This document shows positions 1-64,000 of a DNA stretch of 64,000 nt, piece after piece (position 1 is the stretch's first letter; every line of letters starts with the position of its first letter). The translations under genes were made by a program, and so were the position numbers. The DNA is taken from the NCBI RefSeq assembly GCF_036030735.1, contig NZ_CP107928.1:3782001-3846000 (forward strand), given 5' to 3'. The notes below the pieces were generated by a model, which was not told the DNA's origin, made no database searches, and saw only the letters and a list, made by a program, of their open reading frames with translations. The stretch comes from Streptomyces sp. NBC_00425. Lineage in GTDB: Bacteria > Actinomycetota > Actinomycetes > Streptomycetales > Streptomycetaceae.

Positions 1-404
1 GCTGCCGCCAGCGTGGGGTCGATGACCCGCTCGCCCGCCAGCACCCTGCGCACCGCCTCCGCGAGTTGCGCCGCGGGCGCGTCCTTGACGAGGAAGGCGT
101 CGGCGCCGGCCTCCATGGCACTGCGCAGATAGCCGGGGCGGCCGAAGGTCGTCAGCACGACCAGCTTCAACCCCGGCAGCTCCTTGTGGAGTTCCGCGGC
201 CGCCTCGATGCCCGTCGCACCCGGCATCTCGATGTCGAGGAGGGCGACGTCGACGTCGTGGGCGCGGGCGGCGGCGAGGACCTCGTCGCCGCGCGCCACC
301 TGGGCGACCACCTCGATGTCGTCCTCGAGGCCGAGCAGGGCCGCCAGGGCCTCGCGGACCATCGACTGGTCCTCCGCCAGCAGAACCTTGATCGTGCCAC
401 TCAT
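1..404 (-). CDS. NarL/DesR-type response regulator (partial, receiver domain only)
   Basis: Cytoplasmic transcriptional response regulator, cut by the left edge so that only about the first 134 residues are present. They form a complete receiver domain: acidic pair E11-D12, phospho-acceptor D57 in LLDIEMPG, T85/T86, and K107 in FLVKD. The DNA-binding HTH expected after it lies outside the window. Its ATG overlaps the kinase stop (ATGA, 401-404), so the two are translationally coupled partners. The family is usually paired with HisKA_3 kinases, as here. The HTH class (NarL/LuxR) is inferred from the receiver type, not seen. Confidence 0.9.
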   Translation of the reverse strand, partial: MSGTIKVLLAEDQSMVREALAALLGLEDDIEVVAQVARGDEVLAAARAHDVDVALLDIEMPGATGIEAAAELHKELPGLKLVVLTTFGRPGYLRSAMEAGADAFLVKDAPAAQLAEAVRRVLAGERVIDPTLAA

Positions 405-1591
405 GAGCGGGATCCTACGTCCGGCAGGTCGCCGGCCGGGACCCGGGCGACCAGGCGGAAGCCGCGCTTGAGGCGCTCCGTCTCCAGCACGCCGCCCGCC
501 TTCTCCAGACGCTCCGTCAGGCCGGTCAGTCCATTGCCGGGGCCTTTGCCCGAGCCGCCGGAGCCGTCGTCCTCGACGGAGAGTTCGAGGACGGGGCCGT
601 CGAGGGTCTGGCGGCGCACGACGTCCACCGTGCAGCGGGCGGCGCCGCTGTGCCGGACGACGTTGGTGATCGCCTCGCGCAGGGTCCAGGCGAGGGCGGA
701 CTCACTGTCCTCGGGGACGCCGTCCACGTCGGGTTCGGCGGGCAGTGAGGCGACGATGCCGGCCGCCGTCAACGCGACCTGAGCGCCGGCGAGTTCGGCG
801 GCCAGCCGGGGGCGGCGGTAGCCGGTGACCGCCTCACGGACGTCGACCAGGGCCTGTCGGCTGACCTGTTCGATGTCGGCGACCTGCCGGGCCGCCTTGT
901 CGGGGTGGTCGGGGAGCATCCGGCCGGCCAGCTCGCTCTTGAGCGTGATGAGGGACAACGAGTGTCCCAGCAGGTCGTGCAGGTCCCTGGCCAGACGCAA
1001 CCGTTCCTCGTTCGCGGCCAGTTGGGCGACCGTGGCCCGCGCCTTGCGCAACTCGACCGTGGTGCGCACCAGCTGGCTCACGCCCGTCATCGCGAAACCG
1101 ATGAGCAGGACCAGCAGGAGCAGGTTCAGGGCCTCCTCCTCGTCGGTGCGCAGTCCGACGGCGAGGAGCACGGCGCCCGTGCCCGGGATCGTCCAGAGCG
1201 CCAGCCGCATCGGCAGCACGCTTCCGCAGGCGACGGAGACGTAGCAGTACAGGCCGAGCCAGGCGGAGCCGAGGGTCAGGGAGAGGACGGTGGCCACCAC
1301 GGCCATGGAGCCGATGAGGGCGCCGACCGCCTTCGTGGGGTACGGCGTGTCCCCCATGTTCCGGAACAGCAGCGCGAGGTAGAGCGCGACGAACACCGTG
1401 AGTCCGAGCCAGCCGGCCGCCGTCCCGGACGTGGTGTGCTTCCCCGAGACCAGGTCGTGCACGGGCGAGCTGAGGAAGACCAGCCAGACCCCGATCCAGA
1501 GCAGCTTGCGCCGCCACAGTTCCCGCCGGTTGCGGGCGGGCCGGCCCGGCAGGAACCGGGCGCCCTCCAGGCTGCGCGGGTCGTCCGTCAT
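401..1591 (-). CDS. Sensor histidine kinase, HisKA_3 (DesK-like)
   Basis: Membrane sensor kinase of 396 residues. Several hydrophobic segments fill roughly residues 30-175, followed by a short helical linker. The dimerisation/phospho-acceptor motif ARDLHDLLGH has its histidine at about residue 205. A HATPase_c domain follows, with an N-box (REAITNVVRHSG) and a glycine-rich lid (DDGSGG). No separate periplasmic sensor domain is visible, so it probably senses within or near the membrane like DesK. ATG at 1591 was chosen because AAGG lies at suitable spacing; GTG at 1600 is possible and would overlap the upstream permease stop. It sits in one operon with an ABC-2 exporter upstream and its response regulator downstream, which suggests it senses the exporter substrate or membrane stress. 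Confidence 0.92.
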   Translation of the reverse strand: MTDDPRSLEGARFLPGRPARNRRELWRRKLLWIGVWLVFLSSPVHDLVSGKHTTSGTAAGWLGLTVFVALYLALLFRNMGDTPYPTKAVGALIGSMAVVATVLSLTLGSAWLGLYCYVSVACGSVLPMRLALWTIPGTGAVLLAVGLRTDEEEALNLLLLVLLIGFAMTGVSQLVRTTVELRKARATVAQLAANEERLRLARDLHDLLGHSLSLITLKSELAGRMLPDHPDKAARQVADIEQVSRQALVDVREAVTGYRRPRLAAELAGAQVALTAAGIVASLPAEPDVDGVPEDSESALAWTLREAITNVVRHSGAARCTVDVVRRQTLDGPVLELSVEDDGSGGSGKGPGNGLTGLTERLEKAGGVLETERLKRGFRLVARVPAGDLPDVGSRS

Positions 1592-1596
1592 GGCGC

Positions 1597-2337
1597 TCAC
1601 GCCTTCAGGGTGTCCTTCCGGTACAGCCAGGCCGCGCCGCCCGTGAACAGGGCGAAGAAGACGGCCAGGATCACGATGTCCTCGGCATGCGGGGCCCGGC
1701 TCTGCTCGATCGCCTGCCCCAGGGCAGCGTACGCGTGCGTGGGCACCCACCTGGCGATGTCCTGCAGCCAGCCCGGGAAGGTCGTCGTGGGCATCCACAG
1801 GCCGCCGAGGATCGACAGGCCGAAGTAGGTGATCATCGTGATGGGGCGGACGGCGTCCCCGGTCGCGAGGTAGCCGATCGCGACGCCCAGGGCGGCGAAG
1901 ACGAGGCTGCCGGCCCAGATCGCGCCGGTGAGCGCGACCCACTGCCAGGCGTCCAGCCGTACGTCCTTCACGATGGCCGCGACAGCGAAGACGACGACGA
2001 TGGAGGGCAGGCTGACCACGGCGGCGCTCGCCGTCTTGGCCAGGACGTAGCCGCGGCCCGGGAGCGTGGTCAGCCGCAGCTGCCGTACCCAGCCGCTCTG
2101 CCGTTCCTTGGCGATGCGCTCGCTGTTGCCCATCAGGACCGCCGTGAGGGCGCCGAAGGAGGCCATCGAGACCATCATGTACGTCGGGAGCGTGAGGCCC
2201 GTGCCGTCGATCTTCTCCTTGCTGTCGGAACTGCCCGCGATCAGCAGGAACAGCACGGACGGGTAGATCACCGAGAAGAACAGGAACTTGCGGTTGCGCA
2301 GGGCGCGGGTGAGTTCCAGCTTGATCAGGCCGTTCAC
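1597..2337 (-). CDS. ABC-2 type transporter permease
   Basis: Integral membrane subunit (246 residues) of an ABC-2 export system, with about six hydrophobic segments. The N-terminus MNGLIKLELTRALRNRKF is typical of the family just before TM1. It starts inside the stop of the ATPase gene (ATGA, 2334-2337), so the two should be made in fixed ratio. ATPase, permease, kinase and regulator in one operon is a recurrent actinobacterial arrangement for efflux of antibiotics or lipids under self-control. The substrate cannot be read from the sequence. Confidence 0.9.
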   Translation of the reverse strand: MNGLIKLELTRALRNRKFLFFSVIYPSVLFLLIAGSSDSKEKIDGTGLTLPTYMMVSMASFGALTAVLMGNSERIAKERQSGWVRQLRLTTLPGRGYVLAKTASAAVVSLPSIVVVFAVAAIVKDVRLDAWQWVALTGAIWAGSLVFAALGVAIGYLATGDAVRPITMITYFGLSILGGLWMPTTTFPGWLQDIARWVPTHAYAALGQAIEQSRAPHAEDIVILAVFFALFTGGAAWLYRKDTLKA

Positions 2338-3272
2338 CGGGTCTTCGCCTCCTCGGCGGTGGTGAGGGCGACGAAGGCCTGCTCCAGGCCGAGCCCTGCG
2401 ACTTCGAGATTGTGCGGGTAGAGGCCGAGGCCGTAGACCGCATGGACGGTGGCGTCGGCGTCGGCGGACTGGATGCGCACGGTCCGGCCCGACCCGGCGG
2501 CGGAGCCGCTGTGGGACACGGTCAGGGAGGTGAGGAACGGCAGGGCGCGCAGGGCGGCCTCGTCCATCTCGCCCTCCAGGTCGAAGGCGATGCGGCGGGC
2601 GCCGGCCTTGGCCTTGATCTCGGCGGCCGTGCCGTCGGCGAGCAGCCGGCCGCGGTGCAGGACCAGCACCCGGTCGGCGATGGCGTCGGCCTCTTCGAGG
2701 TAGTGGGTGGCGAACAGGACCGTGCGGCCCTGGTCCGCCTGTTCGCGCATGGTGGCCCAGAACGCCTGCCGGGTGGTGACGTCCATGCCGGTGGTGGGCT
2801 CGTCCAGGACGATGAGGTCGCTGTCGCCGGCGGTGGCGAGGGCGAACCGGACGCGCTGGGCCTGGCCGCCGGAGAGCTTGTCGACCTTGCGGTCGGCGAT
2901 CTGGGCGATGCCGGCGCGGGCCAGCACGTCGGCGGGCCGGTACGGCTTCGGGTGCAGCCGGCAGGCGAGGCCGACCAGTTCGGCGACCGTCACCTCGTCC
3001 ATCAGGCCGCCGCTCTGCAGCATCGCGCCGACCCGCCCGGCGACGATCGCCTCGCGCGGGGTGGCGCCGAAGAGCCGGACGGCGCCGCTGTCGGGGTGCT
3101 TGAGGCCGAGCAGCAGGTCGAGGGAGGTGGACTTGCCGGCGCCGTTGGGGCCGAGGAGCGCCACGGTCTCCCCCGGCCGGATGTCGAGCGTCAGGCCGTC
3201 CACGGCCCGTACGTCGCCGAAGCTCTTGGTCACCTGGTCGAACCCGACCACCGGTGCTGTCTGCGTCGTCAT
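2334..3272 (-). CDS. ABC-2 transporter ATP-binding protein
   Basis: Cytoplasmic ATPase (312 residues) that powers the adjacent permease. Walker A is LLGPNGAGKST (about residue 40), the signature is LSGGQAQR, Walker B is LIVLDEPTTGMD, and the H-loop is FATHYLEEAD. The roughly 90 C-terminal residues are the accessory domain common in DrrA/CcmA-like exporter ATPases. First gene of the four-gene operon; its promoter should lie in the 90 bp at 3273-3362. Drug or lipid efflux is the usual role of the family, and this is inference here. Confidence 0.92.
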   Translation of the reverse strand: MTTQTAPVVGFDQVTKSFGDVRAVDGLTLDIRPGETVALLGPNGAGKSTSLDLLLGLKHPDSGAVRLFGATPREAIVAGRVGAMLQSGGLMDEVTVAELVGLACRLHPKPYRPADVLARAGIAQIADRKVDKLSGGQAQRVRFALATAGDSDLIVLDEPTTGMDVTTRQAFWATMREQADQGRTVLFATHYLEEADAIADRVLVLHRGRLLADGTAAEIKAKAGARRIAFDLEGEMDEAALRALPFLTSLTVSHSGSAAGSGRTVRIQSADADATVHAVYGLGLYPHNLEVAGLGLEQAFVALTTAEEAKTR

Positions 3273-3362
3273 GACGTCATCGTCGCCGCGACGGCCCCCG
3301 GCGCGGCAGTGTCGGACGTCCGGGGTGCCGCATGACAGATGTCACGCGGCACCCCGCTCGCG

Positions 3363-5810
3363 TCAGCTGGGGTCGGTGTCGATGATCCCGACCCGGTTCG
3401 TCCTGCTGATCAGGGCCGGGCGCAGGGCACTGATCACGTCCTCCACCGTGACCGGCGTCTTCTGGCCGGTGCCGCGGGTGATCAGCACGCCGTTGAACGC
3501 GCCGCCGTAGAGCTCCTTCAGCGCGGCCTTGTCGTAGCTCTCCACCAGCTTGCCGTCGATCGCCTTGACGCCGAGGAACTTCCACAGGGAGTTCTTCGGG
3601 CTCATCGGGACGGCGTGCGCCGCGTCGGTCTGCACGGTGACCTTGCCGGACATCGCCGGTTCGGCGAACTCCTTCATCATGCGGTCGACCTCGGCGTTCG
3701 AGACGGTCGGCTGCTTGGTGGTCGTCGGCACCGTGACCGCGGCGGCGGTGCCGGTCTCCACCTGGCTGCGGTAGGCGTCCACCACGGCCGACTCGGCCTT
3801 CGCCGCGTCGATGCCCTTGCCCGCCTTGCCGTAGACGGGGACGGCCTTGCCCGACGTGAACTTGATGGTGCCGTCCTGGGCCGAGCCGGAGCCGCCCGCG
3901 GCGTTCTTCAGGGCCGCCTGCAGCTTCTCCTCGTCCACCGGCATCGCGGGCTCGACCTCACGGTGCTGCCCGAACAGCGAGCCGATCACGGAGACCGGGT
4001 TGTAGTCGCTCCTGGCGGCGGCGTCGACGGTGGCCTGCATGTCGAACTGCAGGCCCGCCTGGTCCGGCTTGAGGGTGACCGTGTCGCCGCCGACGGACAG
4101 CTTCAGCGTCTGCGCGGCCCGCTTCTCGAACGCGTCGTCGAGCGTCTTGACGGCGTCGTCGCGGGTGCCGCCGCCGATGTCGACGCCGAGCACGGTGGTG
4201 CCCTTGGGCACGTCGGAGTGGTTCATCAGCAGGCCCGCGCCGTAGACGCCGACGCCCGCGACCACCACCAGGCCGCCCAGCAGCGGGAGTTTGCTGCGGC
4301 CCTTCTTCTTTTTCTTCTTGGCGTCGCCCGCGGACGTGCTCTGCGCGCCCTGCGCCGGCCCCTTGGGCGGGGTGTGCGGCAGCGGCCCCTCGGACGGCGT
4401 GCCGCCCGTGAAGGGACCTCCGGACCCGCCCTGGCCGCCTGCGGGCACGACGGGGATGCCGCTGGTGACGGTGTGCCCGGAGACGTTGTCGGCCGGTCGG
4501 CCGCCGTAGCCGCCCGCGCCCGGTCCGGGGGCGGGCTTCTGCGGGGTGAGGATCGCGGTGTCGTCGCTCAGGCCGCCGCCGGGGAGCCGGCCGGATCCGG
4601 TGCCCGCTCCGACGCCGGGGGCGAGGGCGGCGGAACGCGGGCCGCCGGGGCCGGACGGCGTACCGGGGACGCCGCCGTGCATCGGGGGCACGATCGGGCC
4701 GTCGCCGGTGACCGGGCCGCCGGTCGGGCCCGCGGGGCCGCCCTGGAGGCCGCCGCGGCCGTCGGGACCGCCCGGTCCGTCGGGGCCGTTGAAGTCGTAG
4801 GAACCGCCGGGTCCGCCGGGTCCGGCCGGGAGGCCGCCCTGGCCGTCGGGCCTGCCGCCGACGCCGTTCACGCCGTTGGGGGCCGGGAGACCGTTCTGGC
4901 CGGTGCCGGAGAAGTACGGCAGGTCGTCACGGCGCGACTCGGCGCCGCCCTGTGCCTGTGCCTGTCCCTGCGGCTGCCCCGGCTGCGGTCCCTGGCCCTG
5001 ACCCTGACCCTGACCCGGCGTCCGGCCCTGGCCGGTGCGCGGGCCGTTGCCGAGCGGACCGCCGGCCAGCGCCTCGGTCACGTCGAAGGATCCCGTGCCG
5101 CCGCCGTGTCCCGGCGCCACGGGGCCGCCGGTCGCACCGGAGAACCCGGCGCCGTTGGTGCCGCCGGAGCGGGCGCCGCCCGGCACGCTCATGGAGCCGA
5201 CCACCCCGCCGGGACGCCCCGCACCGGGCCGCGCGCCGCCGGGCGCACCGGCACCGGCACCGGGGGTCGGGCCTGCGGCCGCGGGGGCGGGGGCGCTCGC
5301 GGACGCTCCGGCCCCGGCGGCCGAACCGCCCGGCAGTCCGGCTCCGTTGGTGCCGCCGCCGCTCTGACCGGGCTTGCCCGGCGCGGACTTGCGTGGCGCG
5401 AACCAGTCGCTCGTCTTGTCCTCGGCGCCGGACGCGGGATCGCCGGGCAGCTCGAACGAGCCGGTGTCGGACGAGGTCGAGCCGACGGCGCCCGTGGGGG
5501 CCGTCGGCTGCGCGTCGACGACGGCGTCGGCCTTGCCGACCGGGCCGCTGTCGTCGCCCGCGCTCTCGGCGTCGGCGACGGGTGTGCGCACGACGACCGG
5601 CGGAATGGGCCGCGATCCCGGGATGTTGATGCGGATCCGGGTGGTCAGCGTGGTCTCGGTCTTGCGTTCCTCCGGCTGCGCGGCCGAACGGCCCGCGTCC
5701 GCACCGCCGTCGGACACCACGGGGGTGCCGTACGGCGGCGTACCCGAGGGGTATGCGGCTCCGCCGCGCCCGTTGGGCCCGGAGGACGGACTGTCAGTTT
5801 CACGACTCAA
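3363..5810 (-). CDS. Peptidoglycan-binding-like (VanW/PG_binding_4 type) membrane protein with a ~500-residue disordered N-terminus
   Basis: An 815-residue protein starting at TTG (5810), supported by GGAGAA seven bases upstream. Residues ~1-495 are low-complexity Gly/Pro/Gln/Ser, including QGQGQGQGPQPGQ-type runs. A lysine stretch (~500) is followed by one transmembrane helix (~505-527). The extracytoplasmic C-terminal ~285 residues look like the two putative peptidoglycan-binding (PG_binding_4) domains found before VanW domains, but no VanW domain follows. The topology is cytoplasmic disordered tail, single helix, outside domain. A role in wall sensing or anchoring is inferred from the fold only. 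It is apparently monocistronic. Confidence 0.75.
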   Translation of the reverse strand: MSRETDSPSSGPNGRGGAAYPSGTPPYGTPVVSDGGADAGRSAAQPEERKTETTLTTRIRINIPGSRPIPPVVVRTPVADAESAGDDSGPVGKADAVVDAQPTAPTGAVGSTSSDTGSFELPGDPASGAEDKTSDWFAPRKSAPGKPGQSGGGTNGAGLPGGSAAGAGASASAPAPAAAGPTPGAGAGAPGGARPGAGRPGGVVGSMSVPGGARSGGTNGAGFSGATGGPVAPGHGGGTGSFDVTEALAGGPLGNGPRTGQGRTPGQGQGQGQGPQPGQPQGQAQAQGGAESRRDDLPYFSGTGQNGLPAPNGVNGVGGRPDGQGGLPAGPGGPGGSYDFNGPDGPGGPDGRGGLQGGPAGPTGGPVTGDGPIVPPMHGGVPGTPSGPGGPRSAALAPGVGAGTGSGRLPGGGLSDDTAILTPQKPAPGPGAGGYGGRPADNVSGHTVTSGIPVVPAGGQGGSGGPFTGGTPSEGPLPHTPPKGPAQGAQSTSAGDAKKKKKKGRSKLPLLGGLVVVAGVGVYGAGLLMNHSDVPKGTTVLGVDIGGGTRDDAVKTLDDAFEKRAAQTLKLSVGGDTVTLKPDQAGLQFDMQATVDAAARSDYNPVSVIGSLFGQHREVEPAMPVDEEKLQAALKNAAGGSGSAQDGTIKFTSGKAVPVYGKAGKGIDAAKAESAVVDAYRSQVETGTAAAVTVPTTTKQPTVSNAEVDRMMKEFAEPAMSGKVTVQTDAAHAVPMSPKNSLWKFLGVKAIDGKLVESYDKAALKELYGGAFNGVLITRGTGQKTPVTVEDVISALRPALISRTNRVGIIDTDPS

Positions 5811-5963
5811 GGCAGGTTCTCCAGGTTGGCTCCGCCGCTCGCCACGACCTCACGGGCTGCTCGGCGGCGCGCACCACCATACTGGCCACTTCTGGCCCGT
5901 ATCCCACGACCGCCGGAAGACCCACACGGGACTCGCACGGTCACGCCGGGGTGAAGTGGTACG

Positions 5964-6374
5964 TCACTTGCCAAGTCGGACGTCTTCGCCGACCGGTTGC
6001 CGCCCTCCACCGAGGGTGGCACAGATCACAGCAAGGGCCATTCCGCCGAGCAGGAACAGATACGAGCCGCCGCCCGCGCCGAACAGGAAGTCGCCCTCCG
6101 GGCGGCCGGCGGTGGAGAGGATGACGGAGATCATCCAGCCGGCGGCCGGCGCGACCGCCCCGGCGCGGCTGCCGACGGCCCGCGCGCCGCCGACGAACAG
6201 CCCGGCGGCGCCCACGAGCGCGAGAAGCAGTCCGCCCGGGAACCAGCCGGCCTGGACGAGCGCTCCGGCGAGACCGGTGAGCGCGCCGAGCAGCAGCAGC
6301 CCGGCATAGGCGGCGGCCCGCCCGGCGGGCGGCATCCGCAGCGGCTGGGCGAGCATCGAACCCCGGTCGGACAT
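5964..6374 (-). CDS. Small membrane protein coupled to mshB (DUF6113-like)
   Basis: 136 residues with about four hydrophobic segments and no catalytic motif that I recognise. Its ATG (6374) overlaps the mshB stop as ATGA, so it is translated together with the mycothiol deacetylase. This pairing is conserved in Streptomyces as far as I recall. The function is unknown; context suggests only co-expression with mycothiol synthesis. The region 5811-5963 downstream holds no gene. Confidence 0.8.
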   Translation of the reverse strand: MSDRGSMLAQPLRMPPAGRAAAYAGLLLLGALTGLAGALVQAGWFPGGLLLALVGAAGLFVGGARAVGSRAGAVAPAAGWMISVILSTAGRPEGDFLFGAGGGSYLFLLGGMALAVICATLGGGRQPVGEDVRLGK

Positions 6375-7258
6375 CAGGCCGCCTCTCCCGCGTCGGTCGT
6401 TCCGGCGAACAGGTCGCTCTCCCTGTTCCCGCCGTGCACGGCTGCCTCGCCGCGGACGAGTTCGTAGTACTCGGTCGTGAAGAGGGGCTGGGCGAGGTCG
6501 TTGGAGAGGGCGAAGCACCGCTCCCCCGCGGCGACGGCGACCTGGGTGGCGTGCGCCCGCATCGCGGCGGCCTTGGCGGCGGCGTGCCCGGCGTGCGCGT
6601 CGATCTCGGCGGTGACGCGGTCGTCGTCCACGACGCCCGGCACGTCGGATACGGCGGCGGCGCTCGGGAACGGGAGGGCCGGCAGCTCCTCCCGGAGCTT
6701 CGCGAAGGCGGCCTCGGCGACGGAGCGTGGGACGCGGTTCCAGTACACCTTCGGAATGCGCCATCCGGCGGCCTCGGCCAGCTCGGCGGCGCGCATGGCG
6801 ACCCGGTGGGCCTGGATGTGGTCGGGGTGGCCGTAGCCGCCGTCCTCGTCGTAGGTGACGAGGACCTGGGGTCGCACCTCGAGGATCACCTCGACGAGGT
6901 GCGCGGCCGCGTCGTCGACGTCGGCCTGCCAGAAGGCGGCCGGGTCGTCGTTGTCGGCGAGGCCCATCATCCCGGAGTCCCCGTAGCGGCCCGCGCCGCC
7001 GAGCAGGCGGAAGTCGTCCACACCGAGCTCGGCCATGGCCGCCGCGAGTTCCCCCCTGCGGTGCTCGCCCAGCGCGGCGCCGGTCAGATGCCGCAGCTCC
7101 GGCGGGATGACCTCGCCGCGTTCACCGAGCGTGCAGGTGACCAGGGTCACGTGGACGCCCTCGGCCGCGTACCTGGCCATGGTCGCGCCGTTGTTGATCG
7201 ACTCGTCGTCCGGGTGCGCGTGCACCAGCAACAGACGCCGTGAGGGCAGTTCCGTCAT
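6374..7258 (-). CDS. mshB: N-acetyl-1-D-myo-inositol-2-amino-2-deoxy-alpha-D-glucopyranoside deacetylase (mycothiol synthesis)
   Basis: Zinc-dependent deacetylase that converts GlcNAc-Ins to GlcN-Ins, the second step of mycothiol biosynthesis, in the cytoplasm. The LmbE/PIG-L fold shows the N-terminal metal and catalytic motif AHPDDE (about residues 13-18) and the second metal motif [12 protein letters not shown] at 7258 (MTELPSRR) gives 294 residues, the usual MshB length; an upstream in-frame extension lacks family similarity. Mca, the related amidase, is the main alternative. Length and the DUF6113 partner favour MshB. Confidence 0.88.
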
Positions 7259-7312
7259 GGGCCCAACCCTACGAGGCGCCCCGTCTCCCCCCGCCACCTC
7301 CCCGCCGGTCCG

Positions 7313-8185
7313 TCACTCCTTCTCGACGAAGAGCGCTTCCGCGGACGACGCGGTGACGGCCCGGGTGAGCCATTCCCGCAGGAGATCGGGGTCGTCACAA
7401 TCGGTGACGCGCTCGCGCACTTCGTCGGAGACGTCGAGACCGCGGGCATCCAGAACGAGCAGGATGTCCTCGGCACCCCGCTGCGCACGCCCCTCGTCGC
7501 GGAACTCTTCGAAGATGTACGACTTGTACGGGGAAAGGTCCACAGCCACCAGGTTCCTCCAGAGTTCCGCGGCCCGACGATTGCTACCGAGGCCTTGAGC
7601 GATGAATTCAATGATCGTGACGACGACCGCCTCGGGAGCGTCGCGCAATGCGTTGGACAGGGATCTCAGTATCCCACTGACGTCCGTTTCCTTCGCGTGC
7701 GTGATGGCGGACAGCGCGGCCAGCGCCAAGTCAGCCCGAGCGTCGTCCGGGTCGGTGATCAAGGGCATGTTGTGCGGGCCGACCACCAGCGGACGCAGGG
7801 TGAGGGAGGGCCACTGCTCTGGCCCGAGGATCATGGGCCGTGCGGCCCACTCCGCGGTGGTCCGGTCCTGGCAGACGACCAGCAGCAGAGGTGGGACCTT
7901 GTACTTCGTGTACAGGAAGGACAGGTAGTAGGCCCAGCTGGCGGGCTTGTCCGGGTCCTTTGCGCTCTGTGCTTCAACAGCCAGCAAGAACGACTCGTCG
8001 CCGTCGAAGCGCAGCAGTGTGTCGACACGGCGTTCGACGGGCTGGGTCTCGGTGAGATCGGTCGGTAGAACCGTCACGCGCTCGGGTGGGATGAACGGGA
8101 GACCGAGCACCTTGGAGACCCCGGCGAAAAGGCCCGGATACTCCTGGAAAATTCGGTGCATCGCCTCATGGGACGCGCTGACCAT
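7313..8185 (-). CDS. PD-(D/E)XK nuclease-like protein (Rpn/transposase-nuclease type)
   Basis: 290 residues. The segment at about residues 52-76 (VDTLLRF followed by LLAVEAQ) fits the D-x(n)-(E)xQ core of PD-(D/E)XK proteins of the Rpn/YhgA group, with D55, E71 and Q73 as candidate active-site residues. The C-terminal half is helical with no motif that I recognise. Such proteins are often multicopy in Streptomyces and usually annotated hypothetical. DNA cleavage is inferred from the fold and has not been shown. It stands alone; a 54-bp gap separates it from mshB downstream. Confidence 0.65.
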   Translation of the reverse strand: MVSASHEAMHRIFQEYPGLFAGVSKVLGLPFIPPERVTVLPTDLTETQPVERRVDTLLRFDGDESFLLAVEAQSAKDPDKPASWAYYLSFLYTKYKVPPLLLVVCQDRTTAEWAARPMILGPEQWPSLTLRPLVVGPHNMPLITDPDDARADLALAALSAITHAKETDVSGILRSLSNALRDAPEAVVVTIIEFIAQGLGSNRRAAELWRNLVAVDLSPYKSYIFEEFRDEGRAQRGAEDILLVLDARGLDVSDEVRERVTDCDDPDLLREWLTRAVTASSAEALFVEKE

Positions 8186-8209
8186 GCGTTTCCTTTACTC
8201 GTGGGGTCT

Positions 8210-9073
8210 TCAGGGAGCCGACGCCGACTGCTCTTTGCAGTCGCGGCAGCGGGCGCCCGGTTCGGGTGAGCGGATGCCGCGGTCGCACCCGTCGCAGTTC
8301 CGCATCTCGTGCGGGGCGGGCGGCGGCGGAGCCGCGGGCGCACGGAACGACGGCGGCGGTGGCAGCAGGGCCGTGAGCCGGTGGGCCAGAAGGGCGGCGG
8401 GGCGGCGGACGCCTTCGGGCGGAAGGTCGGCGGTGAGGGCCTGGCGTACGACGGCGGGGCTGACGTCCCGCTCCAGCCAGGCGGCGACGCCGGGGGCGAG
8501 GTGGGCGGTGTCGCAGGCGGAGAGGAGGAGGGTCGAGTCGTAACGGCGCAGGCCCGCGAGGAGGTCGGTGGCCGCCTGGAGGAGGGCGGGGGCGGGGTAG
8601 CCGGGGCGCGGGACGGCGGGGAGTGGCTTGCGGGGTCCGCGCGCCTTCTTCGGCTTGGCCGGGGTCGCCGCGTGTTCGTCGGCTGCCGGGCGGGGGCCGT
8701 GGCGGCCGGGCTGGTTGCAGGAGACCGTGCGGGTGACCATCCGGCCGCCCCGGACTCGGGAGCGCTCCCGGCGCAGATAGCCGTGGGCCTCCAGTTCGCG
8801 CAGCCCGGCGGCGATACGGGTGGATCCCTCGGGGAAGCGGGCGGTGAGGGCCTTGATGTCGACGCGGGCGCCCTTGGGCAGCGACTGGATGTGCACGCCC
8901 AGCCCGATCGCCAGGAGCGACAGCTCGCGGTGCTGCGCGAGGTGGTTGCCGATCACCGTGAAGCGGGTGGTGTGACGGACGTTCTCGTGGGTCAGTCCGC
9001 CCACGCGGGTGTGGTTTTTGCCCGCGTTACGGGACTCAGCGCATGGGGGCGCGCTAGGGTTTTCCGTGTCCAT
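8210..9073 (-). CDS. Winged-helix transcriptional regulator with C-terminal zinc-ribbon-like motif
   Basis: 287 residues from ATG 9073. Residues ~30-115 contain a winged-helix domain (ALTARFPEGSTRIAAGLREL then a basic wing), resembling replication/helix-turn-helix regulators common on Streptomyces chromosomes. A Pro/Ala-rich middle follows. The extreme C-terminus carries CDGC...CRDC, a pair of CxxC motifs suited to zinc binding. Target genes are unknown. The inverted repeat at 9237-9252 upstream is a candidate site for autoregulation. The start is uncertain because a longer in-frame reading exists, but coding similarity ends here. Confidence 0.7.
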   Translation of the reverse strand: MDTENPSAPPCAESRNAGKNHTRVGGLTHENVRHTTRFTVIGNHLAQHRELSLLAIGLGVHIQSLPKGARVDIKALTARFPEGSTRIAAGLRELEAHGYLRRERSRVRGGRMVTRTVSCNQPGRHGPRPAADEHAATPAKPKKARGPRKPLPAVPRPGYPAPALLQAATDLLAGLRRYDSTLLLSACDTAHLAPGVAAWLERDVSPAVVRQALTADLPPEGVRRPAALLAHRLTALLPPPPSFRAPAAPPPPAPHEMRNCDGCDRGIRSPEPGARCRDCKEQSASAP

Positions 9074-9399
9074 CGGGAAGTGGCCTTCCTCGGTGGTCAG
9101 GCCCTCGCACTGGGATTGCCGTCCCGGCGGGGGCCGTCGCATGTCTGGGGTGGAGGTGCAGCACTGTGGCTCTGCGCTGCGTTGCGCTGAGCGTAAGGCA
9201 GGCAACCCGTCACGAATCCAGTCGAGTTGGGCATATTCACTCGCGGGAGTGAGTTTGACCGGCGGGCGGGAGGGGTGGGGCTTGGTCGGGTTCTTTCGCC
9301 GCCGTCGTGGGTCTTTGGAATGAGCGCCCCTTGCCCCGAAGCTCGAGAATCCGGGTTCCGGTGACGGACGCACATCGCCTCGTCCAGGGCTTGCGGCGG
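9074..9399. other. Intergenic region, 326 bp
   Basis: No credible gene on either strand. It should contain the promoter of the winged-helix gene to its left. A moderately AT-rich stretch (9215-9250) includes the inverted repeat listed separately. Confidence 0.6.
9237..9252. promoter_or_regulatory. Inverted repeat TCACTC-GCGG-GAGTGA, candidate operator
   Basis: Perfect 6-bp arms around a 4-bp centre in an AT-richer spot about 165 bp upstream of the winged-helix regulator. The size fits a dimeric regulator site. Which protein binds it is inference; the divergence from terminator structure (short stem, no T-run) favours an operator. Confidence 0.4.
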
Positions 9400-9882
9400 T
9401 CAGGAGAGGCGGCGACCCTGAACGTCGTCCGGCGGGAGTACGAGTTCGGCCCAGACCGTCTTGCGCGGGCGCAACTCCGGAGCCCAGCCCCACCGGTCGG
9501 CGAGCGCCTCGACCAGGAGCAGCCCACGGCCCGACTCGGATTCGGTGTCGGCGCCTGGGCCGGAGCCGGAGCCGGGATGCGGTGGCCGGGGCGGGCGGTC
9601 TCCTGCCGTGTCGGTCACCTCGATGCGCAGCGTGTGCGCGATGACGTAGAGCGAGAGTCTGAAGTCCCGGCCCGGTACGCGTCCGTGGGTCACCGCGTTC
9701 GCCGCGAGTTCGGCGACGATCTGGCCGGCCGGGTCCACCGGCACGCCCCAGCAGTGCAGTTGCTCGACGGTGAGCAGGCGGGCGAGGCGCGCTCCGCGGG
9801 GTGTCGGGGACAACCGCACGCTGAAGTTGCGGAAGTGCTGACCGGGAGGTCGGGTCCCGAAGGAGACGGATTCCTGAATCAC
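9400..9882 (-). CDS. RsbW/AbaA-type ATP-binding (anti-sigma-like) protein
   Basis: 160 residues of a single HATPase_c domain. The N-box is AELAANAVTHG (about residues 58-68), and a glycine-rich lid ends in GRGLLLVEALADRWG, with the C-terminal KTVWAEL strand typical of actinomycete anti-sigma-like kinases. No histidine phospho-acceptor domain is present, so it is not a sensor kinase. It is divergent from the WhiJ-like regulator and DUF397 gene, which completes the three-part set seen in abaA/whiJ-type loci. Its role is probably switching a partner by binding or phosphorylation; the partner is unknown. Confidence 0.85.
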   Translation of the reverse strand: MIQESVSFGTRPPGQHFRNFSVRLSPTPRGARLARLLTVEQLHCWGVPVDPAGQIVAELAANAVTHGRVPGRDFRLSLYVIAHTLRIEVTDTAGDRPPRPPHPGSGSGPGADTESESGRGLLLVEALADRWGWAPELRPRKTVWAELVLPPDDVQGRRLS

Positions 9883-9905
9883 GTGACTCAGAGTGGCCAG
9901 TCACG
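9882..9905. promoter_or_regulatory. Inverted repeat CGTGACT-N10-AGTCACG in divergent promoter
   Basis: Perfect 7-bp arms with a 10-bp spacer, at the very start of the anti-sigma-like gene and in front of the WhiJ-like regulator. The 120 bp between the two genes must hold both promoters, so this is a plausible operator for the WhiJ-like protein. Binding is not demonstrated. Confidence 0.4.
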
Positions 9906-10002
9906 CATACCGTGAACAGTGATGGAGCCGTTGCGTACGGTGACTGTCCGGGCGTTGTCCGGGCGTGTCCGAACTGTCGGCCCGGGTGACGGAGGGTGCG
10001 GA

Positions 10003-10881
10003 ATGGAGCAGGTGAACGGCAGGCCGGTCCAGCTCAAGGAGGAGGCGGACGAGCCGGGTTGGGAGGTGGACCCGGACGACGACTGGGGCGTCGCCGTCGT
10101 GGAGACGGTGGGGCGGCAGTTGAAACTGCGCCGCGAGGCCGTGGGGATGCGCGCGGCCGACTTCGGGCTGGCGGTCGGGTACGGCGAGGACCTCGTCTAC
10201 AAGATCGAGAGCGGGAAGCGGATCCCCCGCCCCGAGTACCTGGACAAGGCCGACAAGGTGTTGGGAGCGGGCGGGCTGCTCTCGGCCATGAAGGAGGACG
10301 TGAAGAAGGTCCGGTACCCGAAGAACGTCCGCGAGATCGCCAAGCTGGAGGCGCAGGCGGTCGAGCTCGGGGTGTACGTCGGGCTCAGCCTGCACGGGTT
10401 GCTGCAGACGCCTGAGCACGCTCGGGCTCTGTTCGAGGCCCGGCAGCCTCCCTACTCGGAGGAAGAGGTGGAACGTCTGGTCGCCGCCCGCATGGCGCGG
10501 AAGACGGTCTTCGACAAGTCACCCGTGCCTGCTCTGAGCTTCGTCCAGGAAGAGGCGGCCCTGCGTCGTCGCATCGGAGGCACAATGGTGCGACGCCGAC
10601 AGCTCGAACACTTGCTGGAGGTGGCAGGGTTGCGCAACGTGACGTTCCAGGTCATGCCGACGGAGAGCGGCGCTCACCCCGGAGTGGATGGCAAGATCGA
10701 GTTGCTGAAGTTCGCAGACGGTACGGCTGTAGGGCGTTCCGACGGCGCGTTCAACGGCCGCCCAACGACGGAGCCGAGGGAACTCCGCATCCTGGAACTG
10801 CGCTACAGCACCATCCGGGCCGAGGCACTCACGCCCGGGGAGTCACTCGTCTTCATCGAGCAGTTGCTGGGAGAAACATGA
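10003..10881 (+). CDS. WhiJ-like XRE regulator with DUF5753 domain
   Basis: 292 residues. An XRE-type helix-turn-helix occupies about residues 35-90 (GRQLKLRREAVGMRAADFG, with YKIESGKRIP as the recognition/turn region). A DUF5753 domain follows to the end. ATG 10003 is preceded by GGAGG at suitable spacing. The next gene starts inside its stop (ATGA, 10878-10881), so the pair is translationally coupled. Streptomyces has dozens of such WhiJ/DUF397 pairs, which influence development and antibiotic production and behave partly like toxin-antitoxin pairs (Scr1 family). Which process this copy controls cannot be told. Confidence 0.9.
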   Translation: MEQVNGRPVQLKEEADEPGWEVDPDDDWGVAVVETVGRQLKLRREAVGMRAADFGLAVGYGEDLVYKIESGKRIPRPEYLDKADKVLGAGGLLSAMKEDVKKVRYPKNVREIAKLEAQAVELGVYVGLSLHGLLQTPEHARALFEARQPPYSEEEVERLVAARMARKTVFDKSPVPALSFVQEEAALRRRIGGTMVRRRQLEHLLEVAGLRNVTFQVMPTESGAHPGVDGKIELLKFADGTAVGRSDGAFNGRPTTEPRELRILELRYSTIRAEALTPGESLVFIEQLLGET

Positions 10882-11087
10882 TCCGCAAGCACCCCACCGG
10901 AGCCCATCCGGAACTGGCCTGGTTCAAGAGCAGCTACAGCGATGGCACCGAGGGCGACTCCTGCGTCGAGATCGCCACCGCCCCTGGCACCGTCCACGTC
11001 CGTGACTCCAAGCACGCCGACGGGCCCCGCCTCCGGCTCTCGCCGGAAGCCTGGGCCGACTTCGTGCCGTACGCGTCGGAGAGCTGA
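10878..11087 (+). CDS. DUF397 small protein (WhiJ partner)
   Basis: 69 residues. The DUF397 signature is clear: WFKSSYS near residue 15, then CVEIA, VHVRDSK and a C-terminal AWADFV. These small proteins are encoded immediately after XRE-DUF5753 regulators and are thought to bind them and relieve or modulate repression. It overlaps the regulator stop by four bases. Confidence 0.92.
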   Translation: MIRKHPTGAHPELAWFKSSYSDGTEGDSCVEIATAPGTVHVRDSKHADGPRLRLSPEAWADFVPYASES

Positions 11088-11092
11088 CGGCG

Positions 11093-11287
11093 TCAGAACT
11101 TGATGCTGCCGATCATGCTCGCCACGCTCGTCGTCAGATCGCTGATGGTGGGAGCGATCGTCGAGGAGGCCAGATAGAAGCCGAGCAGGATGCAGACGAC
11201 AGCGTGACCGCCCTTCAGTCCCGACTTCTTGATCAACAAGAAGACGACGATCGCCAGCAGCACCACCGCCGAAATCGAGAGTGCCAC
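11093..11287 (-). CDS. Small two-helix membrane protein
   Basis: 64 residues from GTG 11287, with an excellent ribosome site (GGAGGTG, seven bases upstream at 11295-11301), so it is probably real despite its size. Two hydrophobic helices (about 3-20 and 27-45) flank a short basic loop (KKSGLKGG). I recognise it only as a conserved actinomycete small membrane protein; the function is unknown. It is convergent with the DUF397 gene (5-bp gap) and divergent from the S9 peptidase. Confidence 0.75.
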   Translation of the reverse strand: MALSISAVVLLAIVVFLLIKKSGLKGGHAVVCILLGFYLASSTIAPTISDLTTSVASMIGSIKF

Positions 11288-11466
11288 GGCGGCTCACCTC
11301 CAAGGACCCGGGAAACGTGAAGGAAACAGAGCGAGGGAACACGTAAATCCATACGACCGCCAGCAGGTTCATACCCACTCAGCGCTAGTGATCATAACTA
11401 CCTGTGGGCGCGCATCTCTCGGCGCACAGCCGCACAAGGGGGTCGCATGGCCAATATGGTCGGGGG

Positions 11467-13584
11467 ATGACGACCGAGTCCGACTCCTTTCCCCGCAGGC
11501 ACGCCCGCACCCAGCGGTTCACTCTCGGCGCGCCGCGCTCGTTCACGGTGGCTCCCGACGGCTCCCGCGTCGTGTTCCTGCGCTCCGGTTCCGGCACGGA
11601 CCGCGCGGGCGCGCTCTGGGTCCTCGATCCGGCGGACGGCACGGAACGCCTGGCCGCCGACCCGCGCACCCTCCTCGGGGGCGTCTCGGAGGACCTCTCG
11701 CCACAGGAGCGGGCGCGCCGCGAACGCAGCCGCGAGGCGGGTGCGGGCATCGTCGGCTACGCCACTGACGCGGGTGTGGAGCTGGCCTCTTTCGCCTTGT
11801 CAGGACGGCTTTTCACGGCGGAGCTGCGGGCGGGGACGGCCCGGGAACTGCCGGTCGCCGGACCGGTGATCGACCCCCGCCCGTCCCCTGACGGGCGACT
11901 CGTCGCCTATGTCGCCGGAGGCGCCCTGCGGGTGGTGGGCGCGGAGGGCGAAGGCGACCGGGCGGTGGCGGAGCCGGAATCGGAGCCGGTTTCCTATGGA
12001 TTGGCCGAGTTCATCGCGGCCGAGGAGATGGCCCGCTCGCGCGGGTTCTGGTGGGCTCCGGAATCGGACCGGCTGCTGGTCGCCCGGGTGGACGACACTC
12101 CGGTGGAGCAGTGGTGGATCTCCGATCCGGCCCAGCCGAAACGTGACCCACGACACGTGCGCTATCCGGCGGCCGGGACGCCCAACGCTGACGTACGGCT
12201 GTTCGTGTTCGGTCTCGACGGGGTGCGCACGGAGGTCGTCTGGGATCGTGCGCGTTATCCGTATCTGGCGCGAGTGCACTGGTCAGGGGCGGGGGCGCCG
12301 CTGCTGCTCGTACAGGCGCGCGACCAGCGAAGTCAGCTGTTCCTGGCGGTGGACACCGACTCCGGAGCGACCCGGATGGTGCACGCCGACGAAGATCGGA
12401 TTTGGCTGGAACTGTTCCCTGGGGTGCCCTGCTGGAGCCCTTCGGGGCAGCTGGTCCGGATCGCCGACGAGGGCGGCGCGCGGGTCCTCACGGTCGGTGA
12501 ACGCCCTTTGACCGGGGACCAGTTGCATGTACGGGCGGTCCTGGACGTCACAGCCGACGACGTGCTGGTCGCCGCCTCCGCCGGGGCGGGCGCGGCGGCG
12601 CCCGAGGTCGGCGAGGTGCACGTCTACCGGGTGAACGAGCTCGGCGTCGAGCGTCTCTCCCAGGAGCCCGGCGTACACGGGGCGGTCCGCGCCGGGAACG
12701 TGACCGTGCTGACGTCGGCGGTACTGGACCGGCCGGGCACAGTGGCGCGGGTGCTGCGGGACGGGAAGCCCGCCGCGACCGTCGGCTCCTGTGCGGCGGA
12801 TCCGGGCCTGACCCCCCGCGTGAAGCTCGTCGAGGGGGGCGCACGCCGCATTCCGTGCGCCGTGCTGATGCCTGCGGACCACCGCGGTGACGCCCCTCTG
12901 CCCGTCCTCATGGACCCCTACGGCGGTCCGCACGGCCAGCGGGTGGTGGCCGCGCACAACGCGCACCTCACCTCGCAGTGGTTCGCCGACCAGGGCTTCG
13001 CGGTGATCGTCGCCGACGGCCGGGGCACGCCGGGCCGCTCGCCCGGCTGGGAGAAGGCGATCCACCACGACTTCACCGTCGCCCTCGACGACCAGATCGA
13101 GGCCCTGGAGGATCTGGCGAAGAGCCATCCCCTCGACCTCTCCCGGGTGGCGATCCGCGGCTGGTCGTTCGGCGGCTGGCTCGCGGCCCTCGCGGTGCTG
13201 CGCCGCCCCGACGTCTTCCACGCGGGCATCGCCGGCGCCCCGGTGACCGACTGGCGGCTCTACGACACCCACTACACCGAGCGGTACCTCGGCGATCCGA
13301 CGACGCAGCCGGCGGCGTACACCAAGAGTTCGCTGGTCGCCGACGAGGGCCTCGCCGGGCCCGCCGAACCCCACCGGCCGCTGATGATCGTCCACGGACT
13401 GGCCGACGACAACGTGGTCGTCGCGCACGCCCTGCGCCTGTCCTCGGCCCTGCTGGCCGACGGCCGCCCGCACGAGGTGCTCCCCCTGTCGGGCGTCACC
13501 CACATGACCCCGCAGGAACAGGTCGCGGAGAACCTTCTCCTGCTCCAGGTGGACTTCCTCCGCCGCGCTCTCGGACTCGCCTGA
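11467..13584 (+). CDS. S9 family prolyl oligopeptidase/dipeptidyl-peptidase
   Basis: Serine peptidase of 705 residues. The N-terminal ~430 residues are a beta-propeller (DPP-IV N-terminal type). The alpha/beta-hydrolase domain carries the nucleophile in GWSFGG, the acid in GLADDNV and the histidine in SGVTHM; DPYGGPHGQ is the oxyanion-side motif. No signal peptide is visible, so it is cytoplasmic and probably cleaves short peptides after proline. Lying beside two oligopeptide importers, it could degrade imported peptides (inference). ATG 11467 was chosen for similarity, although its ribosome site is weak. Confidence 0.9.
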   Translation: MTTESDSFPRRHARTQRFTLGAPRSFTVAPDGSRVVFLRSGSGTDRAGALWVLDPADGTERLAADPRTLLGGVSEDLSPQERARRERSREAGAGIVGYATDAGVELASFALSGRLFTAELRAGTARELPVAGPVIDPRPSPDGRLVAYVAGGALRVVGAEGEGDRAVAEPESEPVSYGLAEFIAAEEMARSRGFWWAPESDRLLVARVDDTPVEQWWISDPAQPKRDPRHVRYPAAGTPNADVRLFVFGLDGVRTEVVWDRARYPYLARVHWSGAGAPLLLVQARDQRSQLFLAVDTDSGATRMVHADEDRIWLELFPGVPCWSPSGQLVRIADEGGARVLTVGERPLTGDQLHVRAVLDVTADDVLVAASAGAGAAAPEVGEVHVYRVNELGVERLSQEPGVHGAVRAGNVTVLTSAVLDRPGTVARVLRDGKPAATVGSCAADPGLTPRVKLVEGGARRIPCAVLMPADHRGDAPLPVLMDPYGGPHGQRVVAAHNAHLTSQWFADQGFAVIVADGRGTPGRSPGWEKAIHHDFTVALDDQIEALEDLAKSHPLDLSRVAIRGWSFGGWLAALAVLRRPDVFHAGIAGAPVTDWRLYDTHYTERYLGDPTTQPAAYTKSSLVADEGLAGPAEPHRPLMIVHGLADDNVVVAHALRLSSALLADGRPHEVLPLSGVTHMTPQEQVAENLLLLQVDFLRRALGLA

Positions 13585-13680
13585 GCAGCGACACTCCGCA
13601 GAGCAGCGCAACCATCGATCGAGGAACCACGACGAAGCACCCGCCGCGTCCGCGAGAGCGGCGCCGGCTCAGGCGCAGAA

Positions 13681-13715
13681 AAACGGGCCGGGGCGACATG
13701 CGCCCCGGCCCGTTT
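13681..13715. terminator. Strong hairpin between convergent genes
   Basis: Perfect 15-bp arms (AAACGGGCCGGGGCG and its complement) with a 5-base loop, bounded by A and T runs on the two strands. It can terminate both the S9 peptidase gene and the oligopeptide transporter operon. The remaining 13585-13856 region shows no gene. Confidence 0.85.
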
Positions 13716-13856
13716 ACGGCACCCGCACGGCCGTACGCTGTTCAGCCTGACGCGTCCGTATATCGGAATCGGGTCGGCCAAGTTGCCTGCGTGTTAACGC
13801 GGTTGCTGCGCAAATGTGCGGTTGTGTCGAACCATCCGGTCTCGGCCCGGTCTCCG

Positions 13857-14897
13857 TCAGGCCTGCGGCTCCTCCGGTGGCACGACCTGTTTCTGCTCGG
13901 CGAAGTGACACGCCGAGGCGTGGGCCTCGGGCCCCGTCGCATGGCGGAACACCGCCGGGACGGCCAGCTCCGGCACCTCCAGCGCGCAGCGCTCCTGCGC
14001 CTTCCAGCAGCGGGTGCGGAAGCGGCAGCCGGAGGGGACGTTCGTCGGGGACGGCACGTCGCCCACCAGGATGATCCGCTCCCGGTGCTCGCGCGCCTCC
14101 GGGTCAGGCAGGGGCACCGCGGACAGCAGGGCCTGGGTGTACGGGTGCGTGGGGTGGTCGTAGATCTCGGCGTCGCGGCCGATCTCCACGATCCGCCCGA
14201 GGTACATGACCCCGACCCGGTCGGAGATGTGCCGGACGATCGACAGGTCGTGGGCGATGAACAGGTAGGACAGGTCGAACTCGCTCTGCAGCCGGTCCAG
14301 CAGGTTGATCACCTGCGCCTGGACCGACACGTCCAGCGCGGACACCGGCTCGTCGGCGACGATCACCTCGGGGCGCAGGGCCAGCCCACGGGCGATGCCG
14401 ATGCGCTGGCGCTGGCCGCCGGAGAACTGGTGGGGGTACCGGTTGATGTACTCCGGGTTGAGGCCGACGACGTCCAGCAGGTCCTGGACCTTGCGGCGCC
14501 GGTCGCCCTTCGGGGCCACCTCGGGGTGGATCTCGTACGGCTCCCCGATGATGTCGCCCACGGTCATCCGGGGGTTGAGGGAGGTGTACGGGTCCTGGAA
14601 CACCATCTGGATGTTGCGCCGGACGGCCTTGAGGGCGCGCCCGGACAGCTTGGTGATGTCCTCGCCCCGGTAGCGGATCTCGCCGGCCGTCGGCTTCTCC
14701 AGGTTGACCAGCATCTTGGCGACTGTCGACTTGCCGCAGCCCGACTCGCCGACGATGCCCAGGGTCTCGCCGCGGTGCAGGGTCAGGTCGACCCCGTCGA
14801 CGGCCTTCACCGCGCCGACCTGCTTCTTGAAGAGGATGCCCCGGGTCAGCGGGAAGTGCTTGACCAGCCCGCTGACCTCCAGAATCGGCTCAGTCAT
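13857..14897 (-). CDS. Oligopeptide ABC importer ATPase, OppF/DppF type (cluster 1)
   Basis: 346 residues. Walker [10 protein letters not shown], signature FSGGQRQR, Walker [14 protein letters not shown]-loop IAHDLS. The C-terminal oligopeptide/dipeptide extension contains CRFRTRC...C and a final CHF. Such conserved cysteines are typical of the family and may hold an Fe-S cluster in some members. Last gene of a five-gene operon; it overlaps the OppD gene by eight bases. It is very close in sequence to the ATPase at 20195-21343, so the two operons arose by duplication. Confidence 0.93.
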
Positions 14898-15873
14898 GCA
14901 GGCACTCCCTCCAGAAGTGGCAGGCGCTGGCGCGGTCCGCGTCGGAGTCCTCGACGTCGTACAGCGGCGGGACGTCCCGGCGGCACACCTCCCGGGCCAT
15001 GGGGCAGCGCGGGTTGAAGGCGCAGCCGGGCGGGATGTGCATGAGGTTGGGCGGCAGGCCCTTGATGGCGTAGAGCTCCTGGCCCTTCTGGTCCAGGCGC
15101 GGGATCGAGTCCAGCAGGCCGCGGGTGTAGGGGTGGGCCGGCGCCTTGTAGATGTCGTGGACGGGGGCCGACTCGACGATCCGGCCCGCGTACATGACGG
15201 CGATGCGGTCGGCGACGTCCGCGACCACGCCGAGGTCGTGGGTGATGAGGATGAGGCCCATGTGGTACTCGCGCTGCAACTCCGCGAGCAGGTCCATGAC
15301 CTGGGCCTGGACGGTGACGTCCAGGGCGGTGGTGGGCTCGTCGGCGATGATGAGCGCCGGTTCCAGGGCCATCGCCATCGCGATCATGATGCGCTGGCGC
15401 ATGCCGCCCGAGAACTGGTGCGGGTAGTCCTTGACCCGTTCCCGGGCGCCCGGGATGCGGACGCGGTCCATCAGCTCGACGGCCTTGGCCCGCGCGTCCT
15501 TCCTCGACATCCCGCGGTGCACGACGAACATCTCGCCGAGCTGGTCGCCGACCGACAGCACCGGGTTCAGGGACGACAGGGCGTCCTGGAAGATCATGGC
15601 CATCTCGGCCCCCCGCACCTTGCGGCGCTCGTCCTCCCTGAGCTTCAGCAGGTCCCTGCCCTGGAAGAGGATCTCGCCGGAGGTGATCCGGCCGGGCGGC
15701 ATGTCGAGGATGCCCATGATCGCCTGTGCGGTGACGGACTTGCCGGACCCGGACTCGCCGAGCACCGCGAGCGTCTCCCCCGCGTCCACGCCGTAGCTGA
15801 CGCCGTTGACGGCCCGGGCGATCCCGTCCCGGGTGCGGAACTCCACGTGCAGGTCACGCACTTCGAGCAGCAT
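14890..15873 (-). CDS. Oligopeptide ABC importer ATPase, OppD/DppD type (cluster 1)
   Basis: 327 residues. Walker [10 protein letters not shown], signature FSGGMRQR, Walker [13 protein letters not shown]. The C-terminal cysteine motif (GCAFNPRCP...C...CHFW) is intact. A good ribosome site (GAGGTGA) overlaps the stop of the preceding permease gene. It partners the OppF-type ATPase to drive peptide import. Confidence 0.93.
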
Positions 15874-15880
15874 CCGCCCG

Positions 15881-16894
15881 TCACCTCAGCTTCGGGTCGA
15901 GGGCGTCGCGGACCGCGTCGCCGAGCATGATGAAGGCCAGGACCGTGAGGGCCAGGGCGCCCGAGGGCCACAGCAGGGCGTGCGGGGCGTTGCGGATGTA
16001 CGGGGAGGCGGCGGAGATGCCGATGCCCCAGGAGACGGTCGGCGGTTTCAGACCGACGCCGAGGTAGGACAGGGTCGCCTCCAGCGCGATGTACGTGCCG
16101 AGCGCGATGGTGGCCACGACGATCACCGGGGCGACCGCGTTGGGCGTGATGTGCCGCAGCAGCAGCCGGGAGTGGGAGGCGCCGAGGGCGCGGGCCGCCT
16201 GGACGTAGTCGTTCTGCTTGGCGGTGATCACCGAGCCGCGGGCGATACGGGAGATCTGCGGCCAGCCGAGCAGCACCATGAACCCGATGACGGGCCAGAC
16301 GGTGTTGCTGGTCACCACGGAGAGCAGGACGAGGCCGCCGAGGACGACGGGGATGGCGAAGAAGACGTCGGTGATCCGGGACAGGATCGCGTCCCAGGAA
16401 CCGCCGAAGAAGCCGGCGAGGCCGCCGAGCACACTGCCGAAGAGCGCGACGCCGAGCGTGGCGAGGACGCCGACCGTCACGGACGTACGGGCGCCGTAGA
16501 CGACGCGTGTGTAGACGTCGCAGCCCTGACCGTCGAAGCCGAAGGGATGGCCGGGCTGGGAGCCCTCCTGGGCCTTGGACAGGTTGCACTTGAGGGGGCT
16601 CAGCCAGGTGATGGATCCCGGCCACAGGGAGATGAACACCAGGAACAGGATGACCAGCCCGGAGATGATGAAGACGGGGTTGCGGCGCAGGTCCCGCCAG
16701 GCGTCGGACCACAGGGAGCGGGGCTTCTCGGACGGGCCGGAGCCCTGCGGCCCGCCCGGGGTCTTCTCCAGCGTCTCCCCCTCCGCCGTGGCGAGGTCCA
16801 TCGCACCGCCCATGCCGGTGTCGGCGATGGCGCCGTCCTCCGGCGTGCGGCCCGCGCCCGGCAGATGATGCTCCGGCGGCGTCGGCTCAGGCAT
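15881..16894 (-). CDS. Oligopeptide ABC importer permease, OppC/DppC type (cluster 1)
   Basis: 337 residues, longer than usual because of a ~70-residue polar N-terminal extension rich in Pro/Gly/Glu before the first helix. Six membrane segments follow; the EAA loop (ARALGASHSRLLLRHI) docks the ATPases. It overlaps the preceding permease gene by eight bases. Confidence 0.92.
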   Translation of the reverse strand: MPEPTPPEHHLPGAGRTPEDGAIADTGMGGAMDLATAEGETLEKTPGGPQGSGPSEKPRSLWSDAWRDLRRNPVFIISGLVILFLVFISLWPGSITWLSPLKCNLSKAQEGSQPGHPFGFDGQGCDVYTRVVYGARTSVTVGVLATLGVALFGSVLGGLAGFFGGSWDAILSRITDVFFAIPVVLGGLVLLSVVTSNTVWPVIGFMVLLGWPQISRIARGSVITAKQNDYVQAARALGASHSRLLLRHITPNAVAPVIVVATIALGTYIALEATLSYLGVGLKPPTVSWGIGISAASPYIRNAPHALLWPSGALALTVLAFIMLGDAVRDALDPKLR

Positions 16895-17810
16895 AGCGGA
16901 TCCTCGGGTCGAGTACGGCGTACAGGAGGTCGACGAGCAGATTGGCCACCAGGAACACCAGGACGAGGACGGTCACGAAACCGACGACGGTCTGGGTGTT
17001 CTGACGGAGGATCCCCTGGTAGAGCTGGAAGCCCACGCCGTGGATGTTGAAGATGCGCTCGGTGACGATCGCGCCGCCCATCAGGGCCCCGATGTCGGTG
17101 CCGATGAAGGTGACCACCGGGATGAGGGAGTTGCGCAGCAGATGCCGGGTGACGACCCTGCGGTGCGGCAGCCCCTTGGCGACGGCCGTGCGGACGTAGT
17201 CGGACCGCTTGTTCTCCGCGATCGAGGTGCGGGTCAGCCGGGTGACGTACGCCAGCGACACGGACGCCAGCACCAGCCCCGGCACGATCAGTTCGCCGAA
17301 CTCGGCGTCCGAGGAGACCGACGGCTTGATCCAGCCCCACTCCACGCCGAGCAGCAGCTGCAGCAGCAGACCGGTGACGAAGGTGGGGACGGAGATCACC
17401 ACGAGGGTCAGCAACAGGACCCCGGTGTCGACGGGCCGGCCCCGGCGCAGGCCCGTCACGACGCCCAGGGTGATGCCGATGACGATCTCGAAGAGGATCG
17501 CGACGACGGTCAGCCTGATGGTGACCGGGAACGCCGTCGACATCAGCTCGGTGACCGGCTGACCGTTGAACGCCGTACCGAAGTCTCCGGTGAAGACGTT
17601 CCCCATGTAGGTCAGGTACTGCTGCCACACCGGCTTGTCGAGCCCGAACTCCTTCTTCAGCTGGGCGGCGGTGGCCGGGTCGCACTGCCGGTCACCGCAC
17701 AGACCCGCGATGGGGTCGCCCATCACGTTCACCATCAGGAAGATCAGCAGCGTCGCCCCGATGAACACGGGGATCATCTGGAGCAGACGCCGGATCACAT
17801 ACCGGCCCAC
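16887..17810 (-). CDS. Oligopeptide ABC importer permease, OppB/DppB type (cluster 1)
   Basis: 307 residues from a GTG start. MGRYVIRRLLQMIPVF is the classic DppB N-terminus; six membrane helices follow and the EAA loop is AKGLPHRRVVTRHLLRN. A cysteine-containing external loop (GLCGDRQCDPAT) after TM1 is longer than in the cluster 2 paralogue. It begins seven bases after the binding-protein gene stop. Confidence 0.92.
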   Translation of the reverse strand: MGRYVIRRLLQMIPVFIGATLLIFLMVNVMGDPIAGLCGDRQCDPATAAQLKKEFGLDKPVWQQYLTYMGNVFTGDFGTAFNGQPVTELMSTAFPVTIRLTVVAILFEIVIGITLGVVTGLRRGRPVDTGVLLLTLVVISVPTFVTGLLLQLLLGVEWGWIKPSVSSDAEFGELIVPGLVLASVSLAYVTRLTRTSIAENKRSDYVRTAVAKGLPHRRVVTRHLLRNSLIPVVTFIGTDIGALMGGAIVTERIFNIHGVGFQLYQGILRQNTQTVVGFVTVLVLVFLVANLLVDLLYAVLDPRIRYA

Positions 17811-17816
17811 GGCGGG

Positions 17817-19457
17817 TCAGCTGACCTTGATCTCGTTGTAGACCGGGACGGAGAACGGGTTGAGCTTGACGTTGGAGAGCCGCTCCGAGTAGCCGGCGCT
17901 GCCGTTCTGGTACCAGAGCGGGATGGCGGCCATGTTGTCGCGGACGACCCCCTCCGCCTTCTGGAACGTCTGCACGGCCTTCGCGGTGTCGGTCTCGGCG
18001 TTCGCCTGGTTGACGAGCGAGTCGAAGTCCTTGTTCGACCACTTGCCGTCGTTGGAGGAGGCGTTCGTGTAGTAGAGCGGCTGGAGGAAGTTCTGGATGA
18101 GCGGGTAGTCCATCTGCCACCCCGCCCGGAACGGGCCGCTCATCTTCCGGTCGGTGATCTGGTTGCGGAAGTCGGCGAAGGTGCCGACCGGGTTGCCGAC
18201 GCAGGCCTTGTCGTTGTCGAGCGCGTTGTTGATCGAGTTGCAGACGGCGTCGACCCACTGCTTGTGGGACCCGGTGTCCGCGTTGTAGCTGATCTTCACC
18301 TGGCCGCCGGGGAGTCCGCCGCCCTCCTCGATGAGCTTCTTCGCGGCCTCGGGGTCGTAGTCGCAGGCGTCCCCGCAGAGGCCGTCCTGGAAGCCGCCCT
18401 CCTTGCCGAGCACCGGGGAGGTCCAGTCGGTGGCCGGGGTGCGGGTCTTCTGGAAGATCGTCTCGGTGATCTGCTCACGGTCGATCGCGCGGGACAGGCC
18501 GGTGCGGACCTTGGCCGAGCCGGCGGTGTTCCACTTCGGGTCGTAGAACGGGAAGGCGAGGGTCTGGATGATGCCGGCCGGGGTGTTGAGGTAGCGGTCG
18601 CCGAGGTCGGCCTTGACGTTCTTGAGCTGGGCCGCGGGCACGTCGTCGACCAGGTCGAGGTTGCCGGCCAGCAGGTCGGTGTAGGCGGTGTTGTTGTCGG
18701 TGTAGACCTTGAGGGTCACCCCGCCGTTCTGCGCCTTGTCCTCGCCCGGGTAGTCGGCCCACTTCTTCAGCTCCATCTGGGAGCCCTTGGTGTAGGACGC
18801 GATCGTGTAGGGCCCGTTGCCGACCGGCTTCTTCAGCCAGCCGGCATGGTCGCTGAAGAAGCTCTGCGGCAGCGGGGCGAAGGCGGGGTAGCCCAGCGTG
18901 TCGGGGAAGGTCGAGAACTTCTGCGTGAGCTTGACCGTGAAGGTCTGGTCGCCCACGACCTTGAGCCCCGAGAGGGTGTCGGCGGTCTGCTTGCCGCCCT
19001 CGGCGGGGTGCGTCTGGGCGTAGCCGTCGATGTACTCGAAGAAGTACGCGTTCTTCTGGTTGTTCTTCAGGCTCGCGCCGTAGTTCCAGGCGTCGACGAA
19101 CGACTTCGCCGTCACCTTCTCGCCGTTGCTGAACGTCCAGCCGTTCTTGACGGTGATGGTGAAGTTCTGCGAGTCCGTGGTGGCGATCTTCTCGGCCAGC
19201 ATGTCCTCGGCCGCGCCGGTCTCCGGGTTGTACCGCTTCAGGCTCCGGAAGATCATGTCGAGGACCTTGCCGCCCTGCACCTCGTTGGTGTTGGCGGGCT
19301 CCAGCGGGTTCTGCGGGTCACCCCAGGAGGAGCTGAGGACGGCGCCGGCGTCGCCGCTGCCGCCCCCGCTGTCGCTCCCCCCGCTGCCGCAGGCCGTCGC
19401 CGTGAGCGCTGCCGCGGCCGCGCATGCGACCCACTTGGCGTGCGTGGCTCCACGCAT
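17817..19457 (-). CDS. Oligopeptide-binding lipoprotein, SBP_bac_5 (cluster 1)
   Basis: 546 residues from ATG 19457, with GAGGAGG upstream. The N-terminal signal ends in LTATAC, a permissive lipobox, with the lipid-modified cysteine followed by a Gly/Ser linker. The rest is a family-5 peptide-binding fold. It is the first gene of its operon and captures peptides for the adjacent permeases and ATPases. The specificity is unknown. In-frame codons upstream of 19457 do not look coding. Confidence 0.92.
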   Translation of the reverse strand: MRGATHAKWVACAAAAALTATACGSGGSDSGGGSGDAGAVLSSSWGDPQNPLEPANTNEVQGGKVLDMIFRSLKRYNPETGAAEDMLAEKIATTDSQNFTITVKNGWTFSNGEKVTAKSFVDAWNYGASLKNNQKNAYFFEYIDGYAQTHPAEGGKQTADTLSGLKVVGDQTFTVKLTQKFSTFPDTLGYPAFAPLPQSFFSDHAGWLKKPVGNGPYTIASYTKGSQMELKKWADYPGEDKAQNGGVTLKVYTDNNTAYTDLLAGNLDLVDDVPAAQLKNVKADLGDRYLNTPAGIIQTLAFPFYDPKWNTAGSAKVRTGLSRAIDREQITETIFQKTRTPATDWTSPVLGKEGGFQDGLCGDACDYDPEAAKKLIEEGGGLPGGQVKISYNADTGSHKQWVDAVCNSINNALDNDKACVGNPVGTFADFRNQITDRKMSGPFRAGWQMDYPLIQNFLQPLYYTNASSNDGKWSNKDFDSLVNQANAETDTAKAVQTFQKAEGVVRDNMAAIPLWYQNGSAGYSERLSNVKLNPFSVPVYNEIKVS

Positions 19458-19641
19458 GGGATGCCTCCTCGTTGACTGCGCGCCTGTCGCCCTGTCACCT
19501 GATCCTTTACCAGGCGATATCAGTACATAAGCGATTCGACGCACTTTCACCCGTCCGTACGGGTGCACCGGACGCACCGGACGCCCGACGCCCGAACGGG
19601 CGCACGGATACGGCCACACGAAGGGGGAGCGGGCGGGGCTG

Positions 19642-20067
19642 TTACGCGAGGGACGGAGGGTGCTCGTCGGGGGCTGCGGGCGGTTGGGCCACCAGCTCGA
19701 CCTCGAAGCCGTCGGAGTTCTCCAGATAGGCCGCGTAGTGCTTCGGGCCGCCCGCGTGCGGGTACCGCTCGGCGAACAGGGGCGTCCAGCCGTGCGCGGG
19801 CGCCTGCGCCACGAGGGCGTCGAGAGCCGACGGGCTCGCGGCGTGGAAGGCGAGATGGTTGAGGCCGGGGCGCAGCCGGTCGTGGCCGCCGCCGTCGTCC
19901 TTCATCGCCGGGGACTGCTCGACGACGAGGTAGGTCGGACCGAGCCGCCAGCTGCGGCCCCGGTCCCAGTCCTGGTACAGCTCGTACCCGAGGCCGCCCA
20001 GCAGCCAGCCCCACTCCCTGGACGCCCGGGGCAGATCCGGGACCCACAGCTCGACGTGGTGCAGCAT
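19642..20067 (-). CDS. VOC/glyoxalase-fold protein
   Basis: 141 residues with the two beta-alpha-beta-beta-beta modules of the vicinal oxygen chelate family: LHHVELWVPDL at the start, GLNHLAFHA in the middle and a C-terminal GFEVELVA. Candidate metal ligands are the N-terminal histidines, the central histidine and the terminal Glu. The reaction is unknown (dioxygenase, glyoxalase or resistance protein are family options). It lies between the two peptide-importer operons, with a terminator upstream of it (20129-20172). Confidence 0.85.
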   Translation of the reverse strand: MLHHVELWVPDLPRASREWGWLLGGLGYELYQDWDRGRSWRLGPTYLVVEQSPAMKDDGGGHDRLRPGLNHLAFHAASPSALDALVAQAPAHGWTPLFAERYPHAGGPKHYAAYLENSDGFEVELVAQPPAAPDEHPPSLA

Positions 20068-20128
20068 CGTGTCGTCCTTGGTCTTACGTGTCGATGCCCG
20101 GTCGGCGCGGGCGGGGAACGGGTGCCTA

Positions 20129-20172
20129 CGACAGCGGCCTCCGGCAGCACTGGCTGCCGGAGGCCGCTGTCG
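20129..20172. terminator. Strong hairpin ending peptide-importer cluster 2
   Basis: Perfect 19-bp arms beginning CGACAGCGGCCTCCGG, with a 6-base loop. It lies 22 bp past the stop of the last cluster 2 gene and upstream of the VOC gene, so it separates the two transcription units. Confidence 0.85.
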
Positions 20173-20194
20173 GGTGTGAGCCCTCGGCTCGACG

Positions 20195-21343
20195 TCAGGC
20201 CGCGTGGACGACGTCCTTCTCCTCGGCGAAGTGACAGGCCGACTCATGGGCGGCCGGCGAGTCGGAGCCCTTGAACCGCTCCGGGATCGCGAGCAGCGGG
20301 GCCTCCTGCGCGCACTTGTCCTCGGCCTTCCAGCAGCGGGTGCGGAAGCGGCAGCCCGAGGGCGGGTTGGCCGGGGAGGGGACGTCACCGGCCAGGATGA
20401 TCCGCTCGCGGTGCTCGCGGGCCGCCGGGTCCGGCACCGGCACGGCCGACAGCAGCGCCTGCGTGTAGGGGTGCGTCGGGTGATCGTAGATCTGCTCGTC
20501 GGAGCCGATCTCGGCGATCTTGCCGAGATACATCACGCCGACGCGGTCCGAGATGTGCCGGACGATCGACAGGTCGTGCGCGATGAAGAGGTAGGAGAGG
20601 TTGAACTCCTCCTGCAGTCGCTCCATCAGGTTGATGACCTGCGCCTGGACCGACACGTCCAGAGCCGAGACCGGCTCGTCGCAGATGATGATCTCCGGGT
20701 TGAGCGCGAGGCCGCGCGCGATGCCGATGCGCTGGCGCTGGCCGCCGGAGAACTGGTGCGGGTACCGGTTGATGTACTCCGGGTTGAGGCCGACGACGTC
20801 CAGGAGCTCCTGGACCTTGCGCCGCCGGTCGCCCTTGGGGGCCACCTCGGGGTGGATGTCGTACGGCTCCCCGATGATGTCGCCCACCGTCATCCGGGGG
20901 TTGAGGGAGGTGTACGGGTCCTGGAACACCATCTGGATGTTGCGCCGGACGGCCTTCAGAGCGCGCCCGGACAGCTTGGTGATGTCCTGGCCCTTGTAGA
21001 AGATCTCGCCGGCGGTGGCCTGCTCCAGGTTCATCAGGAGCTTGGCGACGGTCGACTTGCCGCAGCCCGACTCGCCGACGATGCCCAGGGTCTCGCCCTG
21101 GTGCAGGTCGAACGAGACGCCGTCGACGGCCTTGACCGCGCCGACCTGGCGCTTGAACAGGATGCCCTGGGTCAGCGGGAAGTGCTTGACCAGGTTGCGC
21201 ACCTGGAGGATGGGCTCGCCGCGCTCGACGGGGGCGTCGATCGCGGCGACGGCCTCCGTCTCCGACTGCACGTCGACGGCCTCCACTTCGGAGACGTTCG
21301 GTGTGGCGTCCTGGCGCTCGTCGTTCTTGCTGAGCTCAGCCAT
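20195..21343 (-). CDS. Oligopeptide ABC importer ATPase, OppF/DppF type (cluster 2, BldK-like)
   Basis: 382 residues. An acidic N-terminal extension of ~45 residues precedes the ATPase domain. Walker [10 protein letters not shown], signature FSGGQRQR, Walker [13 protein letters not shown], plus the cysteine-bearing C-terminal extension. It overlaps the OppD gene by eight bases. Position beside typA matches the S. coelicolor bldK operon as I recall it, where BldKE would be the equivalent. The assignment rests on synteny and family only. Confidence 0.92.
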
Positions 21344-22382
21344 GGATCGTCTCCTTCCAGAAGTGGCATGCCGAACCTCGGCCGACCAGCTCGGTGCCGT
21401 CCTGCTCGGTCACCGGAAGCAACGCCGGGACCTCCGTACGGCAGATGTCCTGTGCTTTGGGGCAGCGCGGGTTGAAGGCGCAACCGGCGGGGATGTTCAG
21501 CAGGTTGGGCGGCAGACCCTTGATCGCGTACAGCTCCTGGCCCTTCTGGTCCAGGCGCGGGATCGAGTCCAGCAGGCCGCGGGTGTACGGGTGCGCGGGC
21601 CGCTTGTACAGCTCGTGCACCGGCGCGGTCTCGACGATGCGGCCGGCGTACATGACCGCGATCTTGTCGGCCACGTCAGCGACCACGCCGAGGTCGTGGG
21701 TGATGAGGATCAGACCCATCTGGTACTCGCGCTGCAACTCCGCGAGCAGGTCCATGACCTGGGCCTGCACCGTCACGTCGAGCGCGGTGGTCGGCTCGTC
21801 GGCGATGATCAGGTCCGGTTCCATCGCCAGCGCCATGGCGATCATGATGCGCTGGCGCATACCGCCGGAGAACTGGTGCGGGTAGTCGCCGACGCGCTGA
21901 CGCGCGGCGGGTATGCGCACCCGGTCCATCAGGTCGATGGCCTTGGCCTTGGCGTCCTTGCGGGACAGCCCCTGGTGGGCCCGGAACATCTCGCCCAGCT
22001 GGAAGCCGACGGAGAGCACGGGGTTGAGGGACGACAGCGCGTCCTGGAAGATCATCGCCATCTTGGCGCCGCGCAGCTTGCGCCGCTCGCTCTCCGGCAG
22101 GCTCAGGATGTCCTGGCCCTGGAAGAAGATCTCGCCCTTGCTGATCCGCCCGGGAGGGCTGTCCAGGATGCCCATGATGGCCTGCGCCGTGACGGACTTG
22201 CCGGAGCCCGACTCGCCCAGCACGGCGAGCGTCTCGCCCGCGTTGACGCTGTAGTTGACACCGTTGACCGCCTTGGTCACGGAGTCACGGATCTTGAACT
22301 CCACGTGCAGGTCGCGGACTTCGAGAAGGGGTGCGGACCCGTCCGGCCCGGCGTTCGAGGGAGCCTGCTCCAGGCTGGTCAT
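21336..22382 (-). CDS. Oligopeptide ABC importer ATPase, OppD/DppD type (cluster 2, BldK-like)
   Basis: 348 residues from ATG 22382, chosen because GAAGGTGA lies at ideal spacing; an ATG at 22424 would add 14 residues but lacks a ribosome site. Walker [10 protein letters not shown], signature FSGGMRQR, Walker [13 protein letters not shown], and the C-terminal GCAFNPRCP cysteine motif. It pairs with the downstream OppF-type ATPase. Confidence 0.92.
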
Positions 22383-22433
22383 GCCATCACCTTCGTCTTG
22401 CTTGCTCAAGGGGGTTCGACTCATGGCTGCGGA

Positions 22434-23357
22434 TCACCGGAGCTTCGGGTCGAGCGCGTCGCGAAGACCGTTGCCCAGCAGGATGAAGCCCAGCGCGGTG
22501 ATGACGATCGCGATGCTGGGGTAGGTCCACATGTAGTCCTTGACTCCCATGAACCCGCGACCGGCGGCGATCATGTTGCCCCACTCCGCGACCTCGGGGT
22601 CGACACCGACGCCCAGGTAGGACAGCGACGCCTCGGCCACGATCGCGATGCCGACGTTGCTGGTGCCGTACACCAGGACGGAGGTCAGCGAGTTGGGCAG
22701 GATGTGCTTGCGGATGATCCGGCTCTGACTCGCGCCCAGCGCCTTCGCCGCGTGCACGTAGTCCATCTCGCGCACCGACAGGATCTGGCTGCGCAGCAGC
22801 CGGGCGAACGTCGCCCAGGAGAAGATGCCCAGCGACAGGACCACCGGCATCACGCCACGGCCCATGAGCAGGATGATGACGATGGCGCCGATCAGCAGCG
22901 GGAAGGCGAAGAAGATGTCCGCCACGCGCATGATCACGGTGTCCAGCCAGCGGCCGTAGTAACCGGCCAGCGCGCCGAAGAGGATGCCGAGGGTCATCGC
23001 GACGAGGATCGAGGCGAGACCGACGATCATGGCGATGCGGCTGCCGTAGATGAGGCGGGAGAGCTGGTCGCGGCCGAGCGAGTCGGTGCCGAGCCAGTGT
23101 CCCGCGCCCGGGGACTGCAGCGTCGCGTTCAGGTCCTGCTCGAGGGGGTCGTGCGGCGCGAGCAGGGGCGCGAATATCGCGGCGAGGATGAGGACGACGA
23201 TGATGGCCAGGCCGAGCACGGCGAGCTTGTTCTGCACGAAGCGGTGCCGGATGTCGGACCACTGGCTGACCCTGACGACGCTGGGTTCGGCGTCCTTGGA
23301 GGCCGAGACGGGGTCGGCCGTCTTCGGCTCGCCCGCGCCTGTGGCGAGTTCGGTCAT
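22434..23357 (-). CDS. Oligopeptide ABC importer permease, OppC/DppC type (cluster 2)
   Basis: 307 residues with a short polar N-terminus and six membrane helices. The EAA loop (AKALGASQSRIIRKHI) contacts the ATPases. A 33-bp gap separates it from the upstream permease gene. Confidence 0.92.
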   Translation of the reverse strand: MTELATGAGEPKTADPVSASKDAEPSVVRVSQWSDIRHRFVQNKLAVLGLAIIVVLILAAIFAPLLAPHDPLEQDLNATLQSPGAGHWLGTDSLGRDQLSRLIYGSRIAMIVGLASILVAMTLGILFGALAGYYGRWLDTVIMRVADIFFAFPLLIGAIVIILLMGRGVMPVVLSLGIFSWATFARLLRSQILSVREMDYVHAAKALGASQSRIIRKHILPNSLTSVLVYGTSNVGIAIVAEASLSYLGVGVDPEVAEWGNMIAAGRGFMGVKDYMWTYPSIAIVITALGFILLGNGLRDALDPKLR

Positions 23358-23390
23358 GGTGTGACTCCTAGATGGGGGCGGCCCTACGGG

Positions 23391-24317
23391 TCAGGCCAGT
23401 CGGATACGCGGGTCCAGAGCGGCGTACAGCAGGTCGACGACCAGGTTCAGCACGACGAAGACCGCCACGCTGATGGTCACCACGCCCACGATGACGGGGT
23501 TGTTGTTCTGCTGGATCGCCTGGATCAGCGCGAGACCGATGCCGTTCCAGTTGAAGATCGTCTCGGTGATGATCGCTCCGCCGAGGAGACCACCGAAGGA
23601 GATGCCCAGATAGGTGATCACGGGGATGACCGAGTTGCGCAGGATGTGCCGCGAGAGCACCGTGCGCCGGGGAAGTCCCTTGGCGACGGCCGTCTTGACG
23701 TAGTCGGCCCCCAGGACTTCGAGCATCGTGCTGCGGGCCAGCTGGGCGACGAGCGCCGCGTCGATGATCGCCAGCGTCACGGCCGGCAGGACGATCGAGT
23801 TGAAGCTGTCGTCGGCGATCAGCGGGAACCAGCCCAGCTCGATGACGAAGACGCGCTGCATGATCATGCCGAGCACGATGGAGGGGACGCCGATCGCCAG
23901 CGTGGTGACGAAGGTCGCCGACACGTCCCAGATCGAGTACCTGCGCATCGCCGCCAGCACACCGACGGAGATGCCGATGATGATGTCGAGCACGATCGCG
24001 GCGGTGGCCAGCTTGGCCGTGTTGGCCAGCTTCGGGCCGAGGATCTCGGAGACCGGCCGGCTCTGCGTGTAGTCCTCGCCGAGGTCTCCCTGGACGAGTT
24101 TGCCCACGTAGTTGCCGTACTGCACGATCAGCGGGTCGTCGAGTCCGTACTGCTTGTGCAACTGCGCGATCACCGCGGGGTCGCGTGCCTTGTCGCTGCC
24201 CGCGATCTGCCCGACGGGGTCACCCGGGAGCACGAACAGGCAGGCGAACAGGATCATCGTCGCTCCGAGCACGACGACGACCAACTGGCCCAGCCTGCGG
24301 ACCACATACCTTCCCAT
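23391..24317 (-). CDS. Oligopeptide ABC importer permease, OppB/DppB type (cluster 2)
   Basis: 308 residues. MGRYVVRRLGQLVVVV is the DppB-type N-terminus, followed by six helices and the EAA loop AKGLPRRTVLSRHILRN. It follows the binding-protein gene after a 187-bp gap that contains a stem-loop (24431-24471). Downstream components may therefore be made in smaller amounts than the binding protein. Confidence 0.92.
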   Translation of the reverse strand: MGRYVVRRLGQLVVVVLGATMILFACLFVLPGDPVGQIAGSDKARDPAVIAQLHKQYGLDDPLIVQYGNYVGKLVQGDLGEDYTQSRPVSEILGPKLANTAKLATAAIVLDIIIGISVGVLAAMRRYSIWDVSATFVTTLAIGVPSIVLGMIMQRVFVIELGWFPLIADDSFNSIVLPAVTLAIIDAALVAQLARSTMLEVLGADYVKTAVAKGLPRRTVLSRHILRNSVIPVITYLGISFGGLLGGAIITETIFNWNGIGLALIQAIQQNNNPVIVGVVTISVAVFVVLNLVVDLLYAALDPRIRLA

Positions 24318-24430
24318 GACTTGCCTCTCTGCCTCGCTGCCGCTTCGTGGCAGCTCCCTCCCCCCAGGTTGGTGGGGCGGTAGGGGTAAGGGGCGGGAGA
24401 GTGGATCACACCGCTCCCGACGGTCGTCGA

Positions 24431-24471
24431 GGGCCGTGGCATCCGAGAGTGCGTCTCGGTTCCCACGGCCC
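24431..24471 (-). terminator. Intra-operon stem-loop after the binding-protein gene
   Basis: GGGCCGTGG pairs with CCACGGCCC around an inner CCGAGA/TCTCGG stem. It sits between the binding-protein stop and the permease start. Such structures commonly stabilise the upstream message or partly terminate, giving excess binding protein. That role is inferred. Confidence 0.65.
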
Positions 24472-24504
24472 CCGTCTCCAGACGCCGCGTCGCGCGGCGC
24501 CCGG

Positions 24505-26154
24505 TTACTTCAGGCTGATCTCGGCGAGGTTCGGGTCCTCGTGGAAGTCCATCTTGATGTCGGCGAACTTCTTGGTGTTGGCGAGACGCAGCTGGGTGCG
24601 GTTCCACAGCGGGATCAGGGCCATGTCGTCCATGGCGATCTTCTCCGCCTGCTTGTACAGGTCGTTGCGGCCGGCCTCGCTCTCGGTGGCGCGAGCCTTG
24701 GCGAGCAGGGCGTCGAACGCCGGGTTGCTGTAACGGCCGCGGTTGTCACCGGTGACCTTGCCCGACGCGTCCTTGTTGATGGACGCGGTGTCGAGCAGCG
24801 GGAAGAGGAAGTTGTCCGGCGTCGGGTAGTCCGCGCCCCACGCGAAGCGGTACAGGCCCGTCGCGCCCGGCTTCTGCTGGTCGGCGAGGAGCTCGGCGAA
24901 CGGCTTGCCGGTGGTCTTCACCTTGAGGCCGAGGACCTTCTCCAGCTGCTGCTTGACGGCCTGGATCCACTCTTCGTGGCCCGCGCCCGTGTTGTAGCCG
25001 AGGTCGATCGTGGTGCCGGGGGTGAGACCGGCCTCCTTCGCGAGCTGCTTGGCCTTGGCCGGGTCCTGCTTGACGCAGGACTGGCACAGGTCCTTCTGGT
25101 ACACGCTGGCGAAGGCGGGCGGCAGGATCGTCGTCGACTTGGTCTGCATGCCCTGGAAGACGCCCTTGATGATGGCGTCCCGGTCGATCGCGTAGGAGAC
25201 GGCTTCGCGCGCCTTCTTGTCCTTCATCGGACCGCTCTCGGAGATCGGGAGAAGGTAGTTCATCCCGTTCGTGTTCTCGTCGATCCACTCACCCTGCGCG
25301 TCGTACTTGGCCTTGGCGGCCGGCTGCTGCGGGGTGGGCATACGGGCCCAGTCGTACGTGCCGGCCTCGAAGCCCTGGTACTCCAGCGTGACGCCGTTGT
25401 TGGAGTTGAGGATGTCGATCTTGACCTCGTCGAGCTTGGCCTTGGTCAGACCGTAGCCGTCGTTGCGGACGAGCGTGATCGACTTGTTGTGCTGCCAGGA
25501 GCCCTGCATCTTGAAGGGGCCGTTGCCGATCGGCGCCTCGTTGTACGTCTTGTTCTTGGCGTCGCCCGCGACCTTGGGAACCGGGCTGAAGACCGTGTGC
25601 GTGGTCTTGACGTAGAACTCGAAGTCGGCGGCGGAGAGCTTCACCTGGAGGGTGTTGGCGTCCGGGGCGCTGAGGCCGGACATGGTGGTCGCCTTGCCCG
25701 CCTGGACGTCGGCGAAGCCCGCGATGCCGGCCAGGTGGTAGGCGACGTCGGAAGCCGCCGTCTTCTGCACCACACGGTTCCAGCCGCGGATGAACGACTC
25801 GGCGTCCACCGCTTCGCCGTTGGAGAACTTCGTGCCCGGCTTGATCTTGAAGGTCCAGGTCTTGCCGTCCGCGCTGACCTCCTTGGAGGTGGCGAGGGCC
25901 GGAATGACCTTGCCGTCGGCGGTCGGCTCGTACAGCCCCGTGAAGAGGTTGTCCGTGACCAGGATGCCCTCGGACTCCTGGGAGTTGTACGGGTCGATGG
26001 CGACCGGCTCCGTGATGCCCATCCGGAAGGTGCCCCCGGCCTTGCCCGAGCCCTTGCCGCTGCTGCTGTCGTCGTCACTGCCACCACAGGCAGTCGCGGC
26101 GAGAGCAATGACAATCGCCCCCGCCACCCACTTGGCGCTGTTGGCACCACGCAT
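24505..26154 (-). CDS. Oligopeptide-binding lipoprotein, SBP_bac_5 (cluster 2, BldKB-like candidate)
   Basis: 549 residues. The signal ends in LAATAC with the acylated cysteine at about residue 23, then a Gly/Ser/Asp linker and a family-5 peptide-binding domain. First gene of the second importer operon. In S. coelicolor the BldKB lipoprotein imports an extracellular peptide needed for aerial growth, and this locus (beside typA) corresponds by my recollection of the map. The order here is binding protein, permease, permease, ATPase, ATPase, whereas I recall a permease gene first in S. coelicolor, so orthology is likely but unproven. Confidence 0.9.
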   Translation of the reverse strand: MRGANSAKWVAGAIVIALAATACGGSDDDSSSGKGSGKAGGTFRMGITEPVAIDPYNSQESEGILVTDNLFTGLYEPTADGKVIPALATSKEVSADGKTWTFKIKPGTKFSNGEAVDAESFIRGWNRVVQKTAASDVAYHLAGIAGFADVQAGKATTMSGLSAPDANTLQVKLSAADFEFYVKTTHTVFSPVPKVAGDAKNKTYNEAPIGNGPFKMQGSWQHNKSITLVRNDGYGLTKAKLDEVKIDILNSNNGVTLEYQGFEAGTYDWARMPTPQQPAAKAKYDAQGEWIDENTNGMNYLLPISESGPMKDKKAREAVSYAIDRDAIIKGVFQGMQTKSTTILPPAFASVYQKDLCQSCVKQDPAKAKQLAKEAGLTPGTTIDLGYNTGAGHEEWIQAVKQQLEKVLGLKVKTTGKPFAELLADQQKPGATGLYRFAWGADYPTPDNFLFPLLDTASINKDASGKVTGDNRGRYSNPAFDALLAKARATESEAGRNDLYKQAEKIAMDDMALIPLWNRTQLRLANTKKFADIKMDFHEDPNLAEISLK

Positions 26155-26782
26155 GGGGTTCCTCCTCGTGAGTCCTGGTTTTCACCGCAATAGGGAGCAC
26201 ACAGCACTCAACCGGTCGACAAGGACGGAGAAGGTGGAGTACCCCCGCAGGCTCGTGAGTCGCCGCCCCCTGCAGCGCATGACCCGTCAACCCCGAGCTC
26301 TACGCGCCTAACTATCTGGCATGGAATCTGACCGAACCACACCCACGAGGTCTCGGTTCGATCACACCTGGCGTGTACTTCTTCCAAAATCCGGACAAAC
26401 AGTTAGCAGAAAGATCCCTGCGAAACGGACTTGTTACACATCTATCGGGGCTCACTGTCCGTATTCCGGACGCCACAGAAGGAAAATCACTTGCGCCCGT
26501 ACCCGGGCGTATCGGCCGGCTCGGGTCCCTCACGGGACGCCCGGCGGCTCACGGAGGCGCGCCGAAGCCGCGCGGACCATCCGTTCACACAGCAGGCTAG
26601 TAGGGAAAGTCGCTCGAAGCGGACTCCGGGCCCAGAACGAAGGGTTTTCCCTACGTGTTCCTTAACACCGGCCGCACAGCCCCCTGCTGGTTCCGGCGGC
26701 CTTCCGGCCGTCGTCGCCCGTGCCTGCGCCCGGCCCGACCGGCGCGGACGCCGCGTCCCGGGCACGCCTACCATGCGGGACC
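26155..26782. other. Long divergent intergenic region, 628 bp
   Basis: No convincing gene: short open frames here lack coding bias and ribosome sites. Positions ~26300-26470 are distinctly AT-richer than the surroundings and should hold the promoter of the cluster 2 importer, leaving an unusually long leader, and possibly that of the HEAT-repeat gene. I could not identify a specific regulator box. Confidence 0.6.
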
Positions 26783-27583
26783 ATGGCGATGTTCGTGCAT
26801 CTGACCTCGGCGGCCGACGCGCCGCGCATCCGGCGCTCCGGCGTCCGCGCGGCCGGCCGCGGACAGGAAGGCGCTCGCGGGGTGCACTGCTTCCCTGTGC
26901 TGCCGTCGCACACCCTCACCCATCAATGGCTGCGCGAGCTGGCCCGGTTCGGCAGCCGGGGCGGCCTGGTCGCCGTCCATGTGCGGCTGGACGACGCCGA
27001 GCCGGTGCTCACCGGCCACTACCGGGACGCCGCCCGGGGCGCGCAGGCGACGGTCACGGCCGCCGAGGCGGTACGGCGGATCGCGGCGCTCGAAGACCCG
27101 CGCGGGCATGAGGTGTTCGTACCCCGGGCGATCGCCCCGCGCGAGGTGCACCGGATCCGCAGGGCCCCGCAGACGGTCGGCTGGCGGTATCTCCCGGACG
27201 CGCACGGCACCAGGCCCTGCACCTGTTTCGGCTGCCGGGTGCGCGGCGGCCACGGGGCCCGGCGGCTGCGCGAACGGCTGCCGCATCCCCTGGACGGTCC
27301 GCCCCCGCCGCCCCGGGTGCTGCTCGCCCGGGTGGCGGCAGCCGGCGAGCCCGGAGATCCGGCCGTGCTGCGGGAGGCGCTGCACTGGTTCGGCATGCGC
27401 AGGCGCGGCCCGCTCGCCGAACTGGCCCCGCTCCAGGCTCATCCCGACCCGTCGGTGCGGGAGGCACTGGTGTGGGCCGTGGCCGGTTGGAGCACTCCCG
27501 GAGTCGCCGGCCTGCTGGACCGCCTCGCCGCGGACCCGGACCCGGACGTCCGGGAGGCGGTGCTCGCCGTCCGCGAACCCTGA
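26783..27583 (+). CDS. HEAT-repeat protein with possible ADP-ribosyltransferase-fold N-terminus
   Basis: 266 residues. The C-terminal third contains two or more HEAT-like helical repeats (HPDPSVREALVWAVAG, DPDPDVREAVLAV). The N-terminal ~140 residues begin FVHLTSAADAPRIRRSGVRA and continue to GHEVFVPRAIAPREVHRI. An early histidine plus T/S, I..SG and a late Glu-containing strand resemble the H...E arrangement of Tpt1/DarT-type ADP-ribosyltransferases. A CTCFGCRVRGGH cysteine pair joins the halves. ART activity is only a structural guess; scaffold or sensor roles are equally open. It is convergent with typA. Confidence 0.65.
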   Translation: MAMFVHLTSAADAPRIRRSGVRAAGRGQEGARGVHCFPVLPSHTLTHQWLRELARFGSRGGLVAVHVRLDDAEPVLTGHYRDAARGAQATVTAAEAVRRIAALEDPRGHEVFVPRAIAPREVHRIRRAPQTVGWRYLPDAHGTRPCTCFGCRVRGGHGARRLRERLPHPLDGPPPPPRVLLARVAAAGEPGDPAVLREALHWFGMRRRGPLAELAPLQAHPDPSVREALVWAVAGWSTPGVAGLLDRLAADPDPDVREAVLAVREP

Positions 27584-27678
27584 CGCCGGCCGTACGGCCG
27601 CGACCTCGCCCGCGGCCCGCACGTCGCGGCCGCCCCGTCCTCCCCCGCCCGCGACGGCACGCGGCGGCACGCACAGAA

Positions 27679-27709
27679 CCCGGGCGCCCCCATGGCGGGG
27701 GAACCCGGG
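27679..27709. terminator. Probable hairpin terminator between convergent genes
   Basis: CCCGGG-CG-CCCCC pairs with GGGGG-AA-CCCGGG around a short loop, with a two-base internal mismatch. It lies ~95 bp past the HEAT gene and ~100 bp past the typA stop. Confidence 0.5.
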
Positions 27710-27740
27710 CTGCGGAGCGTGCTGCGGCGGTGAACCGCCC

Positions 27741-27816
27741 GCCGATCAGCCGGCCTTGGCGCCGATCAGCCGAGCTCGGCGCCGATCAGCCGGCAGTGAC
27801 CGGCGCCGATCAGCCG
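27741..27816. repeat. Four copies of GCCGATCAGCCG across the typA 3' end
   Basis: The 12-mer occurs at 27741, 27761, 27781 and 27805. The last copy includes the typA stop codon (27810-27812). It looks like local tandem duplication of the end of the gene. Any RNA-structural role is unknown. Confidence 0.8.
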
Positions 27817-29717
27817 TGCTTGGCGCGGCTGGCGGTGCGGGCGCGGTCGCGCTGGTCGAGTACGACCTTGCGGATGCGAACCGCCTCCGGGGTCACCTCG
27901 ACGCACTCGTCGTCGCGGCAGAACTCCAGCGACTGCTCGAGCGACAGCTTGCGCGGCGGCACGATCGCCTCGAACGAGTCGGCCGAGGACGACCGCATGT
28001 TCGTGAGCTTCTTCTCCTTGGTGATGTTCACGTCCATGTCGTCGGAGCGCGAGTTCTCGCCGACGATCATGCCCTCGTACACCTCGGTGCCGGGGTCGGT
28101 GAACAGCACACCGCGCTCCTGCAGGTTCGTCATCGCGAACGCGGTGACGGCGCCGGCGCGGTCGGCGACAAGCGAGCCGTTGTTACGGGTCGTCAACGTG
28201 CCGAACCACGGCTCGTGGCCCTCGTGGATGGAGTGCGCGATACCCGTGCCGCGCGTACCGGTCAGGAACTCGGTACGGAAGCCGATGAGACCGCGGGAGG
28301 GAACGACGAACTCCATGCGGACCCAGCCCGAGCCGTGGTTGGACATGTTGTCCATCCGGCCCTTGCGGACGCCCATGAGCTGCGTGACGGCGCCCATGTG
28401 CTCCTCGGGCACGTCGATCGTCATGCGCTCGACGGGCTCGTAGACCTTGCCGTCGACGTCCTTGGTGACGACCTGCGGCTTGCCGATGGTCAGCTCGAAG
28501 CCCTCACGGCGCATCTGCTCGACCAGGATGGCCAGCGCCAGCTCGCCGCGGCCCTGCACCTCCCAGGCGTCGGGACGCTCGGTGTCCAGGACGCGCAGCG
28601 AGACGTTGCCGACCAGCTCGCGGTCGAGGCGGTCCTTGACCTGACGGGCCGTGACCTTGCGGTCCTTGACGGCGGCCTTGTTGTCGGCGCCCTTTCCGGT
28701 GCCGCCACGGCCGACCAGCGGCGAGGTGTTGGTGCCGATGGTCATCGAGATGGCCGGCTCGTCGACCGTGATGAGCGGCAGCGCGATCGGGTTCTCGGGG
28801 TCGGCGAGGGTCTCGCCGATCATGATCTCCGGGATGCCGGCGACGGCGCAGATGTCGCCCGGGCCGGCCTTCTCGGCGGGCTTGCGGGTGAGCGCCTCGG
28901 TCATCAGCAGCTCGGTGATGCGCACGTTGGACATCGAGCCGTCACGCTTGATCCACGTGACGGTCTGGCCCTTGCGCAGCTCGCCCTCCTCGACGCGCAG
29001 CAGCGCGATACGGCCGAGGAAGTTGTCGGCGTCCAGGTTGGTGACGTGCGCCTGGAGCGGGGCCTCCTCGTCGTACTCGGGGGCCGGGACGTGCGACAGG
29101 ATCGTGGAGAAGAAGGGCTCCAGGCTGTCGCTGTCCTTCGGGACCGTGCCGTCCTCCGGCTTGGTCAGCGAGGCGACGCCGTCGCGGGCGCAGGCGTAGA
29201 CGATCGGGAACTCGATCTGGTCCTCGTCCGCGTCGAGGTCGAGGAAGAGGTCGTAGGCCTCGTTGACGACCTCGTCGATGCGCGAGTCGGGGCGGTCCGT
29301 CTTGTTGATGCACAGGATGACGGGCAGGCGGGCCTGCAGCGCCTTGCGCAGCACGAAGCGGGTCTGGGGCAGCGGACCCTCGGAGGCGTCCACCAGCAGC
29401 ACGACGGCGTCCACCATCGACAGGCCGCGCTCGACCTCACCGCCGAAGTCGGCGTGGCCGGGGGTGTCGATGATGTTGATGGTGACGACGTCCCCCCCGT
29501 CCTTGGGGTGGTACTTCACCGCCGTGTTCTTGGCGAGGATCGTGATGCCCTTCTCACGCTCCAGGTCGTTCGAGTCCATCATGCGGTCGTCGAGCGACTC
29601 GGCGGCGTGCGCGGCGAAGGCGCCCGCCTGCTTGAGCATGGCGTCGACCAGAGTCGTCTTGCCGTGGTCGACGTGGGCGACGATGGCTACGTTGCGAATG
29701 TCGTGGCGCGTGGCCAT
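27810..29717 (-). CDS. typA: Ribosome-associated translational GTPase TypA/BipA
   Basis: 635 residues from ATG 29717 (MATRHDIRN), the family length. The GTPase domain shows G1 AHVDHGKTT, G3 DTPGHADFG and G4 NKTD, followed by EF-G-like domains and the TypA-specific C-terminal domain. The protein acts on the 70S ribosome in 50S assembly and stress or cold adaptation. It is transcribed as a single unit toward the HEAT-repeat gene. Confidence 0.96.
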   Translation of the reverse strand: MATRHDIRNVAIVAHVDHGKTTLVDAMLKQAGAFAAHAAESLDDRMMDSNDLEREKGITILAKNTAVKYHPKDGGDVVTINIIDTPGHADFGGEVERGLSMVDAVVLLVDASEGPLPQTRFVLRKALQARLPVILCINKTDRPDSRIDEVVNEAYDLFLDLDADEDQIEFPIVYACARDGVASLTKPEDGTVPKDSDSLEPFFSTILSHVPAPEYDEEAPLQAHVTNLDADNFLGRIALLRVEEGELRKGQTVTWIKRDGSMSNVRITELLMTEALTRKPAEKAGPGDICAVAGIPEIMIGETLADPENPIALPLITVDEPAISMTIGTNTSPLVGRGGTGKGADNKAAVKDRKVTARQVKDRLDRELVGNVSLRVLDTERPDAWEVQGRGELALAILVEQMRREGFELTIGKPQVVTKDVDGKVYEPVERMTIDVPEEHMGAVTQLMGVRKGRMDNMSNHGSGWVRMEFVVPSRGLIGFRTEFLTGTRGTGIAHSIHEGHEPWFGTLTTRNNGSLVADRAGAVTAFAMTNLQERGVLFTDPGTEVYEGMIVGENSRSDDMDVNITKEKKLTNMRSSSADSFEAIVPPRKLSLEQSLEFCRDDECVEVTPEAVRIRKVVLDQRDRARTASRAKHG

Positions 29718-29877
29718 AAAGCGGCGTTCTCCCGGAGTGTGAGGGCGACCCTGCTGCGTACGTCTATTACGCGGGCCCTGCCGGGCTTGACACGCCACGG
29801 CCTCACCCCATGGTACGTGGCCCTGCGGGGGAAGGCCTCCGCAGGGCCACCGGGCTCAGCGGCCGCTCACGTTCCGA

Positions 29878-32340
29878 TCACTTGCGGGAGGCACTCGCGG
29901 AGGGGCTCCCTGCCTGGCCGGAGGGGGTCTTCACGCTCTTCTCCAGGAAGCCCATGTCCTCGTAGACGGGGGTCTGGAATCCGAAGGCGCCCACGTTCAC
30001 CACGTTCTTGCGGACCGCCGTGAGCTGGGGACGCTGGTAGAGAGGAATCGATCCGGCAGCCGCCCAGATCCGCGAGTCCGCCTTGCGGAGCAGGGACCGG
30101 CTCCGGCCCTCGTCCAGGGTCGCGAGCGCCTGGTCGAACAACTGGTCGACCTGGTCGGTGCCGACCCGCGTGTAGTTCTGCTCGACGCTCAGCGAGCCGT
30201 CGGCGGCCGGCTGCGGCTTGGCGTAGATCGGCCGGGCGTCGGTGGCGGGGAAGGCGGACGCCGGCCAGGAGTACAGGGCGAGGTCGTACTGGCCGGACGC
30301 GATGTGGTCCTTGAAGTAGCTCTCGTCCGGGACCTTGGTGATCTCCGTGCGGATGCCGACCTTCGCCAGCATCTTCGTGATCCGCCCCGCGACCGTCTCC
30401 AGCGACTCGGATCCGGGCCCGGACGGCAGCACGAACCGCAGGCTGAGCGCCTTGCCGTCCTTGGCGAGCGCCTTGCCCGCGGTGCCGGCCGGGGCGGCGG
30501 TGCCCGTCGGCTCGCCGGAGCTCTTGGGGGCGGCGGTGCCCTTCGGGGCGTAGGCGCCGGGGAAGCCGCCCGGGTGCGCCTGCCGGTACTGCGTGCCGTC
30601 CTGGGCGAGCCTGTGGCCGCCGTCCGCGCCCCTGGCGCTGTTCCTCGCGTTCTCGCTGCCCGCCGCGCGGGTCGTCTCCCCGCGGCCGGTCACGGCGGGC
30701 GCCTTGTCGTCCTCGCCGACGACGTAGGCGCCGTCCTCGTCCTCGGAGTCGCCGCCGCCCTTCTCCCCCGCCGAACCGTCCGCCTTCTTCCCCGCCGAAG
30801 CGTCCGCCTTCTTCCCCGCCGAGCCGGCCGCCTTCTCGCCCTTCTCCTTGACCGGGCCGCCGAGCACCCAGCCGGCGTCCGCGAGCAGGGCCCGCGCCTC
30901 GGCGGCGTCCTGGTCGCCGAGCGCTCCGCTGTTGTCGGCGTAGACGTCCTGTCCGGCGAGGGCCAGGTGACTGCCGACGGGCTTCGCCGGCAGCCCCAGC
31001 GGCTTCAGCACGAGCTCGGCCAGTTCCTTGCGGTCCAGGGCCCGGGCCACGGCTCGCCGCACCCGCTCGTCCGCGAGCGGCCCGGTCTCGCCGTTCAGGG
31101 CCAGCTGGGTGTAGGCGGGCTCGAGCGATCTGCGCACCTCGACAGCGCGCAGCGCCTTCTGCTGCTGCTCGAACGTCGCGACCGCCTTGCGCAGGTCGGC
31201 GATGGCCTTCGTGGCGTCCCCGGCCGACTCCTTGCCCCTGCCCTTGCCCTTGTCGTTGTCGGTGTCGGTGTCGGTGTCGGTGTCCTCGTCCTTCTTGGTC
31301 TTGCTCTTGTCCGTGCTCTTGCTCTTGTCCGTGCTCTTGTCTTCGTCGTCGGCCGTGTCCTCGGTCAGGCCGTGGGCCCGGGCCCACGCCCGCAGGGCCT
31401 GCTCGGCGGCCGGCCCGGAGCCGGTGAGAGCGCCGGCCGGCGGTCCGGCCGCGCCGCCCGCCGCGCCGTCCACGCGGTGCGCCGTGGCCGGGTCCACCTC
31501 GGCCACGTCGATCTTCCCGGCGGCCAGCGCGGAGGCGCGTTCGTCGCGCTCGACGGCCGTCAGCGTGATCTCGGAGAGCTTGGCCGGCTTGCCCCACCAG
31601 CGCGGGTTGCGGGCGAGGTGCACCTGGTGGTTCTTGGTGTCGACCTTCTGGACGAGGAACGGTCCGGCGGTCACCTTCAGCTTGCGCCGCGCCCCGTCGT
31701 TGAAGGCGTCCGGCGTGCCCATGACGTCCTTCGGGTACAGCGGGGAGAAGAGCGAGCGCCAGTCGGCGTAGGGGCGGCTGAAGGTGACCCTGACCTCCAG
31801 GTCGTCAGCCCCGCGCTCGATCTTCTCGATGCGCTCGTAACCCGCGTTGCGGGCGGTCCAGTAGGCGCTGTCCTTGCCGGACAGGGCGCGCCACTGGGCG
31901 GCGAAGTCGGCGGCGCCGATCTCCCGGCCGTCGCTCCAGACGGCCTGCTGGCTGAGCTTGTACAGGACGACCTGCTTGGGCTCGGTGTCGACGACCTTCG
32001 CGGACTCCAGATAGTCCGCGTCGCGCTGCGGCCGGCCCTGCGCGTCGATCCGGAACATCGACGGCAGCACGGCCTGGGCGACCCGGGTCGTGGCGGTGTC
32101 GGCGTCCGCCTGGAAGGTGTTGAGCGTCTCGGGCAGCGCGTCCACGGCCCAGCGCAGCGTCCCGCCGTCGGCGACCTGGGCGCGGGCGGTGCGGGCGATG
32201 TCCTGGCGGGCCGGCGGGCGGCCCGCCTCGTCCGTGGACCCGCAGCCGGTCAGCAGGGGCGCCGCGAGCACGCCCGCGGACAGGAAGGCGACCGAGCGCA
32301 TGACCGAACGCAGTCCGACGCTGTCGTAGGACTTCGACAT
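29878..32340 (-). CDS. ABC transporter family-5 substrate-binding lipoprotein with large insertions
   Basis: 820 residues, about 250-300 more than usual for the family. The lipobox LLTGC places the acylated cysteine at residue 33; GGAGGT precedes ATG 32340. The SBP_bac_5 fold is interrupted twice. Residues ~292-395 are highly charged (DKSTDKSKSTDKSK and a DTDTDTDTD run), then helical. Residues ~498-628 are Lys/Ala/Gly/Asp-rich low complexity. No permease or ATPase genes adjoin it, so it either borrows another importer (the two opp operons are nearby) or has become a sensor or storage lipoprotein. Confidence 0.88.
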   Translation of the reverse strand: MSKSYDSVGLRSVMRSVAFLSAGVLAAPLLTGCGSTDEAGRPPARQDIARTARAQVADGGTLRWAVDALPETLNTFQADADTATTRVAQAVLPSMFRIDAQGRPQRDADYLESAKVVDTEPKQVVLYKLSQQAVWSDGREIGAADFAAQWRALSGKDSAYWTARNAGYERIEKIERGADDLEVRVTFSRPYADWRSLFSPLYPKDVMGTPDAFNDGARRKLKVTAGPFLVQKVDTKNHQVHLARNPRWWGKPAKLSEITLTAVERDERASALAAGKIDVAEVDPATAHRVDGAAGGAAGPPAGALTGSGPAAEQALRAWARAHGLTEDTADDEDKSTDKSKSTDKSKTKKDEDTDTDTDTDNDKGKGRGKESAGDATKAIADLRKAVATFEQQQKALRAVEVRRSLEPAYTQLALNGETGPLADERVRRAVARALDRKELAELVLKPLGLPAKPVGSHLALAGQDVYADNSGALGDQDAAEARALLADAGWVLGGPVKEKGEKAAGSAGKKADASAGKKADGSAGEKGGGDSEDEDGAYVVGEDDKAPAVTGRGETTRAAGSENARNSARGADGGHRLAQDGTQYRQAHPGGFPGAYAPKGTAAPKSSGEPTGTAAPAGTAGKALAKDGKALSLRFVLPSGPGSESLETVAGRITKMLAKVGIRTEITKVPDESYFKDHIASGQYDLALYSWPASAFPATDARPIYAKPQPAADGSLSVEQNYTRVGTDQVDQLFDQALATLDEGRSRSLLRKADSRIWAAAGSIPLYQRPQLTAVRKNVVNVGAFGFQTPVYEDMGFLEKSVKTPSGQAGSPSASASRK

Positions 32341-32638
32341 CTCTGGTACCTCCGGGGAGCCGCTGGCAGTGCGTTCTGATCACATTTGGCGGTATTTTGG
32401 AGTTGATCAGATCTACGACGTACTGAAGAGGAAAGGGTTCGCCTGCCGGGAGCGACACGGCGGCAGGGCCCCGCAACCCCACTCGTGCGGAGCAACGCAC
32501 TCCCTCCGCACTCCCTCCACACCCCTCCGTATCCGCCAATCACTGCACACGCCTTCACATCCACCGGTGTGAGGCGCAACACTCGCAGGCGCATGAACGT
32601 TGCCGTCCCGGGCCTGCCCACGGAAGCGAGGTCATGTC

Positions 32639-32929
32639 ATGTCCGTGCACGACGACCTGACAACCGTCCAGCGTTGCCTCGACGACCTCTCCCGGTCCGT
32701 CGGCCGCCTGGAACAGCAGATCGGCAGCGGCGGCCTGGAGATGCGCCGCGTCCGCACCGACGCGGACCACCTGCGGGAGAGCGTCGCGCTGCTGCGCGAG
32801 GCCGCCGCGCATCCCGGTGCGCCGCGCAAGCCCGAACTGGTCACCATCCCCGACACCCCCTACGACGACTCCCTGTGGATCGACACGGACGACGAGGGAC
32901 TCGGCGCCCGGGACCGACACGCCCCCTGA
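32639..32929 (+). CDS. Small predicted coiled-coil protein upstream of the sdh operon
   Basis: 96 residues. Residues ~5-60 have heptad spacing of Leu/Val (LTTVQRCLDDLSRSVGRLEQ), and the tail is acidic with YDDSLWIDTDDEG. I do not recognise a family. It lies 47 bp before the succinate dehydrogenase anchor gene on the same strand, so it may be co-transcribed. ATG 32639 has only a modest ribosome site. The 298 bp upstream (32341-32638) hold no gene but include an AT-rich promoter-like stretch near 32390. Confidence 0.65.
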   Translation: MSVHDDLTTVQRCLDDLSRSVGRLEQQIGSGGLEMRRVRTDADHLRESVALLREAAAHPGAPRKPELVTIPDTPYDDSLWIDTDDEGLGARDRHAP

Positions 32930-32976
32930 TCCGAGCCTCCCGACCCGAGCCTCCCCGACCCGACCGGAGTCCTGCG

Positions 32977-33810
32977 TTGGCCACTGGTACGGAACCCGCC
33001 CCCACCGACCCCCATCCCCCGAGCGGCGTACGCGGCGCCGGCCGCGCCGCGATCGCCGCGTCCCATCTGCGGACCGACCGCTGGTGGCTGGCGCCCGCCG
33101 CCACCGCCGCCGGTCTGCTGGCGTTCGTCGTCTACTCGACCTGGCGGGCCTTCGCGAACGCCGACTACTACGCGGCCCCCTACGTCTCGCCGTTCTACTC
33201 CCCGTGCCTGGCGGAGAACTGCGACACGATGCGGCACGGCCCCAACGCGGAGCTCTTCGGCGCCTGGTGGGGGATCTCCCCCGCGATCATCATCCTGATC
33301 TTCCCGCTCGGCTTCCGGCTGACCTGCTACTACTACCGCAAGGCCTACTACCGGGGCTTCTGGGCCTCGCCCCCGGCCTGCGCGGTGGCCGAGCCGCACA
33401 GGAAGTACACCGGCGAGACCCGATTCCCGCTGATCCTGCAGAACATCCACCGGTACTTCTTCTACGCCGCGATCGTCGTCGCCGGGATCCTCACCTACGA
33501 CACCGTGCTCGCCTTCCGCGACGAGCACTACGCGTGGGGGCACATGGGGCTCGGCACCCTCGTCTTCCTGCTGAACATCGGGCTGATCTGGGCGTACACG
33601 ATCTCCTGCCACTCCTGCCGGCACATCGTCGGCGGCAAGCTGAAGCACTTCTCCAGGCACCCCGTGCGCTACCGGGCATGGCAGTTCGTCGGCAGGCTCA
33701 ACGCCCGTCACATGCAGCTGGCCTGGGCCTCGCTGGTGAGCGTGGCGCTCGCCGACTTCTACGTCTATCTCGTCGCGTCCGGTGTCTTCGACGATCCGAG
33801 GTTTTTCTAG
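32977..33810 (+). CDS. Succinate dehydrogenase/fumarate reductase membrane-anchor subunit (Sdh1 type)
   Basis: 277 residues from TTG 32977, preceded by GGAG eight bases upstream. About five membrane helices. Conserved histidines (for example in NIHRYFFYA and HMGLGT) suit haem or quinone binding. Extra cysteine motifs SPCLAENC and SCHSCRH resemble the Sdh1-type anchor of mycobacteria rather than classical SdhC/SdhD pairs. It docks the flavoprotein and Fe-S subunits encoded just downstream and passes electrons to menaquinone. Confidence 0.85.
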   Translation: MATGTEPAPTDPHPPSGVRGAGRAAIAASHLRTDRWWLAPAATAAGLLAFVVYSTWRAFANADYYAAPYVSPFYSPCLAENCDTMRHGPNAELFGAWWGISPAIIILIFPLGFRLTCYYYRKAYYRGFWASPPACAVAEPHRKYTGETRFPLILQNIHRYFFYAAIVVAGILTYDTVLAFRDEHYAWGHMGLGTLVFLLNIGLIWAYTISCHSCRHIVGGKLKHFSRHPVRYRAWQFVGRLNARHMQLAWASLVSVALADFYVYLVASGVFDDPRFF

Positions 33811-33851
33811 ATGCTGCCGAACCCGATGAGCCCGATGAGTGGGGTCTGCTG

Positions 33852-35804
33852 ATGTCCGTGGTCGACCGCCAGGAGTGGGACGTCGTCGTGGTCGGCGCGG
33901 GAGGCGCCGGACTGCGCGCCGCCATCGAGGCCCGTGAGCGGGGCGCCCGCACCGCCGTCATCTGCAAGTCGCTGTTCGGCAAGGCGCACACGGTGATGGC
34001 CGAGGGCGGCATCGCGGCGGCGATGGCCAACGCCAACGAGCACGACAACTGGCAGGTCCACTTCCGCGACACCCTGCGCGGCGGCAAGTTCCTCAACCAG
34101 TGGCGGATGGCCGAACTGCACGCCCAGGAGGCACCGGACCGGGTCTGGGAGCTGGAGACCTGGGGCGCCCTCTTCGACCGCACCGAGGACGGCCGGATCT
34201 CCCAGCGCAACTTCGGCGGCCACGAGTACCCGCGCCTCGCCCACGTCGGCGACCGGACGGGCCTGGAGCTGATCCGCACCCTCCAGCAGAAGATCGTCTC
34301 GCTGCAGCAGGAGGATCACAAGGAGACCGGCGACTACGAGGCACGGCTGAAGGTCTTCCAGGAGTGCACGGTCACCCGGATCCTGAAGGACGGCTCGAGG
34401 GTGAGCGGCGTCTTCGCCTACGAGCGCGAGACCGGCCGCTTCTTCGTCCTGAAGGCGCCCGCCGTGGTCATCGCGACCGGCGGCATCGGCAAGTCCTTCA
34501 AGGTGACGTCGAACTCGTGGGAGTACACCGGCGACGGCCACGCGCTGGCCCTGCTCGCCGGAGCGCCCCTGCTCAACATGGAGTTCGTGCAGTTCCACCC
34601 GACGGGCATGGTCTGGCCGCCGTCGGTGAAGGGCATCCTCGTCACGGAATCCGTCCGCGGAGACGGCGGGGTGCTGCGCAACTCCGAGGGCAGACGGTTC
34701 ATGTTCGACTACGTTCCCGACGTCTTCAAGGAGAAGTACGCCGAGTCGGAGGAGGAGGGCGACCGCTGGTACGAGGACCCGGACCACAACCGGCGTCCGC
34801 CGGAACTGCTCCCCCGTGACGAGGTGGCCCGCGCCATCAATTCCGAGGTGAAGGCGGGCCGCGGCTCCCCGCACGGCGGGGTCTTCCTGGACGTGTCGAC
34901 GCGGATGCCCGCCGAGGTCATCAAGCGCCGGCTGCCCTCGATGTACCACCAGTTCAAGGAGCTCGCGGACGTCGACATCACCGCCGAGGCCATGGAGGTC
35001 GGGCCGACCTGCCACTACGTGATGGGCGGCATCGCGGTCGACTCCGACACGGCGGCGGCGCGCGGGGTGCCGGGGCTCTTCGCGTCGGGCGAGGTGGCCG
35101 GCGGCATGCACGGCTCCAACCGGCTGGGCGGCAACTCCCTCTCCGACCTGCTGGTGTTCGGCCGGCGGGCGGGCCTGCACGCGGCCGAGTACGCGGCGGC
35201 GACGACGTACGAGCTCCCGCCGGTGGACGAGGCGCAGGTGGACGCGGCGGCCGCCGAGGCGCTGCGTCCCTTCTCCGCCGAGGCGGCCGGCGAGGGGTCC
35301 GCGAGCGGCTCCGCGACCGGCCCCGCCGAGAACCCCTACACCCTCCATCAGGAACTCCAGCAGACCATGAACGACCTGGTGGGCATCATCCGCCGGGAGC
35401 CCGAGATGCAGGAGGCCCTGCACCGGCTGGCGCAGCTGCGGGCCCGGGCCCGGCGCGCCGGCGTCGAGGGCCACCGCCAGTTCAACCCCGGCTGGCACCT
35501 GGCGCTCGACCTGCGCAACATGCTGCTGGTCAGCGAGTGCGTGGCGCGGGCGGCGCTGGAACGCACCGAGTCGCGCGGCGGCCACACCCGCGAGGACTGT
35601 CCGGCGATGGAGCGGACCTGGCGCAACGTCAACCTGATCTGCCGGCTCGCCGATCCCGCCGAGGGCGCGGCCGCCGACGACCCGCAGCCCGGCCGGATCC
35701 AGCTCGTCCGCGAGACCACCGACCCCGTCCGCCCCGACCTGCTCGCCCTCTTCGAGAAGGAGGAGCTGGCCAAGTACCTCACCGAAGAGGAGCTGTACGA
35801 ATGA
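33852..35804 (+). CDS. sdhA: Succinate dehydrogenase/fumarate reductase flavoprotein subunit
   Basis: 650 residues. The N-terminal FAD-binding Rossmann motif is VVVVGAGGAGLRAA, the FAD-attachment histidine lies in GKAHTVMAEGGIAA, the dicarboxylate site is in FHPTG, and the C-terminal capping domain includes HGSNRLGGNSL. It oxidises succinate to fumarate at the inner face of the membrane. It overlaps sdhB (ATGA), and the anchor gene precedes it by 41 bp. Confidence 0.94.
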   Translation: MSVVDRQEWDVVVVGAGGAGLRAAIEARERGARTAVICKSLFGKAHTVMAEGGIAAAMANANEHDNWQVHFRDTLRGGKFLNQWRMAELHAQEAPDRVWELETWGALFDRTEDGRISQRNFGGHEYPRLAHVGDRTGLELIRTLQQKIVSLQQEDHKETGDYEARLKVFQECTVTRILKDGSRVSGVFAYERETGRFFVLKAPAVVIATGGIGKSFKVTSNSWEYTGDGHALALLAGAPLLNMEFVQFHPTGMVWPPSVKGILVTESVRGDGGVLRNSEGRRFMFDYVPDVFKEKYAESEEEGDRWYEDPDHNRRPPELLPRDEVARAINSEVKAGRGSPHGGVFLDVSTRMPAEVIKRRLPSMYHQFKELADVDITAEAMEVGPTCHYVMGGIAVDSDTAAARGVPGLFASGEVAGGMHGSNRLGGNSLSDLLVFGRRAGLHAAEYAAATTYELPPVDEAQVDAAAAEALRPFSAEAAGEGSASGSATGPAENPYTLHQELQQTMNDLVGIIRREPEMQEALHRLAQLRARARRAGVEGHRQFNPGWHLALDLRNMLLVSECVARAALERTESRGGHTREDCPAMERTWRNVNLICRLADPAEGAAADDPQPGRIQLVRETTDPVRPDLLALFEKEELAKYLTEEELYE

Positions 35805-36571
35805 GCGGCTACGAGGCACGGTTCCGGGTCTGGCGCGGTGACACGGAGGGCGGCGGTCTCGAGGACTTCGCGGTCGAGGTCAACGACGGCGAGGTCGTGC
35901 TGGACATCATCCACCGGCTGCAGTCCACGCAGGCTCCCGACCTCGCCGTGCGCTGGAACTGCAAGGCGGGCAAGTGCGGTTCGTGCTCCGCGGAGATCAA
36001 CGGGCGGCCCCGGCTGATGTGCATGACGCGCATGTCGGTGTTCACCCCGGACGAGACGATCACCGTGACCCCGCTGCGCGCCTTCCCGGTGATCCGCGAC
36101 CTGGTCACGGACGTCGGGTTCAACTACCGCAAGGCGAGGGAGGTTCCGGCGTTCGTGCCGCCCGAGGGGGTCGGGCCGGGCGAGTACCGGATGTTCCAGG
36201 AGGACGTGGACCGTTCGCAGGAGTTCCGCAAGTGCATCGAGTGCTTCCTGTGCCAGGACACCTGCCACGTCGTGCGCGACCACGAGGAGAACAAGGCGGC
36301 GTTCGCCGGCCCCCGCTTCCTCATGCGGGTCGCCGAACTGGACATGCACCCGCTGGACGGGGCCGAGGCGAGCGGCCTGGACCGCAAACGCACGGCCCAG
36401 GACGAGCACGGCCTCGGCTACTGCAACATCACCAAGTGCTGCACGGAGGTCTGCCCCGAGGGCATCAAGATCACCGACAACGCGCTGATCCCGCTGAAGG
36501 AACGCGCGGTCGACCGCAAGTACGACCCGCTGGTGTGGCTGGGCTCGAAGATCAGGAGACGGTCGTCGTAG
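35801..36571 (+). CDS. sdhB: Succinate dehydrogenase/fumarate reductase iron-sulfur subunit
   Basis: 256 residues. The [2Fe-2S] ligands are in CKAGKCGSC plus a later Cys in RLMC; the C-terminal clusters use CIECFLCQDTC and CCTEVCP. It carries electrons from SdhA to the membrane anchor. The last 20 bp overlap the 3' end of the convergent small membrane-protein gene. Confidence 0.94.
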   Translation: MSGYEARFRVWRGDTEGGGLEDFAVEVNDGEVVLDIIHRLQSTQAPDLAVRWNCKAGKCGSCSAEINGRPRLMCMTRMSVFTPDETITVTPLRAFPVIRDLVTDVGFNYRKAREVPAFVPPEGVGPGEYRMFQEDVDRSQEFRKCIECFLCQDTCHVVRDHEENKAAFAGPRFLMRVAELDMHPLDGAEASGLDRKRTAQDEHGLGYCNITKCCTEVCPEGIKITDNALIPLKERAVDRKYDPLVWLGSKIRRRSS

Positions 36572-36893
36572 GCGCCGGGGGCAGCCGGGGCGTGCGGCCG
36601 GGGCGTCGGGCACGGAGCTGGATCACCAGTCCCGCCATCAACACGCCCCAGCCGGCCCAGGCGACGTAGGCCGACGCGCCGTGCGGCGGACCGTTCAGCG
36701 GGCCCACGAACATCCACACCGTCGCTCCGGCGCCGGTGACCAGCGAGCCCCAGCCCCACAGCCGCGGCCTGAGCACCCTGGACCGGGCCCACGGCGGGAC
36801 CCGGCCGGTCGCGACTCCGGCCGCACCGCCCACGACCAGAACCGTGACGGCGAGTGCGGCCACCCCCACCAGAATCCCGTGCATGGCGCTCAT
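36552..36893 (-). CDS. Small membrane protein, function unknown
   Basis: 113 residues (or 110 from an internal ATG at 36884) with about three hydrophobic segments. The C-terminus is Pro/Arg-rich. I do not recognise the family. It is convergent with, and overlaps by 20 bp, the sdhB gene, which is unusual for a pair of real genes but within the norm for compact genomes. Confidence 0.6.
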   Translation of the reverse strand: MSAMHGILVGVAALAVTVLVVGGAAGVATGRVPPWARSRVLRPRLWGWGSLVTGAGATVWMFVGPLNGPPHGASAYVAWAGWGVLMAGLVIQLRARRPGRTPRLPPAPTTTVS

Positions 36894-36984
36894 GTTCGCA
36901 GGATCTCCGGCGCCCGCGAGAGCCTTGACCCGATGAAGGGCCGCCCGAGGCCCGGGCTTGGGATATCGCCGCCCCGCACAGCGT

Positions 36985-38463
36985 CTACCGGACCCAACCG
37001 TCCTGGTACGACGTCCAGTCGGTCTCCGTCGCCGCGAAGTCCACGTACGCCGCCACGCCGAAGTTCTCGCGGTCGGCGTCGGTGCGGGACAGGCCCAGCC
37101 GGACGCCCCGGACGGCGGCGGCGACCGTCTCCGCGTGCGCCCAGTGGCCGAAGCGGTTCTCCCGGTAGAAGGGCAGGCCCATCAGCAGGTCCGTGGAGCG
37201 CGGGGTGACCTCCAGGGCGAGGGACGTCTGCTGGGCGACGTATCCGCCGTACGTGCTCTGCAGCGGCTGCATGGTGTCGTACGACATCACGGCGATCTGG
37301 TCGACGCGGCGGGCGACCTGGCCGAAGAACTTCTGCGACCACCACTTGGGGTGCCCGGTGGTCGCGCCCCAGAAGGAGTGGAACCCGGGCACCGGGTCGA
37401 TCTGGTGGGCCGCGACGGAGAGCTGGGCGTGATGCGCGCGGGTGACGGCGCGCAGGGAGTCGAGCAGGGTGAGGTAGTCGGCGTCGTCGGAGTGGAGGGG
37501 TTCGAGGTCGAAGTGGGCGCCCTCGAAGCCGGCCGCCAGGATCTCGCGGGTGGACCGCACCACGGCGGCGCGGGTCTCCGGCCGCTCCAGCCGCATGCCG
37601 TCCGGGGTCTCCGTGGCGAGCACGTCGCCGAGCCAGGCCTGGACGCGCAGCTTCGGCGCCTCCCGGTGCACGGCGGCTATGAACCACCGCGCGTTCGCGT
37701 AGGCGGACTTCGGCAGCGTGCCGTCGTGCTCCAGGGGCCCGGCGTGCACGTAGAGGTCCCGCATGCCGGTGTCGGCGAGGCGGCGGGCCAGGGTGTCGAC
37801 GTCGGCGTCGGTCTTGCGGCCGTCCACCCAGGCGTGGCCCAGCCAGATGGCGTCCTTGCCGCGGGTGTACGTGCCGTCGGCCGGATCGCCCAGGTAGTTC
37901 ACGCGCAGTGCGGCCTCGGCGACGAGGATCGGCACCAGGAGCAGCAGGACGAGGACGAGGGCGGCGCGGCGGACCCGGCGCAGGCGACGTCGGCCCGGCC
38001 GCCGGCCCCCGAAAGCCTCGGGGTCGTCACCGGGGTCGCCGACACCGCCGCCACCACCCTCGGCATCGGTCGCGGGCGGCTCGGGCGGGGCGTCACCGGG
38101 CGCGGGGGCGGGGGCGGGGACGCGGGCGGAGGCGGGGGCCGGCTCCGCGGCCTCCGCGACGGGGGCAGTAGCGTCCGTGGCGTGTGCGTCGGCGGCGGCG
38201 ACGCCCGTGCCGGGGGCGGCGTCCGGTGCGACGGCGGCAGAGCCGGTGCCGGTGTCCGTTCCTGTGCAAGTGCCCGCGTCGGTTTCCGTGTCGGCGGGGG
38301 CCGGACCGGGCCGTTGCCTGGGCGTCGGTTCAGCCCGCAGGGCCCGGTCCTCCGTCGGCTCCGGCTTCGGCTCAGACTCCGGCTTCGTTGTGGAGTCCGG
38401 CTTCGTTGTGGAGTCCGGCTTCGGCGTCGGCTTCGGCTCCGTGCGTTCCGGCGATCGGTCCAT
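36985..38463 (-). CDS. Membrane-anchored GH18-like protein with long disordered cytoplasmic tail
   Basis: 492 residues from ATG 38463 (GGAGG ten bases upstream). Residues 1-~155 are Pro/Ala/Thr-rich with a short repeat (KPDSTT twice); a basic patch precedes one membrane helix (~167-186). The outside domain (~200-492) looks like a TIM-barrel related to glycoside hydrolase family 18: AHFDLEPL at ~317-323 aligns with the DxDxE catalytic motif (E321 as candidate acid), and MSYDTM is the next strand. Enzyme activity on wall or chitin-like glycans is inferred and could be lost, since the first Asp of the motif is not conserved. Confidence 0.7.
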   Translation of the reverse strand: MDRSPERTEPKPTPKPDSTTKPDSTTKPESEPKPEPTEDRALRAEPTPRQRPGPAPADTETDAGTCTGTDTGTGSAAVAPDAAPGTGVAAADAHATDATAPVAEAAEPAPASARVPAPAPAPGDAPPEPPATDAEGGGGGVGDPGDDPEAFGGRRPGRRRLRRVRRAALVLVLLLLVPILVAEAALRVNYLGDPADGTYTRGKDAIWLGHAWVDGRKTDADVDTLARRLADTGMRDLYVHAGPLEHDGTLPKSAYANARWFIAAVHREAPKLRVQAWLGDVLATETPDGMRLERPETRAAVVRSTREILAAGFEGAHFDLEPLHSDDADYLTLLDSLRAVTRAHHAQLSVAAHQIDPVPGFHSFWGATTGHPKWWSQKFFGQVARRVDQIAVMSYDTMQPLQSTYGGYVAQQTSLALEVTPRSTDLLMGLPFYRENRFGHWAHAETVAAAVRGVRLGLSRTDADRENFGVAAYVDFAATETDWTSYQDGWVR

Positions 38464-38557
38464 CCCGGTCACCCCTCCCGTGTCGTCGCGCCCCACCGCC
38501 CCCAGCCCGGGTGTATCCCGCTCGCGTGACCGGATTCGCGGCCATACGCTCCCAAAT

Positions 38558-40138
38558 GTGACCTCTTCCCTGCATCGAGGCCGACCGCGGCGTCCCGGGC
38601 CGCACATATCCGTGCGGGTGGCGCACGCCGTGCTGGGCTGTGCGATCGGGCTCGTGTGGCTGGTGTTGCCAGGGATGACGTCGGGCGACGACGCTCCGGT
38701 TGCGATCAAGGAGCCGGCGTCCGCGGCGGGTACCGTCGCAGCCGCCGGGGAGAAAGAGGACGAGACGTCCACCGCCGACCTGGTGCTGCCGCTCGTGGCC
38801 GTCGCCGCGGTCGGTGCGATCGCCGGTTACGGGTATGTGCGCCGGGTCCGGCGGGCCCGCAGCCGGACCACCCCCGGCGGGTCGGGCGGTCCCCCGCCGC
38901 CGGGGTCCGCGCCGCCTCTCACGGCCCTCGACGGGCGGGCCTGCGCCGCGCTGGTCGAGGCGGACGACCGTATCCGCGCGGCCCGCACCGAACTCGACTA
39001 CGCCGAGACCCTGTTCGGCAGTCACCCCGTGACGCCCCTGCGCCGGGCCGTCCAGGAGGCCGGGACCGAACTCGCCGCCGCGTTCCGGATGCGCCGGCGT
39101 TACGACGAGGGCACGCCGGCCGAGGATGCGGCCCGGGCGCACGCGCTCGCGGGGATCGTCGGACGCTGCGAGGAGACGACGCGGCGGCTGGACTCGGTGG
39201 CCGACGCGCTGGCGCGGCTGCGCGACCGCGACGACGGGCCGGGGGCGGCGCTGGGCGTCGCCGAGGGCCGGTTCCGGGAGCTGACCGGGCTCGTGGCGGC
39301 CTCGGAGACCGTCCTCGCGGGCCTGCGGGCGCGGTACGCGCCCACCGCCACCGCCACCGTCATCGGCAACGTCGAACAGGCCAAGGACCGGCTGCTGTTC
39401 GCCACCGTCCGGCTGAACGAGGCCCGTCAGGCCGCCGATTCGGGACGGGCCGGCCCGGCGGCGACGCACCTGCGGGCCGCCGAGGCAGCCGTCGCCCAGG
39501 CCGCGGTCCTGCTCGACGGGGTCGACCGGCTCGCCACGCTGCTGAAGACGGCCGAGCAGACGGTGCCGGCCGCCCTGACCGGCGCGGAGGCGGAGCTGTC
39601 CGCGGCACGGGCGGACGAGGCGGCCGGGCCCTCCGGCACACCGCACGCCCTGCTGCGGCACGCGGACGTCGTCCTGGCCTCCGTGCGGCACGAGCTGACG
39701 GCAGGCCGGCCCGCCGACCCGGTCGGCATGCTCCGCCGGATCGTGCGGGCCACGGAGCCGTTCGCCCCGGGGCGGGGTGGGGTACTGCCGGCCGCCGCAC
39801 TGATCACCGCCCGCACCGCCACGGGCGCGGCGTCGGACTTCGTCGAGACGCACCGCGGCGCGGTCGGCGCCGCCGCCCGCACCCGGCTGGCCGAGGCGGA
39901 ACGTCTGCTCGCCGCGGACGATCCGGCCGACCGCCTGGCCGCCGACGACCTCGCCCTGGAGTCGCTGGAGCTGGCCGAGCAGGACGTGAGAACGCACGGC
40001 AACCCCGGCCCCGCGCCGGAGGGCACGGCCGGTGAGATCGGTGCGGCCGGTGCCGTGCTGGGCGGCATCGTCCCGCCCGAGCCCCCCGCCGGCGCCCCGC
40101 CCACAGACCCCGCCACCCCGCCCTCCGCCGACGCGTGA
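38558..40138 (+). CDS. Membrane protein with extended helical (coiled-coil-like) domain
   Basis: 526 residues from GTG 38558. It has an N-terminal hydrophobic segment (~17-42, signal or anchor), a second membrane helix (~75-95), a basic juxtamembrane patch (RRVRRARSR), then ~370 residues of Ala/Arg/Glu-rich helix, and a Pro-rich tail. Similar regions follow TPM domains in Streptomyces proteins, but no TPM domain is visible here. The function is unknown. It is divergent from the GH18-like gene across 94 bp. Confidence 0.7.
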   Translation: MTSSLHRGRPRRPGPHISVRVAHAVLGCAIGLVWLVLPGMTSGDDAPVAIKEPASAAGTVAAAGEKEDETSTADLVLPLVAVAAVGAIAGYGYVRRVRRARSRTTPGGSGGPPPPGSAPPLTALDGRACAALVEADDRIRAARTELDYAETLFGSHPVTPLRRAVQEAGTELAAAFRMRRRYDEGTPAEDAARAHALAGIVGRCEETTRRLDSVADALARLRDRDDGPGAALGVAEGRFRELTGLVAASETVLAGLRARYAPTATATVIGNVEQAKDRLLFATVRLNEARQAADSGRAGPAATHLRAAEAAVAQAAVLLDGVDRLATLLKTAEQTVPAALTGAEAELSAARADEAAGPSGTPHALLRHADVVLASVRHELTAGRPADPVGMLRRIVRATEPFAPGRGGVLPAAALITARTATGAASDFVETHRGAVGAAARTRLAEAERLLAADDPADRLAADDLALESLELAEQDVRTHGNPGPAPEGTAGEIGAAGAVLGGIVPPEPPAGAPPTDPATPPSADA

Positions 40139-40422
40139 GCCGGCCGGCAGCCAGGGAACCGAGCCGGGCGGGCGCCGCACAGGTCGTGCAGAGGGCGCAG
40201 GGACGACGGCGCCGACGCAGACCGCGCCGACCCGTCCCCCGGCCGCGTGAGCCAGCCGTCGGCACGTCAGCCCGCCGTCGTCCAGGGGGGCGGGCGGGGC
40301 ACACCGTCGGCCGGGGAGGCGGCCGGGTCGTGCCCGGAGTGGGCAGGCGCCTGCGGCGGGGGCGCCGACGTGCGTCGGTCGTCCTGCCGTCCGCCCCCGG
40401 GCCCGCCGCGCCCGAGTGGGGG

Positions 40423-43041
40423 TCAGAACAGGCTCAGCAACGCCTCCGCCGGGTCCGTCAGGCCCGTCTCGCCGTCCGGCAGCGGCAGTTCGAACCACAC
40501 CGTCTTCCCGCGCGGTGTCCGGCGTGAGCCCCAGGCCGCCGCCAGGAGGCCGACGAGCTGGAGACCGCGGCCGCCCTCGTCGGTGTCCCGGGCGCGGCGC
40601 CGGCGCGGCTGGACGAGACCGGCGTCCCAGACCTCGCACACCAGGGTCCGGTCCAGCAGCAGCCGCAGTCTGATCTCCCCCTCGCCGTACCGCAGTGCGT
40701 TGGTGACGAGTTCGCTGACCAGCAGTTCCGTCGTGTCGACGAGGGGTTCGAGGCCCCAGGCGAGCAGCCGGCCGCGTGCGTGCTCCCGGGCCCGGCCCAC
40801 GCTGCGCGGCTCGCGAGGCAGGGTCCAGTCGCCGACCGAGTCGGCGGGCAGGCCCTGCACCCGGGCCATCAGCAGCGCGATGTCGTCCTCGCCGTGGTGC
40901 GAGTCGAGGGTGCTGAGGACGTGGTCGCAGACGTCCTCGAGGGGCGCGGAGGGATCGGTGAGGGCTCCGACGAAAGCGTTGAGGCCCTCGTCCAGCGGAT
41001 GGTCGCGGGATTCGACCAGGCCGTCCGTGTAGAGCGCCAGCAGCGCGCCCTCGGGGAGTTCGACCTCGACCTCCTCGAAGGGCTCGCCGCCCACGCCGAG
41101 CGGCATGCCGGGCGGCACGTCGAGCATCAGCGCGGGTTCACCGGGCTCGACGAGGACCGGAGGGAGATGGCCCGCGTTGGCGAAGGTGCAGCGGCGGGTC
41201 ACCGAGTCGTAGACCGCGTAGACGCAGGTCGCGAGATACACCTCGGACAGGTCGGCCTCCCGGGGGCGGCGGGCGGCCCTCGTCGCCTGCTGGACGCCGC
41301 CGGGGGTGCCGAGGCCGCGCGCGATCTCGTCCAGCGCGGAGAGCACCTCCGCCGGTTCGAGGTCCAGCAGGGCCAGCGTGCGGACGGCCGTGCGCAGTTC
41401 GCCCATCGCGACCGCGGCCCGCAGACCGCGGCCCATCACGTCCCCCACCACCAACGCGGTGCGGTGACCGGGCAGTTCGATGACGTCGAACCAGTCGCCG
41501 CCGACCTCGCTGGGACGGCCGGTGGAGACGTTGCCGGGCAGGTAGCGACAGGCGATGTCCAGGCCGGACGCCACCGGGTCGCCGGGCGGCAGCAGCGACC
41601 GCTGCAGTATCAGCGCCCGCTCGTGCTCACGCCGGTACAGACGGGCGTTGTCGATGCAGACCGCCGCCCGCGCCGCGAGTTCCACCGCCAGATCACGGTC
41701 CCGGTCCCCGAACGGTTCGCTGCCCTTCGTCCGTGAGAACTGCGCGAGGCCGACGACGGTGTCGTGGGCGACCATCGGAACGGCGATCGTGCCCTGGACG
41801 AGGCCGCCCTCGTCGCCGGGGACGGTCTGCGGACGGGCGGTGCGCAAGGCGTCGGCGCAGGGCGAGTTGAACGGGAAGTGGTGAACCGCGCCGACGGCGA
41901 CGGGCGCGCCCGCCCCGGGGAAGGGCGCGTCGGAGACGGCGGACGAGAAGGCGACCCGGCGCAGTTCCGCGCTGCCGTCGGCGAGGCCGGGCGGGGTCTC
42001 GTCGCCGGCCAGGAGCCCCTGGTAGAGGTCGACGGTGGCAAGGTCGCAGAAGCCGGGCACGACGACGTCGAGGAGTTCGCGCGCGGTCGTCTCCAGGTCG
42101 AGGGAGTTCCCGATGCGGGCTCCCGCGTCGTTCAGAAGGGCGAGATTGCGCCGCGCTGCGGCGGCCTCGCGGGCGGCGGCGCGGCGGGCGGTGATGTCGG
42201 TGCCGAGCCAGGCGACGCCGATCGGGCGGCCGCTGCCGCTGTGCACGCGGTAGAGGTTGATCGACCAGTGCCGGCGCTCGTCGGAGCCCGGCACGAAGCC
42301 GGTGACGTGCATGTCCGTGATGGAGTCGCCGGTCTGCAGGACCCGGCGCAGGGTCGCGCTGACCCGGTCGGCCTCGGACCGGGGCAGGTAGTCGTGGACG
42401 CCCTTGCCGCGGTGGTCGTCGGGGGTGCCGCCGAAGATGGACGCGAACCGCTGGTTGGCGCGGCGGACCCGCAGGTCGGGGTCGATCAGCAGGAACCCGA
42501 ACGGGGATTGGCCGAAAATGGCCTGCGAGGCGGCGAGGTCCGTCTCGATGCTGCGGAGCGTGCGGACGTCGACGACGATGCACACGGCGGCCTTCTCGCC
42601 GTCCAGGCTGCGCGTCGGCATGACGTACACCTCGGCGAGGCCCTGCTCGCCGCGCCCGCCGCCGGGCACCGGGTCCGGCATCCGGAACGGGACCACGCCG
42701 GTCCACTCGCGCCCGTCCAGGATCTCGGCCATCTTGCGCTGGCCGCGCTCACGCAGGTCCGGGTCGATGAACGCGTCGATGGGGTCCATGCCCACGGCCC
42801 GGTCGGCGGGGATGCCGAAGATCTGCTCGGCGCGCAGGCTCCACTGGTCGACGAGACCGTCGGGGCCGATGGAGAACGAGGCGACCTTGATGTAGTCGTA
42901 GATCGAGCCGGGCGGGCTGCTCTGCCATATGGCGTCGCCGGGCGCCTCGCCGTCCGGGAAAGCGCCGGGCACGGCGGCCTCGGCCCTCGCGTCGCCCGAC
43001 GGGTCCTCGGACTCCGTGGCCTTCGCTGGTATCTCGCTCAC
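40423..43041 (-). CDS. PAS-PAS-GAF-SpoIIE phosphatase with C-terminal RsbW-like ATPase domain
   Basis: 872 residues from GTG 43041 (GGAGGGG nine bases upstream). Domain order: PAS (~48-165), PAS (~172-295), GAF (~300-475), SpoIIE/PP2C phosphatase (~480-710) with metal residues in GGDWFD, GDVMGRG and TDGL, then HATPase_c (~739-870) with an N-box ELVTNALRYG. Phosphatase and anti-sigma-kinase-like modules in one chain mean it could both release and re-inhibit a partner-switching antagonist. Ligands for PAS/GAF are unknown. A separate ATPase gene lies directly upstream (43311-43739). The 284 bp downstream show no gene. Confidence 0.92.
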   Translation of the reverse strand: MSEIPAKATESEDPSGDARAEAAVPGAFPDGEAPGDAIWQSSPPGSIYDYIKVASFSIGPDGLVDQWSLRAEQIFGIPADRAVGMDPIDAFIDPDLRERGQRKMAEILDGREWTGVVPFRMPDPVPGGGRGEQGLAEVYVMPTRSLDGEKAAVCIVVDVRTLRSIETDLAASQAIFGQSPFGFLLIDPDLRVRRANQRFASIFGGTPDDHRGKGVHDYLPRSEADRVSATLRRVLQTGDSITDMHVTGFVPGSDERRHWSINLYRVHSGSGRPIGVAWLGTDITARRAAAREAAAARRNLALLNDAGARIGNSLDLETTARELLDVVVPGFCDLATVDLYQGLLAGDETPPGLADGSAELRRVAFSSAVSDAPFPGAGAPVAVGAVHHFPFNSPCADALRTARPQTVPGDEGGLVQGTIAVPMVAHDTVVGLAQFSRTKGSEPFGDRDRDLAVELAARAAVCIDNARLYRREHERALILQRSLLPPGDPVASGLDIACRYLPGNVSTGRPSEVGGDWFDVIELPGHRTALVVGDVMGRGLRAAVAMGELRTAVRTLALLDLEPAEVLSALDEIARGLGTPGGVQQATRAARRPREADLSEVYLATCVYAVYDSVTRRCTFANAGHLPPVLVEPGEPALMLDVPPGMPLGVGGEPFEEVEVELPEGALLALYTDGLVESRDHPLDEGLNAFVGALTDPSAPLEDVCDHVLSTLDSHHGEDDIALLMARVQGLPADSVGDWTLPREPRSVGRAREHARGRLLAWGLEPLVDTTELLVSELVTNALRYGEGEIRLRLLLDRTLVCEVWDAGLVQPRRRRARDTDEGGRGLQLVGLLAAAWGSRRTPRGKTVWFELPLPDGETGLTDPAEALLSLF

Positions 43042-43144
43042 GCGAACCGTCCCCTCCAGCTCACCGCGCCCGGCACCGGTCACCGGCGGCGGCTGCCCGC
43101 AGTATCCAGCACTACGGGGCCGCACGACACGGTGTTCACGATCA

Positions 43145-43177
43145 CAGCACGGTCCAGGCTTTTTCCGGCCCGTGCTG
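43145..43177. promoter_or_regulatory. Inverted repeat upstream of the SpoIIE-domain gene
   Basis: CAGCACGG and CCGTGCTG separated by 17 bases including a T-run, ~105 bp before the GTG start. It could be the terminator of the upstream ATPase gene or a regulatory structure. The sequence alone does not decide. Confidence 0.4.
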
Positions 43178-43310
43178 CGACGACACTTCCCGTCTTCTAA
43201 CCAGCGGACACGTCGTCGAACCACACCTTCCGGCACCGGTCGGCGACCGGAACCCGACGGCGACAGCCTCGGCCCCGCTGTACACCGGCTCATCCCCACA
43301 CCGGGGCGCG

Positions 43311-43739
43311 TCAATCCGGCACGGCGAGCTCGAACCACACCGTCTTGCCGGTGTCCCCCGGACGGGTACCCCAGCGGCGTGAGGAGGAGGCGACCAGCTG
43401 CAGTCCGCGCCCGCTCTCGTCCTCGGGCCGGGCGATCCGCTCGCGGGGCGGGTCGGGCAGCGGGTCGGAGACCTCCACCAGGAGCACGCCCTCCAGTCGC
43501 GCGGGGAGGACCAGGCGGACGCCGATGGGACCGGTGGCGTGCCGCAGGGCGTTGGTGACCAGTTCGCTGACCAACAGCGCGGTGAGGTCGCCCACGCTGT
43601 CGAGGCCCCAGTCGCGCAGCTGCTCACGCACGGCGAGGCGCGCGGTGCGCACCGCGCCGGGGTCCGCGGGGAACGTCCACTCGGCGCGGTCGCCTTCGGT
43701 GTCGATCACGCCGATCACTTCCCGGGCCAGCGAGTACAC
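43311..43739 (-). CDS. RsbW-like ATP-binding anti-sigma-type protein
   Basis: 142 residues from a GTG start, one HATPase_c domain. The N-box ELVTNALRHA and the GRGLQLVASSSRRWG lid are almost copies of those in the neighbouring SpoIIE-fusion, which suggests duplication of the module. It probably inhibits an anti-sigma antagonist or sigma factor by binding or kinase activity. Start alternatives exist within the first 12 residues. Confidence 0.85.
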   Translation of the reverse strand: MYSLAREVIGVIDTEGDRAEWTFPADPGAVRTARLAVREQLRDWGLDSVGDLTALLVSELVTNALRHATGPIGVRLVLPARLEGVLLVEVSDPLPDPPRERIARPEDESGRGLQLVASSSRRWGTRPGDTGKTVWFELAVPD

Positions 43740-43851
43740 CCCTGTCCGATTTCATGGGGTTAAGGGGCACATACCCGATATCCGGGAGGCAGTACCGCCG
43801 CACGGGGCCTGCTGTGGCACGAACGGCGTACGACCCTGACCCGGCTGCCGG

Positions 43852-44259
43852 TCAGCGAGCCCCGGGAACCCTCGAGAGCGTCTCGCGGACCGCGGGAACG
43901 TCCTGGTCGAGCCAGTCGACGTGCCAGATCTCGTCCGGGGTGAGCCAGCGCAGCGCGTCGTGGTCCTGGAGGGGGCGGGGGGCGGCGGAGCCGGGGCGCA
44001 GCCGGGCGCTCCACACCTGGAGCACATAGGGCGGCTTCAGGGGCCACTCCCCCGGGACGCGCTCGACGACCTCCGCGGCGACGCCGAGTTCCTCGCGCAG
44101 CTCACGTGTGAGGGCCGCCTCGGGCGTCTCGCCCTCCTCGACCTTGCCGCCGGGCAGCTCCCAGCGCCCGGCGAGCTCCGGCGGCGCGCTGCGGCGGGCG
44201 GCGAGCAGGCGGCCGCCGTCGAACAGGGCGGCTCCCACCACCACGATCCGTTCCGTCAT
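43852..44259 (-). CDS. NUDIX hydrolase (MutT-like)
   Basis: 135 residues. The Nudix box spans from GGKVEEGETPEAALTRE to LREELG, with all catalytic acids present, and AALFDGGRLLAARR precedes it. It hydrolyses a nucleoside diphosphate-linked substrate; size and the WELPGG motif fit the (d)CTP/8-oxo-dGTP MutT group, but substrate cannot be fixed by sequence. It stands alone on the minus strand. Confidence 0.9.
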   Translation of the reverse strand: MTERIVVVGAALFDGGRLLAARRSAPPELAGRWELPGGKVEEGETPEAALTRELREELGVAAEVVERVPGEWPLKPPYVLQVWSARLRPGSAAPRPLQDHDALRWLTPDEIWHVDWLDQDVPAVRETLSRVPGAR

Positions 44260-44342
44260 GCGCCGGAGCCTACGGGAGGAGCCGGGCAACTCGACCGGAG
44301 GGCGGCCGGGTTCCGCAGGGGGCCGGTCCGCGTCGGAGGGGA

Positions 44343-44642
44343 TCAGTTGCGGGTGCTGTCTCCGTTGTGCGCCTGCACCTGCGTCTGCACCTGGCCCGGC
44401 CCCTGGGGCTGCGCCGGGACCTGACCCTGACTCTGTCCGTGGCCCTGCGCCTGGGTTTGCCCGTGGCTCTGCCCCTGGCCGACGCGCTCGACCCAGTACA
44501 GCTGCTTGTGGCCGCGGCCGTCGAGGCTGTCCGCGATCTTCTGGGCCTCGGCCCTGGTCGCGTAACGGCCCACGCGGTAGCGATTGCCGTTGTCGTCCTG
44601 CCGTATCACGTGCCAAGGCAGAGAGATGGTGCTGTCGTTCAT
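44343..44642 (-). CDS. Small SPOR-like protein with Gln-rich repetitive tail
   Basis: 99 residues. Residues ~8-52 (WHVIRQDDNGNRYRVGRYAT then AEAQKIADSLDG) have the beta-alpha pattern of a SPOR-like domain. The rest is Gly/Gln repeats (GQGQSHGQTQAQGHGQSQGQ). No signal peptide is seen, so a wall location is not supported. The function is unknown. Confidence 0.65.
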   Translation of the reverse strand: MNDSTISLPWHVIRQDDNGNRYRVGRYATRAEAQKIADSLDGRGHKQLYWVERVGQGQSHGQTQAQGHGQSQGQVPAQPQGPGQVQTQVQAHNGDSTRN

Positions 44643-45024
44643 CGCGCCGCACGCCCCCTTCCCGCCCCCGACCGCCCGGATCCCGTCCACGGCACGCCGC
44701 GCGCCCCGCCTTCCAAGGAAACCGCAATCCGCATATGCCCGAGCGTACGCCTTACCTTTACGCAGCGAACACGGATTTACACAAAGAGGTACGCAACCAG
44801 CCAGGACGCAGGGGGCGCACGAGGCCGGACGCGCCGTACGCGCGCCGCGATGTGTCCGGTCGGCGGGGGTCTGGGCACCTAGGGGGCGACCTGCGGGAAC
44901 GTCCGGAAACGACCGGATTCCGACGGCGCGCGGGCAGGCCCGGAGCGTGGGGTTTCCGGAGGCAACTGCCGGAAGGGTGTGCGCCGTCGGTGCGCATGCG
45001 CTACCGCACCGCCTACCGCGGCGG
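44643..45024. other. Intergenic region, 382 bp
   Basis: No gene seen on either strand. It includes an AT-richer promoter-like stretch (44735-44790) that could serve the SPOR-like gene, and the trailer of the GntR gene. Repeated TCCGGAA-like words occur at 44899-44971, but no clear operator. Confidence 0.5.
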
Positions 45025-45777
45025 CTACTTCACCGGCAGGTGGTAGGCCACCCGGTACCGGTCGGCGGGGATCACCACGTCGGCCGTCTCGACCGGTCGA
45101 CCCGAGGCGTAGTACGTGCGCTGCACGACCAGGACGACATGTCCGGGGACGCCACCGAGGGCGAGCAGCTCCTCGGCGAGGCCGGGTCGCGCGCCCACCT
45201 CCTCCGCGACGTTGTCGACGATGACGTCGATCGCGCGCATGCGCTCCACGACGCCCATGCCGCCGAGCGGCCCCTCCTCGGGCAGCATGACGGGCGTGCG
45301 GCCGGTGACCGCGAGAGGCTCCCACGAGGTGGAGAGCATCATCGCCTCGCCGGCCTCGCGGAAGACGTACCGGGTGCGCATCACGCGGTCGCCGGCCTGG
45401 ATGCCGAGCCGCTCCGCGACGGCGACGCCCGCCTCGGTCTGCTCGCTGCTGGACTCCCACGTGCCGCGCGTGTGCGCCTCGGCCTGCTCCTGCCGGAAGG
45501 GCGTCGCGCCGCTGACCGGCCGGTAGCCGGAGCGGGCGATCCGGCGGGGCACGGGCCGCTCACGCACATACGTGCCCGAACCGGAACGGCCCTCGACCAG
45601 CCCCTCGGCCATCAGCACCTTGCGCGCCTCGAGGGCGACGGTGTCGGAGACGCCGTACTCCTCGCGGATTCTCGCCTGGGAGGGGAGCCGGGTGTGCGGT
45701 GGCAGCGACCCGTCGGTGATCTTCTTGCGAAGATCACCCGCGACGCGCAGATACGCCGGCTGCTCACCGAATGTCAC
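45025..45777 (-). CDS. GntR-family (HutC/UTRA) transcriptional regulator
   Basis: 250 residues from a GTG start. Residues ~8-75 form the GntR winged helix (GSLPPHTRLPSQARIREEYGVSD in two parts); residues ~90-245 are a UTRA effector domain. A metabolite effector is expected, but no metabolic operon adjoins to name it. The 147-bp upstream region contains TTGTACAGACAGCTACA and GATGT-N4-ACATC, which could be its sites. Confidence 0.9.
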   Translation of the reverse strand: MTFGEQPAYLRVAGDLRKKITDGSLPPHTRLPSQARIREEYGVSDTVALEARKVLMAEGLVEGRSGSGTYVRERPVPRRIARSGYRPVSGATPFRQEQAEAHTRGTWESSSEQTEAGVAVAERLGIQAGDRVMRTRYVFREAGEAMMLSTSWEPLAVTGRTPVMLPEEGPLGGMGVVERMRAIDVIVDNVAEEVGARPGLAEELLALGGVPGHVVLVVQRTYYASGRPVETADVVIPADRYRVAYHLPVK

Positions 45778-45924
45778 TGGCCACTCCCATCAGGTTGTAC
45801 AGACAGCTACAGCCTGGCAACCGTGGGTTGAGCCGTGCAAGTAAAGGCCAGAGAATCACTCGATGTGATGACATCTGTCGGTGAAACGCTTCACCCAGGC
45901 ACTTTCTCCCCGCTGAGGGCGTGA

Positions 45925-47271
<1,347 letters not shown>

Positions 47272-47437
47272 TCAGACGGGTCGGGCTGTCGGGCGATGGG
47301 TCGGGCGGGTCGTGCGGTGGGGCGGCACGCAGGCGGTGTCGCGGTCGCCGGGGACGGCCGCCGGGAGCGGGACCGACGTGCGACAAGCTGCGACCGGCAT
47401 ACGGCTGGGCGCATCGTAAGCCCGGGACGAGTCCGCG

Positions 47438-49591
47438 CTACCCGGCGTCCTGCGGCCGGCCGGCGAGCCTGCGCTGCTCCTCCTCAACGATGCGGCGGGC
47501 GAGGCCGTCGTCGGAGACGTCGACCGCGTCCGGCGTCGCCTCCGCCGTGTCGCTGCGGCGGGCGTAGGCGTCGAAGAGCCGGGTCTTGTTCTCGAGGATG
47601 CGCAGCAGCCGCTCGTCCACGCTGTCCGTGACCAGCAGGCGGTGCACCTGGACCGCCCGCACCTGGCCCATGCGGTGCGCCCGGGCCACGGCCTGGTGCT
47701 CCAGGGTCGGCTTGACCTGCGGCTCGCACAGGACGACCACGGACGCGGCCTGGAGGTTGAGCCCGACGCCGCCCGACTCGATCTGGCAGAGCAGCACCGC
47801 GGGTCCCTCGGCGGCCGTGAAGTCGTCCACGAGCCGCTGCCGCCGCACGGCCGGGACATCGCCGGCGATGGGCCCGAACACGGTGTCGCCCACCACGCCC
47901 CGGACCGCGGTGAGGACGTCGCGGAAATAGGAGAACACGACGGTCTTCAGGCCGTTCTCCGTGGCCTCCCCGACCAGTTCGCGCAGCCGCTGGAGCTTCG
48001 CGGACCTCTCGGGGTCGGCGTAGGCGGCCCGACGCATCGCCATGAAGTTCCCCGCCGCGACCGCCGCCCGGTAGGCGCCCTCGTCGGCGGCGCTGAACTC
48101 CTCCCACTCGTCGACGTGGATCAGCGCGGGGAGTTCGGTGAGCACGTCCTTCTGGTTGCGGCGCAGATAGGCGGGGGCGACCGCCTTGCGGAACACCTGC
48201 GGGCCGGCGGCCGCGTAGCTGTCGTGGATCGCGGGGACGAGGTCGGGCTGGAGGCAGCGCACCAGGGCGCGGAACTCCTCGACACGGTTCTCCATCGGGG
48301 TGCCGGTGAGGAACAGGACGCGGTCGCACAGCCCGGTCCACACCGCGACCGAACGGGCGCGCCGGGTCCCGGGGTTCTTGACGTAGTGCGCCTCGTCGAC
48401 GACGAGGAGTCCGGGCGGCGGTCCGCCGTCCGGCTCGGGCAGGGTGTGCAGCACGTCGAAGGTGGTGACGGCGACCCCGCCGCGCTCGCGCCACTCGGCG
48501 TACGCGTCCCACCGGTCCGGGCCGTGCACCGGCACCGCCCGGAGCGTGCTGCGGGCGCGGATCTCCCGGGTCCAGTTGATGAGCACGCCGGCCGGGCACA
48601 CCACCAGGAAGTGGGCGTGGCCCTCGGCCGCCAGGTGGGCGAGCACGGCGATCGCCTGGACCGTCTTGCCGAGTCCCATCTCGTCCCCGAGGACGACCCG
48701 GCGCCGGGCCAGCGCGAACCGCGCCCCGAAGGCCTGGTAGCCGCGCAGGGAGACCCGGCGGTGGGTGTCGTCGAGCGGCTGCGCGTGCACCTGTTCGGCC
48801 ACGTCGGACGGTACGAAACCCTCGGCGGCCGCGGTGTCCGACGGGTGGGCGCAGATCTCCGCCAGCAGGCTGTAGTACTCGGCCGAGCGCACCTCGAAGT
48901 CGACCCACGGCTCGAGCTCGGAGGCAGGTTCGCGCAGCAGGTCGGCGGTGGCCTGCGCGAGGTGCAGCGCCACGCCGGCCTCGGCGGCCTCGGCCGTCAG
49001 CGCGGTCAGTTCGGTGACCGCGGTGCGCGCGGCCTCCCGGCGGGGCCGTCCGGCGAGGGCAAGCCGCAACCGGCCGGTGGCCGGGCGGACCGCGGGCAGC
49101 AGTTCGCCGAGCCGCTTCTCGTACCGCTCGGCGGCGGCCACCGCGCGGGGCAGTTCGGGGCCGGCCGCGACGAGCCGGTACAACGCGCCGACCAGGGCCG
49201 AGGCAGCGGGCTCGGGGTGGTCGACGTCGATCCTGACGGAGACGGTCTCCTCGACCGCGCGGGCGATCTGCCGGGCGGCGGCGAGGACCTGGTCGGCGGT
49301 CTGCGCGCCGACGCCGGGGATCAGCCGGAGCTGGTGCCGGCCGGCCTCGTACACCTCCCGTACCGAGCCGAAGCCGGCCCCCTCGACCGCCGCGAGCCGC
49401 AGCCGTCCCTCGGTGACGTCCTTCAGCCGGGTGAGTGCGATGGACCCGAGTTCCTCGGCGACGAGCGCGTCCCTGAGCGGCGTGTGGGCGGCGCGGACGG
49501 CGTCCACGGCACGGGCGTGGTCGGTCCGCAGCGCGAAAGCGGCGTCGTGCAACCGCATACCGTCCGCATACAGCTCCCCCACCCGCGTCAC
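47438..49591 (-). CDS. SNF2-family DEAD/DEAH-box helicase with helix-hairpin-helix N-terminus
   Basis: 717 residues from a GTG start. A helix-hairpin-helix motif (LIPGVGAQTADQVL, ~85-98) lies in the N-terminal 250 residues. The ATPase motor has Walker A GDEMGLGKT (~303), DEAH (VVDEAHYVK, ~398), motif III LTGTP, and motif VI QAVARAHRMGQ (~633). It translocates on DNA or remodels protein-DNA complexes. Usual partners such as a SWIM-zinc-finger protein or a methylase are not adjacent; a Uma2-type nuclease gene is divergent across 198 bp. Confidence 0.9.
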   Translation of the reverse strand: MTRVGELYADGMRLHDAAFALRTDHARAVDAVRAAHTPLRDALVAEELGSIALTRLKDVTEGRLRLAAVEGAGFGSVREVYEAGRHQLRLIPGVGAQTADQVLAAARQIARAVEETVSVRIDVDHPEPAASALVGALYRLVAAGPELPRAVAAAERYEKRLGELLPAVRPATGRLRLALAGRPRREAARTAVTELTALTAEAAEAGVALHLAQATADLLREPASELEPWVDFEVRSAEYYSLLAEICAHPSDTAAAEGFVPSDVAEQVHAQPLDDTHRRVSLRGYQAFGARFALARRRVVLGDEMGLGKTVQAIAVLAHLAAEGHAHFLVVCPAGVLINWTREIRARSTLRAVPVHGPDRWDAYAEWRERGGVAVTTFDVLHTLPEPDGGPPPGLLVVDEAHYVKNPGTRRARSVAVWTGLCDRVLFLTGTPMENRVEEFRALVRCLQPDLVPAIHDSYAAAGPQVFRKAVAPAYLRRNQKDVLTELPALIHVDEWEEFSAADEGAYRAAVAAGNFMAMRRAAYADPERSAKLQRLRELVGEATENGLKTVVFSYFRDVLTAVRGVVGDTVFGPIAGDVPAVRRQRLVDDFTAAEGPAVLLCQIESGGVGLNLQAASVVVLCEPQVKPTLEHQAVARAHRMGQVRAVQVHRLLVTDSVDERLLRILENKTRLFDAYARRSDTAEATPDAVDVSDDGLARRIVEEEQRRLAGRPQDAG

Positions 49592-49789
49592 GCCGCCCCC
49601 TCACCCGCGCCCCCGAACGCCTCCCATGCTCGCATCGAACGGGACGTCCCGGACCCGGCGGGGGTACGGCAGCGGACGACACACGCCCGGCATATCCGCA
49701 TGTCCGCACCGACGGCCGCCGGAAGAGGCCGGTCCGCATCCGGTGACGATCTCGTGGCCCGCGCCGCACCGAGTCGCTACCGTTGAGCC

Positions 49790-50371
49790 ATGACCGCACT
49801 GCCCGACTGGATGCGCCCACCGCGTGCGGAAGGCTGGTTCGCGGAGGACCTGGACCGCCTCCCCGAGGCGCCACGCCACACCGAGCTCATCGACGGAGCC
49901 CTCGTCTTCATGATGTCGCCGCAGCGAGCCTGGCACGGCCGCCTCGTCACGGCCCTGACCACCACGCTCATGGCACAGGCACCGCCCGGCGTCGAGGTCG
50001 AGCGGGAGATGACGATCCGCCTCGATGCCCGAAACCGCCCCGAGCCGGACCTCTTGCTGACGAACCTGCCCTACGACCCCGACCGCACCTGGTGCGCCCC
50101 GGAGGACGTGAAACTCGTCATCGAGGTCGTCTCACCCGAGTCCGCGCACCGGGACCGCACGGTCAAGCTCCGCAAGTACGCGGAAGCGGGCATCGCGCAC
50201 TACTGGTGCATCGAGGACGAGGACGGGGATCCCGTCGTCCACGTCTACGAACTCGACGAGCCGACCGGTTCCTACGCGCCGGCGGGCATCTTCCGGGGCT
50301 CCCTCACACGACCGGTGCCCTTCGAGATCAGCCTCGACCTCGACAAGCTCACCCCGCCCCGGCGCACCTGA
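49790..50371 (+). CDS. Uma2-family PD-(D/E)XK endonuclease-like protein
   Basis: 193 residues. The Uma2 core is complete: ELIDGALVFM, RPEPDLLL (Asp ligand), LVIEVVSPES (Glu), and KLRKYAEAGIAHYW. The family is abundant in Streptomyces and cyanobacteria; nuclease activity is predicted from fold but biological roles are mostly unknown. It is convergent with the signal-peptidase gene, 13 bp apart. Confidence 0.92.
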   Translation: MTALPDWMRPPRAEGWFAEDLDRLPEAPRHTELIDGALVFMMSPQRAWHGRLVTALTTTLMAQAPPGVEVEREMTIRLDARNRPEPDLLLTNLPYDPDRTWCAPEDVKLVIEVVSPESAHRDRTVKLRKYAEAGIAHYWCIEDEDGDPVVHVYELDEPTGSYAPAGIFRGSLTRPVPFEISLDLDKLTPPRRT

Positions 50372-50384
50372 CCAGGTGTCCTGA

Positions 50385-50858
50385 CTAGGTGTGTTGAGCC
50401 GCGGCGGCCCGCAGGCGGAACAGGACGGTTCCGACGAGCTTGTCCTCGGGGCAGTAGCCCAGCTGCTTGGAGTCCCGGGAGCCCGGCTGCTCGCCCAGGA
50501 GGACGAGCATCCCCGGCGGCACGTGCGTGCCGGGGCACCGGCCGGCCCAGCGCGGCACGGGCTCTCCGGCGACGGCCACGATGCGTTTGACGTACCACGC
50601 GTCGCGCAGGTCCGGCGCCGGGCCCGTGACGGTGTGCCAGCCGTGCTCGGGATGGGGTGCGACGACGACGGCCACCCGGCCCGTGGCGACCCGGCGTCTG
50701 CCGCGGAGCAGCAGGAGCCGGTCGCCGGGCATGAGGGTCGGCGACATGCTGTACCCGCGGACGGTCACGGCCACCAGCCTCCCACGCGCCAGGAACAGGG
50801 CCGCGGCGAGGACGAGGAGCGCCGCCGTGGCGAGGAGCAGCGGGGCCGCCGCCGTCAC
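50385..50858 (-). CDS. S26 family signal peptidase of the cysteine-rich peptide cluster
   Basis: 157 residues from a GTG start that overlaps the exporter stop (GTGA). One N-terminal membrane helix (~5-24) is followed by the catalytic domain outside the cell. The serine motif RGYSMSPTLMPGD (S37), the lysine motif YVKRIVAVAGE (K91) and the C-terminal box GSRDSKQLG are intact, so it should be active. It is short, of the mitochondrial IMP/plasmid TraF kind rather than full-length SipS/LepB. Encoded with an exporter and precursor whose leader ends in an AxA motif, it probably removes that leader after export (inference). Confidence 0.88.
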   Translation of the reverse strand: MTAAAPLLLATAALLVLAAALFLARGRLVAVTVRGYSMSPTLMPGDRLLLLRGRRRVATGRVAVVVAPHPEHGWHTVTGPAPDLRDAWYVKRIVAVAGEPVPRWAGRCPGTHVPPGMLVLLGEQPGSRDSKQLGYCPEDKLVGTVLFRLRAAAAQHT

Positions 50859-52687
50859 CGGACGGTCTCCTCGTAGCCCCGGGCCTGCGTGGTGAAGAGC
50901 TCGGCATAGGCGCCCTGAGCGGTCATGAGCTGTTCATGGGTGCCCGCCTCCCGCACGGTTCCGTCGGCGATGACGACGATGGCGTCCGCGGCGCGGACGG
51001 TGCCCAGACGGTGGGAGACGAGGATGCTCGTCGCGCCCTGACGGAGCGAGGTGAGACGGTCGTGGACGTGACGTTCGGCGACCGCGTCGAGGCCGGTGCC
51101 GGGTTCGTCGAGGATCATGAGATCGCGTTCGGAGCGCATCAGGGCCCGGGCGAGCGCGAGGCGCTGCCACTGGCCGCCCGACAACTGGACGCCGGGGCTG
51201 CTGTCTTCCGTGTCGTCGGGGAAGAACATCCGGCTGAGCATGGTGTCGTACCCGTGGGGGAGGCGGGTGAGGGCGGTGTGGATGTCCGCGTCGTCGGCGG
51301 CGGCACGGATGCGCCCGTGGTCGTGGAGGGAGCCGAGGTCGCCCAGGCCGATGTTCTCGCCGGCGGTGAGGTCGTACTCCATCGGGTCCTGGAAGACGAC
51401 GCTGACCCGCTCGCGCAGCTGGTCAGCGGGGAAGTCCCTGATGTCGATGCCGTCCCAGCGGATGCTGCCCCGCTGCGGGTCGTAGAGGCGGCACAGCAGT
51501 TTGACGAGGGTGCTCTTGCCGGCCCCGTTGAGTCCGACGACGGCCAGGCTGGTGCCGTGCGGGACGAACAGGCTGATTCCGCGGAGGACCCACGGTCCGT
51601 CGTCGCTGTAGCGGAACCAGACGTCCCGGAGTTCGAGGCCCTGGCTCAGGGGCGGCGGGGCGATCGGGGCGGCCGGGACGGGGAGGTCGTCGCGGACCTG
51701 GACGACATGCAGGTAGTGGCTGAACATCAGGGCCGTCTGGTGGCTCTGGGCGATGCACCCCACGAGGCTGATGAGTGCCGTCTGCATGCCGGCGAGGGCC
51801 GCCACGAGGAGGGACACGTCACCGGCGGTGAGGACGTGGACGGCCGCCTGGTGCACGCCCCAGACGAGTGCGGCGGTGGAGACTCCGGCTCCGAGGACGG
51901 CGAGGGCCGTCTCGTAGGTGACGAGGCGTCGGTCGAGACGTTCCTCCTGCCGGTTGATGCTGTCGAGGTCGGTGCGCATGCGCTGCGCGAAGTAGCCGCC
52001 GAGGCCGTAGAGGCGGATCTCCTTCGCCGCTTGGGAGTCCGTGAGGAGCCCTCGGTAGAAGATCTGACGGCGGGCGAGGTTGCTGGTGCGCCAGAACATG
52101 TCGGCGCGATGCCGGCTGTTGGCCAGATGCGCGAACAGGGCCGGCACGGCCGCGACGACGAGGACGGCGGCCAGGGTGGGGCTGACGAGCAGGAGACTCG
52201 TCAGGAAACCCGCCAGGGTGAGAACGCTCTGGACGCCCTGGAAGGTCGCGCCGACCAGTCGTTCGGCCCCCTGCGCACTCTGGACGGCGAGTTGGACGCG
52301 GTCGTGGAAGGCGGGCTGCTCGAGCTTCGACAGACCGCTGAGCCGGTTGACGGCCGTGAGCAGCTCGCTCTGCGCCCGGGTGGAGGTGGCGCGGCGGATG
52401 CGGCCGTCGGCGTAGGAGGAGACGGCCGAGGCTGCGGCGAGGAGGACCGTGAGCAGACCGATGCCGGCCGCCGCCCAGTTGAGGTCCGAGGCGCGGAACC
52501 CCTCCGCGGTGAGGCTGTCGACCACGTACTTGAGCAGCCAGGAAGCCGCCACGGGGGCTGCGCCCGCGATGACGACGGTGGCGACGCGGGCGGCGAGGGC
52601 CCCGGGGCAGGACCGCACCGTGAGGGCGAGGACGGCGCTGAGGCCCCGCACGAAATCGACGGGGCGGGAGGCGGACCGCCCGCTCAT
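50855..52687 (-). CDS. ABC transporter, fused permease-ATPase (peptide exporter)
   Basis: 610 residues. The membrane domain has about six helices (~20-320); the linker FYRGLLTDSQAAKEIRLYGLG resembles exporters of class III lanthipeptide (AmfA/RamA) systems. The ATPase has Walker A GLNGAGKST, signature LSGGQWQR and Walker B LMILDEPGTGLD. No N-terminal C39 peptidase domain is present, so it cannot cleave a leader itself. The start overlaps the thioredoxin-like gene stop (ATGA), and its own stop overlaps the signal-peptidase start. Proposed role: export of the cysteine-rich peptide. Confidence 0.92.
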   Translation of the reverse strand: MSGRSASRPVDFVRGLSAVLALTVRSCPGALAARVATVVIAGAAPVAASWLLKYVVDSLTAEGFRASDLNWAAAGIGLLTVLLAAASAVSSYADGRIRRATSTRAQSELLTAVNRLSGLSKLEQPAFHDRVQLAVQSAQGAERLVGATFQGVQSVLTLAGFLTSLLLVSPTLAAVLVVAAVPALFAHLANSRHRADMFWRTSNLARRQIFYRGLLTDSQAAKEIRLYGLGGYFAQRMRTDLDSINRQEERLDRRLVTYETALAVLGAGVSTAALVWGVHQAAVHVLTAGDVSLLVAALAGMQTALISLVGCIAQSHQTALMFSHYLHVVQVRDDLPVPAAPIAPPPLSQGLELRDVWFRYSDDGPWVLRGISLFVPHGTSLAVVGLNGAGKSTLVKLLCRLYDPQRGSIRWDGIDIRDFPADQLRERVSVVFQDPMEYDLTAGENIGLGDLGSLHDHGRIRAAADDADIHTALTRLPHGYDTMLSRMFFPDDTEDSSPGVQLSGGQWQRLALARALMRSERDLMILDEPGTGLDAVAERHVHDRLTSLRQGATSILVSHRLGTVRAADAIVVIADGTVREAGTHEQLMTAQGAYAELFTTQARGYEETVR

Positions 52688-53235
52688 GCGGTGAGGAGGT
52701 CGAGCGCGGGCAGGGAGCCTTGGCCGATGCCCGTCCCGGTGACGGTCCCGTCGGCGTCGAGGAGGACGAACGAGGGGTGGTGGCGGACGCCGAAGACACC
52801 GGCGGCGGGTCCGTTCGGCGGTTCGGTGGCGGTGAGTTCGGTGAACGGGCCGACCGCTTCGAGCAGGGGGCCGGCTTCGGCGGGCGGCCCGCTGACGACG
52901 GCGACGAGACGGGCGCCCGACGGGGTGTTCGCCTCGGCCCAGCGTTGGATTCCGGGAAGGCTTTCCCTGGTGGGCCCGCAGTCGGGGCGGAGGAAACAGA
53001 TGAGGGCGGGGTGGCCGGCCAGGGTGGCGGCGCTGACTTCGCCCCCGGCGGTGTGCAGGGTGAACGCGGGGGCGCGGTCGCCCTCCTGGACGGCGAGGGC
53101 CGGCGGCCCCGGGGCTGCGGCGGCCGGGGCGGGGGCCATCATGCTGCGCCAGCGTTTGCTGACCGCGACGGTCAGGAGGGCGTTGACGAGGGTGACCGCG
53201 GCGAGAAGGGCGAGGCCGGCGATGGCGTAATTCAC
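52684..53235 (-). CDS. Membrane-anchored thioredoxin-fold protein lacking CxxC (TlpA/MauD-like)
   Basis: 183 residues from a GTG start. One N-terminal helix (~3-24), an Ala/Pro linker, then a redoxin domain (DRAPAFTLHTAGG onward). The active-site position reads RPDCGPTRE: the first cysteine is kept but the second is replaced by Thr. A further Cys lies six residues earlier (ICFLRPDC). It may act as a mixed-disulfide isomerase or chaperone rather than an oxidase. Coupled by ATGA overlap to the ABC exporter. The partner with a full CPSC motif is encoded at 54160-54693. Confidence 0.85.
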   Translation of the reverse strand: MNYAIAGLALLAAVTLVNALLTVAVSKRWRSMMAPAPAAAAPGPPALAVQEGDRAPAFTLHTAGGEVSAATLAGHPALICFLRPDCGPTRESLPGIQRWAEANTPSGARLVAVVSGPPAEAGPLLEAVGPFTELTATEPPNGPAAGVFGVRHHPSFVLLDADGTVTGTGIGQGSLPALDLLTA

Positions 53236-53250
53236 TCTGTGATCGTCCTT

Positions 53251-53787
53251 TCAGCGTTGGCCGGTGCGGGCGGCGGAGAAGAACAAGGCGAGGTCGTCGG
53301 TGAAGACGGCGAGCGTGGTGAGATAGCCGGCGACCGCGACGGCGAGCACCAGTGCCGGCCCGTCGTAGGGGGCGCCGGCGCCCTGGGTGAGGGCGATGAC
53401 GCCGCCGAGGAGCGCGAGCACCGTCAGGGCGGCGTTCCGTGCGACGTGCCAGGGGCCCATGGGCACGGTGGTCCTGCTGCCGAAGCAGGGGCAGCCGGCC
53501 GGGCTGCGACGCCGCATGGTGGTGACGGCGACGACGCTGAACGCGGCGCACAGGGCGGCGGCGACGGCCAGCCCCGCGGTGAGCGTCCGGGGCACGGCGA
53601 GGAGCACGGCGGCGAGGAGTTCGGCCGCGGGCACCAGGACGGCCAGGGCCGGCCGGGCGGCGGCGGGCACGCGCGTGAGGTCGCCCAGCGCCGTGGCGAA
53701 CCGGCGGCGGTCGCGCAGCTTGGCGAGGCCGGCCACGGCCAGCACGCAGATCAGGGTCAGGCGGCAGACGAGCAGCAGGTCGGACAA
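53251..53787 (-). CDS. MauE/DoxX-like redox membrane protein
   Basis: 178 residues if started at TTG 53787 (GGAG six bases upstream); other starts are possible. It has four to five membrane helices: CRLTLICVLAVAGLAKLRDR at the beginning and the MauE-type cysteine pair in AGCPCFG in the middle. MauE together with MauD is needed for disulfide formation in the cysteine-rich small subunit of methylamine dehydrogenase. Here no methylamine dehydrogenase gene is present; the nearest cysteine-rich product is the peptide encoded 120 bp upstream. It probably supplies oxidising equivalents to the thioredoxin-like partners. Confidence 0.8.
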   Translation of the reverse strand: MSDLLLVCRLTLICVLAVAGLAKLRDRRRFATALGDLTRVPAAARPALAVLVPAAELLAAVLLAVPRTLTAGLAVAAALCAAFSVVAVTTMRRRSPAGCPCFGSRTTVPMGPWHVARNAALTVLALLGGVIALTQGAGAPYDGPALVLAVAVAGYLTTLAVFTDDLALFFSAARTGQR

Positions 53788-53829
53788 GGGTGACTCCGGA
53801 GAGAGGGATGCTGGGCCGGCGTGGGCACG

Positions 53830-53862
53830 GGGCGGGCACAGGGCGGGCACAGGGCGGGCACA
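53830..53862. repeat. Three perfect tandem copies of GGGCGGGCACA
   Basis: Eleven-base unit repeated head to tail (53830, 53841, 53852), between the precursor-gene hairpin and the MauE-like start. It reads TGTGCCCGCCC on the transcribed-sense strand. It may be a leader element or simply slippage; no function can be assigned. Confidence 0.85.
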
Positions 53863-53870
53863 GGATGAGC

Positions 53871-53900
53871 TCGGGGCGGGCCGCACGCGGCCCGCCCCGA
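53871..53900 (-). terminator. Perfect hairpin just after the precursor peptide gene (partial terminator/attenuator)
   Basis: Arms of 14 bp (TCGGGGCGGGCCGC and its complement) with a 2-base gap, starting 6 bp after the peptide stop. There is no T-run, so incomplete termination or message stabilisation is likely. That would give more precursor than downstream enzymes, as in many peptide clusters. Confidence 0.8.
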
Positions 53901-53906
53901 GGTGGT

Positions 53907-54086
53907 TCAGCAGTAGTCCCAGCTTCCGCAGCTGATCTTGCAGGCGCCGGTGTAACAGCAGCGACGGCAGCGCTGGGCGCTGGTGCTCCACTCGGTGTAG
54001 CAGTCCGGCGGGCAGCCCGCGTCCGCCACGGCCTTGGGCAGAATCCGCTCGATCAGACGGCCCGCACCGGCCTTCAGTGTGCGCAT
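53907..54086 (-). CDS. Cysteine-rich precursor peptide, 59 residues (candidate disulfide-rich secreted peptide)
   Basis: A small gene with a strong ribosome site (AGGAAGAGGAG, five bases before ATG 54086). The protein has a 23-24-residue basic, amphipathic leader (MRTLKAGAGRLIERILPKAV, then ADAG) without a true hydrophobic signal core. The core has eight cysteines at 25, 29, 40, 43, 44, 49, 53 and 59, including CPPDC, CRRCC and a C-terminal WDYC. A-D-A at 21-23 is a signal-peptidase type AxA site directly before GC. No lanthipeptide synthetase, radical SAM or YcaO gene is nearby, while two thioredoxin-like proteins and a MauE-like protein are, so disulfides rather than thioethers are expected. 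Eight cysteines allow four disulfides. I recognise no named homologue. Confidence 0.85.
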   Translation of the reverse strand: MRTLKAGAGRLIERILPKAVADAGCPPDCYTEWSTSAQRCRRCCYTGACKISCGSWDYC

Positions 54087-54159
54087 GGTTCTCCTCTTCC
54101 TGTGGGGATGGGATGTGCGTACTCCGCGGTGCGGCCACGGTCCGCGGCCGCACCGGGGC

Positions 54160-54693
54160 TCAGGAGGCCGCCGGTACCGGTTCGCGGTCGGCGGCGGAAG
54201 GGGCGGCGACGACGCCGTCCCGGTAGCCGAGAATCGTGGGGAAGGCGGGGACCCGCAGGGCGCCGAACAGCGGTGCCGCCTCGGGCCCGGGCACCACCTC
54301 GTCCGCCGGCCCGACGAGTCGGGCGGTCAGACTGCTCTCGACGGCTTCGGCGCCGATCACCAGGGCCAGGACCCGGCCGCCCGCCGCACGGGTCCGGTCG
54401 GCCCGTTCGGCGAAGTCGGGGAGGGCGTCGGTGCAGGACGGGCAGTCGTGGGAGAAGACGCCCAGCAGCAGCTCCCCGGAGCGGAAGTCGTCCTGGGTCA
54501 GCGTCCGCCCGCTGAGCGCGGTGGCGGTGAAGTCCGGTAGTGCGTCCCCGGGTTGGGGCCCCTGGGCCGCGAAGTCGGCGCGTCGGCGGACGGCTTCGAG
54601 CTCCTGCCAGCGGCGCAGGATGACCAGGAGCAGGACGAGGTTGAGCAGGGCGACGGCTCCGACGAGCACGAGACCGGCTAGGACGTATGGCAC
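54160..54693 (-). CDS. Membrane-anchored thioredoxin-fold protein with CPSC active site (TlpA/MauD-like)
   Basis: 177 residues from GTG 54693 (AGGGGGT upstream); an upstream in-frame extension is non-coding. One membrane helix (~5-27, VLVGAVALLNLVLLLVILRR), then a redoxin domain (~50-170) with FSHDCPSCTDALPDF as active site and a cis-proline in VPAFPTI. First gene of the six-gene operon. It is the likely oxidoreductase acting on the cysteine-rich peptide with the MauE-like partner, since MauD and MauE work together in other bacteria. Confidence 0.85.
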   Translation of the reverse strand: MPYVLAGLVLVGAVALLNLVLLLVILRRWQELEAVRRRADFAAQGPQPGDALPDFTATALSGRTLTQDDFRSGELLLGVFSHDCPSCTDALPDFAERADRTRAAGGRVLALVIGAEAVESSLTARLVGPADEVVPGPEAAPLFGALRVPAFPTILGYRDGVVAAPSAADREPVPAAS

Positions 54694-54745
54694 GTTTCGA
54701 CCCCCTGGGCGGGTTGCACTTGGGAGCAGTGTGAGAGGTGGGGCC

Positions 54746-54774
54746 TGCCAGGAGGATGCCAAGACCTTGCCAGG
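54746..54774. promoter_or_regulatory. Three direct repeats TGCCAGG/TGCCAAG/TGCCAGG at exact 11-bp spacing (SARP-type box)
   Basis: Heptamers start at 54746, 54757 and 54768, each separated by four bases. Direct heptamers with 11-bp periodicity are the hallmark of SARP (ActII-ORF4/DnrI-type) binding sites. They lie in the 109-bp divergent promoter between the SARP gene and the peptide operon. A CACACT hexamer at 54728-54733 (minus strand) is a possible -10 for the operon. Direction of activation is inferred. Confidence 0.75.
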
Positions 54775-54802
54775 AACATGACGGGCTGAGCACCATGACC
54801 GC

Positions 54803-55600
54803 ATGCATGCCACGGGGTCATATTTTCGAGTGCTCGGCAGAGTTGAATGGACCGTCGACGGACACCCCAGGACCATCGGGCGCCGCCGCGAACGTCTGCT
54901 GCTGGGCTTACTTCTGCTGGAGATGGGCCGGCCGCTCCCGATGGACCGCCTGATCGATCTGCTGTCCGACGAGGACGAACGACCGCGGTCCCGGGCCGAC
55001 CTGTATGTGAACGTCTGCCGGCTGCGGGCGAGTCTTCGCCGGGGCGGGGCCGACGGGTCGGTGCGGCTGGTGCGGAGCGGTTCGACGTACACGCTGACCG
55101 GCGATCCGCAGCTGGTGGACCTGCACCGCTTCACCCAGCTGGTGGACCGGGCCCAGCGGGGCACCGAGCCCCAGGAGGTGTCGCGCCTCGCCTCGTCCGC
55201 GCTGGCCGAGTGGCGGGGTGCGGTACTGGAGGACGTCGCGTCCGAGCGGACCCGCCGAGGTGTCGCCACCGCCTTCGACGAGCTGCTGATCTCGGCGCAA
55301 CTGCTGCGTGTCGCGGCGGAGTTCAAGCTGCGCAACTACTCGTCGCTCGCCGCGGAGCTCGCGCGGCTCACCGCGGAGCATCCCGAGCACGAGATGCTCC
55401 TGGCCTTCCGCGCCGCCACGCTCTACGAATGCGGCCGCCGCGCGGACGCGCTGCGCGTGCTGTCCTCGGCGCGAGCGCGCATGGCCGCGCGGCTGGGGCT
55501 GGACCTGAGCCGCGGGCTCCAGGACCTGCGCGGGGCGATCCTGCGGGACGATCCCGTGGACCACCACATCTTCCGCTGCGGCGCCCTGGGCGCCGCCTGA
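54803..55600 (+). CDS. SARP-family pathway regulator (OmpR-like DNA-binding domain plus BTAD)
   Basis: 265 residues, the size of small SARPs such as ActII-ORF4. Residues ~8-100 form the OmpR-type winged helix (FRVLGRVEW...YVNVCRLRASLRR); residues ~105-255 are the bacterial transcriptional activation domain (BTAD). SARPs switch on adjacent secondary-metabolite genes. Divergent orientation and the repeats at 54746-54774 indicate that it controls the peptide operon, probably also itself. Confidence 0.92.
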   Translation: MHATGSYFRVLGRVEWTVDGHPRTIGRRRERLLLGLLLLEMGRPLPMDRLIDLLSDEDERPRSRADLYVNVCRLRASLRRGGADGSVRLVRSGSTYTLTGDPQLVDLHRFTQLVDRAQRGTEPQEVSRLASSALAEWRGAVLEDVASERTRRGVATAFDELLISAQLLRVAAEFKLRNYSSLAAELARLTAEHPEHEMLLAFRAATLYECGRRADALRVLSSARARMAARLGLDLSRGLQDLRGAILRDDPVDHHIFRCGALGAA

Positions 55601-55695
55601 CGCGTCGGCCGCGGAACGTCCACCACGACGCTCCCACCGTCGAAGAGGCGCCTCCCGACTAGTGCATCCCGCACAGATCCACCACGGGATCGACG

Positions 55696-55729
55696 AAGGG
55701 GTCGGGCTCCCACGAGCCCGACCCCTTCC
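55696..55729. terminator. Strong bidirectional hairpin terminator
   Basis: Perfect 15-bp arms (GAAGGGGTCGGGCTC and its complement) with a 4-base loop, between the convergent SARP and ychF genes. It marks the right boundary of the peptide cluster. Confidence 0.85.
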
Positions 55730-55773
55730 GACCTGCGTGCCCACCACATCGGCGGGACGTCGTCAGCCACCGC

Positions 55774-56862
<1,089 letters not shown>

Positions 56863-57059
56863 GTTGCGACTTCCCGTGGTGAGAGGGCCAAGGGGCCAGT
56901 TCCCGGAGTGAGAGGGCCAGGGGCCAGAGAGCTGACCGGTCCACCAGTTTACGGCGTGTCCCGGCGCGGCCCCGCTGGCCGGTCGAACGCTTGGCCAAGC
57001 TGCGCCGCACGGCGTGTCCGACACCCGATTCGGCACATAAACAGACCAGAGTTGGTCCG

Positions 57060-57665
57060 GTGGAGCAATACAGGACACGGGCCCCTGACCGGGACTCCCA
57101 CCGAGACGCCCGACGTGACGCCCGACGGGACACGCCTCCCCTGCCTCCCCTGCCGCCCCGGCCGGGCCCGGACCGGAGCCGCCACGAGCCCCGCCCCGGC
57201 CCGGCCGCACGCGGGCCGGCGCCGCTGCCGCTGCCGCTGTCGCGGTGGAGGGTGCCGAACCCCCGGCTGACCGGGCTCGGCGCGGGGCTGTTCGGCTCGG
57301 TGCTGATGTTCCTGCTGGGCGGCCTGGACCAGCTGCTGTTCGGCGCCTCGCTCACGGCGTACGGCGTGCTGTTCCTGCCCGTGTGCCTGCTGACCGCGCT
57401 CTGGGTGCGCGCCGCCGATCTGCTGTCCGCTCCGGTGGTCGCGCCGATCGCCTTCTCCGTCGGGCTGCTGCCCGTGGCCGGCGGCGGCAACGGGATCGGG
57501 GCGCGGCTGATGGGGCTGGTCACCGCACTGGCCACCCAGGTCGGCTGGCTGTACGGCGGGACGCTGCTGGCGGCGCTGACCGTCCTGGCGCGCGGCCTGC
57601 GCCGGGCGGCGGCCGGCCGCAGGAACCCGGCCCGCCGCCCGCCGTCCCGCCGGGACCCGTCGTAG
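57060..57665 (+). CDS. Membrane protein with Pro/Arg-rich N-terminus (DUF6542-like)
   Basis: 201 residues if started at GTG 57060; an ATG at 56991 would add 23 residues and neither has a strong ribosome site. Residues ~1-60 are disordered (RRDARRDTPPLPPLPPRPG). Four hydrophobic segments follow (~70-175), and the end is Arg-rich. I recognise only a Streptomyces conserved membrane family. It is divergent from ychF. Confidence 0.7.
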   Translation: MEQYRTRAPDRDSHRDARRDARRDTPPLPPLPPRPGPDRSRHEPRPGPAARGPAPLPLPLSRWRVPNPRLTGLGAGLFGSVLMFLLGGLDQLLFGASLTAYGVLFLPVCLLTALWVRAADLLSAPVVAPIAFSVGLLPVAGGGNGIGARLMGLVTALATQVGWLYGGTLLAALTVLARGLRRAAAGRRNPARRPPSRRDPS

Positions 57666-57667
57666 TC

Positions 57668-57754
57668 GTGGCGCGGCTCGTGTCACGGCTCGTGGCACGA
57701 CGTGTGGCACGGCTCGTGGCGCCGCACGACGTGTGGCACGGCTCGTGGCGCCGT
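57668..57754. repeat. Imperfect tandem repeats of GTGGCACGGCTCGTGGC type
   Basis: The words GGCTCGTG and ACGTGTGGCACGGCTCGTGG recur four to five times between the convergent membrane-protein and ppgK genes. No gene is present. It may form alternative hairpins; no function can be assigned. Confidence 0.75.
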
Positions 57755-57806
57755 CCGCGGCCGTGACGGCCGACCCTCACGGCGGCACGGCCGCGGCCGC
57801 CGCGGC

Positions 57807-58553
57807 TCAGTCGCTCTTCGCCGCGTGCATCGCCGCGCCCACGATGCCCGCGTTGTTCTGCAGCTGGGCCGGGACGATCTCCGCCTTGACGCCCTCGATG
57901 AAGTGCAGGAACTTGTCGGCCTTGCGGCTGACGCCGCCGCCGATGATGAACAGCTCCGGCGAGAAGAGCATCTCGACGTGGGCGAGGTACTTCTGGACGC
58001 GGTGCGCCCAGTGCTCCCACGTCAGCTCGTGGTCCTCCCTGGCCTTGCTGCTGGCGCGCTTCTCGGCGTCGTGCCCGTGCAGCTCCAGATGGCCGAGCTC
58101 GGTGTTGGGGACCAGCGCGCCGTCCACGAACAGGGCACTGCCGATGCCCGTGCCGAACGTCAGCAGGATCACCGTGCCGCCGCGGCCGCGCCCGGCGCCG
58201 AAGGACATCTCGGCGACGCCCGCCGCGTCCGCGTCGTTGACCACGGTGACCGGCAGGCCGCCCAGCCGCTCGCCGAACAGGGCGCGCGCGTCGGTGTCGA
58301 TCCAGCCCTTGTCGACATTGGCCGCGGTACGGATCGTGGCGCCGCCGGTGACGACGCCCGGGAAGGTCAGTCCCACGGGCCCCGTCCACCCGAAGTGCTC
58401 CACGACCTCCTGCACGCCGTCGGCGACGCTCTCGGGCGTCGCCGGGTGCGGGGTGAGCACTTTGAGCCGTTCCTGGGCCAGGTCGCCCTTGTCGAGGTCC
58501 ACCGGGGCGCCCTTGATCCCGGATCCGCCGATGTCCACGCCGAAGATCTGCAT
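57807..58553 (-). CDS. ppgK: Polyphosphate glucokinase (ROK family)
   Basis: 248 residues. It phosphorylates glucose with polyphosphate (and usually ATP). [12 protein letters not shown] is the N-terminal phosphate-binding loop; the glucose-binding and catalytic Asp lies in [21 protein letters not shown] is the second phosphate motif; GHLELHG is the glucose site. The ROK zinc cysteines are absent, as usual for this subfamily. It lies 29 bp downstream-side of ispH on the same strand, in the order ispH before ppgK being reversed (ppgK is distal to its own promoter at 58554). Confidence 0.93.
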
Positions 58554-58582
58554 GGCCCTACGTTACGACGGCCGACGGACCG

Positions 58583-59626
58583 TCACTCGGCCGAGGTACC
58601 CGCCGCACCGGACGCCGCACCGGACGCCGCGCCGCTCCCGCCGCGCCCGGCCGCCAGTGCCGCCGCCTCCTCGCGCAGGTCACGGCGGAGTTCCTTGGGC
58701 AGCGAGAAGGTGATGTGCTCCTCGGCGGCCTTGACGAGCTCGACGTCCCCGTAGCCGCGCTCGGTGAGCCAGGCCAGCACCTCCTCGACGAGGACCTCCG
58801 GGACGGAGGCGCCGGAGGTGACGCCGACCGTCGTCACGCCGTCCAGCCAGGCCTCGTCGATCTCGCTCGCGAAGTCCACCAGGTAGGCCTCGCGGGAGCC
58901 GGCGAGCTTGGCGACCTCGACCAGGCGCTTGGAGTTGGAGGAGTTGCGGGAGCCGACCACGATGACCAGCTCCGCCTCCGCGCCCATCTGCTTCACCGCG
59001 AGCTGACGGTTCTGCGTGGCGTAGCAGATGTCGTCGCTCGGCGGGGAGATGAGCTGCGGGAACTTCTCCTTCAGCGCGTCGACCGTCTCCATCGTCTCGT
59101 CGACGGAGAGGGTGGTCTGGGAGAGCCACACGATCTTCGACGGGTCGCGGACCTCGACCTTGGCGACGTCCGCGGGGCCGTCGACCAGCTGGATGTGGTC
59201 CGGGGCCTCACCTGAGGTGCCGATGACCTCCTCGTGGCCCTCGTGCCCGATCAGGAGGATGTCGTAGTCCTCCTGGGCGAAGCGGACCGCCTCCTTGTGG
59301 ACCTTGGTGACCAGCGGGCAGGTCGCGTCGATGGTGGCGAGGCGCCCGCGCGCGGCCTCCTCGTGGACGACGGGGGCGACGCCGTGGGCCGAGAACATCA
59401 CGATGTTGCCCGGCGGCACCTCCTCCGTCCGCTCGACGAAGATCGCGCCCTTCTTCTCCAGGGTCTGCACGACGTACTTGTTGTGGACGATCTCGTGCCG
59501 GACGTAGACCGGGGCCCCGTACTGCTCCAGGGCCTTCTCCACGGCGATCACGGCGCGGTCGACGCCCGCGCAGTAGCCCCGGGGAGCGGCGAGCAGGACA
59601 CGGCGGCGGCCAGGCGAAGCAGTCAT
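58583..59626 (-). CDS. ispH: 4-hydroxy-3-methylbut-2-enyl diphosphate reductase
   Basis: 347 residues from ATG 59626 (MTASPGRRR); an ATG three codons earlier (59635) is equally possible. This is the last step of the MEP pathway to IPP and DMAPP. The three Fe-S ligand cysteines sit in [22 protein letters not shown] and [24 protein letters not shown] and TSGASVPE are conserved substrate regions. The C-terminal tail is Ala/Gly/Ser repeats ([12 protein letters not shown]) from a short DNA repeat. Divergent from xseA. Confidence 0.96.
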
Positions 59627-59740
59627 GCGTCCCATCGTAAGGCCGTGTCCGGCCGCCGCCGGCGTGCGCGGGGGGCCGCCGCCTTCCGCGCCCCGGCGCT
59701 CGGACCGGGGTTGTCGGTCGTGGCCGATACTCTCGTCGGC

Positions 59741-60949
59741 ATGGCTGTGAACACGTCCGCGGACGCCCCGCTGCCCGTCGGTCAGGTGTCCCGGCTCATC
59801 GGAGGCTGGATCGACCGGCTCGGCGCGGTGTGGGTCGAGGGGCAGATCACCCAGCTGTCCCGGCGCCCGGGCGCCGGCGTCGTCTTCCTGACGCTGCGGG
59901 ACCCGTCGCACGACATCTCGGTGGGCGTGACCTGCTACCGACAGGTCTTCGACGCGGTCGCGGACGTCGTCGGCGAGGGCGCGCGGGTCGTCGTCCACGC
60001 GAAGCCGGAGTGGTACGCGCCGCGCGGGCAGTTGTCGCTGCGGGCCGTGGAGATCAAACCGGTCGGCGTCGGGGAGCTGCTGGCGCGCCTGGAGCAGCTG
60101 AAGCGGTCCCTGGCGGCGGAGGGGCTGTTCGCCCCCGGGCGGAAGAAACCGCTGCCGTTCCTGCCGCAACTGGTCGGCCTCGTGTGCGGGCGGGCCTCCG
60201 CAGCCGAGCGGGACGTCCTGGAGAACGCCCGGCACCGCTGGCCCGCGGTCCGCTTCGAGGTGCGCAACGTCGCCGTCCAGGGCGTGCACGCGGTGACGCA
60301 GGTCGTCCAGGCCGTGAAGGAGCTGGACGCGCTGGAGGAGGTGGACGTGATCGTCGTCGCGCGGGGCGGCGGCAGCGTGGAGGACCTGCTGCCGTTCTCC
60401 GACGAGCAGTTGGTCCGGGCGGTCGCCGCCTGCCGGACACCGGTCGTCTCGGCGATCGGGCACGAGCCGGACAACCCGCTGCTGGACCATGTGGCCGACC
60501 TGCGCGCCTCGACGCCCACCGACGCCGCGAAGAAGGTCGTGCCGGACGTCGGCGAGGAGCTGGAGCGGGTGCGGATGCTGCGCGGGCGGGCCCGCAGGTG
60601 CGTGGAGGGGTATGTGGAGCGGGAGGAGCGCGGGCTGGCCCACGCGCTGGCGCGGCCCGCGATACAGGATCCGCACCGGATGATCGACGAGCGGGCCGAT
60701 CACGTGGCCGCGCTCGCCGACCGGGCCCGGCGCACGCTCGGCCATCTCCTCGACCGCGCGGACTCCGAGCTGGGTCACACGCACGCGCGCGTGGTGGCCC
60801 TCTCGCCGGCCGCGACACTGCAGCGCGGGTACGCGGTGCTGCAGAAGGCCGACGGGCACGTGGTGCGGGACCCGGGCGAGGCGGCGGCGGGCGAGGCGTT
60901 GCGCGCGCGGGTGGCCGGGGGCGAGTTCACCGTTCGAGTCGACGAGTAG
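59741..60949 (+). CDS. xseA: Exodeoxyribonuclease VII large subunit
   Basis: 402 residues. The OB-fold N-terminus ([15 protein letters not shown]...VWVEGQITQ) is followed by the catalytic domain with [29 protein letters not shown] and [13 protein letters not shown], then the helical region and a C-terminal segment with LQRGYAVLQ. It degrades single-stranded DNA together with XseB, whose gene follows 12 bp later. Confidence 0.96.
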
Positions 60950-60961
60950 GAACACAGGGAC

Positions 60962-61189
60962 ATGACGAGCAGGACGGACGAGGCGCTCGGGTACGAGCAG
61001 GCCCGCGACGAGCTGATCGAGGTCGTACGGCGTCTGGAGGCGGGGGGCACGACGCTGGAGGAGTCCCTCGCCCTGTGGGAGCGCGGTGAGGAGCTGGCCA
61101 AGGTCTGCCGGCGTTGGCTGGAGGGCGCCCGTGAGCGGCTGGACGCGGCGCTCGCAGAGGAGGAGGAGGGGACCCCCGAGGAGGAGTGA
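60962..61189 (+). CDS. xseB: Exodeoxyribonuclease VII small subunit
   Basis: 75 residues. The core ([19 protein letters not shown] then [14 protein letters not shown]) is the XseB helical pair; the tail is acidic. It binds many copies to XseA to form the active nuclease. It is the last gene of the pair before the repeat array. Confidence 0.95.
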
Positions 61190-61515
61190 ACCGGACCCCG
61201 GGGACCGGGGGTGGCCCGGGACCGGGGGTGGCCCGGGGACCGGAGGTGGCCCGGGACCGGGGGTGGCCCGGGGACCGGAGGTGGCCCGGGACCGGGGGTG
61301 GTCCGGGACCGGGGGTGGTCCGGGACCGGGGGTGGTCCGGGACCGGGGGTGGTCCGGGACCGGGGGTGGTCCGGGACGGGTGTGAAGCGGATCACCCGGC
61401 CGCCGGCCCCACCTTTGTTGAAGGTTGAACATCTTTCGCGTACTGTCGGTACCGTCAGCCGATCCGGACCACGGTCCGGTACCGGATCCGGACGCCACCC
61501 GAAGGAAGTCCACGC
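61190..61515. other. Intergenic region, 326 bp: repeat array then promoter
   Basis: The left part is the 17-bp repeat array listed separately. From 61386 on the sequence becomes normal, with an AT-richer stretch TTTGTTGAAGGTTGAACA (61413-61430) containing the direct repeat GTTGAA twice, then TCCGGACC/GGTCCGG palindromic words (61465-61495) just before the nitroreductase gene. The TTGAAC-containing area is a plausible promoter or regulator site. No gene is seen. Confidence 0.6.
61201..61372. repeat. Ten tandem G-rich 17/18-bp units after xseB
   Basis: Unit GGGACCGGGGGTGGTCC (or ...GGCCC): eight 17-bp copies and two 18-bp variants (61235, 61270), then a decayed half copy. The last five copies are identical, which indicates recent slippage or unequal exchange. 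Each unit has several G-runs on the + strand, suiting G-quadruplex formation. It keeps long artificial open frames alive on both strands. Confidence 0.9.
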
Positions 61516-62106
61516 ATGTCTCTCGTTCTTGACGCCGCCGCCCAGGACCTGCTGTTCCGCGAGGCTCGCACCGCGAACACCTTCACCGACGAGCCGGTGA
61601 CCGACGAGCAGGTCCAGGCGATCTACGACCTCGTCAAGTACGGCCCGACCGCGTTCAACCAGACCCCGCTGCGCGTCACCCTGGTCCGCTCCCCCGAGGC
61701 CCGCGAGCGCCTGGTGCAGCACATGGCCGAGGGCAACCAGGCCAAGACCTCCACCGCCCCGCTGGTCGCGATCCTCTCCGCGGACAACGAGTTCCACGAG
61801 GAGCTGCCCACCCTGTTCCCGGCCTTCCCGCAGGCCAAGGAACTGTTCTTCAGCGAGCGCCCGGCCCGTGAGGGCGCCGCCGCCCTGAACGCCGCCCTCC
61901 AGGCCGCCTACTTCATCATCGGCGTCCGCGCCGCCGGCCTCGCCGCCGGCCCGATGACCGGCGTCGACCTCGAGGGCGTCCGCAAGGAGTTCCTCGACGA
62001 CGACCACACCCCCCTGATGGTCGTCAACATCGGCAAGCCGGGCGAGGGCGCCTGGTACCCGCGCTCCCCGCGTCTGGCCTACGACGAGGTCGTCACCACC
62101 GTCTGA
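61516..62106 (+). CDS. Malonic semialdehyde reductase-type nitroreductase (RutE/HadB subfamily)
   Basis: 196 residues, a flavin-dependent nitroreductase fold. [20 protein letters not shown] and [12 protein letters not shown] are characteristic of the RutE subgroup, which reduces malonic semialdehyde to 3-hydroxypropionate. [13 protein letters not shown] is a late conserved motif. No pyrimidine-degradation (rut) genes are adjacent, so the physiological substrate is uncertain. It has a good promoter region and is followed by a strong palindrome. Confidence 0.9.
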
Positions 62107-62114
62107 GACCGCTG

Positions 62115-62158
62115 ACGTGCGAGGAGGCCCCCGGCATGCCGGGGGCCTCCTCGCACGT
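62115..62158. terminator. Perfect 44-bp palindrome terminating convergent genes
   Basis: Arms of 22 bp (ACGTGCGAGGAGGCCCCCGG onward) with no loop bases, centred at GGCATGCC. It lies between the nitroreductase stop and the DUF4245 stop and would terminate both. Confidence 0.85.
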
Positions 62159-62167
62159 GCGGGGCGC

Positions 62168-62692
62168 TCACGCCAGCTTCAGCGCGCCGGCCATCGTCGA
62201 GAGCCGGCCGAAGCCCGCCGTGCCCGCGACCACCGTGGTGGAGCCGCCGGCGTCCTTCAGCACGAGCGCGTCGTAGCGGCCGCCGGTGTAGCGCACCCAG
62301 GTGCGACCGCCGATCTGCTCGGTCACCTTGGTCTCGGACGCCCCCTGGCTGGCCTCCTCGATGAACTGCGAGCGCCGCTGGGTGGACTGCTCGATGGTCA
62401 CGTACTCCCCGTCGGGGGTGTGGAAACCAAGGTGCCAGGCGTCGAACTCGTCGCCCCGGAAACGCACCGAGGTGGCCTTCCAGGTGCTCGGCAGGCCCTC
62501 GGGTGCGGCCACCGGGTAGGACGCCGCGCGGCGCGCCGTGAGGAGTTCGACGCGGTAGTCGACCCGCTTGACGTCGGGTGCGCGGTCGTCGTGGGGAATG
62601 AAGAGATAGATCACCCACGCCGCGATCATGATGAGCCCCAGGGAGAGGATCATGTCCCGGGCCGTCTTCTGTCTGCCGTTCGAACCTGCCAC
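62168..62692 (-). CDS. DUF4245 membrane-anchored protein
   Basis: 174 residues from a GTG start. A single N-terminal membrane helix (~13-32, MILSLGLIMIAAWVIYLF) is followed by an outside beta-rich domain matching DUF4245, found across actinobacteria next to glpX. The function is unknown. It is divergent from glpX across 130 bp, a conserved pairing in mycobacteria and streptomycetes as I recall. Confidence 0.88.
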   Translation of the reverse strand: MAGSNGRQKTARDMILSLGLIMIAAWVIYLFIPHDDRAPDVKRVDYRVELLTARRAASYPVAAPEGLPSTWKATSVRFRGDEFDAWHLGFHTPDGEYVTIEQSTQRRSQFIEEASQGASETKVTEQIGGRTWVRYTGGRYDALVLKDAGGSTTVVAGTAGFGRLSTMAGALKLA

Positions 62693-62822
62693 GCCCCCTA
62701 TCGTCGCAGGTGCCCGGTGCGCTCATCCGTGGGGTCCCCTGCTCATTTTGTCGGACTGACGATAGAGTCGGGATCGAACCCTCATCCGGCCGTCGTCGTA
62801 TCAGTCAGAAAGGTGCGCTCCG

Positions 62823-63857
62823 ATGACCGAGCATCATCACTTGCCGTCCGAACTCGATGTCCCCTCCGAGGCCCCGGACCGCAACCTCGCCCTGGAGCTC
62901 GTCCGGGTGACCGAAGCGGCCGCGATGGCCGCCGGCCGCTGGGTGGGACGCGGCGACAAGAACGGCGCCGACGGCGCCGCGGTGCGCGCCATGCGGACCC
63001 TCGTCTCCACCGTGTCGATGAACGGCGTGGTCGTCATCGGCGAGGGCGAGAAGGACGAAGCCCCGATGCTCTTCAACGGCGAGCGCGTCGGCGACCAGAC
63101 CGGTCCCGAGGTCGACATCGCGGTCGACCCCATCGACGGCACCACCCTGACCGCCAAGGGCATGCCGAACGCGATCGCCGTCCTCGCGGCCACCGAGCGC
63201 GGCGCGATGTTCGACCCGTCCGCCGTCTTCTACATGGACAAGCTGGTCACCGGCCCCGAGGCCGCCGAGTTCGTCGACATCGACGCGCCCGTCGAGGTCA
63301 ACATCCGCCGGGTCGCCAAGGCCAAGCGGGCCACGCCGGAGGACGTCACCGTCGTCATCCTGGACCGGCCGCGCCACGCGGGCATCATCGAGGAGATCCG
63401 GGCCACCGGGGCGCGCATCAAGCTGATCTCCGACGGCGACGTGGCCGGCTCGATCCTCGCGCTGCGCGAGGGCACCGGCGTCGACCTGCTGCTCGGCATC
63501 GGCGGCACTCCCGAGGGCATCATCTCGGCCTGCGCCGTGAAGTGCCTGGGCGGCGTCATCCAGGGCAAGCTGTGGCCCAAGGACGACGAGGAGCGGCAGC
63601 GCGCGATCGACGCCGGGCACGACCTCGACCGGGTGCTGACCACCGAGGACCTGGTGACCGGCGAGAACGTGTTCTTCGTCGCCACCGGCATCACCGACGG
63701 CGAACTGCTGCGGGGTGTCCGGTACCGGTCGGAGACCGCGACCACCGACTCGATCGTGATGCGGTCGAAGTCCGGGACGGTCCGGCGGATCGACTCCGAG
63801 CACCGGCTGAGCAAGCTGCGGGCCTACAGCGCGGTCGACTTCGACCGGGCCAAGTAG
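62823..63857 (+). CDS. glpX: Fructose-1,6-bisphosphatase class II
   Basis: 344 residues. It hydrolyses fructose-1,6-bisphosphate in gluconeogenesis. Metal and phosphate motifs: [25 protein letters not shown] and [11 protein letters not shown]; the C-terminal [11 protein letters not shown] is conserved. ATG 62823 has AAGG upstream (GAAAGGTGCGCTCCG). Two hairpins follow (63861-63880 and 63893-63922). Confidence 0.96.
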
Positions 63858-63860
63858 GCC

Positions 63861-63880
63861 TCCGGCCCGTCAGGGCCGGA
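63861..63880 (+). terminator. Short hairpin after glpX
   Basis: TCCGGCCC and GGGCCGGA around a 4-base loop, immediately after the glpX stop. Confidence 0.6.
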
Positions 63881-63892
63881 AAGCGGCAGAGG

Positions 63893-63922
63893 AGGGCGCC
63901 CCCGGTGCGGAGGGGGCGCCCT
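63893..63922. terminator. Hairpin terminator between glpX and the last gene
   Basis: AGGGCGCCCCC and GGGGGCGCCCT with an 8-base loop, followed by a TTCGTTCGTT stretch on the glpX strand. It can serve the convergent gene as well. Confidence 0.8.
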
Positions 63923-63930
63923 TCGTTCGT

Positions 63931-64000
63931 TCAGCCCGCCTGGGCTATGCGGTCCGCCGAGCGCACCGTCTTCTGCAGTTCCACGTCACGGCGGCGGCGC
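63931..64000 (-). CDS. C-terminal fragment of a gene cut by the right edge
   Basis: The stop at 63931-63933 closes an in-frame tail of 22 visible residues ending RRRRDVELQKTVRSADRIAQ-AG. The position beside glpX would fit a small WhiB-like regulator (wblI in my memory of S. coelicolor), and the Arg cluster is compatible with that. No diagnostic cysteine is inside the window. Confidence 0.5.
   Translation of the reverse strand, partial: RRRRDVELQKTVRSADRIAQAG

Follow-up and report, generated by a model that had tools for sequence, protein, structure and literature searches.

Sublancin and the pediocin-like bacteriocins contain disulfides, rely on thiol oxidoreductases of their own, and leave the cell through ABC transporters; they have double-glycine leaders and C39 exporters. 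The operon described here lies in a 64,000-nucleotide stretch of Streptomyces sp. NBC_00425 DNA, the whole of which is called the window. It differs from the double-glycine leader/C39 exporter systems in that its leader is of the AxA type, it includes an S26 peptidase, and the C39 domain (PF03412) is absent from the 10 Pfam families listed for its ABC protein.

TMcin (PMC13252029) resembles the window operon in several respects: it too pairs a small peptide, whose leader is removed at the membrane, with an ABC exporter and a thiol oxidoreductase of its own, TmcD. TMcin differs in its transmembrane substrate, its single disulfide, the DsbA-like nature of TmcD, and an S2P-type protease. The main text of that paper names neither MauE nor DoxX. 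In the MauE/MauD system of methylamine dehydrogenase, a membrane MauE and a membrane-anchored redoxin adjoin a disulfide-rich substrate, as in the window. The window operon, in contrast, has no methylamine dehydrogenase subunits, and it supplies its substrate, a leader peptide, with a dedicated exporter and peptidase.

A further likeness is to candidates from decRiPPter (PMC7794033, PLoS Biol 2020), where three candidate RiPP families containing MauE are listed, with eight or more cysteines in the precursor; its authors suggest a role of MauE/MauD in precursor modification. As in the window, these families are from Streptomyces and have mauE (one also mauD) beside the cysteine-rich precursor; the transporter, peptidase, and regulator on which they were filtered are all in the window operon as well. 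The window operon thus has the features of the MauE families, to which it is likened by description and not by sequence. The main text treats the three families in one paragraph and names no S26, SARP, or thioredoxin. The first-pass annotation called the system possibly undescribed; undescribed is too strong because these families were listed in 2020, but no characterisation of them was found. In the literature searched (most subscription journals being outside its coverage) there was no follow-up of the MauE families beyond PMC7794033, and no example of an isolated peptide of the window's kind was found in that literature.

Gene content of the locus

The first-pass annotation described a tight operon divergent from a SARP gene, and the six operon genes and the SARP are all confirmed by position and Pfam matches. 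The features are as follows.

50385..50858, minus strand: S26 peptidase with one N-terminal helix and a Ser/Lys catalytic pair (PF10502, 3.3e-16)
50855..52687, minus strand: ABC exporter, an MsbA-like half-transporter (PF00005, 1.3e-29)
52684..53235, minus strand: Trx2, a membrane-anchored redoxin with a single-Cys CGPT (PF00578, 3e-8)
53251..53787, minus strand: MauE, a multi-helix membrane protein with a C-x-C-F-G loop (PF07291, 2.7e-26)
53870..53901, minus strand: hairpin with a 14-bp stem, directly 3' of the precursor stop
53907..54086, minus strand: precursor peptide, 59 aa with 8 Cys (leader M1-A23, core G24-C59)
54160..54693, minus strand: Trx1, a membrane-anchored redoxin with CPSC (PF00578, 2.2e-8)
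54746..54785, minus strand: SARP-type operator (heptamers CCCGTCA, CCTGGCA, CTTGGCA, and CCTGGCA with an 11-bp period)
54803..55600, plus strand: divergent SARP regulator (PF03704, BTAD/SARP, 1.6e-24)
55696..55727, no strand assigned: right-boundary hairpin, between SARP and the next, convergent gene

MauE probably starts at the TTG at 53787, giving 178 aa, as judged from the alignment and the ribosome site. Its CxC is kept in all rows of both locus sets described below (61/61 and 65/65), and the redoxin Cys motif is likewise retained. Trx2 has one of the two redox cysteines, and CGP[TS] is found in 14/14 window-type rows (11 distinct loci). It falls far below the MauD equivalog TIGR02661 (15.5 bits vs 188.6), for which Trx1 is unlisted. 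The S26 protein reaches 53.6 bits with TIGR02227 (signal peptidase I), for which the cut-off is 47, and its Ser and Lys are each present in 59/59 rows.

Lanthipeptide, YcaO, radical-SAM, and lasso enzymes had been reported missing, and none is found in the 8 proteins scanned with Pfam and NCBIfam (for the ABC protein, among the best 25 of 190 matches). By Pfam, there is also no CcdA-type protein in the operon and no recognised immunity gene among the proteins scanned. The terminator placed at the right boundary is in fact a 13-bp hairpin without a T-run; a pattern scan of 50200-55900 returned neither promoters nor intrinsic terminators (0 and 0). The convergent gene beyond it is presumably YchF-like.

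The precursor and its family

Homologues of the 59-aa precursor, 75-90% identical to it, occur in eight named genomes of Streptomyces, Embleya, and Yinghuangia. All eight loci share the order Trx1-peptide-MauE-Trx2-ABC-S26, and five have a SARP. Within the precursor, dN/dS rises from 0.09 for the leader to 0.45 for the core. Because of these homologues, the kept order, and the dN/dS values, the comparison marks the 59-aa frame as a real, conserved gene. The leader ends in A21-D22-A23, with a second AxA at A19-V20-A21, and the mature 36-mer with four disulfides has a predicted mass of 4050.52 Da. An AF2 model has pLDDT 84-90 from residue 31 on, with three strands and a disordered leader. A PDB fold search with the core model gave no clear match, a PDB sequence search with the precursor profile gave none at E 1, and 39 precursors compared with Pfam and NCBIfam gave single chance-level matches only (best E 0.029). 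Another peptide match (8.3e-5; L016/L024) was dropped, being an antisense frame over an ABC gene without such an operon.

Roughly a sixth of the Streptomyces genomes sampled carry the family transporter gene. In each genome the top 3 ABC candidates were scored, so copy numbers are lower bounds. Among 51 related ABC loci (first set), MauE is present in 49, a redoxin in 50, S26 in 46, and a Cys-rich precursor in 43; all four occur together in 41. In a further 71 loci (second set), to which the same models and a threshold fixed beforehand were applied, MauE is present in 65, a redoxin in 67, S26 in 67, and a precursor in 54. This set shares no identical precursor with the first but includes relatives of the first set's precursors, and its counts omit L129 (identical to L009) and L131 (a repeat of L130). 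L021, L022, and L026 are second copies of L007, L008, and L006; they are kept in the motif counts (61, 76, and 59 rows) and left out of the sidedness counts. The co-occurrence with small Cys-rich frames that the first-pass annotation had proposed as a check is therefore borne out in 43/51 and 54/71 loci.

The precursors share the leader motif LGDRLLxxLVPxxxAxA while their cores differ. Together with the co-encoded enzymes and exporter, this conserved leader and variable core fit the layout of a RiPP, with enzymatic modification of the mature product predicted. A leader HMM was built from 20 seed leaders picked by eye; its threshold of 12, chosen with the first set, was applied unchanged to the second. 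The window leader, itself one of the seeds, scores 36.2; of 1039 small ORFs taken from the window and from unrelated loci, the window precursor alone reaches 12, the next-best domain score being 5.5. The 117 distinct precursors of the loci examined fall into 50 groups at 50% identity. AxA precedes the first Cys in 113 of them (59/61 in the first set, 54/56 in the second). AxA and S26 are both missing in L100-L102, where MauE and the redoxin are fused into one protein; the database holds 8 such fusion proteins, at least two of them from L100-L102.

Cysteines make up 19% of the cores, and their number is even (4 to 10) in 116/117 precursors, as expected if all cysteines are paired. For comparison, the count is even in 331/507 of the remaining small ORFs of the first-set loci that have four or more Cys. 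Four cysteines are found in 3 precursors, six in 56, seven in 1, eight in 41, and ten in 16, so that 57/117 have at least 8. The odd-numbered precursors are L146 and the window-type P0002, with 7 Cys each.

No leader-type precursor reaches the threshold in 8/51 first-set and 17/71 second-set loci. The former eight comprise three with a variant leader, one with a precursor just over 6 kb away, one with a short 4-Cys frame, and L075, L086, and L091, in which no precursor was seen. Six of the latter seventeen are on stretches ended by contig ends and 11 are not; L159, L195, and L200 among the seventeen also lack MauE and redoxin. A SARP was not found within 6 kb in 20/51 and 47/71 loci, and therefore it is not a core part. 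The family is large, diverse, and coherent, a candidate oxidative-folding peptide system.

Operator and post-precursor hairpin

Heptamer repeats are described as SARP sites in PMC10972967. In the window and seven relatives, heptamer direct repeats spaced by 11 bp occur in the promoter region, as in SARP-regulated operons, and SARP binding is predicted. The best triplet score in the window is equalled by 0/1000 shuffles, while the more degenerate triplets of the seven other SARP-bearing loci are equalled by 1 to 30 of 1000. The operator block can be aligned in all 8 SARP-bearing loci (in L003 the best-scoring triplet is in another register), and the score is at chance level in L006-L008, which have no SARP gene.

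The hairpin at 53870-53901 was overlooked by the first-pass annotation. Its stem can be aligned in 11/11 window-type loci, with 96.7% of cells paired (0/500 shuffles), and it is the lowest-energy fold in all of them except L009. Two pairs have double changes, a count reached by 112/500 shuffles. The 90-nt stretch after the precursor has a folding z of -1.1 to -3.4 in the 11 loci. Across the wider set, only 26/60 stretches have a z below -2, and therefore the hairpin is claimed for window-type loci only. The SARP-type operator, the conserved post-precursor hairpin, and the charge patterns given below are new here.

Proposed pathway and side of the membrane

We propose, with a probability of roughly 0.7, that the operon encodes a self-contained pathway in which a Cys-rich precursor is oxidised by MauE/redoxin, trimmed by S26, and exported by the ABC protein. 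The product is likely a secreted bioactive peptide. SARP would switch the operon on, and the hairpin after the precursor may favour an excess of precursor message. The amphipathic leader would dock the precursor to the machinery at the membrane. Trx1 (dithiol, CPSC) would accept the peptide's electrons and hand them on, by way of the MauE CxC, to quinone, while the single-cysteine Trx2 would hold or shuffle mixed disulfides. Through this relay the eight-Cys precursor would become a disulfide-knotted core; S26 would cut after A23 and the ABC protein would export the mature 36-mer. Dedicated oxidative folding, trimming, and export beside a SARP, as first suggested, are supported by co-occurrence, even Cys counts, AxA, and the SARP-type operator; the outside location given for disulfide formation is not.

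Sides of the membrane were assigned from charge statistics only, using K/R charge around the helices (positive-inside rule). More K/R follow the single helix in 69/70 redoxins of either set and in 53/55 (first set) and 44/51 (second set) S26 proteins. The bias is opposite, with more K/R before the helix, in one TlpA-like lipoprotein and four housekeeping signal peptidases encoded by this genome. The CxC loop of MauE is K/R-rich (5.1 vs 0.6 acidic). None of the 117 leaders has a Sec-type hydrophobic core by a 12-residue mean hydropathy of 2.0, the window leader reaching 0.62 vs 2.53 for the TlpA-like lipoprotein. The charge patterns lean towards the cytoplasmic face for the redoxins, the MauE loop, and the S26 site, and therefore knotting and trimming of the peptide would precede its export. 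The available text of PMC12421883 and PMC2474590 holds nothing on MauE sidedness, and an AF2 model of a natural MauE-redoxin fusion, in which docking was sought, was unusable (mean pLDDT 62).

The first-pass annotation had an unmodified precursor exported first, with the redoxins, the MauE loop, and S26 acting outside the membrane. This order is possible but doubtful. Oxidation of exported proteins is the common arrangement, the S26 protein passes the cut-off for signal peptidase I, whose members normally act outside, and TMcin is reported to have a DsbA-like protein of its own that oxidises it at the membrane (PMC13252029). It is the charge bias of the redoxins and S26, the reverse of that of outside enzymes, and the K/R-rich MauE loop that speak against it. 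Oxidation inside is in turn put in doubt because the cytoplasm is reducing. In CyDisCo with inverted VKOR or DsbB, an inward-facing membrane oxidase can make cytoplasmic disulfides (PMC5471842); that system is engineered in E. coli, while the window's would be a natural one specific to its substrate. An inward-facing disulfide factory of natural origin in the reducing cytoplasm of actinomycetes, with MauE/redoxin oxidation and S26 clipping on the inner face followed by ABC export of finished knots, is put forward tentatively, at a little under even odds.

The redoxins and MauE might also be a reducing or isomerising branch (DsbD/CcdA-like) that keeps the cysteines free or repairs mispairings, with oxidation itself occurring spontaneously. 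AhpC-TSA/redoxin domains are able to act as reductants, and Trx2 lacks a resolving cysteine, as expected of a mixed-disulfide holder. Such a role is unlikely given the kept CxC of MauE, the lack of a CcdA-type protein in the operon, and the link, by speculation only, that has been drawn between MauE and the formation of disulfides in methylamine dehydrogenase (PMC7794033, citing van der Palen 1997). The high Cys content would suit exported metal-binding or redox-buffer peptides without disulfide bonding, which is very improbable: metal clusters do not need even counts, the highly variable cores behind a kept leader resemble secreted weapons or signals, and the operon has oxidoreductases, not metal transporters.

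With the proposed pathway, a one-paragraph genome-mining hint becomes a defined, testable pathway that comes with a large library of peptides. Peptides knotted by disulfides serve as stable drug scaffolds, and the present ones bring their own predicted folding machinery, which could be moved between hosts. If the redox sites are cytoplasmic, the system would show how several disulfides per peptide are formed despite reducing surroundings, and the site of MauE/MauD action in the maturation of methylamine dehydrogenase would again be in question. If the inward-facing factory is true, a whole ribosomal peptide class would be defined by oxidative folding inside the cell, and MauE/MauD of methylamine dehydrogenase would be a likely relative working in the same way.

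The operon and its relatives

The operon in the window is a member of a large family of predicted oxidative-folding clusters for RiPP-like disulfide peptides. All of the operon genes and the divergent SARP are present as the first-pass annotation had described them, and its reading of them was mostly sound. The features are as follows (window positions).

50385-50858, -, S26 (signal-peptidase-like peptidase), last gene of the operon
50855-52687, -, ABC, fifth gene
52684-53235, -, Trx2 (redoxin with single-Cys CGPT), fourth gene
53251-53787, -, MauE (membrane protein), third gene, start inferred as TTG
53907-54086, -, precursor, second gene
54160-54693, -, Trx1 (redoxin with CPSC), first gene
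54746-54785, operon strand, SARP-type operator between SARP and Trx1
54803-55600, +, SARP, divergent from the operon

Trx2 and ABC overlap by 4 bases, as do ABC and S26, and the precursor gene is flanked by gaps of 73 and about 119 bases (MauE taken from the inferred TTG). A Uma2-family protein gene (PF05685, 4.1e-27; 49790-50371, +) converges on the S26 gene and also adjoins the cluster in the related locus L019. The host genome is a single contig of 9.8 Mb. Elsewhere in the window, the Streptomyces sRNA scr4677 lies at 9074-9343 (-; RF02673, 170 bits) and is the sole Rfam match at gathering score, and the window scan found no tRNA.

Relatives of the ABC protein (hits accepted at E up to 1e-105) occur in 29 of 394 genomes of the class, with at least 51 hits; the best three candidates per genome were scored, so copy numbers are lower bounds. 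All 51 neighbourhoods, the window included, were scored within 6 kb using a leader HMM built from 20 segments and protein HMMs for the other parts. MauE was found in 49, a redoxin in 50, S26 in 46, and SARP in 31. A similar ABC gene is found in 63 of 392 genomes of a genus sample (at least 78 hits). The 73 previously unseen hits, minus two duplicates, formed a second set of 71 loci, for which models and threshold were left unchanged; here MauE was found in 65, a redoxin in 67, S26 in 67, and SARP in 24. The small Cys-rich gene, whose recurrence at other loci the first-pass annotation had proposed as a check, was recovered as a leader-type precursor in 43 of the 51 and 54 of the 71 loci. MauE, redoxin, S26, and precursor are found jointly in 41 of the first 51. 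As a control, the leader HMM was run on 139,980 bases made up of the whole window and unrelated loci; of the 1039 small ORFs there, one reached the threshold, the window precursor itself.

Several first-set loci deviate. The neighbourhood of L066 is truncated where its contig begins, the MauE match of L059 is only partial, and no redoxin was found in L086. In L093 the precursor adjoins S26, slightly past the 6-kb limit. In L100-L102 the precursor has 8 Cys and a leader of a different type, L079 has a 53-aa frame with 4 Cys, and a precursor was looked for in L075, L086, and L091 and none was found. In the second set, 17 loci were without a precursor, six on stretches shortened by contig ends and 11 not.

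The genome of the window has a second similar cluster (L095, C1:261000-275000) with MauE, redoxin, ABC, S26, and a 73-aa, 6-Cys precursor, and no SARP within 6 kb. The two strong MauE hits in this genome (93.6 and 82.5 bits) belong to these two similar clusters, that of the window and L095; there are three weak hits besides, two over the cut-off. In another genome, the cluster's ABC gene occurs twice with equal scores (L130 and L131), close to the two termini of a 9.1-Mb contig and on opposite strands, as expected if they are located in terminal inverted repeats.

The family likely overlaps with the MauE families of the decRiPPter study (Kloosterman and colleagues). That study reported 42 candidate RiPP families from 1,295 Streptomyces genomes; three contain mauE and one of these also mauD, each precursor has at least 8 Cys, and a role of MauE/MauD in precursor modification was suggested (PMC7794033). 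Under the strict filter of that study, a cluster had to carry a transporter together with a peptidase and a regulator (PMC7794033), which makes the overlap likely. No follow-up of these MauE families was found in the literature searched.

The precursor peptide and its leader

By sequence comparison, the 59-residue precursor frame is a gene. It is matched in eight named genomes (tblastn) and by seven clusters in the protein database at 75-93% identity. Among 12 precursor copies of window-type loci (those with close relatives of the precursor), dN/dS is 0.09 for the leader against 0.45 for the core (65 and 66, respectively, of 66 pairs usable), and the leader is nearly invariant (MRTLKAGAGRLIERILPKAxAxA). 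The genome of L008 has two precursor copies in tandem. In Yinghuangia soli (L025, 8854-9039), an additional unclustered precursor has 8 Cys and a leader of the same type; it may be matured by a cluster elsewhere in that genome.

In an AF2 model (15 sequences; mean pLDDT 69), the core is three-stranded and the leader disordered, with pLDDT of 67 for residues 21-30 and 84-90 from residue 31 onward. With four disulfides, the predicted core would have a monoisotopic mass of 4050.52 Da ([M+4H]4+ 1013.64), against 4058.59 Da when reduced. The fold search found no clear PDB relative of the modelled core, and a Pfam/NCBIfam scan of 39 precursors gave no model match better than E 0.029. In the first set, 46 of 61 cores have a net positive charge and 16% of residues are aromatic; as a guess, this would suit an antimicrobial. 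The L087 and L073 precursors differ from the others in a long Gly/Pro/Tyr-rich segment separating Cys-rich parts.

Cysteine parity, which played no part in sequence selection, was counted in the 51 loci plus the related loci L002-L009, L023, and L025, and then in the second set. Counts are even in 61/61 and 55/56 distinct precursors, respectively (116/117 combined; 50 groups at 50% identity, one containing the odd member), and in 20 of 21 database proteins. Of the 507 other small ORFs in these first-set loci that have at least 4 Cys, 331 show an even count. We take this parity, short of proof, to mean that all cysteines are paired, with disulfides as the simplest form of pairing. The exceptions, L146 (9068-9346) and the database protein P0002, have seven Cys; P0002 is window-type, and a short deletion takes out one Cys. 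These two could be decaying genes, or their products could form dimers or keep one thiol free.

An AxA motif follows the leader proline and precedes the first cysteine in 59/61 (first set) and 54/56 (second set) precursors. Ser and Lys are kept in 59/59 S26 rows; the alignments (61 MauE, 76 redoxin, and 59 S26 rows) contain the second copies L021, L022, and L026. AxA and S26 are both missing from the Jiangella-type loci L100-L102, where the core resembles that of the window (CPPDC...RR.CC...C...C.SW...C). Their precursors are located as follows.

L100, 8746-8931
L101, 8980-9165
L102, 4878-5066

In addition, these loci encode a second ABC ATPase together with a large protein; the two resemble a MacB/FtsX pair and may have an immunity role. 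S26 is absent as well from L075 and L091, where the precursor search found none. A Sec-type hydrophobic core is found in 0/117 leaders, and no C39 domain is among the Pfam families listed for the ABC protein.

Regulatory elements

The operator reads CCCGTCA-n4-CCTGGCA-n4-CTTGGCA-n4-CCTGGCA with an 11-bp period; known SARP sites are heptamer direct repeats (PMC10972967). The block is alignable in 8/8 SARP-bearing loci. Its best triplet score is matched by 0/1000 shuffles in the window, 1/1000 in L019, and 15-30/1000 in the six others, where the copies are more degenerate and, in L003, the best score falls in another register. In L006-L008, loci without a SARP gene, scores are at chance (863, 438, and 355 of 1000 shuffles).

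Immediately 3' of the precursor stop is a hairpin, which has a 14-bp stem in the window and is alignable in 11/11 window-type loci; in L008, with its tandem precursor copies, it is located after the last copy alone. With 96.7% of cells paired, neither its pairing nor its covariation score is matched in 500 shuffles; double-sided changes affect two pairs, a count met by 112/500 shuffles. It may be an attenuator or a message stabiliser.

The proposed redox relay and its predicted membrane face

The MauE C-x-C is kept in 61/61 rows and in 65/65 rows of the second set. Redoxins keep the first Cys in 76/76 rows and the second in 62/76. The other 14 rows are Trx2 of window-type loci (CGPT in 12, CGPS in 2; 11 distinct loci), each accompanied by a Trx1 with CP[SA]C. 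In the second set, 69/70 redoxins have CxxC. MauE and redoxin form one polypeptide in L100-L102, and the protein database contains eight fusions of this kind, which links the two functions. Hydropathy suggests five helices in MauE, in which case the fused redoxin and the CxC loop would share one face of the membrane.

Positive charges mark the cytoplasmic side of membrane proteins (positive-inside rule). In redoxins, mean K/R is 0.17 before and 3.49 after the single N-terminal helix (C-side richer in 69/70, one tie), and in the second set 0.24 and 3.24 (69/70, one tie). In S26, it is 0.33 and 2.89 (53/55, one opposite), and in the second set 0.67 and 2.78 (44/51, 3 opposite, 4 ties; 16 of 67 were without a helix at threshold, hence 51 scored). 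The MauE CxC loop has about 5 K/R vs about 0.5 D/E. In a small control of five proteins from the same genome, four housekeeping signal peptidases and a TlpA-like lipoprotein, the bias is reversed, as is the expectation for outside proteins.

Because of this K/R bias under the positive-inside rule, all catalytic sites would lie inside. Given the pathway, we put the probability that the redoxin, MauE CxC, and S26 sites are on the cytoplasmic face slightly above even, at about 0.55. The first-pass annotation had disulfides installed outside the membrane; the charge bias of redoxins, S26, and the MauE loop points inside instead. The reducing cytoplasm is a point against inward oxidation. Inverted VKOR or DsbB in CyDisCo is a precedent for it (PMC5471842). 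No other feature of the pathway is as surprising, or as readily testable, as this predicted inward face.
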